Below are positions 1-64,000 of a stretch of 64,000 nt of DNA, one piece after another. How positions within the stretch are numbered: the stretch's first letter is position 1; each line of letters opens with the position of its first letter. The stretch is from Deltaproteobacteria bacterium. Its GTDB lineage: Bacteria; Bdellovibrionota_B; Oligoflexia; Oligoflexales; CAIYRB01. The notes beneath the pieces were generated by a model. It did not search any database, had not been told where the DNA came from, and saw nothing but the letters and a program-made list of their open reading frames with translations. The position numbers were made by a program, and so were the translations under genes. The DNA lies in contig VGTI01000001.1 of assembly GCA_016874735.1 (NCBI GenBank), positions 62,001 through 126,000 of the forward strand, written 5' to 3'.

Positions 1-925
1 CATTCATGGCGGCATCAACTACGACAAAATGACGGTCTGGCGTCTTTTTGACATTGATCACGCGCGTTAAGAGAATGCCGATATTTCCGACAAGTGATCG
101 GCCTGGTTCGATAATCAAACTGAGACCCGTCGATTTTATCTCGTCAATCAGTGTCGCGGCGTAACTTTGTACACTTGGAGGATCCTCATGGCGATAGCGA
201 ATGCCGAGTCCCCCTCCCATATCGATGTGCTTGAGCTCGAATCCAAGCTGACGCACAGACTGGCAGAGTCCGGCCATTTGTCTTGCGGCATCGCGCAGAG
301 GATTGAGATCTAGTATTTGGCTGCCAATGTGACATCCAAGTGCTACGAGTTTTAGGCCGGGCTGCCGCCGAATGGCATCGAGAAGCGCTGGTAGGTCGTG
401 CTCGGCAATACCAAACTTAGTTGAGTACAGACCGGTAGTAATCTTGGCATTAGTTTGGGCGTCGATATTTGGATTAACGCGAATGCTAACTGCAGCGACT
501 TTGCCCATGGTCTTAGCCAAGGTAGCTATCATCTCGACTTCAAACGGAGATTCGATATTGAACATCATGATGTTGGCGTTGAGGGCCCGTTCAATTTCAT
601 GAGCTTGCTTGCCTACGCCTGAGAATACAATTTTATCCGCAGGGGCCCCGGCTAGGAGGGCGCGTTCAAGTTCCCCGGCTGACACAAGATCAGCGCCGAA
701 GCCGCAACCAAATATTTCCTTAAGTACAGACAAGTTACTGAGCGCTTTGACGGCAAAGCACGCTTGCGTAGGATACCCTTGGAAGGCGGCGCGCAAACTT
801 TCACAATGGTGTCTGAGCATGGCTCGCGAGTAAACATAGGCTGGCGTCCCCTCAGTTTTTGCTAACTGAGTTAAATCCACCGCTTCACAGAAATAGCGTC
901 CGGCTTTAACTTGAAACTGATCCAC
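1..925 (-). CDS. lysA: Diaminopimelate decarboxylase, 3' part outside window
   Basis: PLP enzyme that decarboxylates meso-diaminopimelate to lysine, the last step of lysine synthesis in the cytosol. The reverse strand encodes a fold-III decarboxylase N-terminal barrel: FAVKAL with the PLP lysine near residue 53, VNPN, GCHIGSQI in the phosphate-binding region, and EPGRSLVG. The left window edge removes roughly the last quarter, including the cysteine region that completes the dimer active site. The chosen start is a GTG whose codon lies 5 nt after the TatB stop; an in-frame TAA just upstream rules out anything much longer. It is cotranscribed with tatB. Family identity is secure; only the C-terminus is unseen. 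Confidence 0.93.
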   Translation of the reverse strand, partial: MDQFQVKAGRYFCEAVDLTQLAKTEGTPAYVYSRAMLRHHCESLRAAFQGYPTQACFAVKALSNLSVLKEIFGCGFGADLVSAGELERALLAGAPADKIVFSGVGKQAHEIERALNANIMMFNIESPFEVEMIATLAKTMGKVAAVSIRVNPNIDAQTNAKITTGLYSTKFGIAEHDLPALLDAIRRQPGLKLVALGCHIGSQILDLNPLRDAARQMAGLCQSVRQLGFELKHIDMGGGLGIRYRHEDPPSVQSYAATLIDEIKSTGLSLIIEPGRSLVGNIGILLTRVINVKKTPDRHFVVVDAAMN

Positions 926-930
926 TGGGA

Positions 931-1371
931 TTAACTCTTATGCAAGGGCCCAGGGCCGTTTGGGTTAAAGGTGTGTGAACCCTGCGGTTGATGATCTGGT
1001 GGTGTTGCAGCAACAAGCGGAGTCTGATCTACCAGGGTTTGCTCCGCCTGATTTTGGTCCACCTGAGGCTGGTCAGCCTTTGTGTGTTCCACCACATCGC
1101 CACTGTTTTGTAGCAGTCCTTGTAGCTCTTGACGCACATCTTGTACTGGTTGCAGAGATTTGCGGATGGACTCCGCCTCTTCGCGGCGGATTTCGTCCTC
1201 AGCCTCGCGAATCACCTGCTCAAAGCTAGATCTCACATCATTAGCGGTCCTTCGTAGATGCACGAACAGGCGCCCCGCTTGTTTCATGACTTCGGGTAGA
1301 CGCTTCGGACCGACCACAACTAAAGCCACAACAGCAATAATGATTAGCTCAAAAAAACCAATCCCAAACAT
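931..1371 (-). CDS. tatB: Twin-arginine translocase subunit TatB
   Basis: Inner-membrane component of the Tat pathway that helps recognise folded precursors with TatC. The protein (about 146 aa) begins MFGIGFFELIII, with the Glu typical of TatB near position 8, then one transmembrane helix, the hinge GPKRLPE, and an amphipathic helix rich in E/R/K. The C-terminal tail is Gln/Pro/Asp rich and contains the short repeated theme VDQ, probably disordered. The ATG is preferred over longer in-frame starts because it follows an AAGG ribosome site and because the membrane helix must be N-terminal. No tatA or tatC lies in the window. TatA is the alternative, but the early Glu and the length favour TatB. 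Confidence 0.87.
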   Translation of the reverse strand: MFGIGFFELIIIAVVALVVVGPKRLPEVMKQAGRLFVHLRRTANDVRSSFEQVIREAEDEIRREEAESIRKSLQPVQDVRQELQGLLQNSGDVVEHTKADQPQVDQNQAEQTLVDQTPLVAATPPDHQPQGSHTFNPNGPGPLHKS

Positions 1372-1475
1372 AGCCCACCTTTCCTTGTCGTCTGACGCCA
1401 CACCTACTCTAGTGGAATCCTGCCGCAACTTAAACTATTACTGAGCGTGATCGTGTGTACTTGAGGATTGTCGCC

Positions 1476-2246
1476 ATGCAAAAAATCATCACTTGGAATG
1501 TCAACTCGATCGGGCAGCGCCTGGCACGATTACTTGCATTGCTCGACCGATGGGCCCCTGATGTGGTGTGCCTGCAAGAGCTCAAGTGTATCGACGAAAA
1601 CTTCCCCCTAGCGGCGATAGAAGCGGCTGGTTACCATGCGGTATTTCACGGTCAAAAGGCCTTTAACGGCGTAGCGCTCCTTAGTCGCGAGCTGCCGCTA
1701 GAAGCAATCAAGGGGCTTAACGACAACGTAGACGATCCCCAGGCACGGTTCATCAGCGCTAGATTTGGCGAGCTGACGGTAGCATCGGTTTATGTGCCAA
1801 ACGGTCAGACCGTCGGATCTGAGAAATACTTCTACAAGCTCAACTGGTTAGAGCGCCTGCGCCAACATTTGGCGGCGCACTATAACCCTGAAGACTCAGT
1901 GATCGTCGCGGGTGACTTTAATATCGCCCCAGCCCCCATGGACACCCACGACCCAGCAGTTTGGGAGGGGCAAATCCTGTGCTCTGAGCGTGAGCGCGCT
2001 GCCCTGGCTGCCACCTTGGATCTTGGTTTTATCGATTCATTTCGTGATCTTAACCCTGGTGTGACCCAGTTCACCTGGTGGGACTACAGGATGCTCGGTT
2101 TCCAGAAAAATTTGGGCCTGCGCATCGATCTTTTGCTGGCAAGTGCCGGTATCAAGACGCGTTTGCGCCGCTGCTATGTAGATCGCGACGAGCGTAAAGG
2201 TGAGAAGCCGTCCGACCACGCTCCTGTGATCCTTGAGCTGGCATAG
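1476..2246 (+). CDS. xth: Exodeoxyribonuclease III / AP endonuclease
   Basis: Mg-dependent 3'-5' exonuclease and AP endonuclease of base excision repair. At 256 aa it has the usual length of the ExoIII family. Visible motifs are WNVNSIG at the N-terminus, LQELK with the metal ligand E35, GDFNIAP with D147 and N149, RIDLLL with D218, and the C-terminal SDHAPV carrying D247/H248. The ATG is chosen over an upstream start because a GAGG box sits 9 nt before it and the family begins right at the first beta strand. It is transcribed away from tatB-lysA. Confidence 0.94.
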   Translation: MQKIITWNVNSIGQRLARLLALLDRWAPDVVCLQELKCIDENFPLAAIEAAGYHAVFHGQKAFNGVALLSRELPLEAIKGLNDNVDDPQARFISARFGELTVASVYVPNGQTVGSEKYFYKLNWLERLRQHLAAHYNPEDSVIVAGDFNIAPAPMDTHDPAVWEGQILCSERERAALAATLDLGFIDSFRDLNPGVTQFTWWDYRMLGFQKNLGLRIDLLLASAGIKTRLRRCYVDRDERKGEKPSDHAPVILELA

Positions 2247-2306
2247 AGTCTCATTTGATGCAGCCAACTCATTGAAAAAACGCTCTTAACAGAAAATTAT
2301 CACGAT

Positions 2307-2335
2307 TTGACCATCGACAGTCTGGACGGTGTAAC
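2307..2335 (+). promoter_or_regulatory. Possible sigma70 promoter for the endonuclease gene
   Basis: TTGACC followed after 17 nt by TGTAAC, in the 155-nt gap between xth and the nuclease gene. The -35 is good and the -10 is weak, so this is only a candidate. Confidence 0.3.
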
Positions 2336-2401
2336 GGTGAAAATGTTAGAACTTGTTAAGGTCGTCGCACGACATCTTCACTACGACATTTCGGAGGTGA
2401 T

Positions 2402-3337
2402 ATGGATGCCCAGGTTTGGTGTTGCCTGAAGCGGGTGTGTTATAGCGTCATTTTGACGGTGACCATCTCCTGTGGACAGCATAATTCTGGCAGTTTGATC
2501 GCAAGCAAGACCTCATCCAAATCCTCGGTGCCTCCTATCTCAACCTCTGGTATCAGCAAACTCATCGGCGACACCCCTCTAGCTCACAACCCCAACGTGA
2601 GCGTCGGTGTCCCGTCAGCCGGCCTTAACCCAGAGGTTATGATTTCGCGAAAGCAGTACGTGATCTCTTGGAACCACCAATACCGCCAGGCAAATTTTGT
2701 TGCTTGGCGTTTAAGTATGGCTGACATGGGTAAAGTGCAGCGGCAAAATAACTTTGCTGTCGATCCTGAACTTCATCGCCACCTCAGTGAGCGTGGCGTC
2801 GGGCGCGCAGTTGAGCCGAATGAATACCAAGGTAGCTGCTTCGATCGCGGGCACCTGATCCCATCGGCTGATCGTACCGCCAACGTGGCCGACAACAGCC
2901 AGACCTTTTTGATGTCCAACATGATGCCACAGACAGCTCATCTCAATAGGGTAACCTGGCAGCATTTGGAGCATCATGCACGCGAGCTGGTGCGTGGTAC
3001 CAATGACACGCTCTTTATCGTTGCTGGACCGGTCTTTGGTGAGAGTCCGGCCCACATCGGCCCGGATAACGATATTGGAGTTCCGTCACACAACTTCAAA
3101 ATCATTGTCAAAATGGATAAGAGCGGCAGGCCCCAAGTTCTCACATCGGTGTTGATGCCAAACGTCACCTCTACCGGGACCGATCCAGTCGTCGATCACG
3201 ATCAGGCCTGCGAGGATTCTCATAGCTTCCAAGATGCTGGCTTAGCGAACGATGACTACGCCGATTGGGAGCAATATAAGACTCCCATTACGACGATCGA
3301 GCAGACTGCAGGGTTGGAGCTTTCGTTCCTTCACTAA
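2402..3337 (+). CDS. DNA/RNA non-specific endonuclease (NUC1/EndA family), probable lipoprotein
   Basis: Predicted envelope-anchored or exported nuclease of the beta-beta-alpha-metal superfamily. The hallmark DRGH lies at residues 148-151 (catalytic His151), followed by LIPSADRT, a metal-binding Asn at about 182 and the NRVTWQHLE helix. This matches Serratia nuclease/EndoG relatives. The N-terminus is hydrophobic and ends TISCG, so Cys24 may be lipidated; the lipobox is not ideal and a plain signal peptide is possible. A Ser-rich linker (about 30-55) precedes the domain. The ATG has a GGAGG box 4 nt upstream. No immunity protein is visible beside it, which fits a nutrient-scavenging or secreted enzyme better than a toxin. 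Confidence 0.86.
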   Translation: MDAQVWCCLKRVCYSVILTVTISCGQHNSGSLIASKTSSKSSVPPISTSGISKLIGDTPLAHNPNVSVGVPSAGLNPEVMISRKQYVISWNHQYRQANFVAWRLSMADMGKVQRQNNFAVDPELHRHLSERGVGRAVEPNEYQGSCFDRGHLIPSADRTANVADNSQTFLMSNMMPQTAHLNRVTWQHLEHHARELVRGTNDTLFIVAGPVFGESPAHIGPDNDIGVPSHNFKIIVKMDKSGRPQVLTSVLMPNVTSTGTDPVVDHDQACEDSHSFQDAGLANDDYADWEQYKTPITTIEQTAGLELSFLH

Positions 3338-3343
3338 AGGGAC

Positions 3344-6001
3344 CTAGTGGGCGTCAAGCCAGTTTGCGCCCCAACCAATGTCTACCTTGAGTGGGACTCG
3401 AGTCTCAATTGCGGATTCCATAGCGCTCCTTATGAGCGGGACGACGTCGTCGAGTTCCGTCTGTGGCGCAGAAAATACGAGCTCGTCATGCACCTGCAAA
3501 AGCATACGTGTCTTGAATCGTTGTTTTCTAAGTGTAGCGTGCACATTAATCATAGCGAGCTTAATGAGGTCAGCGGCACTACCTTGGATTGGGGCGTTTA
3601 CGGCAATATTTTCGCCGCGCGATTGTAGGGCTTGGTTTGCGTCACGCAGTTCAGGAATTGGTCGTCTGCGTCCCATCATCGTTAAACAATAGCCGTGCCT
3701 TTTGGCAAAGTCGATCAGCTCAAGTGTGTAGCTTCTGATCCCCGGATAAACTTCAAAATATCTGTGAATGAATTCGCGAGCTGCCGTCAGAGAGACCCCC
3801 GTTTGAGCCGCAAGCCGCTGTGGTCCCATGCCGTAAATAATGCCAAAATTGACGGCTTTGGCTTGGGATCTTAGTTGATCACTCACCTCCGATTCTGGGA
3901 TCGAGAATATTTTTGCGGCGGTGACTTTATGAACATCAAGTCCGAGCTTAAAGGCATTAATTAAATCGGTAGCGTTGGCGAGGTGCGCCAGCAAGCGGAT
4001 TTCCACCTGTGAGTAATCTGCGGAGATCAGGAGATGGTCAGCTTCTGCTGGCCTAAAGGCCTCGCGGATGCGGCGACCCAGTGGCGATTGGATTGGAATA
4101 TTTTGTAGATTTGGACGGTCCGAGCTTAGCCTTCCTGTGGCTGCAACGGTCTGATTAAAGCGAGTGTGAATCCGGTGTGATTTAGGATTGAGGCACTGCG
4201 GTAATGCATCGACATAGGTGCTCTTTAGCTTATTCACGGTACGGTATTGCAAGATCAGATCTGGCACTGGGTGCACGGATGCTAATTGCGAGAGCACTGA
4301 TTCATCAGTGGAATAACCAGTTTTAGTCTTCTTCAGACGCTTCATGCCCGCGGCATCTTGCAGTTTTAATTTATTAAATAAAAGTTCTTGAAGCTGCTTT
4401 GACGAATTGACGTTGATGGGTGCACCAGCGGCATCGTGGATCTTCTGCTCAAGGTTGGCGCTGAGTTTGGCGAGTTCATCGGAATAGTTAGCAAGTAATT
4501 CAGCGTCTATAAATACGCCTTGGCGTTCCATATCACAGAGCACTGGAACTAGAGGTAGCTCGATCTCATGTAGGACATGCTCAAGCTCCAGATCGCGTAT
4601 CATTTTGGTCACAGGAGCCAACAAAGACCACGTCACTAAGGCTCTTTGCCCAGGACTAGTATCGAGCGGGGTCACTATGGCGTAGCGTTCATGCATGGAT
4701 TCCAGAGAGTGATCATAGTGGTTTGGATCAATAAGGTAGTCGCAGATCTCCAGGTCGATGATTGTCTTTCCTGGGATAATCCCGCAATTGGCTAAGGCCT
4801 CCAGTGCCACCTTTAGACCGTGGATACAAATATTAATAGGTAGGTCTAGGATATGCCGTGTGAAGTAGATCCCTGCCTCAGTGAGTGGAATTTGAAAGAT
4901 CGACTGCGTAGAAGTTGCCAGAACCACTTCTGTCGCACGGTCAGCGATGATATCGCTACCAGAGCTAACAACCGCGATTGAGACGTAGTCACAACGCCTC
5001 AGCTCTTGAAGGCACCTCTCAAAGGTGGCGTCGTCGGCGACAGGATGAAGGATCGTGAGCGGGGCATCTGGTGTCTGAGAGGGTGCGCTCGCTGCGTCTG
5101 ATAGGCTTTCTTTAGACAGTGAATCTTTTAACCGCTGACTAAGGGTCTTGAACCCAAGTTTTTGATACAGACCAAGTAGGTTTTGATTGGCTGTCGCAAC
5201 CCGCCAATCGCACCGGAGCTGATCGATAGCGACGGGCAAATCGATGTCAGTCTTTAAAGTGACGAGCTCACGCGATAAAAAGGCATCATCCCGGTGCTGG
5301 ACTAGGGCCTCTTTTTGTTTCTTGCCAGTTATCTCGTCTAAGTGCTCGTAGACCTTTGCAAGGGTGCCGTAAGTTTCAATGAGTTTAGCGGCTCCTTTTT
5401 CACCAATGCCGTGAACTCCGGGTACGTTATCCACCGTGTCACCTATGATGGCCAGTACGTCTATCATCTGGTCAGGTGTGCAGTGGAAGCGCTCCCGCAC
5501 TTCGTGTGGTCCGACGATGACAGCGTCTTCGTTCTTTTTCGGAACATACATGAAGATTTGGTCACTGACGATTTGCATAAAGTCTTTGTCACCGGAGACG
5601 ATATAGGTGTGTAGGGCAGGAGAGGAAAATCGCTTGGCAGCAGCAGCGATGACATCGTCCGCTTCGAGACCTGATATTTTGAGTAGCGGACAGCCAAAAG
5701 ATTCCAATAACGTGAATATGTAGGGGATCTGCTGCTCAAGATCGGAGGGCATCTCACCGCGGTTGGCTTTATAGGCCGGATAGCGTACATGTCTGAATGT
5801 CGGTTCTGGAGTATCTGATACGGCCAGGAGGTAGTCAGGTTTCTCCTCGGCCACCAACTTGTGCATAAACATGGCTGAACCATAAATGGCACCCGTGGGA
5901 AGACCGCTGCTTGATGATAGTGAGCTTTTACCGAGTGCATAAAAGCTGCGAAAAGCAAGGGCCATGGCATCAACGATAAAAAGTCGTTTGGTGTCGGACA
6001 T
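3344..6001 (-). CDS. polA: DNA polymerase I
   Basis: Repair and Okazaki-processing polymerase of 885 aa. Residues 1 to about 290 form the 5' nuclease, with FIVDAMALAFRSFYAL and the aspartate cluster around GLEADDVIA. Residues about 315-500 occupy the place of the 3'-5' exonuclease, but the DxE motif is missing (YVSIAVVSSG) and the second motif reads HGLKVALEAL without its Asp, so proofreading is predicted absent. The family A polymerase domain is intact: motif A DYSQVEIR, motif B KAVNFGIIYGM and motif C QVHDELVF. It is convergent with the nuclease gene (6-nt gap) and divergent from hldD. Confidence 0.96.
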   Translation of the reverse strand: MSDTKRLFIVDAMALAFRSFYALGKSSLSSSSGLPTGAIYGSAMFMHKLVAEEKPDYLLAVSDTPEPTFRHVRYPAYKANRGEMPSDLEQQIPYIFTLLESFGCPLLKISGLEADDVIAAAAKRFSSPALHTYIVSGDKDFMQIVSDQIFMYVPKKNEDAVIVGPHEVRERFHCTPDQMIDVLAIIGDTVDNVPGVHGIGEKGAAKLIETYGTLAKVYEHLDEITGKKQKEALVQHRDDAFLSRELVTLKTDIDLPVAIDQLRCDWRVATANQNLLGLYQKLGFKTLSQRLKDSLSKESLSDAASAPSQTPDAPLTILHPVADDATFERCLQELRRCDYVSIAVVSSGSDIIADRATEVVLATSTQSIFQIPLTEAGIYFTRHILDLPINICIHGLKVALEALANCGIIPGKTIIDLEICDYLIDPNHYDHSLESMHERYAIVTPLDTSPGQRALVTWSLLAPVTKMIRDLELEHVLHEIELPLVPVLCDMERQGVFIDAELLANYSDELAKLSANLEQKIHDAAGAPINVNSSKQLQELLFNKLKLQDAAGMKRLKKTKTGYSTDESVLSQLASVHPVPDLILQYRTVNKLKSTYVDALPQCLNPKSHRIHTRFNQTVAATGRLSSDRPNLQNIPIQSPLGRRIREAFRPAEADHLLISADYSQVEIRLLAHLANATDLINAFKLGLDVHKVTAAKIFSIPESEVSDQLRSQAKAVNFGIIYGMGPQRLAAQTGVSLTAAREFIHRYFEVYPGIRSYTLELIDFAKRHGYCLTMMGRRRPIPELRDANQALQSRGENIAVNAPIQGSAADLIKLAMINVHATLRKQRFKTRMLLQVHDELVFSAPQTELDDVVPLIRSAMESAIETRVPLKVDIGWGANWLDAH

Positions 6002-6053
6002 CGCCTACCTCGCTAAGAATGGTTGATGGCCCCGTTTGGAGGGGTGCCTGCCT

Positions 6054-6083
6054 TTGACAATATAGCGCAAATAAACTTATAAT
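6054..6083 (+). promoter_or_regulatory. Consensus sigma70 promoter of hldD
   Basis: TTGACA and TATAAT, both perfect hexamers, separated by 18 nt. Predicted transcription start is near 6090, leaving a short leader that carries an AGGAG site just before the hldD ATG. Confidence 0.75.
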
Positions 6084-6104
6084 TCTGTGACTTTAGGAGA
6101 ACTT

Positions 6105-7091
6105 ATGATCATAGTGACCGGTGGCGCGGGCTTTATCGGCAGCGCCCTTCTTTGGCAGTTAAACAATCTTGGTATCGACAATATCTTAGTTGTCGATCGA
6201 CTAGGCAGCGCGAATAAGTGGCAAAATCTGAACAAAAGAGCATTCCGTACTGCCCTACATAAAGACGAGTTTTTACCATGGCTCGAGCGTGGCGCTGACG
6301 GCGTCGCCGTCGAGGCTATATTTCACCTTGGAGCGAGCTCATCTACTACCGAAACTAATTGCGATTATCTGATGAGTAACAACGTCAATTACTCAATCCA
6401 ATTATGGAGGCACTGCACACGCCATAAGATTCCCTTTATTTATGCCTCGTCGGCTGCAACTTACGGTGATGGTAGTGAGGGTTTTAGTGACGACATGAAG
6501 AAAGTGCCAAGCCTACGGCCGCTAAATCCATATGGGTTTAGTAAGCAAAAGTTTGATCATTGGGTGAGTTTTCAAACTAAGACCCCACCATTTTGGGCTG
6601 GACTCAAGTTTTTCAACGTATATGGTCCACAGGAATACCACAAAGGTGGCCAGGCAAGCGTGATTCCTCAATTTGTGCCACAAGTGCAAAACAGTAGGAC
6701 CATCAAGCTCTTCAAATCCTATCGTAGCGACTATGCTCATGGAGCTCAGCGACGTGATTTCGTTTACGTCAAAGACTGTGTGAAGATTATGGCTCACCTC
6801 TATCGTCATGCGTCGCGGGCAAAGTCTGGTCTCTATAATATCGGATCGGGAGAGGCCCGTAGTTTTGCCGAGCTAGCTCAGGCCGTCTTCAAAGCGATGG
6901 ACGTGGCGGATCCTCGGCTTGACTTCATTGAGATGCCTGAGCCTCTGCGGGCGCAGTATCAGTATCATACGATGGCTGAGCTGACGCGCCTTCGTGAGTT
7001 TGCAGGGTATACGGATCCCATGACCAGAATTGAGGATGGTGTGGCGGATTATGTTCGCAACTACCTTCTGAACAATGACCGCTACTTGTAA
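6105..7091 (+). CDS. hldD: ADP-L-glycero-D-manno-heptose 6-epimerase
   Basis: NADP-dependent extended SDR enzyme that makes ADP-L-glycero-D-manno-heptose for the LPS inner core. The protein starts MIIVTGGAGFIGSA (Rossmann GxxGxxG), has DRLG after beta strand 2, a Ser/Thr-rich region ending SSAATYGDG, the catalytic pair in NPYGFSKQKFD (YxxxK), and GLKFFNVYGP. The ATG six codons into the longest frame is chosen because AGGAG lies 7 nt upstream. Length (328 aa) fits RfaD/HldD. Its 3' end overlaps the next gene by 17 nt, suggesting one transcript. Confidence 0.93.
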   Translation: MIIVTGGAGFIGSALLWQLNNLGIDNILVVDRLGSANKWQNLNKRAFRTALHKDEFLPWLERGADGVAVEAIFHLGASSSTTETNCDYLMSNNVNYSIQLWRHCTRHKIPFIYASSAATYGDGSEGFSDDMKKVPSLRPLNPYGFSKQKFDHWVSFQTKTPPFWAGLKFFNVYGPQEYHKGGQASVIPQFVPQVQNSRTIKLFKSYRSDYAHGAQRRDFVYVKDCVKIMAHLYRHASRAKSGLYNIGSGEARSFAELAQAVFKAMDVADPRLDFIEMPEPLRAQYQYHTMAELTRLREFAGYTDPMTRIEDGVADYVRNYLLNNDRYL

Positions 7092-8427
7092 GCGTTGGTG
7101 GTGTAGGTTGGCACTATGCTTGTTGGCACTCTGGTGTCCTCAAGCTGGTGCTGCAGATGAAGCCCAGGAACCTCGCTATCACGTGGTTGATGTCGTCTTT
7201 AGTGGTTTAGCTAAAACTAGTCCTGAATGGCTGAGCTCATACCTAGACCTCAGATTTCCTGTCGATTTGACTGCTGCGGATCTACACGATCTGGAGCGCA
7301 AGCTCATGACTACCGCTGTCTTTACCTGGGTGGCAGTATCGGCAGTGCCGCTGCAGGATAGAGATCATGAATTTGCACTTAAAGTCGCCGTCGAGGAGAG
7401 ATGGACGCTGATCCCCGTTGTCAGGGGAGCCTATGGCGGTGGTATACCGTTGCGGGTACTCGGCTTCTACGATGTGCATCTACTCGGGCGCTTGCTGACA
7501 GGAGGAGCGGAGACCAGACAGTATGGCAGTGCACCGCCAGGTTTTCTGATCTATGGGCGTAATCCTCGTGCATCTGCCGATCGTAACTATTTCGGCGCGG
7601 AGTTTTGGCGCGAGTTTCGGCGGCGCCAGGTGTTTGGTCGCAATGGTACGCAGGTTGGCGAGCTGAGCACGGACACGGGGATGGCAAGGATCCGTGCGTT
7701 ACTAGCATTAGACGATGATCATGGTGCTAGCCTTCATAAGTGGCGTCTGGGTGGTGATCTTGAGACTGTGCAGGAAAATCCGAGTAGGTTTGAGCAATTG
7801 CCGACCGAGCCACGACTGAGCCAGCCGCAGGATCTATTTGTCAGAAGCTCCAAGCGACACGTAATTAAACTACTTCCGACCCTACTATTTAACGATATCT
7901 TAGTGGATCAGTTGCATTACGAAGGACTGCGTTTGCGCCTGCGTTTTGGTCCAGTATTCACTGCCGACACGATAGCAAGTGCTGGCGAGTTCGAGGGTTT
8001 TTACTATGCTATGCTGGGGTCGCATTGGAATTTTGCCAGTCGTGCTGTTATTGGTGCGACGACGATCAACTCACTGCAGAGTCAATATTTCCTAGGGGGT
8101 CTGGACACGGTGCGTGGCATCCCCGATGGCGCTCTTTATGGCAGTCATGCCGCATTCGCAAACCTGGAACTCAGGCACCTGGAATTTAAAACCAAATATC
8201 TTTGGCTGCAGACGGCAACTTTTCTTGATGTCGGCGAGGCAGGTGCAAGCTGGGACGATGCGGGTACAACGATGCGGGTCGCCGCTGGGGTGGGCTTTAG
8301 AGCCGCTGTGCCCCAAGTTTACAGGCTGATGTTCAGGTTAGACTACGCCTGGAGTTTAGTAGGGACTCAGACGCGCGGCGTGACCATTGGTCTTAATCAG
8401 TTCTTTGATTCGGTCACGCCACTTTAA
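7075..8427 (+). CDS. Omp85/BamA-TamA-like outer-membrane barrel with one POTRA-like domain
   Basis: A 450-aa predicted outer-membrane protein. Residues 1-26 are a signal peptide ending QAGAA. Residues about 33-110 read as a single POTRA-type module (VVDVVFSGL, then an amphipathic helix and AVFTWVAVSAVP). The rest is beta-barrel-like, with FLGGLDTVRGIPDG matching the VRGY/F lid-lock region of Omp85 barrels near residue 345. BamA has five POTRAs and TamA three, so this is a short, divergent member; FhaC-like or patatin-associated Omp85 proteins are alternatives. It overlaps hldD, which hints at a role in LPS or outer-membrane biogenesis, but substrate and partners cannot be read from sequence. 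It lacks the usual C-terminal Phe. Confidence 0.78.
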   Translation: MTATCKRWWCRLALCLLALWCPQAGAADEAQEPRYHVVDVVFSGLAKTSPEWLSSYLDLRFPVDLTAADLHDLERKLMTTAVFTWVAVSAVPLQDRDHEFALKVAVEERWTLIPVVRGAYGGGIPLRVLGFYDVHLLGRLLTGGAETRQYGSAPPGFLIYGRNPRASADRNYFGAEFWREFRRRQVFGRNGTQVGELSTDTGMARIRALLALDDDHGASLHKWRLGGDLETVQENPSRFEQLPTEPRLSQPQDLFVRSSKRHVIKLLPTLLFNDILVDQLHYEGLRLRLRFGPVFTADTIASAGEFEGFYYAMLGSHWNFASRAVIGATTINSLQSQYFLGGLDTVRGIPDGALYGSHAAFANLELRHLEFKTKYLWLQTATFLDVGEAGASWDDAGTTMRVAAGVGFRAAVPQVYRLMFRLDYAWSLVGTQTRGVTIGLNQFFDSVTPL

Positions 8428-8438
8428 TTGCTCCGGAT

Positions 8439-11400
8439 CTAAAGTGAGGTTGCACCCATAATTTGGCGATCTGGCGGCGCCTTCGTAGCGACTGGTTGTC
8501 CCGCGGTTGCACCAGCTTTTTCATCTTTGAAAGCTTTGCGCAGATGAGCTGGCAGATCTTTTTGCATATCTACACCGACAACTTTCGAAACCCCAGGTTC
8601 CTGCATCGTGATACCGTATAAGACGTCGAGTACTTCCATGGTCCGTCTGTTGTGAGTAATCACTATAAACTGGAACTGATCGGACAGGGCCTCTAGCACG
8701 CGGTTATAACGGCCAACGTTGGCCTCATCGAGTGGTGCATCGACCTCATCGAGGAAACAATAAGGCGTAGGTTTAGTCCGGAGTAATGCAAAGATCAGCG
8801 CCATAGCAGTTAGTGCTTTTTCTCCCCCTGAGAAGAGATTCATCGACTTTTGGCTTTTACCTGGTAGGCGGCACATGATCTCAACACCGCCAATCATCGG
8901 ATTCTCGGGGTTGGTGAGCTCAAGCTTGCCTTCACCGGTCGGGAAGAGAATCGGGAACAGCTGACCAAACTCAGTATTAATGCGAGCAAATACTTCGAGG
9001 AACTTCCTCAGCGAGGTCTCTTCGATCTCGGTAATGGCCTCTTTAAGTAGGTCGATACTCGAGAGTACCTCATCCTTCTGTTTGGTGATGAAGTCACGGC
9101 GCTCGCTCTTCTCCTCAAACTCTTTGAGAGCCATCATGTTGACAGCTCCCATGCTCTCAATCTTGTTCCGCAACCTAGAGACCGAGCGACTACGGCTTTC
9201 GTGGTTGAATTCACTGTCAATTTCAAACTGGAAGTTAGTCAGATCCAGGTGGTATTTCTCCTGAGCCTGCTCCATCACGCCAGTAAGAGCCATTCTTAGA
9301 CGCTCAAGGTGGACATTGCGTTCTGCGAGGCCCTTCTGCAAAGATGCATGTTGCTCCCGCAGTGACCTTAAGCGGTTGTCAATAACCCGTGTTTCCTCTA
9401 TCAGTCCAGCGTTGGCCTCACGACGGACCGCAAACTCTTCCTGCAGTAGATCACGCTCACGGATATACTGCTCGATCGCAGATTTGGCCTGCACTTCCTC
9501 ATCGCGAGCTGTTTCAATATCCTGCTCTAAACGGTGGCGCTCGTCATAACGCCGCGACAATTTATTCTGCAGAAGCTCTAGCTGCGCTTTGGAATTGAGG
9601 TAACCATCGCGCAAGGCCTGTGCCCTAGCTCCCGATCTAGCCATCTCCAACTTCTTGGATTCGTGCTGACGACGAACCTCCTCTTTACGGTCCAGCAGGG
9701 CCTCGGCATCTTGTTCTACAGATGCGAGCTCTGTTTTGGCGTTGGACAATTCTCGGTTGAGTGAGAAACGGCTGACAGCTAGAGCCTCTTTTTCTTGATT
9801 TAGCTTTTCAATGTGTGCTGTGTGACGTTCCAAAGCCTGCGAGGCAGCCTGTATAAGCTCCTGCTTGCGGTCGTGGAGCTGCTGCACAGCCTGAAGTGCC
9901 GACATGACTTCAAGCACGCCACGGTTCTGTTGCTGCAGTTTGTTGTCAATCTCGGCAACGATTTGACGATCTTGGTTTATCTGATATTCGAGGTCATCAA
10001 TGGTCGCCTGAGCGCGGGATAGCTCGCCCTCGTATTCCTTTAGGCTTGCGGCCAATGCTTCCAATTCGGTCTTACGGCTGAGGAGTCCAGCAGCACTCTT
10101 GCCACCGATGATAAATTCATCAGCATCTGAGAACGAAACACCCTGCGCCGTGAATACAATCACTCCGTGCGGAAGCTTATCAAGTTCTTCATCGCCGATG
10201 GCTAGAGCTGGGAGCAGGTATAGCCTATCGAGCACGCGATCGAGGCCATTCAGGGCGTCCGCTTTGCCTTCAAGACTAAGGTAGCGACGTAGAGGCTCGG
10301 CACCTGATACTTCAGCCCAAGATGCGGTCGCCGCCGGATCAACAACTTCCGCGTGCGACAACACGCAAACAGGAAGTGTACTGACGTTATGCTTATTGGC
10401 GATTCTTACTAGTTCATTGAAATTGCTTAAGTCGGAAACGAGCAGTCTCTCGGTCCAACGCTCGAGTGCGGCGATGGCTTTTGGTGGAAGCTCTTTGGCG
10501 TTGGCTTCAAAACGGATGAAGTCGGTTAAGAGTCCTGGAGTTAAACGATTTAGAGACGACTCATTCTCGCGTAGTGTAGCGAGAGTACCGCTGACGTCTG
10601 TGGCTCCGGCCTCAATTTCAGCAAGTGAATTATAACGCGCTCGAGCAGTGTGATATTTTTCCTTGAGCTGATCACGCTGAACATTGGCTTCTTTGATTTG
10701 CTGGTAGCGCAGCGCAACCTGACCTTCGCGATCATGTTTTTCGCGAATCTCAAGGTCAAGGCCGGCCTGCGTAGCGCCAGCGCGCTCCTCCGCGGTTCTA
10801 AGATCGACGGCAACTGTTTTGATTTCATCGGACAAGAGATTTAGACGTTCGTCTTCGTGACGTCGCTCGTCTTCCGCCTTAGTGAGATCCTTATCGACTT
10901 GCTCGGTGCGAAACTTATTGCTCTCGATTAAGCGCTCTACGTTGCGAATTTCATCCGCGAATTCATCCATGCGGCTTTGGTACACCTGGGCCGCTTCGTT
11001 AGCACTCTCGACCTCGTATTCAAAGCTAGCAATCGCCTCATTTAGCTCATGAGCGCCTTGCTCGGCAGCACTCACCTCGCGTCGCGCATTTTCAACCTGC
11101 GACTCAAGCACCTTAAGGTTGGCGTCATCTTCGGCCAACTCCTCTGCTATGGCGCCTAAACGACGTGTACCGTACTCCATACGTTCGCCGGCACTCTTCA
11201 GCGTTGATTCACCACCGGCGATACGCTCACGGGCGATAGTGATCTTTTCCTGAAGTGCCTGCACCTCAGGATCAGCCTCGTCAAGGAGCCCTTGGAGCTC
11301 GGTGTGACGTGACTCAAGATTCGCGACCTGAGCCAACACTTCGGCCTCTTTAGCAACTTCGCCTTCGTGCTGCTCTTTAATACCTCGTTGCTGCTCACTA

Positions 11401-12125
11401 AAGTGATGGTAATTATGAGCGAGGAGGCTGGTTTCCTCGTCTTTCAGTTTGGTGCTGAGTTCGCTGAATTCTTTGGCCTTATCAACCTGCCCACTAAGCG
11501 TCTCGAGATGCTTCTCAACCTCGACCAAGATGTCGTCTATACGACTTAGATTAAGCTGCGTCTGCGTTAATTTCCGCTCGGCTTCCTCTTTACGTTTTTT
11601 GTATACGGTAGTGCCCGCCGCCTCTTCGAGAATCTCTCGCACGTCCTCAGGTTTGGCGTTGAGAATCCGGTCAACCTGACCTTGTTGGATCATGGAGTAG
11701 CTGCGGCCACCAAGTCCAGTGGTTGCAAAGAACCCAACGATATCCTTCAGGCGGCAGGGTTTGCGGTTGATCATGTATTCGCGCTGACCGTCTGCGTATA
11801 GACGTCGTGTCAGAACGATTTCATGCTCATGACGGTACTCGGGAGGGCAGATTGCATCCTCGTCGGTGTTGTCAAAGACTAGAGAAACCTCTGCCATGCC
11901 GAGAGCCTTGCGACGCTCAGAGCCGGCAAATATGATGTCGGTGGCTTTTTCTCCCCGCAAATTTTTTGCATTTTGCTCACCCATGACCCAGCGCACCGCG
12001 TCAATGACGTTGCTCTTACCGGAGCCGTTGGGCCCAACGATACCTGTGATACCGCGATCGAAATTGACAACGATTTTATCGGCAAAAGATTTGAAACCAG
12101 AAATGACGATCTTTTTTAAATGCAT
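8439..12125 (-). CDS. smc: Chromosome segregation ATPase SMC
   Basis: Large ABC-type coiled-coil ATPase (1228 aa) that organises and segregates the chromosome, normally with ScpA and ScpB. The N-terminal head has Walker A GPNGSGKSNVID near residue 32 and FFATTGLGGRSYSMIQQGQ. Two long coiled coils (about 170-500 and 680-1010) flank a globular hinge. The C-terminal head carries signature NLFSGGEKALTAMAL and Walker B CFLDEVDAPLDE, and ends in a short Ala/Lys/Pro-rich tail. The start ATG gives MHLKKIVISGFKSF, as in other SMCs. No scpA/scpB or mukEF is nearby. It is convergent with the Omp85 gene and sits 8 nt downstream of an orphan lipoprotein gene. Confidence 0.97.
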   Translation of the reverse strand: MHLKKIVISGFKSFADKIVVNFDRGITGIVGPNGSGKSNVIDAVRWVMGEQNAKNLRGEKATDIIFAGSERRKALGMAEVSLVFDNTDEDAICPPEYRHEHEIVLTRRLYADGQREYMINRKPCRLKDIVGFFATTGLGGRSYSMIQQGQVDRILNAKPEDVREILEEAAGTTVYKKRKEEAERKLTQTQLNLSRIDDILVEVEKHLETLSGQVDKAKEFSELSTKLKDEETSLLAHNYHHFSEQQRGIKEQHEGEVAKEAEVLAQVANLESRHTELQGLLDEADPEVQALQEKITIARERIAGGESTLKSAGERMEYGTRRLGAIAEELAEDDANLKVLESQVENARREVSAAEQGAHELNEAIASFEYEVESANEAAQVYQSRMDEFADEIRNVERLIESNKFRTEQVDKDLTKAEDERRHEDERLNLLSDEIKTVAVDLRTAEERAGATQAGLDLEIREKHDREGQVALRYQQIKEANVQRDQLKEKYHTARARYNSLAEIEAGATDVSGTLATLRENESSLNRLTPGLLTDFIRFEANAKELPPKAIAALERWTERLLVSDLSNFNELVRIANKHNVSTLPVCVLSHAEVVDPAATASWAEVSGAEPLRRYLSLEGKADALNGLDRVLDRLYLLPALAIGDEELDKLPHGVIVFTAQGVSFSDADEFIIGGKSAAGLLSRKTELEALAASLKEYEGELSRAQATIDDLEYQINQDRQIVAEIDNKLQQQNRGVLEVMSALQAVQQLHDRKQELIQAASQALERHTAHIEKLNQEKEALAVSRFSLNRELSNAKTELASVEQDAEALLDRKEEVRRQHESKKLEMARSGARAQALRDGYLNSKAQLELLQNKLSRRYDERHRLEQDIETARDEEVQAKSAIEQYIRERDLLQEEFAVRREANAGLIEETRVIDNRLRSLREQHASLQKGLAERNVHLERLRMALTGVMEQAQEKYHLDLTNFQFEIDSEFNHESRSRSVSRLRNKIESMGAVNMMALKEFEEKSERRDFITKQKDEVLSSIDLLKEAITEIEETSLRKFLEVFARINTEFGQLFPILFPTGEGKLELTNPENPMIGGVEIMCRLPGKSQKSMNLFSGGEKALTAMALIFALLRTKPTPYCFLDEVDAPLDEANVGRYNRVLEALSDQFQFIVITHNRRTMEVLDVLYGITMQEPGVSKVVGVDMQKDLPAHLRKAFKDEKAGATAGQPVATKAPPDRQIMGATSL

Positions 12126-12133
12126 CGCTTTGG

Positions 12134-13657
12134 TTACCTGACCTGATTGGTGATGTTGATGGCTGAGCCTGGAATCACGTCAAAGAAGATAATTTGATTA
12201 CCGTAAAACGAGCAAGATGCCCCGCGACCGGAGTTGTTTACGGCAACCTGATAGTAACTGCGGATATCGTTGGCTGGGGCCAATTGACCGGTAAGCTGTG
12301 CATACCATGTCGGATCGTCGACGAGACTCGCACCGATCCAGTACGATCCGTTGGCGTCTCCACGTACCCAGTTCACGAGATCACGAAAGTTATTCACGAC
12401 TACGGTCTTTTTATTGTTGATCATGACGACGCGGAAATCACCCGGATACGAGTACTGAGACACCTGCGCACCTTTGAACCCATAAACGCGTTCAAATTGC
12501 ATCTCGTCTGCAGTAGGGAGGAACGTGTAGGCCTTTTTAGCTTCGTCATAGGTGGGGCGTAGTTCGCCTGTTATACGTACGCGAATAATTTGATTAGCGT
12601 TGGGACTTGATGCAGGAGCACCGCGCTGTGATAGGTAGAATACATCACTATCCTCGGGATCCGGCCTTACAGCGTAGAAGTTAGTGCGATAATATTTGTA
12701 CGAAGGATTGTTGAAGAAGGTGCTTTCGTCTGGAGCACGACTGTAATCACTGAGGCGGAAATATAACCAGCGCAGCTCACCTTGTGAGACGGTGTCAGTT
12801 GACAGCCTGAAGGGGAAATCACAGCTTGGGTTGATTGACGAAGTAGTGCATAGAGGAGCATTTTTTTCTTCAGCAGCAATGTCGTAGACGAGAAACTGAT
12901 AGGACTGACGCGCACTCAAGTCTGACCATGCCCGACGGGTTTGCTCATATTGATCCGGGATTTCATTGGGAGTTGCGGCAGTTAAGGTGCCGATCGTGTT
13001 GTAGGAGTTGGCATCTGCTAGTTCCGCATCCCCAGTGCTCGGTTTGTCTGGTTGGTCAGGGAAGCCGATCAGAAGGTTGCGTTGAGCATCGAAGTGCAAG
13101 GCCCTATACGGTCGCGAGAATTGGCGCACCTTCTTCATGCGACTTTGACTTAGATCAGTTTCCAGCTTGCCTAAAAACAAGCTGCCGTTAGCACACGTCA
13201 CGGCAAAATACTGGTAGCCCTTACGCATGGCTGAGGTTACGGGACTGCAATCAGGGACCAGGTCTGCCTTTAGTTCGGGATTTACCGGGTCAGTGAGGTC
13301 GTAAATGTAGACGTGTGGCTGGCTGTTTCCAGCATTTGCGGAGTAATCCAGGGTCGCAATCATCACGTTACCGACGACATTGACTGATCGTCCCATACGC
13401 GGAATTTCGAGGGCTTTTAGTTTGTTGCCATCGCCGTCCATGATGAGGATCGAGCCGGCATTGTATTTACGCTCAAAGTCGGCATTTAAGGCGTAAAAGT
13501 ATTTACCGTCGTCGCTGACGGCAATATCGACTGGACTAGCAACATTGGTACCTAAAGTCGGGAAGCTCTCTTTGCGTCCACAGCCGATGGCCAGAACGAC
13601 GGCCAGTGCCGTGAGGAGAACTGAGGACGCTTTCATGTCGGTCGGTCGCTTGGTCAT
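12134..13657 (-). CDS. Orphan lipoprotein, beta-propeller-like repeats
   Basis: A 507-aa protein I do not recognise as a named family. The N-terminus has a basic start, a hydrophobic stretch (ALAVVLAIGCG) and a lipobox Cys near residue 26, so it is probably lipid-anchored. The body begins with SPVDIAVSDDGKYFYALN and contains further strand-rich segments of the YVTN/NHL-like type, suggesting a beta propeller over at least residues 40-250. The C-terminus (SCSFYGNQIIFFDVIP) has a possible disulfide partner. An in-frame ATG seven codons downstream is an equally plausible start; neither has a strong ribosome site. It lies directly upstream of smc, probably on the same transcript, with no obvious functional link. 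Confidence 0.65.
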   Translation of the reverse strand: MTKRPTDMKASSVLLTALAVVLAIGCGRKESFPTLGTNVASPVDIAVSDDGKYFYALNADFERKYNAGSILIMDGDGNKLKALEIPRMGRSVNVVGNVMIATLDYSANAGNSQPHVYIYDLTDPVNPELKADLVPDCSPVTSAMRKGYQYFAVTCANGSLFLGKLETDLSQSRMKKVRQFSRPYRALHFDAQRNLLIGFPDQPDKPSTGDAELADANSYNTIGTLTAATPNEIPDQYEQTRRAWSDLSARQSYQFLVYDIAAEEKNAPLCTTSSINPSCDFPFRLSTDTVSQGELRWLYFRLSDYSRAPDESTFFNNPSYKYYRTNFYAVRPDPEDSDVFYLSQRGAPASSPNANQIIRVRITGELRPTYDEAKKAYTFLPTADEMQFERVYGFKGAQVSQYSYPGDFRVVMINNKKTVVVNNFRDLVNWVRGDANGSYWIGASLVDDPTWYAQLTGQLAPANDIRSYYQVAVNNSGRGASCSFYGNQIIFFDVIPGSAINITNQVR

Positions 13658-13839
13658 GTAAATTTCTTCAATTCTTTTGGTTCCGGCGAATGATAATCGA
13701 AACTTAGAATGTCACGTTCAGACACTTGAGGTAAATGCTAAAAATGCCTTGTTAGCGCGGAGTCCGCTCCGGTATTAATTGGGTCTCAGTGCGGAATTGC
13801 GGCTTTAGTACAGCTCCAGCCATGAAAGGTGATCAGCGG

Positions 13840-14370
13840 ATGGCGTCGTTAAATCGGGTAGTTATTCTCGGAAATCTCGGCCAGGATCCTGAACTCCGGT
13901 ACACGCAGAACCAAATGGCGGTCTGTACCCTACGTGTAGCGACAACTGACTACAGGACCGGTCAGGACGGTCAGCGTCAGGAGCTCACTGAATGGCACCG
14001 TATTGTGGTATGGGGGCGCCAGGCTGAAAACTGCTCCAAGTATTTAGCCAAGGGCCGCAGCGTCATGATAGAGGGACGGCTGGCGACCAGAGCTTGGGAG
14101 GACAAGCAGGGTCAAAAGCGTTACACAACCGAAATTGTTGCGCAAAATGTGCAATTTGTCGGTGGCCAGCGCAGTGATCGCCAGGGCGGTGCACCATCAG
14201 TCGGTGGTGGTATGGGCTCCGGTTACGGCAACTCTGCTGGTATGGGCGGCGGAGCTGGCGCTGGTAACTTTGATATGGATATGGGCCTTGGCGACCAGGG
14301 TGCTGGTATGGGCGGTATGGGCGGTCTTGGTGGCCCAGACACCCCTGGCCTCGATGACATTCCGTTTTGA
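13840..14370 (+). CDS. ssb: Single-stranded DNA-binding protein
   Basis: Essential ssDNA-binding protein of replication, repair and recombination. The OB fold (residues 1 to about 110) begins MASLNRVVILGNLGQDPELR and includes TEWHRIVVWGR and KGRSVMIEGRL. It is followed by a Gly/Met-rich flexible linker with repeated GMGG units (about 118-165) and the acidic tip DDIPF that docks partner proteins. Of several in-frame starts, the one giving MASLN matches the family and has AAGG about 9 nt upstream. It is divergent from the propeller lipoprotein and convergent with an outer-membrane protein, 4 nt apart. Confidence 0.96.
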   Translation: MASLNRVVILGNLGQDPELRYTQNQMAVCTLRVATTDYRTGQDGQRQELTEWHRIVVWGRQAENCSKYLAKGRSVMIEGRLATRAWEDKQGQKRYTTEIVAQNVQFVGGQRSDRQGGAPSVGGGMGSGYGNSAGMGGGAGAGNFDMDMGLGDQGAGMGGMGGLGGPDTPGLDDIPF

Positions 14371-14374
14371 TCAA

Positions 14375-15250
14375 TCAGAAGCGCACGCCTAGACCACCGT
14401 ATAGAGTGATATAGCTATCAAAGGTCTGAGGCGTGCCGATGAGTAGGTAGTTGTCAAGGGACGCGAGCAGCTCAAAGCGCTTCATAAAGTGAAACCGCTG
14501 ACCAACGGAGACGTGAGTCAGCACGTTGCTTTGTGACAAGGGCTGTGGCCTGCCAGCGATTCCTACAAGATTCTCGTCGATCGTGCCGGGATTATTTGCT
14601 GTGCTACAACCGTTGGGCTTGGCTGCCTCTTCCTTAGTACAGAAGACCCCCCGTTGCGGCGTGCCGTCCGGGAAATTGTTTTGCTGTGGGTAGTACTTAG
14701 ATATCGCTAACCCACCGCCAAAACTTATGAAAAAGTCGAAGTACGTCGTGAACGACAGCAGCACCAGCTGTTTTCCATACAGTGGGTTCCAAACAAAATT
14801 GCCCGTCCCGATGTAGTTGAGCTCGCGGATAGGCACATACGCTGGGCCGAAATTAGCGTCACCCTTCGAGTCTTCCGCGAGATTAGCAGCGCCTCCGCAC
14901 TGAGCCCCGATGGCAAAATTGGGGTCGTTATAGAAGGTCTCGATACATGCGCGTTCGGCCTTATCACTATTGAGGGCGAAGACGCCCTCCGCACTAAAGC
15001 CCCAGTTCTCGCTCCAAAAATAGGTTAAGGACCCGTTGAGCATAAACGTTTGGATGTAGGAGCCGTTGAGGACACTGCCAACTTTAGTGTCGAGCTCGAT
15101 AACTGATTTTTTGGGGAAAAGCTTGTCCTTGACCACATCGGGTCCCTCGACAGCCTTTTCGTAGGCGTAGCCCATTGGGGCCAGGCCGCAGGAGAGGGCA
15201 ACAAGTGCCAAAGCAACGGTAACGGATCTAGCAAGTTTTCGGAGGAGCAC
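14375..15250 (-). CDS. Outer-membrane beta-barrel protein
   Basis: About 291 aa with a signal peptide (LARSVTVALALVALSC, cleavage probably near GYAYE), then alternating aromatic/hydrophobic strands (VLNGSYIQTFMLNGSLTYFW, LVLLSFTTYFDFFISFGGGL) and a C-terminal GGLGVRF ending in Phe, the barrel-assembly signal. It resembles the outer-membrane beta-barrel domain proteins common in myxobacteria and bdellovibrios. Four internal cysteines sit in predicted loops. A GTG is chosen because AAGGA lies just upstream; the longer frame would need a TTG with no ribosome site. Ligand or partner unknown. Confidence 0.75.
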   Translation of the reverse strand: MLLRKLARSVTVALALVALSCGLAPMGYAYEKAVEGPDVVKDKLFPKKSVIELDTKVGSVLNGSYIQTFMLNGSLTYFWSENWGFSAEGVFALNSDKAERACIETFYNDPNFAIGAQCGGAANLAEDSKGDANFGPAYVPIRELNYIGTGNFVWNPLYGKQLVLLSFTTYFDFFISFGGGLAISKYYPQQNNFPDGTPQRGVFCTKEEAAKPNGCSTANNPGTIDENLVGIAGRPQPLSQSNVLTHVSVGQRFHFMKRFELLASLDNYLLIGTPQTFDSYITLYGGLGVRF

Positions 15251-15397
15251 GTAGGGCTTCCTTTCCCAAGGATGGGCCAACTGGGCGAGGCCGCTCAGAG
15301 TTATAAGCTAATCACTTTAAATGATAACACGTTGGCAGGGGATCGCGGTAAGCTCTGCAGCAGGCGAGTTGGCTGACGTGGCACAGCTGATTTGGGT

Positions 15398-15453
15398 AAA
15401 AGACAATAACCGCGCGAATACCCAATCTCAGACTGGGTATTACGAGCGGTTAT
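15398..15453 (-). terminator. Nested-hairpin intrinsic terminator after the phosphomutase gene
   Basis: Outer arms ATAACCGC (15406-15413) and GCGGTTAT (15446-15453) enclose inner arms AATACCCA (15417-15424) and TGGGTATT (15434-15441). On the minus strand the hairpin is followed by TGTCTTTTA. It starts 10 nt past the stop of the phosphomutase gene. Confidence 0.7.
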
Positions 15454-15463
15454 CGAGATCGAC

Positions 15464-17254
15464 TTAATTGTTGCCTTTTGCCATGGCGACAAAAATGGCC
15501 TCAATCCGTTCAGCGCGACTTTGGCACTTGGCCTTAATTCGGTGCAGTGTCTCCCCAGACTGGCCTTTGGCAGCCTCGTCTTTAACCGAGACGTAGAACT
15601 TAATCTTGGGCTCAGTGCCCGACGGGCGCACACTGACCTTGGTACCGTCGAGGAGGACAAACTGCAGGACGTTAGACTTTGGGAAGTCTAGGTTTGCGGT
15701 GTGTTTGAAGGTCCGATCACTTGCACTGAGAACCTGCTGCGTATCGAAATCTCGCAGTAGCTTCACTCCGATACCATCAATCTCGCGTGGTGGATCGGCT
15801 CTCAGCCGCGCCATCATGGATGCGATCTGGTCGGCTCCATCTTTACCCGGTAGGGTTATGTCAGCCAAGGTCTCATAGTAGGCTCCATGCTTCTGAAACA
15901 TTTGATCCAGGACATCGAGCACCGATTTACCCTGCGACTTATAGTAGGCGACCATCTCGGCAGCTAAACAGCAAGAGATGACAGCATCCTTATCTCTAAC
16001 GAAAGATCCTGCTAAAAAGCCGTAGCTTTCCTCGCCACCGCAAACAAACTGTCGCGAGGGTTTGCGCTCGCCAGATTCGTACTCCTCAACCCGCTGGCAA
16101 ATCCACTTAAAGCCAGTCAGAGTCTCATCACAGGTCGCACCAAACTCGGCTGCCAGGTCGGCTTGCAAGTCTGTAGTGACGACTGTTTTGATGACTAAAG
16201 GATTCGCCGGCAACCGCCCTAGCTCTTTCTGAGCATTGAGCACGAAATGATTCAGTAGGGCGCCGATTTGGTTACCGTTCGGGCGTACGTAAGCGCCGTT
16301 CACCAGGATTTCCATACCGATACGATCGCAGTCGGGATCGGTGGCGAGCACTAGGTCGGCCTGAAGCTTTTTGCCTAGGTCTCTGGCCATATCCATGGCT
16401 GAGGGGTTTTCGGGGTTGGGCGATTTAACCGTCGGGAAGTTGCCATCAGGACGCTCCTGCTCTGGGACTACCGTGACATCGGTGAAACCGTAGCGACGCA
16501 GCATCTCAACCACGGGGTAAAGTCCCGCCCCATGGAGGGGTGAATAGACAATTTTGAAGCCCTTGCGACCTTCTGGCCTGAGGGATAAAGCTGCAACCTT
16601 GGCAAAATAGGCCTCATCAAGCTCCTCGCCTACCTCGCGCGCCAAGCCTTTGGCCACCGCCTCCTCAAAGGGCATCCTTTTGATGTCGGAGTAATCTTTA
16701 ATCTTACCGTAGTGGGTGATGATAGCTTTGTCGTGTGGCGGCACCAATTGGCCGCCCGTTTGCCAATAGACTTTGTAGCCGTTGTACTCTGGCGGATTAT
16801 GACTGGCGGTGACACAGACGCCGGCATGACAGCCGAAGTGACGCGTCATAAATGACAGCATCGGCACTGGTCTAAGCTCTCGTGTAATCAAAGCCTGAAT
16901 ACCATGCGCTGCCATAACCTCGACCGTTGCTTTGGCAAAGTCCCGCGAAAATCGCCTAGAGTCGTGCGACACGGCGACCTTAAGAGCCTCATGCGGGAAC
17001 GCTTCTTTCAGGTGTCTAGCCAAAGCTGTTGACGCCTTACGGACGTTATATATGTTCATACGTGCCGTACCGGCGCCAATGATGCCCCTTAGCCCGCCGG
17101 TACCGAATTCAAGATCGCGGTAAAAACGATCGACTATATCCTTCTCTCGTTTACCGTCGATTAATGCGGCTACCTCGGCGCGCGTGGTCTTATCGAAAGC
17201 CTCAGAGGTGGCCCAGTAGCTAGCGCGCTCCTGGATGACAGGATCAAGATTCAT
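15464..17254 (-). CDS. Phosphoglucomutase/phosphomannomutase family (PGM2-type phosphohexomutase)
   Basis: Interconverts hexose (or pentose) 1- and 6-phosphates (5-phosphates) through a phosphoserine. At about 596 aa it has the size of the PGM2/PgcA branch. All four active-site loops are visible: the phosphoserine loop CVTASHNPPEYNGYK, the metal loop DPDCDRIG, the sugar-binding loop GGEESYGF, and the phosphate loop RPSGTEPKIKFY. The start MNLDPVIQERA is preferred over a longer frame because AGGGGA lies 7 nt upstream. A strong hairpin terminator follows. It could supply glucose-1-P for glycans; substrate preference between glucose, mannose and pentose cannot be read from the motifs. Confidence 0.9.
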   Translation of the reverse strand: MNLDPVIQERASYWATSEAFDKTTRAEVAALIDGKREKDIVDRFYRDLEFGTGGLRGIIGAGTARMNIYNVRKASTALARHLKEAFPHEALKVAVSHDSRRFSRDFAKATVEVMAAHGIQALITRELRPVPMLSFMTRHFGCHAGVCVTASHNPPEYNGYKVYWQTGGQLVPPHDKAIITHYGKIKDYSDIKRMPFEEAVAKGLAREVGEELDEAYFAKVAALSLRPEGRKGFKIVYSPLHGAGLYPVVEMLRRYGFTDVTVVPEQERPDGNFPTVKSPNPENPSAMDMARDLGKKLQADLVLATDPDCDRIGMEILVNGAYVRPNGNQIGALLNHFVLNAQKELGRLPANPLVIKTVVTTDLQADLAAEFGATCDETLTGFKWICQRVEEYESGERKPSRQFVCGGEESYGFLAGSFVRDKDAVISCCLAAEMVAYYKSQGKSVLDVLDQMFQKHGAYYETLADITLPGKDGADQIASMMARLRADPPREIDGIGVKLLRDFDTQQVLSASDRTFKHTANLDFPKSNVLQFVLLDGTKVSVRPSGTEPKIKFYVSVKDEAAKGQSGETLHRIKAKCQSRAERIEAIFVAMAKGNN

Positions 17255-17300
17255 CAGCGTCCCCTTTGTGGTCAGGTCCGCCAAAATTAAATCAAATTGG

Positions 17301-18845
17301 CTACCAAGGCCAAGAACTTATCATCTTAAATGCCTCAGGATCATGAGAAATCACTTGAGGATAGCAAAGGTAAAGTGCAGTTCCTGGCCCGTGAAAACGA
17401 TGATGGCCACTTTGCAAGCGCCCACCTAGAGGGAGCGTCGCCTCAATTTCAACAGTGGGGGTGTTCAGCATTAAGTTGGGGGCGAGGAATAAGTCGCGTC
17501 TAGCCTCTAGCACTGCCGGGTCCCCTATAAATGAGACCGAGAAGGCGGCATCTGTCGTGTTTATTTGCTCGATCGCCGTGTCTAGGACGTCGTACTCATA
17601 AACCGCAACGTCCGGAGAAAAAAGGATATTACCTTGGTAGGCGCTGCCGTTATCGAAGCTACGTAAATAATGTAAACTCGGACTGACAAAAAACCCTCCC
17701 AAAGTCTCGTCGACTTCACGGCCCCAGAGTAACGTCGTCGTAGATTCGCGGTTGGCCATGGTCTGGAACCGTAGAAACTTCTCAACTGCTTTCTCGGAGT
17801 AAAGAGGACCCATGAATGGTTGATCATTCAGCGGTGCATCCCCGAGATCCGTGCGTCCGACGCGGACTGATCTAAATGCAGCTGTGATCGCCTCTGAGAA
17901 TTGTGGCATTAATGAGCGATAAACAAACACCCGGCTGGTTGATGTGCAGCGCTGTCCAGTGGTTTTAAGAGCGCCGTAAGTCACGCAGCGGACGGCTTCG
18001 TCAATATTAGCCGATGAGTGCACAATCACGGCATTCTTGCCGCCCGACTGCAGCACGAGCTGCCGTGGTACTGAGATGCGTGACTCTATCCGGATCGCAT
18101 CGCAGTGCTCTCGCGAGCCTGTATAAAGAATGGCTTGGACTCTTTTATCAGCAATGACTTGTTTAAAGCTGCTGAAATTTCCGAAAACTACCTGTAACGC
18201 GGCAGGCGGTATTCCCTGCTCTTGAGCGAGCAGGGAATACAGCAGCGAGATCATGAGAGCGTGCGTTGACGAGTTGAGTATCAGGGGACAGCCAGCCATG
18301 ACGGAGGCGGTGAAGTAGTAGATGAAACTCGTGAGTGGTGTTGAGAAAGGCAGATATGCTGCAGTGACACCCATCGGTCGCAGCTCGATCTTGACCCCGC
18401 GGTGAGGTCCTGCCGCCAAGGGTAGCATGAGATTTGTGATCAGTGATTCGCCATGTTCGATAGCCCAAGTCAAATAATTGGCGCTACTGCGCACATCCTC
18501 GGCAGCCTCCCACTGCGGTTTCCCAGCCTCGATCCTCAAAACGAGCTCGGCGATATTTTGGTAATCGAGTAAGGCTTGTCTAAACTTGGCAAGTATCTCT
18601 AGCCGCTTAACTAAACTCAGTTGGCCAAAGGCCGACTTTTCTTGATTAGCAAAGTTGATCGCTTCGGAAATACTTTCTTTATCTATGCCGATTTCGACCA
18701 GTTTTTCGCCATTATTGGGATTGAGGGAAGCTTTAAATGCGCTGGGTCGTCTCGCCGCAAGCCATCGGCCGCCGACCCACTGACCAGGCCAATTGATTGG
18801 AAAATTTCGATTTTCGATGTGATTGACAAAGTCCTGCAGCTGCAT
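17301..18845 (-). CDS. Aldehyde dehydrogenase superfamily protein with altered active-site residues
   Basis: A 514-aa ALDH-fold protein, closest in pattern to the succinylglutamate-semialdehyde (AstD) branch, judged from the C-terminal LPLGGRLQSGHHRF and YLCYPQV. The nucleophile is retained in GQRCTSTSR (about residue 304). Other landmarks are changed: LELGGK reads LQSGGK so the general-base Glu is Gln; the PWNFP oxyanion Asn region reads LPFSTP; and the KPSE cofactor lysine region reads ILNSSTH. These changes question ordinary NAD-dependent oxidation; it may be a specialised or inactive paralogue. No ast operon is present. The start ATG lies in the divergent gap facing the GYF_2 gene. Confidence 0.78.
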   Translation of the reverse strand: MQLQDFVNHIENRNFPINWPGQWVGGRWLAARRPSAFKASLNPNNGEKLVEIGIDKESISEAINFANQEKSAFGQLSLVKRLEILAKFRQALLDYQNIAELVLRIEAGKPQWEAAEDVRSSANYLTWAIEHGESLITNLMLPLAAGPHRGVKIELRPMGVTAAYLPFSTPLTSFIYYFTASVMAGCPLILNSSTHALMISLLYSLLAQEQGIPPAALQVVFGNFSSFKQVIADKRVQAILYTGSREHCDAIRIESRISVPRQLVLQSGGKNAVIVHSSANIDEAVRCVTYGALKTTGQRCTSTSRVFVYRSLMPQFSEAITAAFRSVRVGRTDLGDAPLNDQPFMGPLYSEKAVEKFLRFQTMANRESTTTLLWGREVDETLGGFFVSPSLHYLRSFDNGSAYQGNILFSPDVAVYEYDVLDTAIEQINTTDAAFSVSFIGDPAVLEARRDLFLAPNLMLNTPTVEIEATLPLGGRLQSGHHRFHGPGTALYLCYPQVISHDPEAFKMISSWPW

Positions 18846-18919
18846 AATCGACTCCGCGACGAGGTTGCGTCCGAGAGACTCCAGATGACTGCTCCCAGTA
18901 TACCGCCATGTTTCGCATT

Positions 18920-18928
18920 TGTTATACT
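18920..18928 (+). promoter_or_regulatory. Extended -10 promoter candidate for the GYF_2 gene
   Basis: TGTTATACT fits an extended -10 (TGnTATAAT). No clear -35 is seen. It lies about 30 nt before the GTG start, in the divergent gap. Confidence 0.4.
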
Positions 18929-18959
18929 TGGGAGGAGTGTCTTTCTAAGGAGACCACGC

Positions 18960-19844
18960 GTGACTGAAAGTACTTCGATCGCAAACCAACAAGATGTAGC
19001 GGCAGTTTGGCCTGATGGTTGGTACCTTTATGAGAACGGAAAATTAAACGGCCCACTCTCAGCCGATCATGCGTTTAGTCAAAGGCCCGATTGTGACGAT
19101 GGGAGCCCACGACTCATCAGTCGGAAAGGCTTCAGTCAGTGGTATCCTCTGCAGGACTTCGCTGCTCTATACCGACTTTCAGAGAGCATGGCGCAAAAGG
19201 TAGAGGTCGCTGTTGGTTCGACTCAGGATCCGATGACCAGACCATCGGTAACGCCCAAACAGGTTGGGCCTACCACGGTCCTTGCCAAATCAACGCCGCC
19301 CAAATCCAGTAACGCGGCACTTAGGCGAGCAGTGGCCGATGCTGCTGCCAACTCGATAGCACCCGCATCGCCAGTGCCGCGATCCCTATCCAAGGCCGCT
19401 GTCGAGCAGGAATACTATCTAGCACGCACACGCCTGGCTTTGGGACAGCTACGCAATCCCTGGGCTGCGGCGGGTGGAAGTTGGATACTCAGCCTTGGGG
19501 TTTATTGGGGCTTCTGGTTTGTATCGGTCTACAAAGAGATTGAGCGTCACACGCAGAATGCAGTACCGGTACCAAAATGGCTTAAGTTTACTGCATTGGT
19601 ATCCATAGTGCCGCTCCTCAATGCCTGGCCAACCTATCGCTTGGCGTGCCAGATTCGTGAGATGGAGCGACAAAATAAATACACATTTACGAATCCGCAG
19701 CTTGCACTACTCGCATCCCTCTTGCCACCAGTCGCGATGTTTTATCTGCAAAGCGGACTCAATCGTCATTGGACCTTACATGCTAAGCATCTCATTTTGA
19801 AACGTCGTGCTGATGCCGCCGCAGCTGCTACCGGCGTCGCCTAG
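18960..19844 (+). CDS. GYF_2 domain protein with DUF4234-like membrane region
   Basis: About 294 aa. Residues 15-75 match the bacterial GYF_2 domain: [14 protein letters not shown] and, after a gap, a Trp in [10 protein letters not shown] Pro/Ala/Ser-rich linker (about 80-145) leads to a membrane region, with [20 protein letters not shown] and three further hydrophobic segments, similar to DUF4234 proteins. GYF domains bind proline-rich peptides in eukaryotes; the bacterial version often sits on membrane proteins and its ligand is unknown. The GTG start is chosen because AAGGAG precedes it by 7 nt; a longer frame would run back through the ALDH gene on the other strand. Its 3' end overlaps the rhlE-like gene by 17 nt, convergently. 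Confidence 0.72.
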
Positions 19845-21075
19845 GTTTAAATTTAGAGTTGTTCCGTTGCTGTGGCCGCTGCGGCCCTGGTGACGGCGTT
19901 TTGGATGCCGCTTGGTTGGGATCCATTGGGAACGGATGATCATTGACGACCGGTATTTTCTTTTTGATTACCCGCTCGATACTGGTCACAAAACTACGCT
20001 CTTCGGCGTCGCAAAACGAAAGTGCTGCACCGACATTTGCTGCTCGGCCCGTGCGTCCAATGCGGTGCACATAAGTTTCAGGTATGTTAGGGACATCGTA
20101 ATTAATAACGTGAGTGATATCGTCAATGTCGATACCACGAGCAGCGAGGTCACTAGCGACCAGAACACGCGTAGCTCCGCTCTTGAAGTTTGCGAGTGCG
20201 CGCAGACGTGCATTTTGTGATTTATTGCCGTGGATAGCCTCAGCCTGGATGCCATGCTCGTTGAGGTAAGTCGAGACCCGATTGGCAACAGCTTTGGTCC
20301 GCGTGAATACGATGACGCGCGCAGCCTCTGGATTCTCCAGGACGTGGATAAGCAGACGTCGCTTATTAGGGCGATCGACATAATAGAGTGACTGATCGAT
20401 CTGCTCGCTAGTTGACGAGGTGGGCGCCACGGCAACATGCACTGGGTTTTTGAGGATTGCATTTACTAAAGACTGCACCTCGGGGGGCATCGTCGCTGAG
20501 AAGAGTAAATTTTGCCGTGCAGGGGGCAGTTTGGCTATGACACGCTTGACGTCATGGATGAATCCCATATCGAGCATCCGGTCGGCTTCATCAAGGACGA
20601 AGACTTCCACTTGATTGAGCGAGATGAATCCCTGTGACATAAGGTCCAGAAGGCGACCGGGTGTGGCAACAAGGATATCCGGGCGGCGCTCGAGGGCGCG
20701 TTTTTGGGGCTCAGCGCCAACACCACCAAAGATAAGAGCGCGTCCCAGGTTAAGGTTAGCACCGTAATCTCGGAAGCTCTCGTCTATCTGCGCGGCCAAT
20801 TCTCGCGTCGGGGTGAGCACAAGGGCACGTACCCCACGGCGACCCTGGCTTAAGGCTAGCTTTTGCAGTAGCGGCAGTGCGAATGCTGCGGTCTTGCCGG
20901 TGCCCGTTTGGGCGCAGCCCAGGATGTCACGGCCGTGGAGTATCGGTGGAATCGATTGCTGTTGAATAGGGGTAGGCTGTTCGTAGCCCATTTGCTTCAC
21001 GGCTCTAAGGATCGGTTCGATTAGGCCCAAGGTAGCAAAATTAGGGGTGGGCATCGCATTTTCTAGTTTATTCAC
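19828..21075 (-). CDS. rhlE: DEAD-box RNA helicase, RhlE type
   Basis: ATP-dependent RNA helicase, probably in ribosome assembly or mRNA turnover. The Q motif [13 protein letters not shown] precedes Walker [52 protein letters not shown] and HRIGRTGRA follow in order. After the two RecA domains (to about residue 370) there is only a short basic tail ending SKFKPRRRR, typical of RhlE. Start choice is between a GTG (21075, used here) and an ATG 21 nt downstream giving [11 protein letters not shown]; neither has a good ribosome site. It is divergent from the Ski2-like helicase gene. Confidence 0.9.
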
Positions 21076-21227
21076 GGATACTCGCTAACGGCGCTTTTGG
21101 GCGCTGGCCGAAGGCTGGGGGGTGGCCGATGGCATGGTTTTTATTGTGGCTTCAGTATGTTAACGCCTCATTGGCGTTGCTTTGGTAGTTGGCAAGACCG
21201 GCGGATCGGCATATACCTAGACGACTT

Positions 21228-23798
21228 ATGGTGGAACCGCAAGACCAAGCTTTATCGTCTCGACCACTCCGACGGCTTTTACCCACTCCGGGGCAGCCGG
21301 TCGACAGTGGCGATTTACTGGACCGCTTTCTCACGTATGTGAAAGAGCAGGGCCTGGAACTCTATCCGGCTCAGGAGGAGGCGATCCTCGCCCTGTATGA
21401 GGGCCGAAACGTCATTCTCAATACGCCCACAGGCTCGGGCAAATCCTTGGTAGCCACAGCTCTGCACTTTCACTCGCTGGCGCACGGTCGTCGTTCAGTT
21501 TACACCTGTCCGATTAAGGCCTTAGTTAACGAGAAGTTTCTCGCGCTGTGTGCCGTTTTTGGCCCGGACCTGGTCGGCATGGCGACTGGTGATGCCACAG
21601 TCAATCGCGACGCTCCCATCATTTGCTGCACCGCGGAAATCCTCTCCAATATGGCCCTGCGCGAAGGAGCATCAGCTCCAGCGCAGGACATCATCATGGA
21701 TGAGTTCCATTATTATTCCGACCGGGACCGTGGGGTTGCCTGGCAGGTACCGCTTTTGACACTTAGCTACGCGCGTTTTCTCCTGATGTCGGCGACCCTA
21801 GGTGATACAGCGGTGTTTGAGGACGGCTTACACCGACTTACTGGAATCGGTGTCGACGTGATCAAGTCGGCCTCGAGGCCGGTGCCACTCGATTTCGTCT
21901 ATCAAGAGACGCCGCTACACGAGACGATTCGCAGTTTGGTGTTCGGCGGTAAGGCCCCGGTTTACTTGGTGAGCTTTACGCAGCGTGAATGCGCCGAAGA
22001 GGCGCAGAATCTTCTCTCCGTGGATGTTTGTACGAAAGAGGAGAAAAAAGCCATTGCCGAGGCACTTAGTGGCGTCAAATTTTCGAGCCCCTACGGCAAG
22101 GAAATGCAAAAGATACTGCGTCATGGCATCGGTCTTCATCATGCTGGGTTACTCCCGAAGTACCGCCTTTTGGTGGAACGGCTGGCGCAGCAGGGCCTAC
22201 TTAAGGTGATTTGCGGTACCGACACTCTTGGCGTTGGGGTCAATATCCCAATTCGTTCCGTGGTCTTTACCAAGCTTTGCAAGTACCACGGCGACAAGAC
22301 CGCGCTCCTTAGCGTTCGTGACTTTCTCCAGATCAGTGGACGCGCCGGGCGGAAGGGGTTCGACGACAAGGGCACAGTGGTGGTGCAGGCCCCACCGCAT
22401 GTAATTGAAAACCTCATGCTCGAGGCCAAGGCTGGTGGTGATGCAAAAAAATTGCGCAAAATAGTGCGTAAGAAACCTCCGGAGCGCGGTTATGCCCATT
22501 GGGATCAGAATACCTTTAACCGTCTCCTTGCCTCGCCACCAGAGGCACTGACTAGTCGCTTTCAGGTAACCCACGGGATGTTGCTTAATATTCTTAGCCG
22601 CCCCACTGACGGATGTCGGGCGATGAAGGAGTTAGTGCGTTCGTGTCACGACACCCCGACTCAGAAACGCCAGCACACACGGACAGCATTCCAGCTGTTT
22701 CGCTCCCTGGTAGATCGCCAAATCGTTGAAATTATTCCTCGCGAGCAGCGTGACGGTCGGAAAGTAAGGGTCAACATCGATCTGCAGGAAGACTTTTCCC
22801 TCAATCACGCTCTCTCTCTATACCTGCTCGATACCATCAAGTTACTCGACCGAGAGTCTCCTGATTATGCCCTCGATCTCCTAACATTGATCGAGTCTAT
22901 CCTTGAGAATCCTGAACTCATTCTCCGTAAGCAGCTGGATCGGCTAAAAACCGCCAAACTATTCGAGCTCAAAGCTGCTGGCGTTGAGTATGAAGAGCGG
23001 ATGGAAGAGCTTGAGAAGTTGGAATATCCGAAGCCCAACCGAGAGTTCATCTATGAAACGTTTAACAGGTTTGCGGCTACTCATCCGTGGGTAGGCCAAG
23101 AAAATATACGGCCCAAGAAAATTGCCAGAGACCTTTACGAGCAATTCATGAGTTTCGAGGAGTACATCCGCGAGCTGGATTTGCATCGTGTAGAGGGGTT
23201 GTTGCTTCGCTATCTATCGGAAACCTACAAGGTGCTCGTACAGACCGTTCCGGAGACGGACCGTACTGACGAGATCTTGGCAATGATTGAGTATTTTGGT
23301 GCGCTAGTGCGCGGCATTGATGCGAGCCTTCTCGAGGAGTGGGAGCGGATGCAGGCTGGACCTAGCCGCCGTTCCAGTGTCTCGCACGAGGACTCTGAAG
23401 TGCCTTCTGATATGACGCGTAACAAACGACAATTTACTGTCATGGTTCGTAATGCTGTATTTAGACTACTGCGTTTAATAGGTAGTCGCAGTTACGGTGA
23501 GGTCGTGGATCTAGTCAGCCAAAGTCGCGTCGACGATGTACCAACCTGGACCGCAGACGAGCTTGATAAAGTTATCGCGCCGTTTTACGAGGATCATGCC
23601 GCAGTAGCCACCGATCAAGCAGCGCGTGATCCGCGTCACTTGCGTATCGTGGAAAAGCCTGAGGTCTGGTTGCTCGAACAAACCATAGTCGATCCCGATC
23701 AGCACAATGACTGGATCATGAAGCTAGCTGTCGATCTCAAGACGTCGCGGGAGACCGGTGCGGTTGTGTTGGCTCTTTTTGCTATTCAGCCGATCTAA
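21228..23798 (+). CDS. Ski2-like superfamily 2 helicase (DUF3516 type)
   Basis: A large SF2 helicase (about 856 aa) related to Ski2/Mtr4/HelY enzymes. Motifs in order: [11 protein letters not shown], Walker [16 protein letters not shown] (about residue 75), [11 protein letters not shown], motif [46 protein letters not shown] and [10 protein letters not shown]. The C-terminal 400 residues are helical and match the DUF3516-type region seen in such bacterial helicases. The substrate is unknown, probably structured RNA. ATG giving MVEPQDQ is chosen over a TTG 39 nt upstream; no strong ribosome site marks either. Its 3' end overlaps the hydrolase gene convergently by 17 nt. Confidence 0.85.
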
Positions 23799-25389
23799 GC
23801 GGCGTCAACGGCACATCTAATTTGAGATTACCGTTCGACTGATCGAGCTTGTAATTGTAGCGCCAGAGTGTCGGTGGCTGGTATTCAAAGTCGGCGCCAT
23901 TAAGCACCACTCCGAGGCGGTGACCAGGTGCCAAAGTCCAGGCGGTGAAATACATCTCGATCTCGAATTGGTAACTGCCATCGCCGGCTATATCTCCATC
24001 AGACCATGTATGGGTCCCGTGAGTGATTAATTGGCCGACTTCATCCGGTCCGATATCTACCAAATGGGCAATGACCAGCCCTTTTTTCGTTTGCGTTGCT
24101 AGCTTTAGCCTTAGCTTAGGGATGCCTAAAACTGTGGCGCCGTCGCTATAGGGGGCAGAACTAAACTGAATGGCGTAGGGTCGCTTGAGTTCCTTGATCG
24201 GCACAGCTACGGTTTGCAGATCAGTAAGATTTTTCAGAGCGCTACGCACGGGAATACCCGTGGAAACTCGCGCGGGGTTCCAAGGAGAATTGACGATGGT
24301 CAGGTCCGTGGGCGTCAGAGACTCCATCACTGTGTCATTGAGCTGATAACCATGCGAGGTTTGCTGCAGATAGAATGTATCGACCCGCGCATCGTCGCGA
24401 AAGTCGTCCTTGAGACCTAAAATCTTGTCGCTGTTTTTAAAGCTTATGCGAACGCGTCCATCGAGATTACTCGGTCGCTCATCGCGTACGTAGGCATCAA
24501 ACCATTCATGCACCGATGCCCAGGGTTCCTTATCTCTGTATTGTAAAACGGTAATCGATGAGGCGGCATGAAAACCGCGATTGATTTGCAGGTGCTTAGG
24601 TCCGGCGAGTTTCTCGTAAAAATCGACAGTTTGATTGATCGGAAACAGGGTATCGTCCATTTCATGGATCAATAATAACGGAGTCTGTTTTTGATTCATC
24701 TCATCCAAATGAAACCAAGGCGAGCTAGCTTCGAGTACATCGAGTGGCTCTGGATTGGTGCCATGCCAGGCATGGCCAATGGCTTCCTTGATCAGATCCA
24801 AGGGTCGCCCGAAGGCGAATAGCAACGCGCCAATTACCAGATTCCACGCAAGTCGTGGGGTATTACCGACGCTCGGGTGCACGATATTGGTCCAGCCGCT
24901 TAATGAAGCCACTGCGCTGACACGGGAATCTGCAGCAGCGGTCAGCAATGACATGGCCCCGCCCTCCGAAATACCTGTCATGCCGATGCGGCCAGTCGCG
25001 TAATGTGCGGTGAGCCAATCGATAGCATGCTGCACATCTTTCACTAGGTCAGGATAGATGAGGGTGGTGCTGCCACCTGACGACTTCCAACCACGTGGGT
25101 CAAATGATAGGACGCGGTATCCATCCGTCGCAAAAGCTTGGGCCTGCGGTCGATAAGTGGTGTGGGATTGCCCAAGTGGGTTCAAGAAAATGATTGTGGG
25201 CAATAAGTCAGTGTCGCTAGCGTGGCATGGGGCAGTAATAGCACCCCGTATACGGACGTTATCTGTGGTGCGAAATTCAATACGGCGCTCGCTAGGCGTG
25301 CAGTCTGACTGCCCGACTACCGGTAACGATGTCAAACTGACTGACAAGGCAGTCGCCGACGCTATAAGCCGATAACGCTCAATGCCCAT
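23782..25389 (-). CDS. Exported alpha/beta hydrolase, CocE/X-Pro peptidase (S15) like
   Basis: About 535 aa with a signal peptide ([20 protein letters not shown]). An alpha/beta-hydrolase domain (about 35-300) contains the nucleophile elbow [12 protein letters not shown], an acid in HEMDDTLFP and a His in GFHAAS. A C-terminal jelly-roll region (about 330-535; [20 protein letters not shown]) resembles the PepX_C galactose-binding domain. This combination is seen in cocaine-esterase/PepX enzymes acting on acyl or peptide substrates in the periplasm. The ATG giving MGIERYRL is chosen because GGGAG sits 9 nt upstream and because it places the signal peptide first. It lies 55 nt after mnmE and may be read through from that operon. 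Confidence 0.78.
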
Positions 25390-25444
25390 ACTGGTACTCC
25401 CAAGTGGCCATCTATAGTACAGGTTTCGCAAGTTGGCTAGCCAG

Positions 25445-26818
25445 TCATTTACCAACGCAGAATTGACTGAAAACTTTGTCCAGCACGTCTTCGGTGTCGA
25501 TTTCACCGACAATGGTACGTAGGGCTTTAACGCTCTCCTGCAGCTCAAAGGCCAACAGTTCGACGTATGCACCATCGGCATCTGCAAGGTTAAACTTATT
25601 TAGTCCTTCTAGGGCATTACGTAGTGCATGGTGCTGCCGGGCCGAGGTGACGTAGGCATGTTCGGCAGCTAGATTCCCAACGTGCAGGTCCACCTGCCTA
25701 GCAAGCGCTAGGCTCAACTCTCGGATGCCGGTGCCGCTCTGGCATGAGATCTGGATCCAATTGGGGCTCCTCGCCCACGTGGGCGCACTTAGATCCGCTT
25801 TGGTCGCAATACATAAATGGCTGCGGGGCAAAAGTTCGCCAGTCCATGCTGCTAGTTGCGCCTCAGGTGATTCAGTCTGGTCGCTGGCAACTAAAAACAG
25901 TACTAGGTCCGCCTCGCGCGCTAGCTGCCTGGCTTTTTCGACGCCCATCGCCTCCACTGGGTCTTGCGATGCGCGCACACCAGCCATGTCGATGAGGCGG
26001 ATCAGACGACCGTCAATCAGGCAAGACTCTTCAAGATAATCGCGGGTTGTGCCTGCAATTGGGGTAACAATCGCCCGCTCACGCCCGAGCAGAGTGTTCA
26101 TGAGCGTCGACTTGCCGGCATTGGGAGCGCCAAAAAGTGCCACAGTTAGACCTTGGCTGGCGACGCGTCCGTCATCGTAACTCCCGATCAAGCTTGTGAT
26201 CGCATTGACAGCCTCTAACACGCGCTCACGCACGGGCACCAAATCCACATGGGCTGTGTCGCCCTCGTCTGGGAAATCAATTTGCGCCGCCAAGTAGGCG
26301 AGAGCCTCCACTAGAAGGCGCCTCAGATTTTCGATCGCAGACTTAAGTTTGCCCTCAGTCAGATGTCGCGCCGCCAACCATTGCTGATGCGACTGGGCCT
26401 CGACCAGGGCTTTGATGCCCTCGGCAGCTGTCAGATCTAACTTACCGTTTAGGAAGGCCCGCCTCGTGAACTCACCCGGCTCAGCCGGACGGAAGCCTTG
26501 GCGAAATAGTAGCTCCAAAATGCGGCGGATAATATACGGCCCACCGTGGCACTGGATCTCGGCGGAATCCTCACCAGTAAACGATTTAGGGCCACCAAAC
26601 AGCACTACCATCGCATCATCGAGATGCTCGCCGGTTCGTGGGTCGCTGATGGTAGCAACGCGTAGTTGCCGTGCCTGCCAGCGATCTGCCCAGTTTAAAC
26701 ATGGTAGGAGCAGTTGGTGGCAACTATGGCCAGACAGTCGGATGACGGCAACGGCCGCTGCGCCAGAGCCTGTAGCTAGCGCAGCGATGGGCTGCGCCTC
26801 TGGCCCGACGCCAATCAC
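25445..26818 (-). CDS. mnmE: tRNA U34 modification GTPase MnmE
   Basis: With MnmG, MnmE forms the carboxymethylaminomethyl group on tRNA wobble uridine. The 457-aa protein has the N-terminal folate-binding domain (PIAALATGSGAAAVAVIRLSG), a helical region, and an inserted G domain with GAPNAGKSTLMN, GTTRDYLEE, DMAGVR and TKAD (NKxD with Thr for Asn). It ends in the diagnostic FCVGK. The start is GTG overlapping the jag stop as GTGA, which supports translational coupling. This is the last core gene of the rpmH-rnpA-yidD-yidC-jag-mnmE cluster. Confidence 0.96.
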   Translation of the reverse strand: MIGVGPEAQPIAALATGSGAAAVAVIRLSGHSCHQLLLPCLNWADRWQARQLRVATISDPRTGEHLDDAMVVLFGGPKSFTGEDSAEIQCHGGPYIIRRILELLFRQGFRPAEPGEFTRRAFLNGKLDLTAAEGIKALVEAQSHQQWLAARHLTEGKLKSAIENLRRLLVEALAYLAAQIDFPDEGDTAHVDLVPVRERVLEAVNAITSLIGSYDDGRVASQGLTVALFGAPNAGKSTLMNTLLGRERAIVTPIAGTTRDYLEESCLIDGRLIRLIDMAGVRASQDPVEAMGVEKARQLAREADLVLFLVASDQTESPEAQLAAWTGELLPRSHLCIATKADLSAPTWARSPNWIQISCQSGTGIRELSLALARQVDLHVGNLAAEHAYVTSARQHHALRNALEGLNKFNLADADGAYVELLAFELQESVKALRTIVGEIDTEDVLDKVFSQFCVGK

Positions 26819-27666
26819 TCTTCGTAAATCTCCGGCTCGTCCATCATCTGCGCGTCTTTTTGTGGCAGAATCATGAGCTTGCGGTTTGGACCCGAGCCGA
26901 TGGACTTGGTGTATACCCGGTCATCCTTGTCGAGTGCCATGTGAATAATCTTGCGGTCATACGAGCTCTTGTAGTTGAGCACAATGGGACGCTTGTTCTC
27001 GTGAACTTTAGCGGAGAGGTCGTGGGCCATCTGAATCAGCTCCTCCTCGCGCTTGCGGCGGACGCCACTGACATCAACAAAAATGCGGAACGGCAGCTCC
27101 TGCCGTAGATGACGAGGCTTCTTCCTCAAAATGTGCTCGAGAGCTTCCGCCAACTTGCTGTTCTTGCCAATCTGCTGGGCGATATACTCGTTATCAATGT
27201 TGAGTACTAGACGCCCGTCATCGACGGTGGTCGTTACCGCCACTTCTTCTCCCGCTAGGCGGGCGCAGATGCCGGCGCAGAAATCTTGTAGCTCATCTGT
27301 CAGGGCAGCGACCTGAGCGTCGGTCAGAGGCTCAGCCTTAACTGCATTAATACCCTCGTCATCGTCCTGATATCTCTGGCGCTCTTCGCGCCGCTCGCTC
27401 CGCGCACCGCGGTCTGACTTAGGTCTCGGTGTGGTGGAACGTGAAGCTTGTTGCGGCTTGCCTTTGGCCCAGGCTTCAATAATGACCACGGGATTTTTGA
27501 AAAAGGAAAAGAGGCCGCGACTCGTTTCTTCCTTGATGATCTGGTACTGGACATCGTCTTGGGTCAAACCAAGCAGACCAGCAGCTTTTACCAGGGCTTG
27601 CTCCAGCGATTTCGCTTCGACTTTAACGGGGCTGCCGTTAGCGGATGATTTCAGATTGTTGCTCAT
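26815..27666 (-). CDS. jag: Jag/KhpB RNA-binding protein
   Basis: Cytosolic RNA-binding protein of about 283 aa. It has an N-terminal Jag_N domain (VEAKSLEQALVKAAGLLGL, GLFSFF), a charged linker rich in R/E/D, a KH-type domain (about 130-205) and a C-terminal R3H domain with RKREEELIQMAHDLSAKV and the R/H core in PIVLNYKSSYDRKIIH. The ATG giving MSNNLKSS has AAGGAG 7 nt upstream. Jag commonly follows yidC, as here, and is linked in other bacteria to cell-wall and division regulation through mRNA binding. The acidic tail ends EPEIYEE, and its stop overlaps mnmE. Confidence 0.92.
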   Translation of the reverse strand: MSNNLKSSANGSPVKVEAKSLEQALVKAAGLLGLTQDDVQYQIIKEETSRGLFSFFKNPVVIIEAWAKGKPQQASRSTTPRPKSDRGARSERREERQRYQDDDEGINAVKAEPLTDAQVAALTDELQDFCAGICARLAGEEVAVTTTVDDGRLVLNIDNEYIAQQIGKNSKLAEALEHILRKKPRHLRQELPFRIFVDVSGVRRKREEELIQMAHDLSAKVHENKRPIVLNYKSSYDRKIIHMALDKDDRVYTKSIGSGPNRKLMILPQKDAQMMDEPEIYEE

Positions 27667-27680
27667 CCCGGGTCTCCTTT

Positions 27681-29372
27681 TCAACGCGTAGCGGGCTCAA
27701 GTTTGTCCAGTCGATAATACAACCAACGCTGCTGAGCGATACCGATGACGGTGTTCGTCAGCATGTAGAGAGTCAGTCCGGCTGGCAAAGACAGCATCAT
27801 GACTGTGAACATTATAGGCATAAACATCAAAATTTTCTCTTGAGTTTTATCCATTCCGGAAGTCGGGGTCAACTTCTGTTGTACGACCATCGCAACGCCC
27901 ATCAAGACTGGCGTGACGAAAAATGGGTCCATGGCTGATAAGTCCTGAATCCACAAGGCAAACGGAGCATGGCGCAAGCTTATCGATGTTTGTAGCACCT
28001 GGTAGAAAGCGAAGAAGACGGGAATCGTGGGCAGCACGGGCAAGCAGCCCTTCATCGGATTGATCTTGTTTGCCGCCATGAACTTCATGAGCTCCTGCTG
28101 CTGACGGGCACGATCGTCTTTGAAGCGCTCTTTGAGAGCGTTCATCTGGGGATTTAGCTTCTTCATCTTATGCATCGAAACCGTCGAGGCACGCACAAGG
28201 GGGTAAAAGAGCAGCTTCAGGCAGATCGTTAGTAAGATGATGGCGACACCGTAGTTGTGGGTCAATCGCTCAAAGGCTTCGATCACGAGGAGTAGTGGCT
28301 CGGCAATAAAGCCAAAGGTACCGAGGTGCATGGCGCTTGTGAGCTCTGCGTCAAAGTCATGCAAAATATTTATATCTTTAGGGCCTGCATAGACGCGGTA
28401 GTCCAGGCTGACGGTCTCGCCCGGCTGGACGCTGCCCTGGCGATCGAAATTAATGGCGCTGAGGCTGCAGCCGGTCTTGCCGCTGCCGGGTCCGTGATCT
28501 AGGCGGAGGCTACCCGTTTTGGCCTTCGGCTGAAATACAGTCAAAAAGTAATGGCGATCGATACCGACATAGCGCACTGGTACCCCGTCAAGACGCGGTG
28601 CGTCCGAGTCGCCATCGCAGAACTTCTCGACGTCAATCCATTCCGTGCTGTCGTCGGCACGGTAGATGAGCTGATCCCGCTCGCGCACGGTGCCAGGTAT
28701 GATCCCCAACAGCGCGGCAGATTTTTTGGCCCGCAGCGTTTCCGTCAGCAACAGGCCGCTCGTCAACTCGACCGCTTGGGCGCCGGTGTTGGTGAAACTT
28801 ACTTTCAAGTCGAGGCCGTAACCTTGCGCCGGAACGGTATACATCTGGCTGATCTTGAAACCGTTAACTTCGCGCCAAAAGGTCAGGCTTTGTCCTTGGC
28901 GGGTAGCGTGAAATACGCCAGACACCGCGTCGGGAATGCGTGACTCCATGGTGCCCTGCAGTGCCATCGGGCTATCAAGCAAATTGACCAGGCCTGAATC
29001 AGCACGATCGCTCTGTTTAAAATCTTTCAACTGAATCCCAGAAAACCCACCCAGCTCCTGCGAGAATTGATAAACTACTTTGTCGGTTTCAATTGTCAGG
29101 TCGCTGGCGCTGAGGGCGACCACTGTTGCCGGTGCGGGGGTCGCTGGCGGCGTACCTGCGGACGTGACTGGAGTCGCGGTGCTGGTGGTGTCAGGCGCCG
29201 CAGTTGTGCTGGAGGCGGCCGTAGTCGTGCTTGTTGCTGAGCTTTGGATACCCGAACCACTGCCTGGAGCCGGGCGCGGGTACTTGGAGTTAAGATATTG
29301 CGTGTAGATCAGGTAGAAGGCTACGCAGAGCACAACAGCAACGATGGAACGATGGTCGATTTTGTTATTCAC
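27681..29372 (-). CDS. yidC: Membrane protein insertase YidC
   Basis: Inner-membrane insertase/chaperone that works with or without Sec. The protein (about 563 aa) has an N-terminal anchor (SIVAVVLCVAFYLIY) and a Ser/Thr/Ala-rich linker (about 40-90). A large periplasmic beta domain (about 95-350) follows, then the conserved C-terminal hydrophobic core with YGVAIILLTICLKLLFYPL, the cytosolic loop KMKKLNPQMNALKERF and two further helical segments. The GTG start is picked because it overlaps the yidD stop as GTGA; a TTG further upstream would create a longer overlap without support. The large periplasmic domain is the Gram-negative form. Confidence 0.96.
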   Translation of the reverse strand: MNNKIDHRSIVAVVLCVAFYLIYTQYLNSKYPRPAPGSGSGIQSSATSTTTAASSTTAAPDTTSTATPVTSAGTPPATPAPATVVALSASDLTIETDKVVYQFSQELGGFSGIQLKDFKQSDRADSGLVNLLDSPMALQGTMESRIPDAVSGVFHATRQGQSLTFWREVNGFKISQMYTVPAQGYGLDLKVSFTNTGAQAVELTSGLLLTETLRAKKSAALLGIIPGTVRERDQLIYRADDSTEWIDVEKFCDGDSDAPRLDGVPVRYVGIDRHYFLTVFQPKAKTGSLRLDHGPGSGKTGCSLSAINFDRQGSVQPGETVSLDYRVYAGPKDINILHDFDAELTSAMHLGTFGFIAEPLLLVIEAFERLTHNYGVAIILLTICLKLLFYPLVRASTVSMHKMKKLNPQMNALKERFKDDRARQQQELMKFMAANKINPMKGCLPVLPTIPVFFAFYQVLQTSISLRHAPFALWIQDLSAMDPFFVTPVLMGVAMVVQQKLTPTSGMDKTQEKILMFMPIMFTVMMLSLPAGLTLYMLTNTVIGIAQQRWLYYRLDKLEPATR

Positions 29373-29617
29373 GGTAGATCGATTCCCCCAGGATGGAAAG
29401 GATGGCAACGTAGCAGTCGTCCGCCAATTTTCTTAAGTGCCACTGGCAGCGGGTAAGCCGCCAAACAGTCCTTAGCGTAATGAGAGCAGCTTGGATAAAA
29501 GCGGCATCGCGGTCCCAGTACAACTGACAAGGAACGTTGGTATATCACAATCAGCAAAGAAAGCAGCCTAACGATTGCGGACTTTCGGCCCCGTGTTCGA
29601 TGCCGCGTTTGATTCAT
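29369..29617 (-). CDS. yidD: Membrane protein insertion efficiency factor YidD
   Basis: Small basic protein of 82 aa. It shows the family core LLIVIYQRSLSVVLG, CRFYPSCSHYA and CHPFHPGGIDLP. YidD is a membrane-associated factor that aids YidC-dependent insertion. The ATG overlaps the rnpA stop as ATGA and its own stop overlaps the yidC start, so three genes are chained by 4-nt overlaps. Confidence 0.95.
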   Translation of the reverse strand: MNQTRHRTRGRKSAIVRLLSLLIVIYQRSLSVVLGPRCRFYPSCSHYAKDCLAAYPLPVALKKIGGRLLRCHPFHPGGIDLP

Positions 29618-30000
29618 GGCTCCAACTGACGTTTAAGTCGCTTGAGTCCCTGCTGCAAAGAGGTTGCTATAGTCTCACTGTCGCTACCGGCGGCGCTTCC
29701 TCTAGCCACAATCACGAGATCGGTACTCCAAAGAGCGGCGAATTGCTCCAGCTCTGGCCGCAGCTGACGGTAGGCTTCGCGCAAGTGACGCTTGACCCGA
29801 TTGCGTACTACAGCATTGCCGACCCGGCGGGAAACCACCAAACCAACACGGCCACCGCCGTCTTTGGGGCCAGACTCGCCTGGCTGACGCGGACGCAAAT
29901 AAAGCACTACTGGACCACCGACCACTTTCTGCCCCTCGTCAAAGGCGCGGCGGAAATCGATACTGTGATGCAGTCGTAGTGCTTTGGGAAATGCGTACAC
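29614..30000 (-). CDS. rnpA: Ribonuclease P protein component
   Basis: Basic 128-aa cofactor of RNase P, which trims the 5' leader of tRNA precursors with the rnpB RNA, also encoded in this window at about 60.5 kb. Visible features are LHHSIDFRRAF, the beta strand GRVGLVVSRRVGNA and the RNR motif RNRVKRHLREAYR. The insertion RPRQPGESGPKDGG between strands is longer than in many homologues. The GTG start has no clear ribosome site; coupling to rpmH, 15 nt upstream, is likely. Confidence 0.94.
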   Translation of the reverse strand: MYAFPKALRLHHSIDFRRAFDEGQKVVGGPVVLYLRPRQPGESGPKDGGGRVGLVVSRRVGNAVVRNRVKRHLREAYRQLRPELEQFAALWSTDLVIVARGSAAGSDSETIATSLQQGLKRLKRQLEP

Positions 30001-30015
30001 TTTAAAAGTCAGTAA

Positions 30016-30165
30016 TTACTTGCTGTAAGCAGTAACGGCGAGGCGCTTGCGGCCTTTAGCACGGCGCAGCTTAAGCACGTTACGGCCGCCTGGAGTTGCC
30101 ATCCGTGCGCGGAATCCATGGGTACGGAGGCGTTTCAGGTTGCTAGGTTGAAATGTGCGTTTCAT
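30016..30165 (-). CDS. rpmH: 50S ribosomal protein L34
   Basis: A 49-aa protein beginning [18 protein letters not shown] and ending RLAVTAYSK. It is a textbook L34: very basic, with [22 protein letters not shown] in two overlapping conserved blocks. The ATG is preceded by AGGGA. It leads the rnpA-yidD-yidC-jag-mnmE operon. Confidence 0.98.
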
Positions 30166-30203
30166 CGAAAGGTCCCTTCATAATCTCTGCAATAGCGGGG
30201 GGG

Positions 30204-30232
30204 ACCATACCAGACCAGTTTCAGGAATGCAA
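30204..30232 (-). promoter_or_regulatory. Candidate promoter of the rpmH operon
   Basis: On the minus strand TTGCAT is followed after 17 nt by TATGGT, itself preceded by TGG, giving an extended -10. A run of seven C on this strand lies just downstream in the leader. Confidence 0.45.
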
Positions 30233-30252
30233 TGCCATGCCAGGACCGAGAT

Positions 30253-31227
30253 TCATCGCGTCAGATTGGCTCCGGTGTTTATCATTTCCCATTGAGTTGT
30301 TCTCCCGGATCCCGTCATGCCAAGTAGCACCTTCTCCTTCATCTCCATTTCCAGCTTCGCAGCAGATTCTTTAAACCTTAGTTTCGGGCTGTTCCTGGGA
30401 TCGGGATTCTCCACGATGGCGTTTTTTATTACCGTGAGATCGATGAACGAGGTGCTGCCACTGTAGTAAACCTTGCCTGTAAACATTAAGGTATTCGGCG
30501 GTACCGTTTTACCTTTAGAATCTTTAAGGCCTTTACCCGTGCCGTCGTCCCGCACCCAAGCCTCGACTAGAGGTACCTGGCCGTTGGAGGCGTCTGTGCC
30601 AGTGACTTTCACCTCAATGACGCCCAGCTTGGTCATCGCTAGATTCTCATCCTTGCATCCCTGGTAGATGTCCCATGTGCCCTTAATCTTGCTAAGGACG
30701 CGTAAAATATCCAGCTCAGTGGCCTTAAACGTTACGATATGCCTGATCTGTGTGCTTGGGTCGTTTTTGTTGAACCAGAAGTCAACGACCGGGATCACCG
30801 TCGGATCGGTCAGTGTCACCGCGATTTCGACATCAGCGACTGGGTCATCTTTTTTCTCTGTGATTTGGACGGCATCGGCAGGAATCTCCTTGCCAGATTT
30901 GTCGCTAAATCCCCATTTGCGGTTCGGGAACAGGCTCATCGGCACCCGTTTATTGTTCTTATCGACAACCGCACAACGAGTCGACACGACCTTCCCCTGG
31001 GGGCTGACGATATTTTCGTACTCTTCGCAGTCAAGCTTGGAGGAAGTGAGATAGGCACCAGCGATACTCTGAGGGCTATCTGCCGCGGTGTCCTCGCCGC
31101 TGCTGGAGCCCTTCCTAGTGTCCGAACTCGTGGCCGATTCCTTCATCAGTGACCCCTGACCGCAGCCACTCATCAGGCCGAGTAGGCAGGCAATGATCCA
31201 AGCCGAATTTAGGATTCTTTGGCGCAT
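30253..31227 (-). CDS. Orphan lipoprotein
   Basis: A 324-aa protein with no family I recognise. It has a clear lipoprotein signal (IIACLLGLMSGCG, Cys at about 22), a Ser/Thr/Asp-rich tether (about 25-55), and a soluble domain with three further cysteines (YLTSSKLDCEE, STRCAVVD, YQGCKDEN). The start has GGGGG 6 nt upstream. It lies upstream of rpmH in the same direction with a separate promoter candidate between them, in the position where dnaA/oriC is often found. The role is unknown; periplasmic or outer-membrane location is inferred from the lipobox. Confidence 0.68.
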   Translation of the reverse strand: MRQRILNSAWIIACLLGLMSGCGQGSLMKESATSSDTRKGSSSGEDTAADSPQSIAGAYLTSSKLDCEEYENIVSPQGKVVSTRCAVVDKNNKRVPMSLFPNRKWGFSDKSGKEIPADAVQITEKKDDPVADVEIAVTLTDPTVIPVVDFWFNKNDPSTQIRHIVTFKATELDILRVLSKIKGTWDIYQGCKDENLAMTKLGVIEVKVTGTDASNGQVPLVEAWVRDDGTGKGLKDSKGKTVPPNTLMFTGKVYYSGSTSFIDLTVIKNAIVENPDPRNSPKLRFKESAAKLEMEMKEKVLLGMTGSGRTTQWEMINTGANLTR

Positions 31228-31379
31228 TTTTGACCCCCGTTGCTTAGTTCTTCGGCAAGTGTTTTATGGAACTTTAGGAGGTCGTTTAACTAACTGAAAT
31301 AAGTGAAGTAATTTCTTTCCTTTTAAATTCCTTTCAAGACCTCATGTTGGACGGAGTTGGTAAAACTGGCATCCAACTT

Positions 31380-31482
31380 AGATATCCCAAATTATAGATA
31401 AAGATCTAAAACAATATTATTATTATTAATTATAATAAAATGTTGATTTTTTATTAAAATAGTTTAAAAATAGGTTTCCTTT
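31380..31482. other. AT-rich intergenic island
   Basis: The 282-nt gap between the orphan lipoprotein and the repeat-protein gene contains about 100 nt made almost wholly of A and T, including a TAT/TTA-rich run and a TATAAT at 31431. No DnaA box (TTATCCACA) is visible on either strand. It probably holds the divergent promoters; a matching -35 is not clear. Confidence 0.5.
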
Positions 31483-31509
31483 TGACCTTTTCCGCAAGTA
31501 GGTGACCAT

Positions 31510-32706
31510 ATGCAAGCCATGCGTATCGCCGGACTTTTGTGGTTAGTCAGCAGCCTCAGCGGCACGGCATTTGCCGGAATGCCGCGCCTACAAATAAGAC
31601 CAGCTATCCCTGTAGGTTATACTGGCGATATCCTGCGACTACAGGTCAAGCTGCCGTGTGGTAGCCGTTACTTCGGTCTGGTCGCCAAAGGCGACGGCAA
31701 GGGCAAGGTCTTGCAGGTGGCTGCTGCGGTCACCGACAGTAGCGTCGTCTGTACATCGATGCCTCAAGTCGTCGAGGTCGGCGCCGATTTTCTGGCGACG
31801 CGCCACTATGAGACTGTAGCGCCGATGGCTGTCACGGCTGGGACCCGCATCCATGCGGTTCCTGTCGAGGAGCTTCGCTTGGTCTCTCGGGCAAAGGGAC
31901 CAAAAGGTCTGCACGCAGTCTACACTAAACACTGCGGACTGGACCTTGGTACGGTGATTCATCGCAGCGCATCGAACCAACTCGAGATCGCCATGGTGGA
32001 GGAGAGTGTATCAAAGGAACGCGCCACGCAGTGTCTTGCTGCCCCGATGGCCCGCAAGATTTCTTGGGTGTCTATCGAGAATGCTTCGTTAACGGTCAAG
32101 CCCCTGCCGACCAGTAGTCGATCGTTAGCCCGCCAGTTCACCATGGCGCTGGCATCCGTTAACACAGTGAAGGCTACCCGAGATGGAATCACAGTGAGCT
32201 ATCAGCGCCACTGCAACGAGGCACCCGTGGGACTCGTGCTTGGAGCGAGTTCGATGGCTCATGCCCGTATCGGTGTGCTTGTTGCCAGGTATCCCAATGT
32301 GCGCTGTTTAGACGAGATGCCCGTGGCTATCACCGAGCTCATGAACGAACCTGCGATCATGCTGCCCCAGTCGATGGAACTTAGTACGCTTCACCAGGTC
32401 GCAGGAGCTGACATCAACTTGCGCGCACCCAGTGCTATCACCCTAGAAAAGAGTCCAAAACTGACAAGTTTGCGCCTGAGTTTTATCGATAGCTGCCAGC
32501 TTCGCTACGCCGTCTACGCACGTGATAATTCGGGGCGCCTAGCGGTGGGCACTTTAGCTATGCAGGAGACACCAAAAGCGATCAATTTAGCGGCCGTGGA
32601 GCCGGCGTGCTCAAAAATGCCAGCGCAGACGGACATTGTGCAGCCATTTATTGCCTCAGATTTGCATGCGAGTCAGATTTACCCACTGCGTGTGCGTGGT
32701 GGCTGA
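31510..32706 (+). CDS. Secreted protein of four cysteine-pair repeats
   Basis: A 398-aa protein with a signal peptide (LLWLVSSLSGTAFAG) and no family I recognise. The rest is four tandem modules of about 93 residues. Each has two cysteines: 50/81, 142/175, 235/266 and 329/367. First cysteines fall in strands such as LQVKLPC, AVYTKHC, VSYQRHC and LSFIDSC; second cysteines precede a Pro in VCTSMP, QCLAAP, RCLDEMP and ACSKMP. Spacing suggests one disulfide per immunoglobulin-like or similar beta module. The ATG has AGGTGA 7 nt upstream. The protein is probably periplasmic or surface-exposed. The next gene downstream is alr, with a 72-nt gap and no obvious functional tie. Confidence 0.72.
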   Translation: MQAMRIAGLLWLVSSLSGTAFAGMPRLQIRPAIPVGYTGDILRLQVKLPCGSRYFGLVAKGDGKGKVLQVAAAVTDSSVVCTSMPQVVEVGADFLATRHYETVAPMAVTAGTRIHAVPVEELRLVSRAKGPKGLHAVYTKHCGLDLGTVIHRSASNQLEIAMVEESVSKERATQCLAAPMARKISWVSIENASLTVKPLPTSSRSLARQFTMALASVNTVKATRDGITVSYQRHCNEAPVGLVLGASSMAHARIGVLVARYPNVRCLDEMPVAITELMNEPAIMLPQSMELSTLHQVAGADINLRAPSAITLEKSPKLTSLRLSFIDSCQLRYAVYARDNSGRLAVGTLAMQETPKAINLAAVEPACSKMPAQTDIVQPFIASDLHASQIYPLRVRGG

Positions 32707-32778
32707 GACGGCAGTCTCCCCAAAAAAGACGTCAGACTTTGATCATCAGAACGTGTAACATGAAGACACGGAGTGATC

Positions 32779-33894
32779 ATGCTGACGCAAATTCATTTGA
32801 GTGCAGAGGCTTTGCGGCACAACTACGGGCTGTTTTGTCAGCTCGCAGGGAAGTCGCGTGTAGCCCCAGTTTTGAAATCGAACGCTTACGGACACGGGCT
32901 CAAAGAGGTCTATAGCGTCCTAGCTGCAGAACGCCCTGAGTGGTTATGTGTCAACTATGTCGCCGAAGGGCGGCTACTACGTGCGCTGGGTCATCAAGGC
33001 CGGATTTTGGTAGTCGGTCCAGCTGTTGTACGTGAACTTGATGAGGCATTCAGCCTCGACCTTGACCTCGTGATCGGTAACGAGGATGTACTCGCTGCAT
33101 GGATGCAAGCAGTAGGGCGGCCACGGTTACACCTCAAATTTGACACCGGTATGTCTAGACAGGGTTTTGCGCCTAGCGATGCGCATAACCTTGCTATGAG
33201 ACTGACCCAGTTTAAGGATCGCCTGATCGGAGTTTGTACTCATTTTGCCAACGTCGAAGATGTGACGGATCACGGCTACGCCACTAGGCAACTCGATCTC
33301 TTCAATCAGGCTGTAGCCGTTTTTAAAGGGGCGGGATTACAGTTGATGCTGCATGCCGCCTCGAGTGCGTCGACACTCATCATGAATCAGAGCTACTTTG
33401 ATTTGGTGCGCGTTGGGATCTCACTCTACGGTCCGTGGCCGTCGCCTTTAACGCGCGTGTCTTATTTGCAGCTTAATCGGGATGTTTTAGATTTGCGACC
33501 AGTGCTGCGTTGGACGACCGAAGTGACGACGGTAAAACCAGTGGCTGCAGGTCAATTTATCGGGTACGGGTGCACCTTCCGTGCGATGCGTGATATGCGT
33601 GTTGCCGTATTACCGGTCGGTTATTACGAGGGCTACCCACGACTTGCCGGAGAGGCTGCCAGTTACGTGCTGATCAAGGGATCACGATGTCCTATAGTTG
33701 GGCGTATCTGCATGAACATGATGATGGTAGACGTTACCCATCTAGCAGATTGTCAGGTCGGAGATAGCGTCACACTGATTGGCGACGATGGTCAGGACAG
33801 GGTAATTGCTCATGACGTTGCAGGTTGGGCTCGGACTATCCATTACGAGTTGCTAACCAGGTTGCATGGCGATATACCGCGTCAATTGGACTAG
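32779..33894 (+). CDS. alr: Alanine racemase
   Basis: PLP enzyme that makes D-alanine for peptidoglycan. Motifs are VLKSNAYGHGL with the PLP lysine near residue 34, HFANVEDV, a Ser-rich phosphate region HAASSAST, VGYYEGYPR, and CMNMMMVDVTHL. The usual CMDQ here reads CMNM. The catalytic tyrosine is probably the second Tyr region (VGYY). At 371 aa it has the normal length. The ATG is chosen over an overlapping GTG two codons upstream because GGAG lies 5 nt before it. hslO follows at once. Confidence 0.94.
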   Translation: MLTQIHLSAEALRHNYGLFCQLAGKSRVAPVLKSNAYGHGLKEVYSVLAAERPEWLCVNYVAEGRLLRALGHQGRILVVGPAVVRELDEAFSLDLDLVIGNEDVLAAWMQAVGRPRLHLKFDTGMSRQGFAPSDAHNLAMRLTQFKDRLIGVCTHFANVEDVTDHGYATRQLDLFNQAVAVFKGAGLQLMLHAASSASTLIMNQSYFDLVRVGISLYGPWPSPLTRVSYLQLNRDVLDLRPVLRWTTEVTTVKPVAAGQFIGYGCTFRAMRDMRVAVLPVGYYEGYPRLAGEAASYVLIKGSRCPIVGRICMNMMMVDVTHLADCQVGDSVTLIGDDGQDRVIAHDVAGWARTIHYELLTRLHGDIPRQLD

Positions 33895-33930
33895 TTGCGT
33901 GCGGTCATTTTTGATCTTGTAGGAGTCCCC

Positions 33931-34818
33931 GTGGACGTCTTGGCTCATTATCATATGTTCGATTACAGGGCCCGTTGTGCAGTGGCTGTCACCACCGACA
34001 TCGTCCGTGAGCTGCAAAAGCGCCATCAGCTCGATCCCGTAACCACGATTGCCGTGGGGCGAGCAGTGAGTTGCGCGGCTCTTCTGGCCTCGGTGCTCAA
34101 GTCAGGGCAGGAATACGTACATACAATATTTGCCGGTGATGGTGGACTGCTGGCTAAAGTCATTGCTGAATGTAACGGCGACGGTCACTGCCGCGGTTAT
34201 GCCGTGCCACCGCGCCTCATCGAGGTCATGTCGGCCGGGGACGAGGCGCCATCCTCAGTTGGTGAGGCCCTTGGCGGTCGTGGTCTGCTCACTGTCACCC
34301 GAGGCCTTCCCGTTGAGCAGGGTGGGCCGTACAACGCTATTAGCGCCCTCGAAAACGGTGAAATAGCTGCCGACATTGCTAGGTACTTAACAGATTCCGA
34401 GCAAATTCCCTCGGCGGTTGGTGCTGGGGTGAAATTGGCATCCGACGGCAGCGTTTTGGCCGCTGGCGGGGTCCTTGTCCAAAGACTCGGTGGCGCTGTC
34501 CTCGATGAGGCCGAACTCACGGCCATCGAGGAGCGTATGCGTCAGCAGCTCTCGATTTCTGATCGGATAGCGGCAGGCCAGTCGAGCGATGAGATCGTCG
34601 CATTTCTTCAGGGCACAACTGGTCAGTTTGGCCTGCTGATGACGCGACCGCTGGTGTTCAAGTGTACATGTACGCATGACAAAATGATGCAGGCTCTGGC
34701 AGCATTAGGTGAGGATGAGCTTAAGAGCATCCTCAAAGAAACTGGGCGCTTAGCCGTGCGTTGCCAGTACTGTGCAGAAGAGCGTCAGTTCCGTCTCGCT
34801 GAGGTTATCAAGCACTAA
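33931..34818 (+). CDS. hslO: Redox-regulated chaperone Hsp33
   Basis: Cytosolic holdase activated by oxidation. The C-terminal zinc switch is intact: CTC (FKCTCTHDKM) and, 31 residues later, CQYC. The N-terminal domain shows the family pattern: RELQKRHQLDP, GRAVSCAALLASVLK, and the conserved YLTDSEQIPSAVGAGV. Several in-frame starts exist; the GTG giving VDVLAHYHMFDY is chosen because AGGAG lies 5 nt upstream, 36 nt after the alr stop. It is 295 aa, typical of the family. Its stop overlaps the VOC gene convergently by 4 nt. Confidence 0.93.
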   Translation: MDVLAHYHMFDYRARCAVAVTTDIVRELQKRHQLDPVTTIAVGRAVSCAALLASVLKSGQEYVHTIFAGDGGLLAKVIAECNGDGHCRGYAVPPRLIEVMSAGDEAPSSVGEALGGRGLLTVTRGLPVEQGGPYNAISALENGEIAADIARYLTDSEQIPSAVGAGVKLASDGSVLAAGGVLVQRLGGAVLDEAELTAIEERMRQQLSISDRIAAGQSSDEIVAFLQGTTGQFGLLMTRPLVFKCTCTHDKMMQALAALGEDELKSILKETGRLAVRCQYCAEERQFRLAEVIKH

Positions 34819-35207
34819 GCCGGTGGTGTCGCCTTTTCAAAGAGTCCAAAGCGCGTGCCATCAAGATCTTCACAAAGATGCACAACCCCATAGCCCGGAA
34901 GCTTGAGGGTTGTGGCAACCCTGCGACCACCAGATGCCACCACCCGCTCAAGAGTCCCTTGCGGGTCATCAACAGTGAAATACAAGGTCACTCGCTGTGA
35001 CCCTGCGTTCTCCCCTTTGTTCGCGGGGCGCAGACTGATGCCGAAAGGACAGTCGCGTGGCACTTCCATGAGTGCCATCTCGTGAAATTCTACCGGCACC
35101 GGACGCCACCCAAAAGCCTCATCGTAAAATTTAATCGATTTGGCTAGGTCGCTGACCAGAATTTCGATCTGGCATAAGCGAGTTGGGTCAACGCCGCAAC
35201 GACTCAT
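34815..35207 (-). CDS. VOC (glyoxalase/dioxygenase) superfamily protein
   Basis: A 130-aa protein with two beta-alpha-beta-beta-beta modules, typical of vicinal-oxygen-chelate proteins: IEILVSDLAKSIKFYDEAFGWRP in the first and VTLYFTVDDPQGTLERVVASG with HLCEDLDGTRFGLFE in the second. Likely metal ligands include the final Glu and a His, but the substrate is not evident. The ATG overlaps the stop of the HEAT-like gene as ATGA, so the two are probably cotranslated. Confidence 0.8.
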   Translation of the reverse strand: MSRCGVDPTRLCQIEILVSDLAKSIKFYDEAFGWRPVPVEFHEMALMEVPRDCPFGISLRPANKGENAGSQRVTLYFTVDDPQGTLERVVASGGRRVATTLKLPGYGVVHLCEDLDGTRFGLFEKATPPA

Positions 35208-35947
35208 GATCTCACTTCAAGACGGCCGTCCTTGCTGATGAAGAGCGGTCCGACGATATTACCGCTAGGGAAGCGCTCGGGCTCTTTCAGCTTCCAGCCG
35301 TGTTTAAGGAAGGCCTCGATCACCGAGCGACGAATCCTAGTATTGTCAGGGCTCTCGTCTCCGATGAAGCGCTCGATGGCTCCCGGGACCACTGGGTCAT
35401 CTTGTTCAATTAAGACTTCCGTCGCGGCAAAGCGCACTCTCTCGTCCGGATCGGCTATAAAGTGCAGCAGTTGCTCCGCGAACCCAGGCAGTTTGTAATC
35501 GATCATGTAACATAAGATGTCGTAATTCTTGTCGACTTTGGCCTGATCAAAGCGAACATCGGCAAAATCGAGAGCGCTCTTCAGAATTTCGATGACCTGG
35601 TCCTCTTTACCGAGGGCCTTCAATGTTTTAATCGGCCAGGCAATGCGATTAGTAGTCAGTAGGTGCTCGCGGACATGCGGTAGGGCAGTTTCACCGTAAG
35701 CGATGATACCGTCCATGCACGATTCCTTTTCCCTCGTATCATTGATCCCGTGCTCCAGACTGTACTCGAAGCGTTGCAGCAGGGCAGGCACCGCGACGTG
35801 TGGATCATCCAGGCCCTTGAAGTACTCTATGGCGGCCTGACGATCTTCCTTTATGGCTTTGGGATTTTTGATGACGGCCAATGACTTGCCAATCTTACGT
35901 TCGTCACGCTGTTTGCGGTAATCTTTGAATCGATCAAATAAGCCCAC
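35204..35947 (-). CDS. HEAT-repeat-like protein
   Basis: A predominantly helical protein of about 247 aa. Repeating helix pairs with DP...V..A patterns (GLDDPHVAVPALLQRF, IADPDERVRFAATEVLIEQ) indicate HEAT-like repeats over about residues 40-215, a protein-binding scaffold with no catalytic motif. The GTG giving VGLFDRFKDYRKQ is favoured because it begins at the conserved-looking amphipathic start and has AAGGGTGG upstream; a longer GTG start 36 nt upstream is possible. Coupled to the VOC gene by a 4-nt overlap. Function unknown. Confidence 0.7.
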   Translation of the reverse strand: MGLFDRFKDYRKQRDERKIGKSLAVIKNPKAIKEDRQAAIEYFKGLDDPHVAVPALLQRFEYSLEHGINDTREKESCMDGIIAYGETALPHVREHLLTTNRIAWPIKTLKALGKEDQVIEILKSALDFADVRFDQAKVDKNYDILCYMIDYKLPGFAEQLLHFIADPDERVRFAATEVLIEQDDPVVPGAIERFIGDESPDNTRIRRSVIEAFLKHGWKLKEPERFPSGNIVGPLFISKDGRLEVRS

Positions 35948-36166
35948 GGCAACCACCCTTTCCAGATGCAAGACCCCAATCACTCTAGTCTCATCTGGAC
36001 ACCATGCCTAGGTTTTTCTAGCTAGCGACATCGATGTCTGCCATTGCGCAATCACATGACGAGAATGGCTGAATTGTGTTATGGCTGAGGCTTGCAACTA
36101 GTGAGCTTAAGGGGCCCCGACCAGTTGGTACGGTCGAGCCGCTGTAGTCAGGAGCAATCGTTACCT

Positions 36167-37195
36167 ATGAGCCCAGATGAGATCAGTCGCGATGTAGCGG
36201 GTCTAGTTCTAGCTGCCGGAAAGGGCACTAGGATGAAGAGCGCTCTACCGAAGGTCCTACATCCCGTTTGCGGCCGCCCGATGATTGGTTGGACCCTTTC
36301 TACTTTGGCATCGATTGGTGTTCAGTCAGTTGTTACCGTTGTCAGTGAAGATCAACCGGAGCTGCTGCGTTATCTCCGCGACTACCCCGCCATACGGGTA
36401 GCAGCGCAGCGGAATCGTCAAGGCACAGGTGATGCCGTGGCCGCCGCCGCCGGACTTTTCGCCGGCGTCGAGCCACCGCCGTTTGCTGCGGGAAATATCC
36501 TGCAAGGGCAGCAGGTCAGTAACCCCATCGTGCTGATCTTGGCCGGTGATGTACCCGGTATACACCCCGACTCTCTGCGGCGTTTTCTGGCTTCGATGGA
36601 GGCCAACCATGCAGATCTAGCTGTGCTCGGGATGCGAGTGCCGCAGCCGCATGGCTACGGCCGTATGGTAACCAAAGATGCTGCGCTCTTTGCCATCGTC
36701 GAGGAGAAGGATGCCTCTCCCAGTGAGCGTGCTATCAATCTCTGCAATACCGGTATTATGGCAGCGCGCGTTGAGGTGCTTTTTGCCGCCTTAAAAATGC
36801 TCAAGCCAGATAATGCACAGCAGGAATATTATCTCACCGATTGTGTGAAGCATGCGCGATCGCTAGGTTATAAGGTGTGTGCGCACGAGACGGACCAGTG
36901 GCAGGAGTTTTCTGGTATAAACGATCGCGAGCAGCTAGCCTCCGTTGCGTCATGGCTGATGGCACGCAAGCGGCGGGACCTGATGCTGTCCGGAGTGACG
37001 ATCCAACAACCAGAGTCGGTCTATGTCGAGGATACCGTTGAGATCGGACCTGACACGGTCATTGAATCTGGATGCCACCTTGCTGGAGCGACGCGCATTG
37101 CCGCGGGCAGTGTCGTTGGCGCCGGATCGGTAATAAAGAACGTGACTGTTGCGACTGCGGCAGTGATTCCTCCAAATAGCGTCAAGATTAGCTAA
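36167..37195 (+). CDS. glmU: GlmU-type UDP-GlcNAc pyrophosphorylase lacking the acetyltransferase domain
   Basis: About 342 aa. The N-terminal uridylyltransferase domain is complete: LVLAAGKGTRMKSALPKVL, QGTGDAV, LAGDVP, GYGRMV, and the NxGIM region NLCNTGIMAA with YYLTDCV. A linker helix and only about three left-handed beta-helix coils follow (VEIGPDTVIESG, GSVVGAGSVIKN), then a stop. Ordinary GlmU is about 450 aa and carries GlcN-1-P acetyltransferase residues in the missing coils. The downstream glmS starts 15 nt later, so no frameshifted remainder exists. Start MSPDEISRD has AGGAG about 12 nt upstream. It may use GlcNAc-1-P made by another acetyltransferase. Confidence 0.88.
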   Translation: MSPDEISRDVAGLVLAAGKGTRMKSALPKVLHPVCGRPMIGWTLSTLASIGVQSVVTVVSEDQPELLRYLRDYPAIRVAAQRNRQGTGDAVAAAAGLFAGVEPPPFAAGNILQGQQVSNPIVLILAGDVPGIHPDSLRRFLASMEANHADLAVLGMRVPQPHGYGRMVTKDAALFAIVEEKDASPSERAINLCNTGIMAARVEVLFAALKMLKPDNAQQEYYLTDCVKHARSLGYKVCAHETDQWQEFSGINDREQLASVASWLMARKRRDLMLSGVTIQQPESVYVEDTVEIGPDTVIESGCHLAGATRIAAGSVVGAGSVIKNVTVATAAVIPPNSVKIS

Positions 37196-37210
37196 GAGGG
37201 TTGAGGGACT

Positions 37211-39043
37211 ATGTGCGGAATAGTTGGCTACATTGGAAAACAAAAGTGCGTCGACATTCTATTTGAGGGATTATCCCGGCTAGAGTATCGCGGCTATGAT
37301 TCGGCAGGTATCGCAGTCCTTGACGGTGGTGATATTGGCATCGTTAAGGCAGAGGGCAAGCTGAACCAACTGAAGCCCCGACTGGCAGAATTACCCGCCG
37401 GTGCCACCCGTGGCATAGGTCACACCAGGTGGGCAACCCACGGTATACCTAACACCACTAACGCGCATCCGCACGCTCACGGTGATGTGGCAATAGTTCA
37501 CAACGGTATTATCGAGAACTACCTTGAGCTAAAAAAGCAGCTAGAATCCGAAGGTGTGAAGTTTCAATCCGAAACGGACACTGAGGTGGCACTGCAAGTG
37601 TTCGTGAGAGAACTGGCGAGACACAAATCCCCGTTCAAGGCGATCATGGCAGTGATACCGCAATTACGCGGCGCCTTCTCACTCGGGATCTTGATCGGCA
37701 GCGAACCCGACGCCTTATATGTAGTTAAGCAAGGGTCTCCACTTGTTATCGGTGCCGGCCGCGGTGAGAACTTCTTCGCTAGTGATGCCATGGCCATCGT
37801 CAAGCATACGAGCCGCGCCCACTTTCTCAATGACGGCGAGATCGGGCGGATTACTGAAAACGGGGTCGAAATTTGGGACTTTGCCGGTAAGGTCGTGGCG
37901 CCCCATTTTGTCGAGCTTGATATTTCCAGTGCAAGCACGGAAAAACTCGGCTTCAAGCATTTCATGCTGAAGGAAATACACGAACAACCGCGCGTGTTGG
38001 CAGCCATGCTGCAGCGTCTGATCAATCTCGACACCGGGATGCTAAATGCGACCGAGCTGGGGCTCGACCGTTTAGATCTCAAAAGAGTCGATAATATCTG
38101 TATGGTTGCGTGCGGTACGGCGTATTATTCGGCCCTGCTCGGCAAGTATTATCTCGAACCTGCGACCCAACTTCCTGTCAATGTGGAACTGGCAAGTGAG
38201 TTTCGTTACCGCAAGCCTTGGCTTAGCAAGAACACGCTGTTCATCGCCGTCTCGCAGTCTGGTGAGACGGCCGATACCCTAGCAACTGTTAAACAGGCCA
38301 AGGAGCATGGGTGCCAAGTTCTTGCTGTATGCAATGTGAAGATGTCATCGATCGCGCGTGAATCGCATGTGACCTTGCATATGGACGCTGGGCCTGAGAT
38401 TGGCGTCGCTTCGACTAAGGCCTTTACGTCGATGCTTTTAGCCCACTACTTATTGGCTCTGGGGCTTGGCTATCAGCGCAAAACTCTCACTGCGCATGAC
38501 TTGCAAGCCGCCGCCGCGCATCTGAAGACGCTGCCGGCCCGCATGGATCAGGCTATTGACGGCAAGGTTGCTATAGAACAGCTAGCCTCTAAGTACGACG
38601 AAGCATCGAATTTTATCTTCATCGGCCGTGGGAGTAGTTATCCCATAGCGCTAGAGGGTGCACTTAAACTTAAAGAGATTTCCTACATTCATGCGGAAGG
38701 CTACGCCGGTGGTGAGCTCAAGCATGGGCCGATCGCGCTGATCGATAGGCATATGCCCGTGGTCGCGATTGCGCCTAACGACACCTACCGCGAGAAGATG
38801 ATCTCCAACATTGAAGAGGTGAAGGCGCGGCAGGGACGCATCATTGCGGTAGGGGATCTTCACGATCAGCATTTACGGCGGCTGGCAGATGATTATATCG
38901 CTTGCCCGCATATCGATGACTCAGGATTGCAGGCGATTCTGTCGGTTGTCTGTTTGCAGTTACTCTCTTATTACGTGGCCGTAAAACGTGGTACCGATGT
39001 CGATCAGCCACGAAACCTGGCCAAATCAGTTACCGTTGAATGA
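37211..39043 (+). CDS. glmS: Glutamine-fructose-6-phosphate aminotransferase
   Basis: Makes glucosamine-6-phosphate, the first amino-sugar precursor of peptidoglycan and LPS. It starts MCGIVGYIG with the N-terminal nucleophile Cys after Met removal, then RLEYRGYDSAGIA, GHTRWATHG and HNGIIENY in the glutaminase domain (1 to about 240). Two SIS domains follow (SQSGETADT; YAGGELKHGPIAL). It ends LAKSVTVE, the canonical tail. GAGGG precedes the ATG. The cluster with glmU is functional; its stop overlaps the pcrA start as ATGA. No glmS ribozyme is visible upstream. Confidence 0.97.
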   Translation: MCGIVGYIGKQKCVDILFEGLSRLEYRGYDSAGIAVLDGGDIGIVKAEGKLNQLKPRLAELPAGATRGIGHTRWATHGIPNTTNAHPHAHGDVAIVHNGIIENYLELKKQLESEGVKFQSETDTEVALQVFVRELARHKSPFKAIMAVIPQLRGAFSLGILIGSEPDALYVVKQGSPLVIGAGRGENFFASDAMAIVKHTSRAHFLNDGEIGRITENGVEIWDFAGKVVAPHFVELDISSASTEKLGFKHFMLKEIHEQPRVLAAMLQRLINLDTGMLNATELGLDRLDLKRVDNICMVACGTAYYSALLGKYYLEPATQLPVNVELASEFRYRKPWLSKNTLFIAVSQSGETADTLATVKQAKEHGCQVLAVCNVKMSSIARESHVTLHMDAGPEIGVASTKAFTSMLLAHYLLALGLGYQRKTLTAHDLQAAAAHLKTLPARMDQAIDGKVAIEQLASKYDEASNFIFIGRGSSYPIALEGALKLKEISYIHAEGYAGGELKHGPIALIDRHMPVVAIAPNDTYREKMISNIEEVKARQGRIIAVGDLHDQHLRRLADDYIACPHIDDSGLQAILSVVCLQLLSYYVAVKRGTDVDQPRNLAKSVTVE

Positions 39044-41220
39044 GGCCAATTTTGGAAACGGAAAGTCGCGGTGCTAAGCTACTGGCGGGACTCAACGATG
39101 TACAGCGCCAGGCCGCGATGCATAAGGATGGCCCCCTGGTTGTCTTTGCTGGTGCAGGTAGCGGAAAGACCCGTATCATTACGCACCGCATTGCCTGGTT
39201 GATTGAACAAGGTGTGAGACCTTGGGAGATCCTTGCAGTTACCTTCACCAACAAGGCCGCGCTCGAAATGCGCACGCGGCTCCAGTCGTTAACACCTCAG
39301 GGCAACCGCTGCTTGATCGCGACCTTTCACTCAGCTTGTGCGCGTTGGTTGCGCGAGTTTGCACCCGAGTTGGGATTCACCTCGGACTTTACGATTTACG
39401 ACGATGCTGATCAGCTCACGGCTCTAAAGACGGTTCTTGCTGAGTTAAACGTCAAACTCGATGAAGAGAACACGGCGCAGGAGTATAAGGCTGCAATCAA
39501 TCGCGCCAAGACTATGGCCATGTTACCCAGTGATGAGCGGTTGGCCCGAGAATACGGCGATCAGATGCCACCAGTCGGCATGCAGGTTTACAAGCGTTAT
39601 CAAGAGTATCTAGCAAGCTGCAATGCGATGGATTTCGGCGACCTTATCATGAACATGCTGTTGCTACTCAGACGCAACACTATGGTGCGCGATGTACTAC
39701 AGAGTCGCTATCGCTACATTTTGGTGGATGAGTACCAAGACACTAATAGAACTCAATTTGAGCTCATTGCTAGACTAGCGGAGAAATTCCGCAACCTCTT
39801 CGTTGTCGGTGACGACGATCAATCCATATATAGTTGGCGCGGTGCCGTGCCGTCAAACATCATCGATTTTGACAAAGTCTATCCCGACGCCATACGGGTG
39901 ACTATGGAGCAGAATTACCGCTGTAGTAGCAACATTGTCGATGCTGCAAGTGCGATGATTCAGAACAATAAAAGGCGAGTGCCTAAACGTCTTTTCACCC
40001 AAAATGCTGCTGGTGAATTGATCAACTATAGGCTGGAAACGGACAACGAGATCGAAGCCTGGTGGGTGATTGGGTCGATCAAGGATGAGCTTGACCAGTA
40101 TCCTTTGTCAGACATTGCGATCTTCTACCGAACGAACAGCCAGTCAAGGATGCTCGAGGATGCGCTACGGCGCGAGAATTTGCCCTACCAGATTTACGGG
40201 ACCGTGCGATTTTATGATCGAGTCGAAATCAAGGATCTTTTGGCCTACGTCAGGATTGTTATCAATCCCAATGATGACGTTAGCGTCAAGCGTGTTATCA
40301 ATGTTCCAACGCGTGGTATAGGCAAGAAAGCTGAGGCCACTCTCGAGGCTGAGGCAGCAAGACGCGGTCTTGCCTTGCTGCCCACCATTGATGCCTTGAT
40401 CGCCGAGGGTCATAAACTTGCTGCAAAGTTTTCGGCCTTTGCTTCCCTGGTCGCATCCATTCGCCGTGATGTGCTGAGCGCACCCTTGGATGAGGTCATG
40501 GAGAAATTGCTCGCAGCCACCAAATACCTCAGTCACGTAGAGAAAAAGTACCCTGACCAAGCGATGGATAAGATCGAAAATATCCAGGAGTTGGGTGCAG
40601 CTGTCGCGGATTTTGCAGCAGCTTACCCAGATGCAAATATGGCTGAGTGGTTGCAGACAATTACATTGGTGAGCTCCGAGTCTGAAAATAAAGGCGGTGT
40701 CTCGCTTATGACGCTGCACATGGCAAAGGGCCTCGAGTTTCCGCGCGTTTACATCGTAGGGCTAGAGGAAGGCCTCCTCCCGCACCGCAGTAGTATTGAT
40801 GACGAGGATAATGTCGAGGAGGAGCGTCGCCTATTTTACGTGGGCATGACTAGGGCTAAACAGAAGTTGTCACTATGCGGAGCCTATAGGCGACGGACCT
40901 ACAATCAGTGGACAGCTAATCGTCCCTCGCGCTTTCTCAGCGAAATCCCGCGGGAATTTTTCGCTGCGATGAAAGATGTCGAAGCCGGTGCAGTGGCTCA
41001 AGATGTCGGATCTATCGGTTATGCTGACGGCCCGCGCTACGATTATGACGATGTTGGGGCTCCCGCCGTCATGCAAGTCAGTGTCGGACAGGTTGTCCGA
41101 CACCCGACCTACGGCCGTGGTACAGTGGAGCAAATGAGCGATGAATTCGGCGTTTTAAAAGCCGTGGTTCGCTTTGATGAATTCGGCTTAAGGAAAGTGG
41201 TGCTCAAACACCTTCATTAG
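39040..41220 (+). CDS. pcrA: UvrD/PcrA/Rep-family DNA helicase
   Basis: SF1A 3'-5' helicase of 726 aa, involved in repair and replication-transcription conflict. Motifs: Q-motif LNDVQRQAA, Walker A AGAGSGKTRIITHR, Ia VTFTNKAALEMR, II YILVDEYQDTN, III DDDQSIYSWRGA, IV YRTNSQSR, V TLHMAKGLEFP and VI RRLFYVGMTRA. The C-terminal tail GQVVRHPTYGRGTVEQM resembles the Tudor-like domain of PcrA, which contacts RNA polymerase. Coupled to glmS by ATGA, an unusual pairing with no evident shared pathway. Confidence 0.94.
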   Translation: MRPILETESRGAKLLAGLNDVQRQAAMHKDGPLVVFAGAGSGKTRIITHRIAWLIEQGVRPWEILAVTFTNKAALEMRTRLQSLTPQGNRCLIATFHSACARWLREFAPELGFTSDFTIYDDADQLTALKTVLAELNVKLDEENTAQEYKAAINRAKTMAMLPSDERLAREYGDQMPPVGMQVYKRYQEYLASCNAMDFGDLIMNMLLLLRRNTMVRDVLQSRYRYILVDEYQDTNRTQFELIARLAEKFRNLFVVGDDDQSIYSWRGAVPSNIIDFDKVYPDAIRVTMEQNYRCSSNIVDAASAMIQNNKRRVPKRLFTQNAAGELINYRLETDNEIEAWWVIGSIKDELDQYPLSDIAIFYRTNSQSRMLEDALRRENLPYQIYGTVRFYDRVEIKDLLAYVRIVINPNDDVSVKRVINVPTRGIGKKAEATLEAEAARRGLALLPTIDALIAEGHKLAAKFSAFASLVASIRRDVLSAPLDEVMEKLLAATKYLSHVEKKYPDQAMDKIENIQELGAAVADFAAAYPDANMAEWLQTITLVSSESENKGGVSLMTLHMAKGLEFPRVYIVGLEEGLLPHRSSIDDEDNVEEERRLFYVGMTRAKQKLSLCGAYRRRTYNQWTANRPSRFLSEIPREFFAAMKDVEAGAVAQDVGSIGYADGPRYDYDDVGAPAVMQVSVGQVVRHPTYGRGTVEQMSDEFGVLKAVVRFDEFGLRKVVLKHLH

Positions 41221-41221
41221 G

Positions 41222-42610
41222 TTAAGTGCTGGTACACGCAGCCGGTTTAGCTTGAGCTACTGAACTAGTAGAGGTTGCGTCTGCTGTAAGTAGGGTGTAA
41301 CTAGCACACATTTTACTTATCTGTTCGGTTGTGGCTTTACCGCCGGTGGCCGCAGATTGGATTTTACTGCTTAGAGATTTAGTGAGTGTCGTGGTCACTT
41401 GTGTTTTGAAAGCCTTAGCATTGTTTGCGGCGCTAATACCACCTGCGGCTTGTTTACTAACATTTGTGATGTCGGTGAATGCAGAGTTTATACTGGATTG
41501 AATGCTCGCCGGCATATTAGCGATTTTGGCAAATCCCAGGGAAACCATTTGTAGGTCGGTCAGTGTGGTTTGTGTCATTGACTTTGCATTCGATGCATCA
41601 AACACCTTATCCATCGCGGCAACAATCTCAGCCATAGCGTTTATGAGTGTATTGAGGTCGGTTGACCCTAGTGCCGATACCTTCGCGTTGGCGTTATCTA
41701 TGCTCGTTTTTGAGGATCCCTCGGGTACGTACAGAATCGCACGTTGCAAGGTAACAGCCTCAGCTAAGTGGCTCAGGGCCCATACAAAATGCGCTTGAGT
41801 CGCATATTTCCTTGAGTAAGAGGTCGCCGTGCACTTGGTGCTTGTTTCTCGTTGGGCTTCCGTCGTGATGATGTCGGAGTCCACAAAGGCACATATATCG
41901 GCAATCGCGCTGTCTAATTTGCTCAGCACTTCTATGCCTGAGCGTAAAGCGGCGTCAACCTCTTTTGGCAGCATGAGCTCGTTATCGCTGCCAAAAAGTA
42001 CGAGCTGCGATGGTGCGGTGCTGACATCAGTCGTTGCAAATTCACGAAGGAATAAGGCGGTCTTTTCGCTGGTCGAGAGGGAAATGATATCCTGCAATTT
42101 GACTAACACCGAGGATAACCCGGAGGATGTTGACCCTGACGTGGAAGTGCTAGTATTCGTCGCTGTGTTGGTGTTCGGGGCTGCAACGAGTGGAGCTTCG
42201 GTTGCTGCCAATTCCTCGCGTGCATCTGCGGTGGTAGCGGAAATGTCCAGCTTTTCCAACAAAGCGGTCAATGGCGAGGAGCTCGAGCTACCCGACTTGC
42301 TGATATCGATGAGCTTGCGAGCCAGTACAAAAGGATCAACGCCGGCCTGGGACAAGTGAATGTATCCTAAAAGAATACTGGCTCGCTCATTCAGCCCATT
42401 CTCGGCTACGAGGCTACTTGCAAGCTGCTCGGCCTGTGTGAAGTTGCCGCGGTCGTATGCTATAAGCGCTGCATTTAACTTACCGTCAGCGGAGCTGTCA
42501 GTACCGCCGAAGATCTTGTTGAGATTGGTAGTGCCACCACAAGCAGCCAACAGGCAGCCAGTCACGCAGGGGATTAATCGGGCGAGAATCGGTGCTTTTC
42601 TGTTCCACAT
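41222..42610 (-). CDS. Lipoprotein with TPR-like N-terminus
   Basis: About 462 aa. The N-terminus is a lipoprotein signal ending CLLAACGG. A TPR-like pair (ALIAYDRGNFTQAEQLASSL, NERASILLGYIHLSQAG) covers about 45-90, followed by a Thr/Ser/Asn-rich low-complexity stretch (NTNTATNTSTSTSGSTSSG) and a long Ala/Ser/Thr-rich helical region with a few cysteines (CAFVD, TKCTATS, KMCASY). The ATG giving MWNRKAP has GAGG 7 nt upstream. TPR lipoproteins often act as outer-membrane assembly or docking factors, but I cannot assign one. Convergent with pcrA with almost no gap. Confidence 0.66.
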   Translation of the reverse strand: MWNRKAPILARLIPCVTGCLLAACGGTTNLNKIFGGTDSSADGKLNAALIAYDRGNFTQAEQLASSLVAENGLNERASILLGYIHLSQAGVDPFVLARKLIDISKSGSSSSSPLTALLEKLDISATTADAREELAATEAPLVAAPNTNTATNTSTSTSGSTSSGLSSVLVKLQDIISLSTSEKTALFLREFATTDVSTAPSQLVLFGSDNELMLPKEVDAALRSGIEVLSKLDSAIADICAFVDSDIITTEAQRETSTKCTATSYSRKYATQAHFVWALSHLAEAVTLQRAILYVPEGSSKTSIDNANAKVSALGSTDLNTLINAMAEIVAAMDKVFDASNAKSMTQTTLTDLQMVSLGFAKIANMPASIQSSINSAFTDITNVSKQAAGGISAANNAKAFKTQVTTTLTKSLSSKIQSAATGGKATTEQISKMCASYTLLTADATSTSSVAQAKPAACTST

Positions 42611-42647
42611 AACTAACCTCAACTTCGTAGCTAATATTTGAGATGCC

Positions 42648-42941
42648 TCAATCAGCAAAAAACACGATGTCTTCGTTTGGCTCGGTCAGATGATACTTGT
42701 CACGGAGCACCTTCCTAGCGTAGCTGGGAGATGTGCGAATGCGCTCTATTTCTGCAGCGATTTGCTCAGTTTCAGTTTGCAACGAGGCAACCGTTTGCTT
42801 CAGCACTTCTCGGCTTCGTTTGAGATCGTAGTACCCGCTTACTGTTGTGGTGCCTCGAGCCAGACCCATGAGTAGGACAATCACACCGAGGCCTAGGAGC
42901 ACAGTTGCAGCGCCGCCTGGGATCAGACTCTTTCGATTCAT
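42648..42941 (-). CDS. ftsB: FtsB/DivIC-like septum formation protein
   Basis: A 97-aa bitopic protein: short cytosolic start, one transmembrane helix (VLLGLGVIVLLMGLA), a coiled coil (EVLKQTVASLQTETEQIAAEIERI) and the family C-terminal block YARKVLRDKYHLTEPNEDIVFF. FtsB/DivIC joins FtsL and FtsQ in the divisome. The match is by architecture and the last block. No ftsL/ftsQ is adjacent, and the ribosome site is weak. The TPR lipoprotein follows in the same direction with a 37-nt gap. Confidence 0.82.
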   Translation of the reverse strand: MNRKSLIPGGAATVLLGLGVIVLLMGLARGTTTVSGYYDLKRSREVLKQTVASLQTETEQIAAEIERIRTSPSYARKVLRDKYHLTEPNEDIVFFAD

Positions 42942-43052
42942 CGCTACGCTCGTAGGGTGTTTGGTGATAAACTGGAAGGTGATTGTCTCATTGTAGCATG
43001 TTGCTAAATGCCCAGCCTAGTGGGCTACTGATCGGCCTAAAAGGAGGCGATT

Positions 43053-43688
43053 TTGTTTAGGTCCTGTTACTGGATGGCAGTTGGAAAGTTCGTCGTTGGA
43101 TGCCTGAGCCTACTTCTGGTGGCCGGGTGTAAGGGCCGGGATTCACAGACGATTGAAATAAATCCCGTGCCGCCAAAGGCGCCCTCGTCCCCGAACCCCT
43201 CTGCCAATAGCACAGGCAGTAAACCCTCGCCCAACCCCAGTTTTTATGACCAATTTGACAGTACACCTAGTCCGAAACCGGGCATTACTGGATTGCCTGC
43301 TCCGGCGCCCATTGGGCAACCATCCGGACCCTCGTCGCCGATTCCAAGTCCGACACCAACTCCGGGCCCAACTCCGGGCCCAACGCCGACACCCAGCCCG
43401 AGCCCGTCAGTTCCTCCGACAGAATGTGATCGGGCTAATTCCGACCATTTTGGCACTGGCTACGGCAGTCCGTTTGAGCAAAACGGTACCTGGATATCCC
43501 ATGCAGATAGAGCAGAGACGGAACTTTGCAGACTTGCCGTTCCGCATTGCACTGCGCGAGGCGGGATTGGATACGGTGACAAGTTTTGCAAGGGTCCTCT
43601 CACCCTAGCCAAGGATGTGGATCCATCGGACGGCCAACCACACAACGATTCCATTTGTGTGGTTAAATACGGGCCTAGCTGTCCTTAA
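43053..43688 (+). CDS. Proline-rich orphan lipoprotein (TTG start)
   Basis: A 211-aa protein. The signal FVVGCLSLLLVAGCKG gives a lipidated Cys near residue 26. A long Pro/Ser/Thr tether (about 35-122; PTPGPTPGPTPTPSPSPS) leads to a small cysteine-rich C-terminal domain with five cysteines (ECDR, ELCRL, PHCTA, KFCKG, SICVV plus a final SCP). The start is TTG: AAGGAGG sits 5 nt before it, while the first ATG, seven codons on, has no such site. The tether suggests the small domain is held away from the membrane. Function unknown. Confidence 0.68.
   Translation: MFRSCYWMAVGKFVVGCLSLLLVAGCKGRDSQTIEINPVPPKAPSSPNPSANSTGSKPSPNPSFYDQFDSTPSPKPGITGLPAPAPIGQPSGPSSPIPSPTPTPGPTPGPTPTPSPSPSVPPTECDRANSDHFGTGYGSPFEQNGTWISHADRAETELCRLAVPHCTARGGIGYGDKFCKGPLTLAKDVDPSDGQPHNDSICVVKYGPSCP
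43355..43410 (+). repeat. Short tandem repeats encoding the Pro-rich tether
   Basis: A 12-nt unit ACTCCGGGCCCA is present twice in a row and then degenerates into CCGACACC/CAGCCCGAG-type units. The whole stretch codes for alternating Pro and Thr/Gly/Ser. Confidence 0.6.
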
Positions 43689-43720
43689 TTAAATCAATCA
43701 TCAACGCACTTACGTTACAA

Positions 43721-43751
43721 CGAGGAGGGGGAGGCTTAAGCCTCGTCCTCG
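43721..43751. repeat. Inverted repeat at the 3' end of the DksA-like gene
   Basis: The 14-nt perfect palindrome GAGGCTTAAGCCTC (43731-43744) is flanked by matching outer arms CGAGGA (43721-43726) and TCCTCG (43746-43751). It overlaps the stop codon. No T-run follows on either strand, so it is not a standard terminator. Confidence 0.55.
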
Positions 43752-44641
43752 TCCACAACGCCGCGACCGGATTTTTTCATTCGCTCAAGCTTCTCTTTGT
43801 ACTTAACGCTATGGCGGCACCATGGGCGCAGCTCGAGGCGGCGCTTGGGAATTGGCTCACCAGTGCCCTCGCAGTAGCCATAGTCGCCAGTTTCAATTTT
43901 AGCTAGGGCATGGTCAATCTCACTAAGGAGTTTGCGGTCACGATCTAGCAGGCGGAAGGTTAAATTTTGCTCGACCATGGCAGAGGCCTGGTCAACCTCA
44001 TCCATCATTTCGTTTTTATCAATCTGGATATTGCCCTCTTCCATGATGTGACGGGCTTTAGCCAGAATCTTACTGCGCTCGCTCACTAACAGGTCGCGAA
44101 ATACCTCAAGTTCGTCGGCCGAGAACAGCGTCACGTTGGGGGCGCGCGGTACGAATTCTTGTTGAGGCACTTCGATAATCTTTGGCTCAACTCGAATCGG
44201 TGCATGAGCCGACTTAGGCGGCTCGCCACTTTTTGAAGCTGCGGCTCTTCCTGAAGTGGCATCCGGCTTCTTGCTGGTTGCTGCAACCCCGCGACTGACG
44301 CGCTCGTCTAGGTCCTTTTTGGTCCCGGGTTTGACAGGGGCAGCAGGTGCCGATTTCTTCAAGTCGACTTTTTTAGGCGCTGGAGCTTCCGCCGCCTTTT
44401 TAGCGGGGGCCACCTTAGTAGCAGCAGTCGTTGATTTCTTCTTATCGGCATCCACCTTGGAACTGATTGCTTTCACCTTAGTTTCCACTGGTTTTTTAGT
44501 AGCAACCGGCTTCTTGGCGGGGGCCTTCTTGGCACTGGCAGCTTTTTTTACAGGTTTCGATATTTTTTTCATAGCAGCCTTCTTCACAGCAACAGCTTTG
44601 ACGGCCCGCCCGCTCAAGCTTTTCGGAGATTGTTTTGCCAT
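43736..44641 (-). CDS. DksA/TraR-family protein with histone-H1-like N-terminal tail
   Basis: About 301 aa. Residues 1 to about 150 are Lys/Ala/Pro-rich with repeated KKAPAKKP-like units, resembling histone H1 or AlgP tails. The C-terminal 120 residues are a DksA domain: a coiled coil (VFRDLLVSERSKILAKAR through RDRKLLSEIDHALAKIE, with the tip DEVDQASAM) and a zinc-finger region TGDYGYCEGTGEPIPKRR. The finger keeps only the first Cys of each pair (CEGT and CRHS), as in zinc-independent DksA variants. DksA binds the RNA polymerase secondary channel and works with ppGpp. The start MAKQSPKSL has GGGGAA 6 nt upstream. The tail may add nucleic-acid affinity. Confidence 0.86.
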   Translation of the reverse strand: MAKQSPKSLSGRAVKAVAVKKAAMKKISKPVKKAASAKKAPAKKPVATKKPVETKVKAISSKVDADKKKSTTAATKVAPAKKAAEAPAPKKVDLKKSAPAAPVKPGTKKDLDERVSRGVAATSKKPDATSGRAAASKSGEPPKSAHAPIRVEPKIIEVPQQEFVPRAPNVTLFSADELEVFRDLLVSERSKILAKARHIMEEGNIQIDKNEMMDEVDQASAMVEQNLTFRLLDRDRKLLSEIDHALAKIETGDYGYCEGTGEPIPKRRLELRPWCRHSVKYKEKLERMKKSGRGVVDEDEA

Positions 44642-44777
44642 CGGCGATTCCCCATCTCGAGGGACCCGAGAGCACCCGGTTCCCGACTTTAACTCGTAAG
44701 CTGGCTCGATGTTAAGCAGCAAGTATATTGATGGAAACAGCAAAAAACAAGCGACTCAAGCCGACCTTTTAAAGCGC

Positions 44778-47534
44778 TCACCCTAGGTCTGCCTCAAATA
44801 AGGTCCGGGTCGCTCGCGGTAAAGCGAGATCCTGTAATTCAGCAAGGATATTGAGAGCTTGCAGTGGTGTCAGACGGTTCAAGTTAAGGCTCCGGAGTCG
44901 GGTGCAAAGACGGCTCTGGGCAGCCTGTGTTTCGGAATCGTCAGTTTTCGCACCGTGTAGGTCGAGGCCCATAGTCTCCAAAGGTGGGCTCTCGCCTTTT
45001 GCGGTTGCACCTTGGATCATGCGGTCTGATTTGGTCGTCGGTGGCTCGTGCTTAGGTCTTTCTGCCTCAATCTCGAGAAACTCAGATGCTTGAACGAGGA
45101 CATGTTTGGGTACTCCTGCGAGTCGTGCGACCTCGAGCCCGTAAGAATTATCGACCGAGCCATCCTTAAGCCGATGGGTAAAGAGTATAGTTTCGTTTTG
45201 TTCCACGACCTCAATTTGCATCGGGCGTACGGAAGGAAGTGCAGTAGCCACCCTAACAAGCTCATGGTAGTGGGTCGCAAAAAGGGCGAAGCATTTAACT
45301 CTGAGCGCCAGATCTTTGAGAATAGCCGCCGCGAGAGCTAGGCCGTCACGGGTGGATGTACCGCGGCCAACCTCATCCAAAATCACCAAGCTGTTTCGAC
45401 TCGCGTGTCGCAAGATATGAGCCGACTCCGACATCTCCACCATGAAAGTCGACTGTCCGCGCGCAAGATCGTCGCTCGCGCCAACGCGGGTGAAGATGCG
45501 GTCAAAGATTGGTAGTCGCGCTTCGAGGGCCGGTACAAAGCTGCCGATCTGGTTGAGTATCGCGGTAATCGCTATTTGCCTCATCACTGTCGATTTTCCG
45601 GCCATATTGGGACCGGTAATTAAGATCTGTCGCTGCTCCTGGCTAATCTCTATGTCGTTCGGCGTGTAGGCGTGGCGACCCACGTAGCGTTCAACAACTG
45701 GATGGCGACACCCGCGGATGTGCAACCCACCCTCTGGTACGATTGTGGGTTCAACGTAATTTTGTCTGAGTGCGAGCCAAGCAAAAGATTGCAGTAGATC
45801 GATGGTACCAAGAGCTTGACCGGTAGATCTCAATTCATTTTTAAACGAGGACAAACGGCTTAGGAGATCCTGAAAAAGTTGTGCCTCCCTATGCACGGCA
45901 CGATCGCTGGCCGAAAGAAGCGTCTCGCCAAGTTCCTCCAACTCAACGGTGACAAAGCGATCGCAATTGACCATGGTCTGGCGGCGGATAAAATTCTCCG
46001 GAACCTTCGCGGTATGTGTCCGCGTGACCTCAATCAGTAGTCCGTATGATTTGTGATTTTTAATCTTGAGACTACCAATGCCGGTAGAGGCGCGTAATTT
46101 CTCTTGGTAGGCGTCGACCTGCGCTTCCCCCGATTTGGCAAGTTCGTTCAGCTGGTCGAGCTCGGGGTCATAACCTAGGCGAAATACTGAATTACCCAGG
46201 CCAAGGGTTTTGGGCTCATCGTTAAGGCTAGCACCCAGTACTTCTAGGACCGGTCGACTCATCTTCAGAGCCATGGCAAGAGACTGGTACAGTGGACTAC
46301 TAAGCGTCTTTTGATCCTTTGTGATCAGAGCATCGACTAACCACATAGCTGTGGTTAAAGTTTGCTGCACGCGGAGCAAATCGAGAGGGCTTGCTGCAGC
46401 ACCTAGAATGCGCGTAGTCAGGCGTTCTAAATCACCTACAAGCTTCAGATGCGTGCGCGCCTCAGCGAGCCGTTGCTCGCCGAGTTCAGTAAGGCAACGA
46501 ACTGCCTCATGACGTCCGCGGATCTGCTTGGGATCAAGCAAGGGATTGGCCAAAAAGTAGCGCAGAAGTCTCGCGCCCATCGGCGATAGGGTGTGGTTGA
46601 TTTCCTTAAAAAGGCTACCCTCGCTGTCACGACGGCGCGCGGTTTCAAAGAGCTCGAGGTCGCGCACCACGGTCTCGTCGAGAGCTATTGTGTGTGCTTC
46701 AGAAAGCGGTCTCACACTCAAGAACTGAGAGATACCTGTTTGCAAAGAGCGAAAGTGACTTAGCAGTGCCGCAACTAACGCGTCCCCACCGATCACGCTG
46801 CCAGATGGTTGCGCACAGAGTTCTGGCATGCCAAATATTTCATTTAGTATAGCCTTTTGTGCAGCATGATCGCGTAATGTTGCCTCTGGTAATGGCTCGA
46901 TGAGCAGCGGGGATGTGTCACGGTAAGGCCGCATTAGCTGCTCAAATTCTGAGTGAAAAAAACGACGCGCGAGAAGCTCGCGCGGACGAAATTTTTCGAC
47001 CGCGCTGTATATTTCAGAGTGATCTTTCAGGTTGCCAAGACGGAGCTCACCTGTGGACAAATCAGCAAGTGCAAAAGTCCAACAACCAGACCCGGGCTCT
47101 TCATGTACTGCGGCGACGTAGTTGGGCGCGTCGCGGTCTAGTGCCTCTGGATCGTCTATACATCCCGGTGTCATTATCTTGATGATATCGCGCTTGACGA
47201 GGCCTTTTGCAGTTGCGGGGTCTTCAACCTGATCAGCTAGGGCTACTTTGAAGCCCCGCTTGAGTAGTCTCAACCAGTAGTTTTTTGCGCTGTGATGAGG
47301 TACGCCACAAAAAGGTATTTTCTGATCATCTCCGCGCTCTCTACTGGTTAGAACTAGCTCAAGTAACGGTGCCACTAACGTGGCGTCGCCACCGAAGATT
47401 TCATAGAAATCGCCCATGCGGAAAAATAAGATAGCATCGCCGCAGCGTGATTTAAGTTCCCAATACTGACGCATCATCGGGGTCATTGTGGCAATATCAG
47501 CGGCTGTCGGCACAGTCATATCTTTCTCACTCAT
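44778..47534 (-). CDS. mutS: DNA mismatch repair protein MutS
   Basis: Mismatch-recognition ATPase of about 918 aa. The N-terminal mismatch-binding domain has FFRMGDFYEIFGGDA (the FxE motif is FYE) and CGVPHHSAKNYW. Connector, lever and clamp domains follow. The ATPase domain has Walker A GPNMAGKSTVMRQ, STFMVEMSESAHILR and DEVGRGTSTRDGLALA, plus the helix-turn-helix region VARLAGVPKHVLVQA. The start MSEKDMTV has GAGG 8 nt upstream. No mutL is present here. The C-terminus is slightly extended before the beta-clamp/tetramerisation segment. Confidence 0.97.
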   Translation of the reverse strand: MSEKDMTVPTAADIATMTPMMRQYWELKSRCGDAILFFRMGDFYEIFGGDATLVAPLLELVLTSRERGDDQKIPFCGVPHHSAKNYWLRLLKRGFKVALADQVEDPATAKGLVKRDIIKIMTPGCIDDPEALDRDAPNYVAAVHEEPGSGCWTFALADLSTGELRLGNLKDHSEIYSAVEKFRPRELLARRFFHSEFEQLMRPYRDTSPLLIEPLPEATLRDHAAQKAILNEIFGMPELCAQPSGSVIGGDALVAALLSHFRSLQTGISQFLSVRPLSEAHTIALDETVVRDLELFETARRRDSEGSLFKEINHTLSPMGARLLRYFLANPLLDPKQIRGRHEAVRCLTELGEQRLAEARTHLKLVGDLERLTTRILGAAASPLDLLRVQQTLTTAMWLVDALITKDQKTLSSPLYQSLAMALKMSRPVLEVLGASLNDEPKTLGLGNSVFRLGYDPELDQLNELAKSGEAQVDAYQEKLRASTGIGSLKIKNHKSYGLLIEVTRTHTAKVPENFIRRQTMVNCDRFVTVELEELGETLLSASDRAVHREAQLFQDLLSRLSSFKNELRSTGQALGTIDLLQSFAWLALRQNYVEPTIVPEGGLHIRGCRHPVVERYVGRHAYTPNDIEISQEQRQILITGPNMAGKSTVMRQIAITAILNQIGSFVPALEARLPIFDRIFTRVGASDDLARGQSTFMVEMSESAHILRHASRNSLVILDEVGRGTSTRDGLALAAAILKDLALRVKCFALFATHYHELVRVATALPSVRPMQIEVVEQNETILFTHRLKDGSVDNSYGLEVARLAGVPKHVLVQASEFLEIEAERPKHEPPTTKSDRMIQGATAKGESPPLETMGLDLHGAKTDDSETQAAQSRLCTRLRSLNLNRLTPLQALNILAELQDLALPRATRTLFEADLG

Positions 47535-47639
47535 CTGGGAGTCCTCAACTGACAAACGATGAACTGTAACAGAGCCTTCTCCGACGTCCCACGATTTGCC
47601 GTATTTGTCTTTAAAATCAATGGTTAATTGGTTCCGTGG

Positions 47640-48320
47640 CTAAGACTTGGCGATAGTCAGACAGCGTACCACGCTGGCACCTTTGTCATGTAAAGCCATG
47701 GCTGTGCGCTGCAAGGTTACGCCCGACGTTACGACATCATCAATCAGCAGGACCCGACGCGGTGGATTGGCTAGTCGATCGCTGCTGCAAGCACCGATAA
47801 GCCCCAGTTTGCTCCGCAAGAAGAGCACAAAGGATTCTACGGAATCTTTGCTACTACGCTGGCCTCGTCGACGACGTGCCTGTTTACGCCACCGCCAGTG
47901 TAGATCGCTCGGTGCAGCTCTCAAATCTTTAGCGTTATCCCTAGCTATGGCATCGGCAGCCAAGCTGGCGATATCAAGACGACCGTTTAGTCGCCCCCAA
48001 AGACTACTAGGTGCGGGTATCACGACGTCTGCCCAAGATACCAGCTTCGTCAATTCATCCCTACTCACGGTCATAGCTATAAGTAAGCGGAGCGCAGCTT
48101 GATCCTGCCTGACTTTTGCCCGCAATATCAGGTCCCGCATGATCCCACGATAGCGCCACAAGCTGTGGATATCACAAATCGGATGCGGTACGTGCGGATG
48201 ACGTGATCGCTCGCCAACAAGGCTACATTCGTCGAGTTCTAGCAGGCAGTTGGTGCATAGTAGGCGCCTCTCCCCAGCTCGCCATAACGCCGTAAAACAT
48301 ATTCTGCACATTGGCAGCAC
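47640..48320 (-). CDS. comF: ComF-family phosphoribosyltransferase-like protein
   Basis: About 226 aa. An N-terminal zinc-finger-like segment (CRICF, then CTNC) precedes a phosphoribosyltransferase fold with the PRPP loop VLLIDDVVTSGVTL and a basic insertion (WRKQARRRRGQRS). ComF/GntX proteins are needed for DNA uptake in naturally competent bacteria, but many carriers are not known to be competent. The start could be this GTG or an ATG three codons later; the upstream cysteine desulfurase gene ends 17 nt before it, so the two are probably cotranscribed. Confidence 0.85.
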   Translation of the reverse strand: MLPMCRICFTALWRAGERRLLCTNCLLELDECSLVGERSRHPHVPHPICDIHSLWRYRGIMRDLILRAKVRQDQAALRLLIAMTVSRDELTKLVSWADVVIPAPSSLWGRLNGRLDIASLAADAIARDNAKDLRAAPSDLHWRWRKQARRRRGQRSSKDSVESFVLFLRSKLGLIGACSSDRLANPPRRVLLIDDVVTSGVTLQRTAMALHDKGASVVRCLTIAKS

Positions 48321-48337
48321 AGCTACTTAGCGACAGT

Positions 48338-49513
48338 CTATTTGTGGGTAATCGAGCGCTGACGCACCTCATGGATGATGCGAATGATGGCACCGACCTC
48401 TGACACCGCAGCATCACCGGTAAAACTGACTCTCACTGAATTAAGTGCCACCCAGTCAGAGTATCCCATCGCGGTCAGCACATGACTGGGCCTGGCAACG
48501 CTCGAGGAACACGCACTTCCGCTCGATGCGTAAATACTCGCGATGTCTAGATTGAGCAGTATGTCGTCACCGGCGACGCCGTCGATGTGGAAATTTACCG
48601 TGTTAGGTAGTCGCTCACTATTAAGTCCATGAATTACGGCGTCAGGAACCGATTTTAATTCTTGGAGTAACGCATCTCTCGCAGCTGTCATATTGGCGAT
48701 CATCAGTGGCAGCTCGCTCAGTAACTCCCGTGCTCGTATACCGAAGGAAACGATTCCTGGCATGTTCTCAGTACCGGCACGGCGTCCTCGCTCTTGACCC
48801 CCACCAGTGACTAGCGGAGTGAGCTTTTTACCGCGACGCAAATAGAGAGCGCCCACACCTTTGTAGCTGCCGATTTTATGGGCAGAAAAGGCAGCCGAGT
48901 CAATATCACTACTTGCTAGCCATGACAGATCACTTTTACCCAGAAGCTGCACAGCATCTACGTGGATGTGCACTTTGTTGTTCAGACTCCTGATCCGACG
49001 TGCCACGTCAGCTGTAGCCTGAACTACGCCAGTTTCGTTATTAGCAGCAAGATAAGAGACTAGCGCGGTATTGGGAGTGATGAGACTTTCGAGTGCATTT
49101 AAATCAATCTGGCCTGACGTGCTCACCGGCGCGATCTGTAGTTCACATAGTCCTCGCTCGCTGAGTGCCTTAGCGGTTTCTATAACAGCCGCGTGCTCAG
49201 TGGCAGTAACCACAATTCTTGGTGCTTCTCCAAGTGGCTTCATATCGGCCAGGCCGGCACGTAAAGAACCGCTCAGCGCAAAATTGTTTGCTTCAGTAGC
49301 ACCCGAAGTGAAGATGATCTCATTAGCCGTCGCGCCCAAAAGGCGAGCAACCGCAGTCCGCGCATCCTCCAATGCGATCTTGGCATTTCTTCCCGGAGCA
49401 TGAATCGAGGAGGGGTTTCCATCCACACTTTTCAGTGCTGCTGCCACCGCATCGTAATGAGCGGGTTTAATCGGATAAGTGCCATTGGCATCGACGTATA
49501 TTGGTTTAATCAT
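48338..49513 (-). CDS. Cysteine desulfurase (NifS/IscS-like)
   Basis: PLP enzyme that takes sulfur from cysteine for Fe-S clusters or tRNA thiolation. The 391-aa protein shows TSGATEANNFAL, a His in ATEHAAVIE, DAVQLLGK, the PLP lysine in FSAHKIGSYKGVGALYLR, and the catalytic cysteine loop SSGSACSSS near residue 327. The short Cys loop is of the class I type. The usual LDNNATT start reads VDANGTYP, a divergent form. No iscU, iscR or mnmA is adjacent; the gene pairs with comF. The exact sulfur acceptor is unknown. Confidence 0.9.
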   Translation of the reverse strand: MIKPIYVDANGTYPIKPAHYDAVAAALKSVDGNPSSIHAPGRNAKIALEDARTAVARLLGATANEIIFTSGATEANNFALSGSLRAGLADMKPLGEAPRIVVTATEHAAVIETAKALSERGLCELQIAPVSTSGQIDLNALESLITPNTALVSYLAANNETGVVQATADVARRIRSLNNKVHIHVDAVQLLGKSDLSWLASSDIDSAAFSAHKIGSYKGVGALYLRRGKKLTPLVTGGGQERGRRAGTENMPGIVSFGIRARELLSELPLMIANMTAARDALLQELKSVPDAVIHGLNSERLPNTVNFHIDGVAGDDILLNLDIASIYASSGSACSSSVARPSHVLTAMGYSDWVALNSVRVSFTGDAAVSEVGAIIRIIHEVRQRSITHK

Positions 49514-49633
49514 GGTGCGCTACGCATTGGAGATTAGGGGTAAAAGAGAAACCGATGTTTCTTCAACGCCCAGCATTTAACACGGAGTCGGAGCATTAGC
49601 CATAGTGTTAGCCATGATGTCCGTCGGTTTCTT

Positions 49634-50887
49634 TCATGTCTGACTGTATTTAGCTGTCTCAAGGACCTGAGATAGGACGCGCTTGCGAGCCGCCCTTACT
49701 TGCGAGGACTTGTAGCGGTCGTGGTTAGCGTCTCCAGACTGCGCCTGCTGATGGGCAGCCAGATCAAGGATTTGGACCTCAAACGGGAAAAAAGCTGAGT
49801 CGTAACGATGGTCTTTGGCGGTTGGTAGGTGCTTCACCAAGTCCCGAACAGTCGCCATTAAACTACTCAATTTGGGCTCCCTGGCGGGTTGTCCTTGGGT
49901 AAGTTTAAATAACCATTCCAATTTGGCGGACTGAATCTTAATTAGCTGTCGACCGGTCATTTGAATAGCTCTATAGGACGAGGATGAATGTGGGTTACTG
50001 GTAGTTGCTGGGACTATGGGCGCCTCGACGCTGATTTGAGTTACAGCGGATCTAAATGCCTCTGCTGACAGGGTGCCTGCTTGTAATTTCTGTCTTAATC
50101 CCTCGATTTCGATTTGAAAACGCTGTGCATCGATTAAATTATTACGCGCCCGTGAGGGATAGGCATTTGGATAAACAATGATGTTGTGTTTATGCAACAT
50201 TTTCACGACTAACATGGCTTCGCTTAAATTCTTGGTGATAAACCTAATGCCCACGTAGTCATAAATGGTCTCGGCGACGTTATCGCGTTTGTGCAGTAGT
50301 TTTAGAATAATCGAGTTGCGACTTTTCACTTCCTTCCACTCGATTGCTGCGAGTTCGCAGCGCGCATTGGGGCTGCCAAACCACAACTTTCCGTCGTCAT
50401 CCTGTTTTAGGTACTCTTGAAAGCGCGCGAAAATTTGTGCCCGTGCCGCTTGCATATCAATGGTCCGATGCACCCCCTCAAGGTGAGCGATTGTGTGCAT
50501 CACACGCAGCACGGCACACGACCAGTGACTACGCCACAAATCGCTAGGGTCACAGTTCGATGCCCATATCAAAAGTAGACAGGGATCCTCACAGTTGATG
50601 ATCTCATCCGGAGGTTTGATACCCCGCTGCCATTCTTTAGGATTAAGAAGTTGTTGCTCGATAAAGGCGATAGCCTCTTCTTTGGCAGCAGTGATTTGAC
50701 GGAGATCTTCCGGGTTCGTCGCATCGTATCCGTAGGCGCGCAAGAAGGCCTCGGCTTCGTCGTGGCTTCTGATACTTAACTCGGTCAAATCTATAGATGA
50801 CTTGCCACCGATCAGGACATCCATGATCGGCCAAGGAAATTGCCATAGGTTAGCGAGTTCGTCTTTGGTCAAGCCTTGCTCCCGCAT
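49634..50887 (-). CDS. TIGR04552-like protein with RelA/SpoT-type nucleotidyltransferase features
   Basis: A 417-aa protein. The middle and C-terminal part can be laid on the ppGpp-synthetase fold: KSRNSIILKLLHKR (KxxxS near the start), IYDYVGIRFITKN (the DxxGxR metal region), SSSSYRAIQMTG (where YxSxH is expected, with Gln for His) and FPFEVQILDLAAH (the catalytic EVQI Glu), ending in NHDRYK. The N-terminal 170 residues are helical and unassigned. It recalls the TIGR04552 proteins of former Deltaproteobacteria. Whether it makes (p)ppGpp, another pyrophosphorylated nucleotide, or nothing cannot be told. No hydrolase (HD) domain is present. The gene is divergent from a thioredoxin-like gene. 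Confidence 0.66.
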   Translation of the reverse strand: MREQGLTKDELANLWQFPWPIMDVLIGGKSSIDLTELSIRSHDEAEAFLRAYGYDATNPEDLRQITAAKEEAIAFIEQQLLNPKEWQRGIKPPDEIINCEDPCLLLIWASNCDPSDLWRSHWSCAVLRVMHTIAHLEGVHRTIDMQAARAQIFARFQEYLKQDDDGKLWFGSPNARCELAAIEWKEVKSRNSIILKLLHKRDNVAETIYDYVGIRFITKNLSEAMLVVKMLHKHNIIVYPNAYPSRARNNLIDAQRFQIEIEGLRQKLQAGTLSAEAFRSAVTQISVEAPIVPATTSNPHSSSSYRAIQMTGRQLIKIQSAKLEWLFKLTQGQPAREPKLSSLMATVRDLVKHLPTAKDHRYDSAFFPFEVQILDLAAHQQAQSGDANHDRYKSSQVRAARKRVLSQVLETAKYSQT

Positions 50888-50945
50888 GTCTTAATAACCA
50901 TGATAGCATATTGATACTAAGTATATTCTTGCCGGCGAGACCAGT

Positions 50946-51518
50946 ATGATTCAGTTTTGGCGCATGTTCATCATTACGATTCTGCTGACCTTCGTCCACA
51001 CAGATGCGTGGGCTAACTCCGGTGGCGGTGCAAAACATGGTGCCGACCCAGCCCCACCCCCAAAACCAGATCGCGCCAACCACAAGTTTTGGGAATCGTG
51101 GGTACCCATGCTTGGCTTTACTGCGACTAAGATTCCAGGCTTAGTTGATCAGCAAAAAGTGAGTCCAGAAGAAGGTCGTATGTTAGTCGTTGTATTCGTT
51201 GCGTCTTGGTGCGAGCCTTGTCAGCAGCTCATGCCTGATTTGGTGAAAATGCAGCGTCGCTACCAACAACTACCTGTCGATTTTGCTTATGTATTTATGC
51301 ACGACACGCGCGAGGATGCTGAGGGTTTCATGAAAGAGTTCAGCATCGATGGTGGTTACCTGGCTAACGCCGATGTTCATAAGGTTTTCCACAATCCGGA
51401 ATTGCCAACGATATATGTTGGCGACAGGCACAAGTGGCTGGCGGCAAGATACGAGAAAGCTAGGCGCAGCGATTTACCTCAACTCGACGAGTTAATGAAG
51501 CTGATCACAGCCAATTGA
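50946..51518 (+). CDS. Exported thioredoxin-like protein (TlpA type)
   Basis: A 190-aa periplasmic protein. A signal peptide (MFIITILLTFVHTDAWA) precedes a Gly/Pro-rich spacer and a thioredoxin fold with VVFVASWCEPCQQLMPDLVKM; the active site is WCEPC near residue 89. The cis-Pro region is LPTIYVG. It belongs to the TlpA/ResA group that handles disulfides or delivers reductant in the periplasm. It is about 6.5 kb upstream of the ccm genes, on the same strand. Confidence 0.84.
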   Translation: MIQFWRMFIITILLTFVHTDAWANSGGGAKHGADPAPPPKPDRANHKFWESWVPMLGFTATKIPGLVDQQKVSPEEGRMLVVVFVASWCEPCQQLMPDLVKMQRRYQQLPVDFAYVFMHDTREDAEGFMKEFSIDGGYLANADVHKVFHNPELPTIYVGDRHKWLAARYEKARRSDLPQLDELMKLITAN

Positions 51519-51529
51519 ACGGTCGGTCT

Positions 51530-51862
51530 TTACTTACCGCTATCCAGAGCCGATGCCGATTGCACCATCTCAGGGTGCCAACGCAGCCTGATTTTCACGA
51601 AGTCATAGTTTTTATCGGCTTTATTCTGATTGATCAGAGTACCCAATGGGGTCTTGCGTTCACCACCGATGTCCGCCGCTTCGAAGTCGATTTTACTTTG
51701 ATCTTTGGTTCGGATAGTGGCTTCGCCCGTAATATTCTTGGCTCGGGCTCCTTTAGGAGCGGTGTTAGTTGTGCCCTTTGCACCCTTGCGGCCGGCAGCC
51801 ATTGCGGGCGAGGCGATCACGGTTGCTAGGATCGTAATCAGGAGCGAACGATGAAGTTTCAT
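51530..51862 (-). CDS. Small exported basic protein
   Basis: About 110 aa with a clean signal peptide (LLITILATVIASPAMAAG). The mature part is small, basic and strand-poor (RKGAKGTTNTAPKGARAKN, then RTKDQSKIDFEAADIGG), ending RLRWHPEMVQSASALDSGK. No family recognised. GGAGG lies 5 nt before the ATG. It is convergent with the thioredoxin-like gene. Confidence 0.6.
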   Translation of the reverse strand: MKLHRSLLITILATVIASPAMAAGRKGAKGTTNTAPKGARAKNITGEATIRTKDQSKIDFEAADIGGERKTPLGTLINQNKADKNYDFVKIRLRWHPEMVQSASALDSGK

Positions 51863-52051
51863 GAGGACCTCCGACGCCGTATCTGGCTGACTTTTCGGCA
51901 GAAACACTAAAAACTTTAGTCTTTTTTGAGATCATTCCGAGATCATTGACCATTTTCTGCGTATAATAGAGCTAGCGAACTCTCATCCCACCACTGATGA
52001 TCATAACATAGCCGGAATCAAACCACTTCGGGTTTAAAAAGGGGCACACTC

Positions 52052-53020
52052 GTGCGTGCGTCAGTATCGCAAATAATCGTTCTGTATCTTTCGTGCCTCC
52101 TACTTCAGATGGGTTGGACCACACAAGTATCTGCTATTGTCACAGCAGTAGGTAAACCCTGGCTGCGTGGGAGTGGTTACTTCCATCATTTGCGTTTAGA
52201 TCCTAGGGGAAGGTTTGTCGCCTATCAAGGAGAGGACGGACTGGGACTTTCTGTGCTCGACCTAAAAACAAGTCAAGTTTACTTAGTAAGCGAGGCACAA
52301 ATTGGCGCAAGTTTTGCCTGGGCGCCAGATGGGTTTCGTCTTTTTTACCGCGAACAATCGCAGATAGCTGATGGCGGCATCAAAAGTTTGATCAATGCTT
52401 TTGACTGCGCCAACTTTAAAAACGTAGTGCTCGACGAAATGTCGACGGCATCAGGTTATTTGACGCTAGATCCGCGAGATCTGCGGTTGCAGATCCTGGG
52501 TCCGAAGGGCGTTCGTACCAAAAAGATTTATTTTCCGACCGAGAGATTGGCAAGATGGCAAGTTGCACAGAGAGTGGAACATGGAAAATGGCTAGCGACG
52601 CAGCAGTCGATGCTCTGGATCACGCATGGTGGTATCGGCATGCGTAAGTTAGACGATGATGGATCCGGTGTTGAGTCCTTTGATATCGCCCCACACGGTG
52701 ATCGGGTCGTTTGGGCCACCCATCATGGGCGCATTTATGTAAGCCGCGACGGTGGAACACCCCGATTCGTCGCCTATGGCCGTGACCCTAGATGGCATCC
52801 TAGGCGTCCCTTGATAGTGTTCGCTGGCGCACGCATGGTTGGCAATAAAATTATAAGTTATGATCTGCGGCTCGCGGACCAGGAGGGCGTGGCCGGCCAG
52901 TTCTTGACGGCAACACAGCTTGCGAGCGAAAGGTGGCCTCAGTGGCGCGGGAATTCGGAACGTTTAGTCTATGCGGTGGAGCAGACTAACGAACTCTACA
53001 CGTTGGATGTTCGGCCATGA
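52052..53020 (+). CDS. Exported WD40/TolB-like propeller protein
   Basis: A 322-aa protein with a signal peptide (IIVLYLSCLLLQMGWTTQVSA) and repeated strand blocks of the TolB/PD40 kind: YFHHLRLDPRGRFVAYQGEDG, SFAWAPDGFRLFYRE, SFDIAPHGDRVVWATHHGRI and RDPRWHPRRPLIVFAG. About five to six blades can be outlined. No enzymatic motif is visible; such domains usually mediate protein contacts. The GTG start has AAAGGGG upstream. Its stop overlaps the next ATG as ATGA, so the pair is translationally coupled. Confidence 0.68.
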   Translation: MRASVSQIIVLYLSCLLLQMGWTTQVSAIVTAVGKPWLRGSGYFHHLRLDPRGRFVAYQGEDGLGLSVLDLKTSQVYLVSEAQIGASFAWAPDGFRLFYREQSQIADGGIKSLINAFDCANFKNVVLDEMSTASGYLTLDPRDLRLQILGPKGVRTKKIYFPTERLARWQVAQRVEHGKWLATQQSMLWITHGGIGMRKLDDDGSGVESFDIAPHGDRVVWATHHGRIYVSRDGGTPRFVAYGRDPRWHPRRPLIVFAGARMVGNKIISYDLRLADQEGVAGQFLTATQLASERWPQWRGNSERLVYAVEQTNELYTLDVRP

Positions 53021-53964
53021 GCCAATTCATCGGGACCATGCTTGCGACGGCTTTGTTTCAAGGTGAGTTGCGCGAGGTAGATCGGATCAAAAGGCTATCG
53101 AAGTTTTTTGATCCGCCTCCGCAATCGGAAGTTACTTTAATGAGCCATGATACGACCAATTTTGGCCGCAAAATTGCGGCAGAGCGCCTTCGTGGTATGA
53201 TACGCGTCAGCCCCCCCGCAGGTGTTTGTCTTACGATTACACGCCAGCCGGATGTAGCCGACGAGCGAGTTTGCAAGACACGCGAGCTTAGTTTCCTATT
53301 GAGCGACCTTGATCGCTACGGGATGCTACGTTGGCAGGTAAGCACAGGCGAGGGTGATTTCGGCACGACGCTCATCTGGCAATCACCATACCGGGTAATT
53401 ATTGCGAAAGAGCTTGGAGAGGTTGCCGATTCAGGAAAGGTTAAACCTTTCAAATTTATCGCATCATGCGCAAGTAAGATGGATCAATTGGGCCGCCGTA
53501 TCATTGTTAAACTGATCTCAGGTGAGTCCTGGTCCATTTATTTTCCCGATAAAGACACTTTGCTAGACGCAGACGATGATACGCCTCCTGCCCCTCCTGC
53601 GCCTTCGGGTAAAGGGGAACCGCCACCCAAAGAGGTCAAAGGCGAGGGGCACCACGGAGCCGAGGAAGAGGCGCCGCCACCAGTCTCAACCCCAAAGGCA
53701 GTGAGTCGTTACGATGATCGTCAGGTGTGGGCTATCCCGAGGACGGGATCGTTCACGATGCCATCATCCGGATTTCAAAGTGCCGGTGCAGTCACTCCGG
53801 GGATCGTCGGGGGCGAGTGTCGTTACACTTATTCTGGGACTTCAGAGGATCTAGACGTCGGAAGAATTGAATGCCATCAGGTAGCAGGCTTTAACTCGCT
53901 GTATTTACCGCTTACCTGTTTGCGAGAAATCCGTCCGAAGGCCCGTGACGGAAAATATAAATAG
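53017..53964 (+). CDS. Protein of unknown function coupled to the propeller gene
   Basis: A 315-aa protein with no recognised family and no clear signal peptide, although MLATALFQG at the start is mildly hydrophobic. An N-terminal strand-rich domain (about 35-185; CLTITRQPDVADERVCK, LIWQSPYRVIIAKE) is joined by a Pro/Glu/Gly-rich linker (about 188-232) to a small C-terminal domain with cysteines (GGECRYTYSG, IECHQV, LTCLRE). The 4-nt ATGA overlap with the propeller gene suggests the products work together, probably in the envelope. Confidence 0.6.
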   Translation: MSQFIGTMLATALFQGELREVDRIKRLSKFFDPPPQSEVTLMSHDTTNFGRKIAAERLRGMIRVSPPAGVCLTITRQPDVADERVCKTRELSFLLSDLDRYGMLRWQVSTGEGDFGTTLIWQSPYRVIIAKELGEVADSGKVKPFKFIASCASKMDQLGRRIIVKLISGESWSIYFPDKDTLLDADDDTPPAPPAPSGKGEPPPKEVKGEGHHGAEEEAPPPVSTPKAVSRYDDRQVWAIPRTGSFTMPSSGFQSAGAVTPGIVGGECRYTYSGTSEDLDVGRIECHQVAGFNSLYLPLTCLREIRPKARDGKYK

Positions 53965-54049
53965 CTGTATATATTGAGTAATTTATAATTTTTTCGAAAA
54001 AGTCTAAATTCTTTGTCCGCCCTGCCGATGGAGGTGTGTGGGGGGACGG

Positions 54050-55225
54050 ATGAGGACCTTGCAAAAGGCTATGGTGGCCACCATGGTGGCAAATATATTT
54101 ACCGGGGCACAGCAGTTATTTGCGGCCGGCGGTACCGCGTTGACGGAAGTTGAAAGCGTGATCGATGAGGACCCACTTCCATCAACCAGGGCCCAGGGAA
54201 TGGGATACGCTCTGACCACCGTGGCAGATGACGTTGATGCGGCGATGCATAACCCGGCAGGGATAGGTGGACTAGGGCCGGTGAGGGACAATGCGCCTTG
54301 GATACGGAGGCTCTACTTCCCGTTCGTCGCGGCAGGGGCAAACACCAGTGCTAAGAGTTTAGTCGGCGAATTGCGGAGCAACGGGGCCTCCTCAGACGCT
54401 GTCATTGGCAGGGCTGCTGTGGATAGCCGGGCAAACACTAGGCAGTACGCACGGGTCACGGCAGCAACGGGGATTTTGTTGAAGAGGCTTCTGATTCTCC
54501 CGTTCCAGGATTACCAAATTGCGGCAGTGCCGCGGGTGACCAATGACACCAGCACTCTAGATACCCGGTACCGCAGTATGACCGGCATTGGGTACGGATT
54601 CAGTGGTCAGGACAGCAAGGGGCGCATTAGCTTGGGATACTTCGGTTACTATGCAAAGCGGCAAGAGGTGCGTGGTCCCCTGAGTTACGAAGACCTCATG
54701 GATACTGGTAGACGCAATGCGGCAGTTCGCACTTATGCCAACGAGTACACGGGACGCTCAGACAATGTTGGGCTTATTTGCCGCTTCTCCCCAGCGTGGA
54801 ACCCCGCCCTTGGGGTCAGCACGAAGAACCTTGGGGACACGACCTTCCGCAATGCGGGTGGTGGCACGCATTTGATTGTCAAACAGCAGACGAGCGTGGC
54901 CGTGTCGGCATCACCCAGGCTGGGTAAAGACGCCAGCGCTAATTTTGTCCTCAAGTTCGATCAGTTGGAAAACAAGAGCCTTGCGCCCAACGAAAAGTAC
55001 CATTTTGGATCCGAGATTCTGGTTGGTGGTGTCGGCAGCTATGCGACTCTGGGTCTCAGAGCAGGGTTAACGCACATGGGTGCCTCCGGAGGGCTCTCAC
55101 TGAATTTGGGCCTCATTTCGTTGGAGGCTAGCAGCTACTTTGTTGATTTGGCCGGTACAAGCAGTGCCCGTCAGGCTGAACAACGCCTAGGTGCGACTGT
55201 CTATGTCAATGTCTCAGAGTTCTGA
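54050..55225 (+). CDS. Predicted outer-membrane protein, FadL/UPF0164-like
   Basis: About 391 aa. A signal peptide (MVANIFTGAQQLFAAGG) leads to RAQGMGYALTTVADDVDAAMHNPAGIGG, the start block seen in FadL-like and PorV/UPF0164 barrel proteins. Then come strand-rich segments with alternating hydrophobics (GRISLGYFGYYAKR, GSEILVGGVGSYATLGLRAGL) and a C-terminal VYVNVSEF ending in Phe. Transport of hydrophobic compounds is known for FadL; here it is only a guess. Start choice is between this ATG and a GTG 12 nt upstream. ccmA begins 12 nt later. Confidence 0.66.
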   Translation: MRTLQKAMVATMVANIFTGAQQLFAAGGTALTEVESVIDEDPLPSTRAQGMGYALTTVADDVDAAMHNPAGIGGLGPVRDNAPWIRRLYFPFVAAGANTSAKSLVGELRSNGASSDAVIGRAAVDSRANTRQYARVTAATGILLKRLLILPFQDYQIAAVPRVTNDTSTLDTRYRSMTGIGYGFSGQDSKGRISLGYFGYYAKRQEVRGPLSYEDLMDTGRRNAAVRTYANEYTGRSDNVGLICRFSPAWNPALGVSTKNLGDTTFRNAGGGTHLIVKQQTSVAVSASPRLGKDASANFVLKFDQLENKSLAPNEKYHFGSEILVGGVGSYATLGLRAGLTHMGASGGLSLNLGLISLEASSYFVDLAGTSSARQAEQRLGATVYVNVSEF

Positions 55226-55237
55226 TATGATCGCCTC

Positions 55238-55873
55238 ATGTTGGTTATTTCAAACCTAAGCTTTAAGTTTCGCCACCGACGCCTATTCCACGACCTGTCC
55301 TTAACGTCAGGCCCAGGGGACCTCTGGCATATTTCGGGTCCGAATGGCGTTGGTAAGTCGACGTTTTTGTCAGTGGTGGCTGGACTGCTAAATCCAAGTT
55401 CAGGCGCCATCGAGTTAACTTGGGAACAAAAGTCAGTTGACGACCGACGATCACACCTAGAGTACCTGCCGGCAGAGGCCAACGGCCTCTATCTGAAGAT
55501 GGACGCCGTGCAGAACCTCAAGTTTTGGTCGGAACTCCGTGGGCTCCGGTTAGATGATGGCGCTATTTTTGGCGCTTTGGAACCATGGGGCCTAAACCAC
55601 CCTCTCTTGCGTGATGGATTTCCCACCGAGAAGTACTCGACTGGTATGAAACGCAGGCTCGCCTTGGCTAGGCTCGATCTCTCGCCTACTCCTGGATGGC
55701 TACTAGACGAGCCGCTCTATGGACTGGATCAACAGGCTCTCACCGTTTTTAGGGAACGACTGCGGAACCATTTATCTCGTGGCGGATTTGCTCTCCTTGT
55801 GAGTCATGACCTGGAGCCTTTTCGGGATTTGATTACCGGGTCAATGGACATTGCCAAAAAGGGGGGCGTGTGA
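55238..55873 (+). CDS. ccmA: Cytochrome c maturation ABC exporter ATPase CcmA
   Basis: ATPase of the CcmABCD complex that releases haem-loaded CcmE. The 211-aa protein has Walker A GPNGVGKSTFL, Walker B GWLLDEPLYGLD and switch His SHDLEP. The ABC signature reads YSTGMKRRLALARL; CcmA usually has LSAGQ, so this is a reduced form. Identity rests on the fixed order with ccmB and ccmC. Its stop overlaps the ccmB GTG start by 4 nt. Confidence 0.88.
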   Translation: MLVISNLSFKFRHRRLFHDLSLTSGPGDLWHISGPNGVGKSTFLSVVAGLLNPSSGAIELTWEQKSVDDRRSHLEYLPAEANGLYLKMDAVQNLKFWSELRGLRLDDGAIFGALEPWGLNHPLLRDGFPTEKYSTGMKRRLALARLDLSPTPGWLLDEPLYGLDQQALTVFRERLRNHLSRGGFALLVSHDLEPFRDLITGSMDIAKKGGV

Positions 55874-56565
55874 AGGCGACCGCCGGGAATCAGTACTTAA
55901 CGCTGGTTAGACAGGGATTACGGGCAGAGTTTGTCGATAAAGAGCGGTTAATTTCTCCCGTTCTTTTCGCGCTCACGATGCTAGTTCTTTTTGCATTCGC
56001 CCTTGGAGATCTCGATCAATCCTTACGGATTAGAATTTATCTGGCCGAGACTTTGTTGACGGCGATTTTTGCACTACAAATCAGCTTCTCGCGTCTTTTT
56101 GAACCAGATCGGCAGGATCGGGTTTTTGATTTGCTAAGGACTTATCCTATTTCCTACACGGCTTTATTTCTTGCTAAATATACGCTGGTGTTGATCCTTG
56201 GTAGCGCTACCTTAGTGCCGACCATGCTTTTTGGGGCATTTTTACATCAGTCTGCGACCATCCAGCTTTTTTCATGGACAGTCCTTGGCATCAGTCTTTT
56301 GGCACTAGCCGGTCTAGGGGCCCTTGGTGTGCTCCTTTCGGCTCTCACCTTAAAGGCACAAGCACGGCAGATTTTATATCCCTTGCTATACTTTCCCATG
56401 ACAACACCCGTGTTACTGGCCGCGGTGCAATCAGCGCGCCTTTGTCTCGAGGTCGGTCTGGGGAGTCCCGAGTTGAAGTCATGGCTTGGGCTACTGGCAG
56501 CTTTTGACACCATTTATATCACGCTAGGCGTACTTTTATTCACGGAACTTATGGTAGAGAGCTAA
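55870..56565 (+). CDS. ccmB: Haem exporter subunit CcmB
   Basis: Polytopic inner-membrane subunit of 231 aa with about six hydrophobic helices. An N-terminal ISPVLFALTMLVLFAFALG and the family region FEPDRQDRVFDLLRTYPIS match CcmB (typically LFRDD..DG.LEQL). Start is GTG, coupled to ccmA. ccmC follows 4 nt after its stop. Confidence 0.88.
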   Translation: MKATAGNQYLTLVRQGLRAEFVDKERLISPVLFALTMLVLFAFALGDLDQSLRIRIYLAETLLTAIFALQISFSRLFEPDRQDRVFDLLRTYPISYTALFLAKYTLVLILGSATLVPTMLFGAFLHQSATIQLFSWTVLGISLLALAGLGALGVLLSALTLKAQARQILYPLLYFPMTTPVLLAAVQSARLCLEVGLGSPELKSWLGLLAAFDTIYITLGVLLFTELMVES

Positions 56566-56569
56566 ACTT

Positions 56570-57265
56570 ATGCTGACGAGCGAAGATAAACGTGAGTTTG
56601 TAATTGGGTCATTTGTCCAATTACTGATTATTCTGCACTGGTTAATGGCGTTTTTCTATGCGCCAGTTGATGTTAATCAAGGGCCTGTTTATCGCATTAT
56701 GTTTCTACATGTGCCGAGTGCCATCACAGCCTTCGGTAGTTCGCTCGGACTTTGTGTCTTCAGCGTTCTGGCTCTGCGTGATCGCTCTGAACGTTTGATG
56801 GCGTGGTCTAAGGGCACGGCAGAAGTGGGCCTTATTTTTACTCTGCTAACTTTGGCGACGGGGTCAATCTGGGGGCGCCCAACATGGGGGACCTGGTGGA
56901 CCTGGGATGCACGCCTTACGACCACATTTCTTCTCGCCCTTCTCTATGCCGGTTATCTGCTACTCTATGGTTCCATGGCCCCTGGTACGGGACGGACCCG
57001 CGTTTGCGCTGTACTGGGTATCCTTATCTTTGCCGATGTACCTGTCATTTATAAGAGTGTGACATGGTGGCGCACGCTCCATCAGCCCCCGAGTATGATT
57101 CGTGAGGGCGGATCGACGATGGATCCTGAGATCCTCTGGACATTGGTTGCTGGAATTTTAGTCATGTGTATTTACGCGGCATGGTTGGTACGTGTGCGAG
57201 GGCGCAATATCATGTTGGCAGATGAGATAGAGTCTGCCTCCTATGCAACTCTGAGTGCGCCTTAG
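56570..57265 (+). CDS. ccmC: Haem delivery protein CcmC
   Basis: Inner-membrane haem-handling protein that attaches haem to CcmE. The 231-aa protein has the WWD signature WGRPTWGTWWTWDARLTT near residue 105, with FLHVPSA (His ligand) before it and TWWRTLHQP (second His) after. Six membrane helices are visible. The spacing is normal for the family. Confidence 0.95.
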   Translation: MLTSEDKREFVIGSFVQLLIILHWLMAFFYAPVDVNQGPVYRIMFLHVPSAITAFGSSLGLCVFSVLALRDRSERLMAWSKGTAEVGLIFTLLTLATGSIWGRPTWGTWWTWDARLTTTFLLALLYAGYLLLYGSMAPGTGRTRVCAVLGILIFADVPVIYKSVTWWRTLHQPPSMIREGGSTMDPEILWTLVAGILVMCIYAAWLVRVRGRNIMLADEIESASYATLSAP

Positions 57266-57325
57266 CTTGCAGGTCCAGCATTTAAATTTTGAAAGAGGCT
57301 AATTTAGTGGATAGGGGATGAGGTT

Positions 57326-57502
57326 ATGGAATCGATGAATATACCAGGCACTGATCCTATGCCATATATTCTCATGGCATACTCAGTTGGAGCGTTAGCG
57401 CTTTTGGGTTTTACGCATTGGATGCTGCTACATCGGATCAAGCTCAGGATGAAGCTTAGATTACTCAATCAATCAGGAGCTGAAACGAATCATGGCAAAT
57501 AA
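57326..57502 (+). CDS. ccmD: Small CcmD-like membrane protein
   Basis: A 58-aa protein, MESMNIPGTDPMPYILMAYS then VGALALLGFTHWMLLHR and a basic tail. The size, one membrane helix preceded by YILMAYS and the basic cytosolic end match CcmD, which holds CcmE in the CcmABC complex. Sequence identity is weak and the call depends on position between ccmC and ccmE. The last 11 nt overlap the ccmE start. Confidence 0.75.
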   Translation: MESMNIPGTDPMPYILMAYSVGALALLGFTHWMLLHRIKLRMKLRLLNQSGAETNHGK

Positions 57503-57965
57503 AAGCAAAACACGTTGGATTGTTGGTGGTGTGGTCATTGCAGGTGCCATTGTCGGGATGTCATTTCTCAGTCTCGGGGATAATTTAATTTACTTCTACA
57601 CACCGTCAGAGGCGCAGGCAAAAGCCGCTGAACTTCAGGGTCAGACTATTAAAGTTGGGGGGATGGTACTTCCTGGGTCGGTAAAGTGGCAGCCCGAAGG
57701 TTTATCTTTAGATTTCACCATGACGGATTTGAAAGGACACAATATTGGTGTTCACCACAACGGCACCCCTCCTGACATGTTCAAGGAGGGGCAAGGAGTC
57801 GTGGTCGAGGGTCGCATAAGTGATGATGGCCAGTCGATTGCGTCTCGTAATCTCATGGTCAAGCACTCAGAGGAGTACAAAAAGCCAGGAGCCGAGCATT
57901 CTTCCATGGACAAAGAGTTACTTGAGAAAAGTTTGTTCAAGGGCCAGCAAACATCGGTGAAATAA
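57492..57965 (+). CDS. ccmE: Haem chaperone CcmE
   Basis: Periplasmic haem carrier anchored by one N-terminal helix (WIVGGVVIAGAIVGMSF). The OB-fold domain has YFYTPSEA, VGGMVLPGSVKW and the haem-attachment motif VKHSEEY, with the covalent His about four residues before the Tyr. At 157 aa it is typical. A CAGGAG box lies 12 nt upstream, inside ccmD. Confidence 0.94.
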   Translation: MANKSKTRWIVGGVVIAGAIVGMSFLSLGDNLIYFYTPSEAQAKAAELQGQTIKVGGMVLPGSVKWQPEGLSLDFTMTDLKGHNIGVHHNGTPPDMFKEGQGVVVEGRISDDGQSIASRNLMVKHSEEYKKPGAEHSSMDKELLEKSLFKGQQTSVK

Positions 57966-57972
57966 AGGTACG

Positions 57973-58581
57973 ATGATGAGTAACGACGAACTACTGTCAA
58001 ACGATACCCCTGTTTCACGCCGCCGTACTCACCTAGTGATCACGGGTATTATTATTGCGATCGCGGCTATCCTGGTGACGGTGATGGCTACGGGTCTACG
58101 CATTGATACGACGCGTGTACCGCCTGCAAACATCGATAAACCAGCGCAGTCATTCCGCGTTGCTTGGGTACAAGGGCAATCTTTGTTGCCTCAAGTCAGT
58201 GGTGAACACTTTTCGTTAAGTGATCTCAAGGGTCGTCCGGTTGTTCTTAACTTCTGGGCAAGCTGGTGTGTGAGTTGTCGCCAGGAAGCGCACGAATTAG
58301 AGCAGTTCTGGCAGGCTAACAAAGACAAGGTGATGGTTGTGGGTATTGCGATTCAAGATAGTGCCGAGGATGCGAAACGATTCGCGGCGTACTTTGGTAA
58401 AACTTATATGCTTGGGCTAGATGAGGATGGCAAGGCTGCAATCGACTACGGTGTGTCAGGTGTGCCAGAGACTTTTCTCATCGATGCAGACGGTATTATC
58501 CGTCACAAGGAGATTGGCCCCGTCGACGCTAAACAGCTGGCGCAAAATATTAATAAAATACTTGGTAAAAGTAATCAGTGA
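57973..58581 (+). CDS. ccmG: Thioredoxin-like cytochrome c maturation protein CcmG/ResA
   Basis: Membrane-anchored periplasmic thioredoxin of 202 aa. A helix (LVITGIIIAIAAILVTVM) is followed by NFWASWCVSCRQEAHEL (active site WCVSC, about residue 96) and GVSGVPETFLIDADG with the cis-Pro. It reduces apocytochrome or CcmH disulfides before haem ligation. ccmF and ccmH, needed to finish the pathway, are not in the window after this gene. Confidence 0.9.
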   Translation: MMSNDELLSNDTPVSRRRTHLVITGIIIAIAAILVTVMATGLRIDTTRVPPANIDKPAQSFRVAWVQGQSLLPQVSGEHFSLSDLKGRPVVLNFWASWCVSCRQEAHELEQFWQANKDKVMVVGIAIQDSAEDAKRFAAYFGKTYMLGLDEDGKAAIDYGVSGVPETFLIDADGIIRHKEIGPVDAKQLAQNINKILGKSNQ

Positions 58582-58597
58582 GAACTATCCGTCGTCT

Positions 58598-60004
58598 CTA
58601 AGGAGCTGTGATCGCGAATTTCAGACTCTGGATCACGTAAGACGGTGTGCCCGGAATCTGATCATCACTTTGTAGCGATACGGCGTATTTGTAAGTCACT
58701 CCCGAATTGAAATTAAACACGGCTTTCGGAACGGTGATCGTTGCGTTGGTTGCTGTTTTGGTTGCGTCAAAGAGCTTCGACGGAGATGTCCATATTAAAG
58801 TAGTGTCGCTATAAACACTGACTGTCCAAGTAAAAGAGTTTAAAGGATCGGTGCTACCGCTGGCGGTGAAAGGGTTGGTTACAACCAGGTTACCACTGTC
58901 CCAAGCGCTCTTAGCCACGGCATCAGTGGCAGCTGGCAGAGAGGCCAAGTCAAGGGAGAACACCCACGGGAAGTCAGCCATCCACGCTTTGGCGTCGCTG
59001 CCAAACTTTAGCTCCAGGAATAAAACATCGAAGGTGTTAATGGTTGCAGTTGTCGCAACTTTGGCCTGGCCAGTGTAGGTTTTGGTCCCACTGCCGTCAT
59101 CGGTTAGGCTGAGTAAAGATTTTCCTAATAGTGCGTCGGAGCCTCGGATAAACACCGTTGGTGTCGGACTAAGGCCGTCAAGCAGCTGGGTCGAAAAATT
59201 TATGTAAGTCAGTTTCTCTTGAGTCGTCTCATCGGCCGTTTTGCTGACTTGAACCGTGAAATACTTAATTACATTATTGAAGACTTGCTTGGGATTGGTT
59301 TCACCTGTGGCGAACAGATCGAGTTTTAATGCCTCTTTGTCGCCATCGTAAGGGTCCAGCCACTTGACGATACCGTTGGCGTTGTAATCGGGCGAGGCTG
59401 ACTTAGCCGTTGTCGCGAGCAATCCCAGACTACCCGCGCCTAACTCACCGTGCAGGGCTCTGGCAGTTTCAGTGAGTCTTACGCCACGGGTGAGGCCGAG
59501 CTTGGATACTCCTGTTGGCAACTCTTGGTCGGACTGTTGGGATGGTACCGTGTAATTTTGGATTTCTAGTCCATCCGTGCTAGCAAATTTGAGGATATTA
59601 CCAGCGTTAATCAGTTTGGGAAGTTGGGTTGAGTTGTAGCGCAACCATTGCCTAATGTTCTTAGAGTCGGTGCCAGGCATTGAGAGCACAGCTTGGAGCC
59701 GGTAATTTGGTGACAAAAGAGCGAGTGTCTGAGCAGTATTCGTCCGTACTTTTTTAAATTTAAATTTGCCAGCATTGTTGCTGATCGGCTCCACGCGGGC
59801 TATCCCAGTGTCCCGTTCTAGAGTCGTGACAACCCAGCCTTGCATGGCCGATAAACTTCCCTCAGCCGAAGAGATGACTCCAGAAATGTCGCCATAGGTG
59901 CCGCAAAGGTCGCAGAAACTCGCCGGCGACTCGCCGACGTTTCCGCACCCACTGACTAGCAGCAGTGCCGCATAAAAATGCAAAGTGGATTGCATTTTCT
60001 TCAA
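58598..60004 (-). CDS. Orphan lipoprotein (TTG start)
   Basis: A 468-aa protein with a lipoprotein signal (FYAALLLVSGCG, Cys near 20). A CxxC pair follows (FCDLCGTYG). The N-terminal part (about 38-110; ISGVISSAEGSLSAMQGWVV) resembles a carboxypeptidase-regulatory-like or Ig-like beta fold; the rest is strand-rich and Ser/Thr-rich with no recognised family. The TTG start has GGAGG 6 nt upstream, stronger than for the ATG three codons later. It is convergent with ccmG (16-nt gap). Role unknown. Confidence 0.65.
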   Translation of the reverse strand: MKKMQSTLHFYAALLLVSGCGNVGESPASFCDLCGTYGDISGVISSAEGSLSAMQGWVVTTLERDTGIARVEPISNNAGKFKFKKVRTNTAQTLALLSPNYRLQAVLSMPGTDSKNIRQWLRYNSTQLPKLINAGNILKFASTDGLEIQNYTVPSQQSDQELPTGVSKLGLTRGVRLTETARALHGELGAGSLGLLATTAKSASPDYNANGIVKWLDPYDGDKEALKLDLFATGETNPKQVFNNVIKYFTVQVSKTADETTQEKLTYINFSTQLLDGLSPTPTVFIRGSDALLGKSLLSLTDDGSGTKTYTGQAKVATTATINTFDVLFLELKFGSDAKAWMADFPWVFSLDLASLPAATDAVAKSAWDSGNLVVTNPFTASGSTDPLNSFTWTVSVYSDTTLIWTSPSKLFDATKTATNATITVPKAVFNFNSGVTYKYAVSLQSDDQIPGTPSYVIQSLKFAITAP

Positions 60005-60128
60005 TTGGGACCTCCTCGTATGTCTCTCCCATCGGCAAATCCCAAGACAAATTTAGTGCTGGCTGCTATGACGCCCTATTCATGGCTCGATAATGACTGG
60101 CGATAATTTTATAACCAACTATGATCAC

Positions 60129-60461
60129 ATGATTAATTCAAGATTTACACATATCAACGAAAGTTTCATTTGCGATCAGTGCCGTCGTGAGGTCCCCCCT
60201 CGCCGTGGCGGCTGCCGCAATCATTGCCCTTATTGTTTAGTATCGCGCCATGTCGATGTGAATCCTGGCGACCGGGCTAATCTCTGCGGTGGTCTCATGG
60301 ATGCGATTGGCTATGAAATGCACGCGAAAAAAGGAATCATGCTGATTTTTAGGTGTCGACGTTGCCATCTAACGACACGCAACATGGCGGCCCATGAGGA
60401 TCCTGTGGCTCCCGACAACTATGAGCTTATTTTGAAATTGAGTTATTCATCAAAACCTTAA
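60129..60461 (+). CDS. RNHCP domain protein
   Basis: About 110 aa. The whole protein is the RNHCP domain: FICDQCRREV, then the name-giving RNHCPYCLVSRHVD, PGDRANLCGGLM, and a second Cys pair FRCRRCH. Four CxxC-type elements suggest two zinc sites. The biochemical role of RNHCP proteins is not established. The start could be this ATG or one 36 nt upstream; neither has a good ribosome site. The gene precedes rnpB. Confidence 0.82.
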   Translation: MINSRFTHINESFICDQCRREVPPRRGGCRNHCPYCLVSRHVDVNPGDRANLCGGLMDAIGYEMHAKKGIMLIFRCRRCHLTTRNMAAHEDPVAPDNYELILKLSYSSKP

Positions 60462-60489
60462 AATCATTGAGAATCAGTGATATTAAAAC

Positions 60490-60518
60490 TTGACCTTTTA
60501 ATGCTAAATCATTACATT
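60490..60518 (+). promoter_or_regulatory. Sigma70 promoter of rnpB
   Basis: TTGACC and TACATT separated by 17 nt. The expected start, about 7 nt after the -10, falls at 60525-60526, exactly where the long terminal helix of the RNA begins. Confidence 0.7.
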
Positions 60519-60525
60519 ACGCCGA

Positions 60526-60986
60526 CCCGAGGATAGCGACTTTTAGTGTGGGTTGGGAATGAGGTGGACTGTCGCTAACTTTCGTTTCGACGAGAGGAGG
60601 AGGAAAGTCCGGACTTCATAGAGCAGGATGCTGGCTAACGGCCAGGCGGGGTAACCCGACGGAAAGTGCAACAGAAAACAAACCGCCGTGGGCTGCGAAA
60701 GCTGCCAGCGGTAAGGGCGAAACGGTGAGGTAAGAGCTCACCCGCAGCTTGGTGACAAGATTGCGTGGCAAACCCCATCCGAAGCAAGGCCAAATAGGGA
60801 GACGATCATAAGTAACTAAAATTACTTATGGTGACACCGGCTCGGTAGTGTCTCCGGGTAGGCCGCTCGAGGCGACTGGCAACAGGCGTCCCAGATAAAT
60901 GACAGTCACCTTTGTCTGTTTCGGCAGCAAAGACACAGAATCCGGCTTACAACCTCCCCCAATCAGACTTAAGTCCTATCCTCGGG
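60526..60986 (+). ncRNA. rnpB: RNase P RNA (bacterial type A)
   Basis: Catalytic RNA that, with RnpA, cleaves tRNA leaders. Conserved type A landmarks appear in order: GACTGTCGCT; GAGGAAAGTCCGGAC (P3/P4 side, near 60600); GTGCAACAGAAAACAAACCG; GGTAAGGGCGAAACGGTG; AAGAGCTCACC; AAGGCCAAATAGGG; GGTAGGC; AGATAAATGA; and ACAGAATCCGGCTTA near the 3' end. P1 can form from GGTTGGG/GAGGT (from 60551) with AACCTCCCCCAATC (60951-60964). It is extended outward by CCCGAGGATAG (60526-60536) pairing with CTATCCTCGGG (60976-60986), plus GACTT with AAGTC. The mature ends may be inside this outer helix. Confidence 0.95.
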
Positions 60987-61017
60987 ACTCCAGAATTTTA
61001 GAGTAGAGACGCAAGAC

Positions 61018-61749
61018 ATGCCCGTGAAGCATCCAAATCCCTTTTCTTACAGCACCGATGGACTTTCCGACCAAGTGAATCCCTACGTCGCTGCGTTGCG
61101 AGCGGCAAACGAGGATGGCTCCCTAGCGCTTGGCTTTGGACGTGCCCTTGAGGGGAGTGCTGGCACTTGGCGTCAGCGAGTAGCTGCTTACTACGGCAAG
61201 GCCGACGGCTATAAACGTCTCGTTATTGAGATTGGATGCCACTTAGGTAAGACGCTACTTGAGATGGCAGAAGCCAATCCAGATACGCTTTTTATCGGCT
61301 TCGATATCACCTTCAAAAGGGTGGTCACTACGGCTCAACGTGCGAAGGCAAAGGGCCTTCAGAATGTTTTTGTCGTGCTTGCCAACGCCGCCGCTATCGA
61401 TCAAGTTTTCGCCTCGGGAGAGGTCGATGGTGTGGTCATCTTTTTCCCAGATCCGTGGGTCAAGAAGGCGAGGCAGGCTAAAAATCGCTTGGTAGATGCT
61501 AGCTTTTGTCAGCGTCTAGAGGGTGTGCTCGTTAAGGACGGCTTCTGCTGGTTTAAGTCTGATCAGAGGCCTTATTTTGACGTGGTTGCCGCCCATCTGC
61601 GGGAGCGCGGCTTTGTGCGGCAAGCGACTGAGCGGCCCGAGGTCTTCCCGCGCGATCACATTAGCACCTTTGAATCAAGGTTTAGTCAAAAGAATATAGA
61701 CACTTACGGTGGTTGGTGGAAGTCCGGTGCGATCGAGATGACGCATTGA
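61018..61749 (+). CDS. trmB: tRNA (guanine-N7-)-methyltransferase
   Basis: SAM-dependent enzyme that forms m7G46 in tRNA. The 243-aa protein has the SAM motif VIEIGCHLGKTLLEMA, IGFDITFKRV, and the family signature FFPDPWVKKARQAKNRLV, then WFKSDQRPYF and a C-terminal region ISTFESRF. The usual GxGxG reads GCHLG. Start ATG has only a weak ribosome site. It lies 31 nt past the end of the rnpB helix. Confidence 0.92.
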   Translation: MPVKHPNPFSYSTDGLSDQVNPYVAALRAANEDGSLALGFGRALEGSAGTWRQRVAAYYGKADGYKRLVIEIGCHLGKTLLEMAEANPDTLFIGFDITFKRVVTTAQRAKAKGLQNVFVVLANAAAIDQVFASGEVDGVVIFFPDPWVKKARQAKNRLVDASFCQRLEGVLVKDGFCWFKSDQRPYFDVVAAHLRERGFVRQATERPEVFPRDHISTFESRFSQKNIDTYGGWWKSGAIEMTH

Positions 61750-61802
61750 GCTATGGGCTAAACAGCCCTCGTGCCGGCCGCGTAATGTGCTATAATAAGG
61801 GA

Positions 61803-62117
61803 ATGGCGCAGCAAAAATCTGACAACAAGCCCCCTTTAAGCCCAAAGCTGCTTCGGTTTACTAGTAGCACGAAGCAGTCAGAGGCCGCGCCTGAACCTGC
61901 GCCATTGCCTGAAAACTTAGTTAACCAGGCGTTGGCTATTGCCTTGTTCGATGCTGGCGCTGCTGTGAAGGCGCCTACCACGGCCCATATTACTTCGATT
62001 GCGTCATTTACCGTGCCTGACGGAAGGCGGGCGCTTAAAGTGCGCGCCGAGGGTAAAGAAGAGTCGCGTCTAGGCGACATTGAACCCTTGCCGCCGGGGA
62101 AAAAGAAGAGCCAGTGA
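61803..62117 (+). CDS. Small uncharacterised protein coupled to ybeY
   Basis: About 104 aa, with a Lys/Pro/Ser-rich first third (KPPLSPKLLRF, EAAPEPAPLPENL) and a compact second part (NQALAIALFDAGAAVKAP; SFTVPDGRRALKVRAE) that could form a small alpha/beta domain. No family recognised. AAGGGA immediately precedes the ATG, so the exact start is uncertain; an ATG six codons upstream is possible. Its stop overlaps the ybeY GTG as GTGA, showing a real translated gene. Confidence 0.6.
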   Translation: MAQQKSDNKPPLSPKLLRFTSSTKQSEAAPEPAPLPENLVNQALAIALFDAGAAVKAPTTAHITSIASFTVPDGRRALKVRAEGKEESRLGDIEPLPPGKKKSQ

Positions 62118-62689
62118 AACCACCCGCTGCACCGCCATCTGTAGCTGCAGTCGATATTACCTGCCAAGTGCGCAGGTACAGAGTGAGCACTGCAGTTATC
62201 ACAGCGATAGCTAGGGAAATAAAATCTCATCTGGGGCTGGACGATTTTCAAATCGGCATCACATTCGTCGGTAGCCGCGCGATTAGAACGCTCAATCATC
62301 GGTTTAGAGATCGCGACAAGGTCACTGATGTGTTGTCATTCCCCCAAATTGATTGGCAGAGGCCTGTGCCCGTGCGTAGAAAGCGCAAGACTAATCGAGG
62401 GCAAGGCGATGCATTTTTGCTGCATACCCTGGGTGATATCGTGATTTCCATCCCGGAGGCTGAACGCAATGCGGCGCAAATAGGCCAAAGTTTGGAGCGT
62501 GAGCTATGTTTTTTGGTAGTTCACGGATTTTTACATCTCTGTGGTTACGACCATATGGTGCCAAAAGATGAGGCCATCATGTTGAGAGCGCAGCGCGTGC
62601 TGATGCAAAGACTCGGCGAGGGCACACGTCGTCCGCTCTGGCGCAATTGCGTTAAGACAACTTTAGTTAGAAGAAAGCGAGCCCGATAG
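62114..62689 (+). CDS. ybeY: Endoribonuclease YbeY
   Basis: Metal-dependent RNase in 16S rRNA 3' maturation and ribosome quality control. The zinc motif HGFLHLCGYDH is near residue 140, preceded by TDVLSFP and LGDIVIS. At 191 aa it is longer than the usual 150-160: an insertion rich in K/R after FPQIDWQRPVP (about 82-100) and a basic C-terminal extension (RNCVKTTLVRRKRAR) account for it. GTG start coupled to the small upstream gene. The CorC/HlyC gene begins 2 nt after its stop, a common neighbour. Confidence 0.94.
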   Translation: MKPPAAPPSVAAVDITCQVRRYRVSTAVITAIAREIKSHLGLDDFQIGITFVGSRAIRTLNHRFRDRDKVTDVLSFPQIDWQRPVPVRRKRKTNRGQGDAFLLHTLGDIVISIPEAERNAAQIGQSLERELCFLVVHGFLHLCGYDHMVPKDEAIMLRAQRVLMQRLGEGTRRPLWRNCVKTTLVRRKRAR

Positions 62690-62691
62690 TC

Positions 62692-64000
62692 ATGGAAGCA
62701 TTGTCTTCATACGACACTACCCAATTGGCAATAATTTCCGTAGCCCTGCTACTCTCGGCCTTTTTCTCTGGGACAGAGACAGCCATTACTGGGCTAGGGT
62801 CGCTCAAAGCTAAACATCTCATGGAACAGGGAAGTACCGCGAAACGGCAGCTTAATTTATGGCTGACGCATCCGGGTAGAGTGCTCACGACGATTCTGAT
62901 CTTCAATAATCTATTTCATATTTTAGCGTCTGCAGTAGCGACGGATTTCGCTTCCAGGCATTTACAGAGTCAAGCCATTGGTATTGCGACTGGTGTGATG
63001 ACTTTACTGATTCTTTTCTTTGTCGAGATCATTCCTAAGTCCTTTGCCAAGACCCATGCTGAGCGAGTCGCGGTCCCGGCACTGAGAATGATTTATGCCA
63101 TCTACCTAGTGGTCGCTCCCTTGGTTTGGTTGGTATCAGGGTTTGCCCTCAGAGTGGTGGGCAAGTTGGGAGGGGTTAGACAAGATACCCCACCGATCAC
63201 AGAGGAGGAGTTAGAGTATCTTGTGAACGTCGGTGAGCGTGCCGGTGTACTTGAAGAAACTAAGAAAGAAATGATCGTTGGTGTCTTTGAGTTTGATGAA
63301 ACTAAAGTCCGGGAGATCATGACCCCGCGGCCTGACGTCAAGTGGCTAGGCGACGACGCCACTCTCGCCGAGTCCCTGGCCTTAGCAGTTGAATCTGGGA
63401 TGTCACGGATTCCTGTGTGCGAAAATGGTGCAATAGACAATGTCATCGGGATTTTGCTCGTCAAAGATCTTCTTAAGGTGGCGCGCGATCAGCAGCGTGA
63501 CAGCACTCCATTTAGCGTCAAAAGAATTATGCGCTCACCATTCTTTGTGCCCGAATCAAAACCAGTGATGGATGTTTTTAAAGAGTTAAAAAGCAGCAAG
63601 AACCATATCGCTATCGTCATAGACGAGCACGGTGGGACGGCGGGCTTGGTCACTATGGAAGATATCCTGGAGGAGATCGTAGGGGAAATCCAAGACGAGT
63701 ACGATACGGAGGAGGCCGAGATTATCGAGACCGAGCCCGGAGTGTTTGATGTCGCTGGATCTTGTAACATTGATGAATTTCTTGAGCATTTCGGTATCGA
63801 GGAAGAGGATCTCAAAGAAAAACCTGATGAAGGTACAGACACTATCGCTGGCTGGATTGTGGCACTACTCGGGGACCTGCCGGCCCAAGGTGAGACCCTC
63901 AAGATTGGTTCCTTGAACCTTGAGGTGACCGAAGTCGAGCGGCAGCGGATTAGGCGCGTCAAGGTAACGGCCACTAAACCTGTGCAGGCAGATCCTATCG
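62692..64000 (+). CDS. HlyC/CorC (CNNM/DUF21-CBS) transporter-like protein, cut by the window end
   Basis: At least 436 aa; the 3' end lies outside. An N-terminal DUF21 membrane domain (1 to about 190) has the SGTETA motif (LLSAFFSGTETAITGL), NNLFHILAS and VEIIPKSFAK. It is followed by a paired CBS module (VREIMTPRPDVKWLG; VKRIMRSPFFVPESK and IAIVIDEHGGTAGLVTMEDILEEIVGEI) and the CorC_HlyC domain (DVAGSCNIDEFLEHFG; DTIAGWIVALLGDLP). Family members are linked to Mg/Co export or cation homeostasis. The ATG follows ybeY at 2 nt. Identity is clear; the transported ion is not. Confidence 0.93.
   Translation, partial: MEALSSYDTTQLAIISVALLLSAFFSGTETAITGLGSLKAKHLMEQGSTAKRQLNLWLTHPGRVLTTILIFNNLFHILASAVATDFASRHLQSQAIGIATGVMTLLILFFVEIIPKSFAKTHAERVAVPALRMIYAIYLVVAPLVWLVSGFALRVVGKLGGVRQDTPPITEEELEYLVNVGERAGVLEETKKEMIVGVFEFDETKVREIMTPRPDVKWLGDDATLAESLALAVESGMSRIPVCENGAIDNVIGILLVKDLLKVARDQQRDSTPFSVKRIMRSPFFVPESKPVMDVFKELKSSKNHIAIVIDEHGGTAGLVTMEDILEEIVGEIQDEYDTEEAEIIETEPGVFDVAGSCNIDEFLEHFGIEEEDLKEKPDEGTDTIAGWIVALLGDLPAQGETLKIGSLNLEVTEVERQRIRRVKVTATKPVQADPI

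Follow-up and report, generated by a model that had tools for sequence, protein, structure and literature searches.

We propose that the bacterium studied here very probably makes UDP-GlcNAc with a naturally split GlmU, in which GlmS, GlmM, a detached acetyltransferase and a monofunctional uridylyltransferase would act together; we infer the activities of the last two proteins from their conserved residues, folds and distribution. Bacteria are generally taken to reach UDP-GlcNAc through bifunctional GlmU, which is also regarded as a drug target. The order of reactions that we suggest follows from the known GlmS-GlmM-GlmU pathway: GlmS would provide glucosamine-6-P, GlmM would convert it to glucosamine-1-P, a stand-alone beta-helix acetyltransferase encoded on contig C21 would acetylate this to GlcNAc-1-P, and the truncated GlmU of the window (the whole stretch of 64,000 nucleotides that was analysed) would add UMP to give UDP-GlcNAc. 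When E. coli GlmU was dissected in the laboratory, its halves could reportedly function apart from each other, so that a natural split would be no great surprise. The two-gene arrangement is common to the whole phylum and is seen in several others. The initial annotation had spoken of a rewired pathway, which is slightly strong: the chemistry is probably unchanged, with one step apparently carried by a detached, non-orthologous acetyltransferase.

Table 1. Features of the proposed split GlmU system (window positions unless a contig or locus is named)
Feature	Position	Strand	Basis or remark
AGGAG, ribosome-binding-like sequence	36150-36154		before the glmU ATG
Putatively monofunctional (truncated) GlmU, 342 aa	36167..37195	+	ORF and sequence, family matches, no second copy
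Uridylyltransferase (nucleotidyltransferase) domain, about residues 9-250	36191..36916	+	PF12804/PF00483; active-site residues invariant in relatives
Linker helix, residues 254-274	36926..36988	+	secondary structure of the model
Beta-helix stub, residues 276-342, without acetyltransferase residues	36992..37192	+	one PF00132 match; model; end of TIGR01173 alignment
glmS, 610 aa, glutamine--fructose-6-phosphate transaminase	37211..39043	+	TIGR01135, 790.5 bits against a cut-off of 418
Stand-alone left-handed beta-helix protein, 225 aa	contig C21:13743-14420	+	outside the window; hexapeptide search of the whole genome
Stand-alone GlmU acetyltransferase half, genome G101	L279 3371-4156	+	
Stand-alone GlmU acetyltransferase half, genome G138	L280 3696-4412	-	

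The short GlmU and its locus

The glmU reading frame runs from an ATG at 36167 to a TAA at 37193-37195, and 15 nt separate this stop from the glmS ATG (37211). An intact uridylyltransferase half, a helix of about three coils and the absence of a frameshift had been claimed from the sequence, and all three descriptions hold: the 342-aa protein ends in a stub of about 11 hexapeptides, or 3-4 coils by a hand count on the sequence, its alignment to the bifunctional family TIGR01173 covers positions 4-311 of 452 only, and the short form recurs in the genus and throughout the phylum. The TIGR01173 score (280.6 bits) lies below the curated cut-off of 366.85, the best profile is NF010935 (positions 3-317 of 459), and Pfam finds a single hexapeptide stretch (residues 291-325) C-terminal of the nucleotidyltransferase domain. 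The AlphaFold2 model (mean pLDDT 95.8) closes with a short beta-helix stub, fits bifunctional GlmU structures across the shared part and superposes over nearly its full length on the 331-aa chain of E. coli 1FWY (TM 0.86 for the query, 0.90 for the target). The latter, which we take to be a laboratory construct of E. coli GlmU, is of similar extent, with a uridylyltransferase domain and a short beta-helix stub, whereas the truncation of the window protein is natural and phylum-wide.

Every conserved residue of the uridylyltransferase that was compared is present, and LAAG.G.RM, K29, Q81, G86-T87, D128, G165-R166, E179, N216 and N252 are invariant in the relatives and common to active GlmU. Residues and fold fit a monofunctional GlcNAc-1-P uridylyltransferase, the activity that we would assign to this protein from sequence and model. 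With the bifunctional bacterial GlmU of the E. coli type (TIGR01173) it shares an orthologous uridylyltransferase domain, the active-site residues, the fold and the glmS neighbour; it differs in scoring below the family cut-off and in lacking, on the same chain, the acetyltransferase region of the beta helix, and the detached acetyltransferase is a relative of the archaeal type and not a GlmU C-terminal half.

Downstream of glmS, and overlapping its end by 4 nt, lies a UvrD/PcrA-type helicase gene (39040-41220, + strand); the overlap suggests that glmU, glmS and the helicase gene form one transcript. A scan for promoters and terminators around the glmU start found nothing. Upstream and divergent is a gene for a HEAT-repeat-like protein (GLFDRFKDYRKQRDERKI...; 35204-35983, - strand), which adjoins glmU in many Oligoflexales loci (relatives L004, L006, L009, L014, L020 and L028) and is often accompanied near glmU by a glyoxalase-like gene (34815-35207 in the window).

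The stand-alone beta-helix protein

The genome, a 4.65-Mb draft in 166 contigs that is 96.8% complete, encodes both GlmS and GlmM. A missing or broken glmM was ruled out, the gene being merely cut by a contig end: the ends of contigs C3 and C45, between which it is split, share a 155-nt overlap with one mismatch, and once they are joined GlmM reads through as 456 aa, which answers the call in the initial annotation for a search for this gene. A per-contig gene table would list two glmM fragments, one at each of these ends. The same annotation had offered three ways out, a second, full-length GlmU, which would make the window gene a paralogue, a separate acetyltransferase, or a different route to GlcNAc-1-P. 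No GlmU besides the window gene was found in the draft genome; apart from it, two weak matches were obtained, on C128 with an RmlA-like nucleotidyltransferase and on C3 with a sugar nucleotidyltransferase whose beta helix is short, neither of which is a GlmU.

The separate acetyltransferase gained support from the protein encoded on C21, whose gene adjoins neither glmU nor glmS. Its sequence, which contains GHTTEVKGS...AKAGHFAYVGDS...NLGAGTKLAN, matches residues 180-377 of ST0452, the acetyltransferase half of an archaeal GlmU (E 2.6e-28), and positions 231-389 of 393 of TIGR03992 (E 1e-46), a family matched by all 24 aligned members of the detached family; the C21 protein does not carry the fused N-terminal nucleotidylyltransferase, and its score of 159.6 bits is below the TIGR03992 cut-off of 292.1. 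In the monomeric AlphaFold2 model (pLDDT 95.4), too, ST0452 is the first PDB match (TM 0.78). An alignment of 24 Oligoflexales sequences shows no variation in the GAGT loop or in K129, H132, Y135 and N155, which correspond to ST0452 K305, H308, Y311 and N331. Among the residues of ST0452 that we take to be important (H308, Y311, N331, K337 and K340), K337 is replaced by S161, and K340 corresponds to K164, which is variable among the relatives. The C21 protein is most likely a glucosamine-1-P N-acetyltransferase, and probably a trimer, judging from these similarities.

The acetyltransferase half of ST0452 is thus the best match of the detached protein in both sequence and structure, and the two share the H, Y and N residues, but in the archaeal enzyme the nucleotidylyltransferase is fused, whereas the C21 protein stands alone, would have a GlmU-type partner and, unlike ST0452, begins with a short helical segment that looks unrelated. 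The alternative bacterial GlmU TIGR03991, which also matches (E 3e-29), is likewise a fused bifunctional protein, in contrast to the stand-alone acetyltransferase here. Neither TIGR03991 nor KEGG K11528, presumably a monofunctional pyrophosphorylase, names the detached acetyltransferase. K11528 is a second GlmU entry, merged with K04042 in PMC5814848. The other beta-helix proteins of the genome were set aside as resembling LpxD, LpxA, a serine-acetyltransferase-like, two gamma-carbonic-anhydrase-like and a DapD-like protein, labels given by sequence inspection.

Distribution within and beyond the phylum

The comparison of GlmU lengths proposed at the outset returned the short form throughout the phylum. 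Each of the five other genomes of the genus has a short glmU (one cut by a contig end), and glmS follows directly in all four that are readable past the gene. GlmU was matched in 38 of 43 genomes of the order Oligoflexales; those readable whole are all short (about 260-380 aa), with a stub in some and none in others (families f3, f4 and f5 have no stub at all), and most have glmS closely downstream. When 58 phylum genomes, from Oligoflexales and relatives, were searched with TIGR01173, no full-length GlmU was found and no match extended beyond position 337 or reached the cut-off; the relatives include Oligoflexales, Oligoflexaceae and Pseudobacteriovorax, with Silvanigrellales in the same class. 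The detached protein is present in 40 of the 43 order genomes and in 54 of the 58 phylum genomes, the four without it being drafts that are 72-90% complete. A tree built from the uridylyltransferase domain unites the Oligoflexia sequences in one group (SH-aLRT 99), whose neighbours are short Cloacimonadota GlmUs (92); within the Oligoflexia the stub state changes at least three times, which fits repeated erosion. The stub is most simply read as a remnant of a bifunctional ancestor, a direction of evolution that we infer.

Stand-alone relatives occur, at one genome per species, in Thermodesulfobacteria, other Desulfobacterota-like groups, Chloroflexi, Chlamydiae, Cloacimonadota, Gemmatimonadota and others, and 78 of 79 Chlamydiota genomes have the detached protein. 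Thirty-four carriers were examined, 6 from the phylum of the bacterium studied here and 28 from outside it; among the latter, which were chosen for carrying the detached protein, GlmU was matched in 18 and undetectable in 10, and none had a full-length GlmU. TIGR01173 had no match in the four Chlamydiae examined. Co-occurrence was tested in the phylum of one outside carrier, from which 148 genomes were sampled evenly. The detached protein was found in none of 74 genomes with a full-length GlmU, in 42 of 70 with a short or undetected one (Fisher p 7e-18, a value inflated by shared ancestry since genomes are counted one by one) and in none of the four with only a C-terminal piece of GlmU. The tree offers only five well-supported independent contrasts, of which one or two are informative in that they differ in the detached protein; these always point in the expected direction and are too few to decide.

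In 24 of these 148 genomes (G095, G112, G118, G120, G149, G154-G156, G158, G167, G172, G176, G183, G184, G199, G204, G205, G207, G208 and G227-G231) a short GlmU occurs without the detached protein, and loss of the acetyltransferase half is therefore not always paired with this replacement. An archaeal GlmU profile run against 23 of them detected no acetyltransferase half except a 155-aa fragment in G204, and no acetyltransferase gene stood out when 18 of their glmU neighbourhoods were read by eye as open frames; these genomes may use a third acetyltransferase. The mirror case was seen in G101 and G138, where a GlmU acetyltransferase half without a uridylyltransferase domain of its own lies directly beside glmS. 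Taken more broadly, we consider it somewhat probable that the two-gene route is standard in several phyla, that the detached enzyme supplies the acetylation step in Chlamydiota and that this enzyme has replaced the acetyltransferase domain of GlmU more than once.

Competing readings and meaning for UDP-GlcNAc synthesis

The least improbable alternative, unlikely as we hold it to be, is that the substrate of the C21 protein is some other amino sugar and that GlcNAc-1-P arises by another route, either a GNAT acting on glucosamine-6-P followed by a mutase, which is the eukaryotic order, or salvage of GlcNAc. Homology leaves the substrate unfixed, ST0452 itself accepts both galactosamine-1-P and glucosamine-1-P, and the detached protein is dispensed with in some genomes whose GlmU is short; against this, the near-universal presence of the protein in the phylum fits a core step, it never co-occurs with a full-length GlmU among the 148 genomes, and the genome encodes a glucosamine-phosphate type of GlmM.

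The remaining alternatives concern the window gene. That the stub of the truncated GlmU retains acetyltransferase activity is very improbable: nothing was found in its favour, the alignment stops near profile position 312, before the K..H..Y region of the detached protein and of bifunctional GlmU, and families f3, f4 and f5 lack a stub altogether. Still more remote, to a degree that makes them nearly negligible, are a bifunctional GlmU recently truncated or broken by a sequencing frameshift, a reading that nothing was found to favour and that conflicts with the spacing to glmS, which leaves no room for the remainder, and with the equal length in related species, and a paralogue whose full-length counterpart lies in an unassembled part of the genome; the fragmented and incomplete draft would allow the latter, but the full-length form is missing from every one of the 58 phylum genomes, several of them with a completeness above 95% and some assembled as a single contig. 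A naturally split GlmU is the reading that we prefer, with S161 in place of K337, the location of the C21 gene away from glmU and glmS, and the 24 genomes with a short GlmU but no detached protein as the points that speak against it.

In a literature search that took in few subscription papers, most subscription journals being outside its scope, nothing was found on a split GlmU or on GlmU of the Oligoflexia, and the detached protein was nowhere named as the missing acetyltransferase; prior knowledge is possible. A survey covering 12,939 genomes reported that, endosymbionts aside, about 10% lack the pathway, with GlmU absent in Chlamydia and its C-terminus missing in one Chlorobaculum, and ascribed these gaps to loss of the pathway or to uptake (PMC7725333). 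The detached family, given its frequency in the Chlamydiota and in a phylum without full-length GlmU, offers a simple and testable way of filling part of this gap. In Planctopirus, GlmU is essential only in its nucleotidyltransferase domain (PMC10632474), which a detached acetyltransferase, if present there, would explain. If the proposal is true, inhibitors directed at the acetyltransferase site of GlmU would face a different enzyme in these bacteria.
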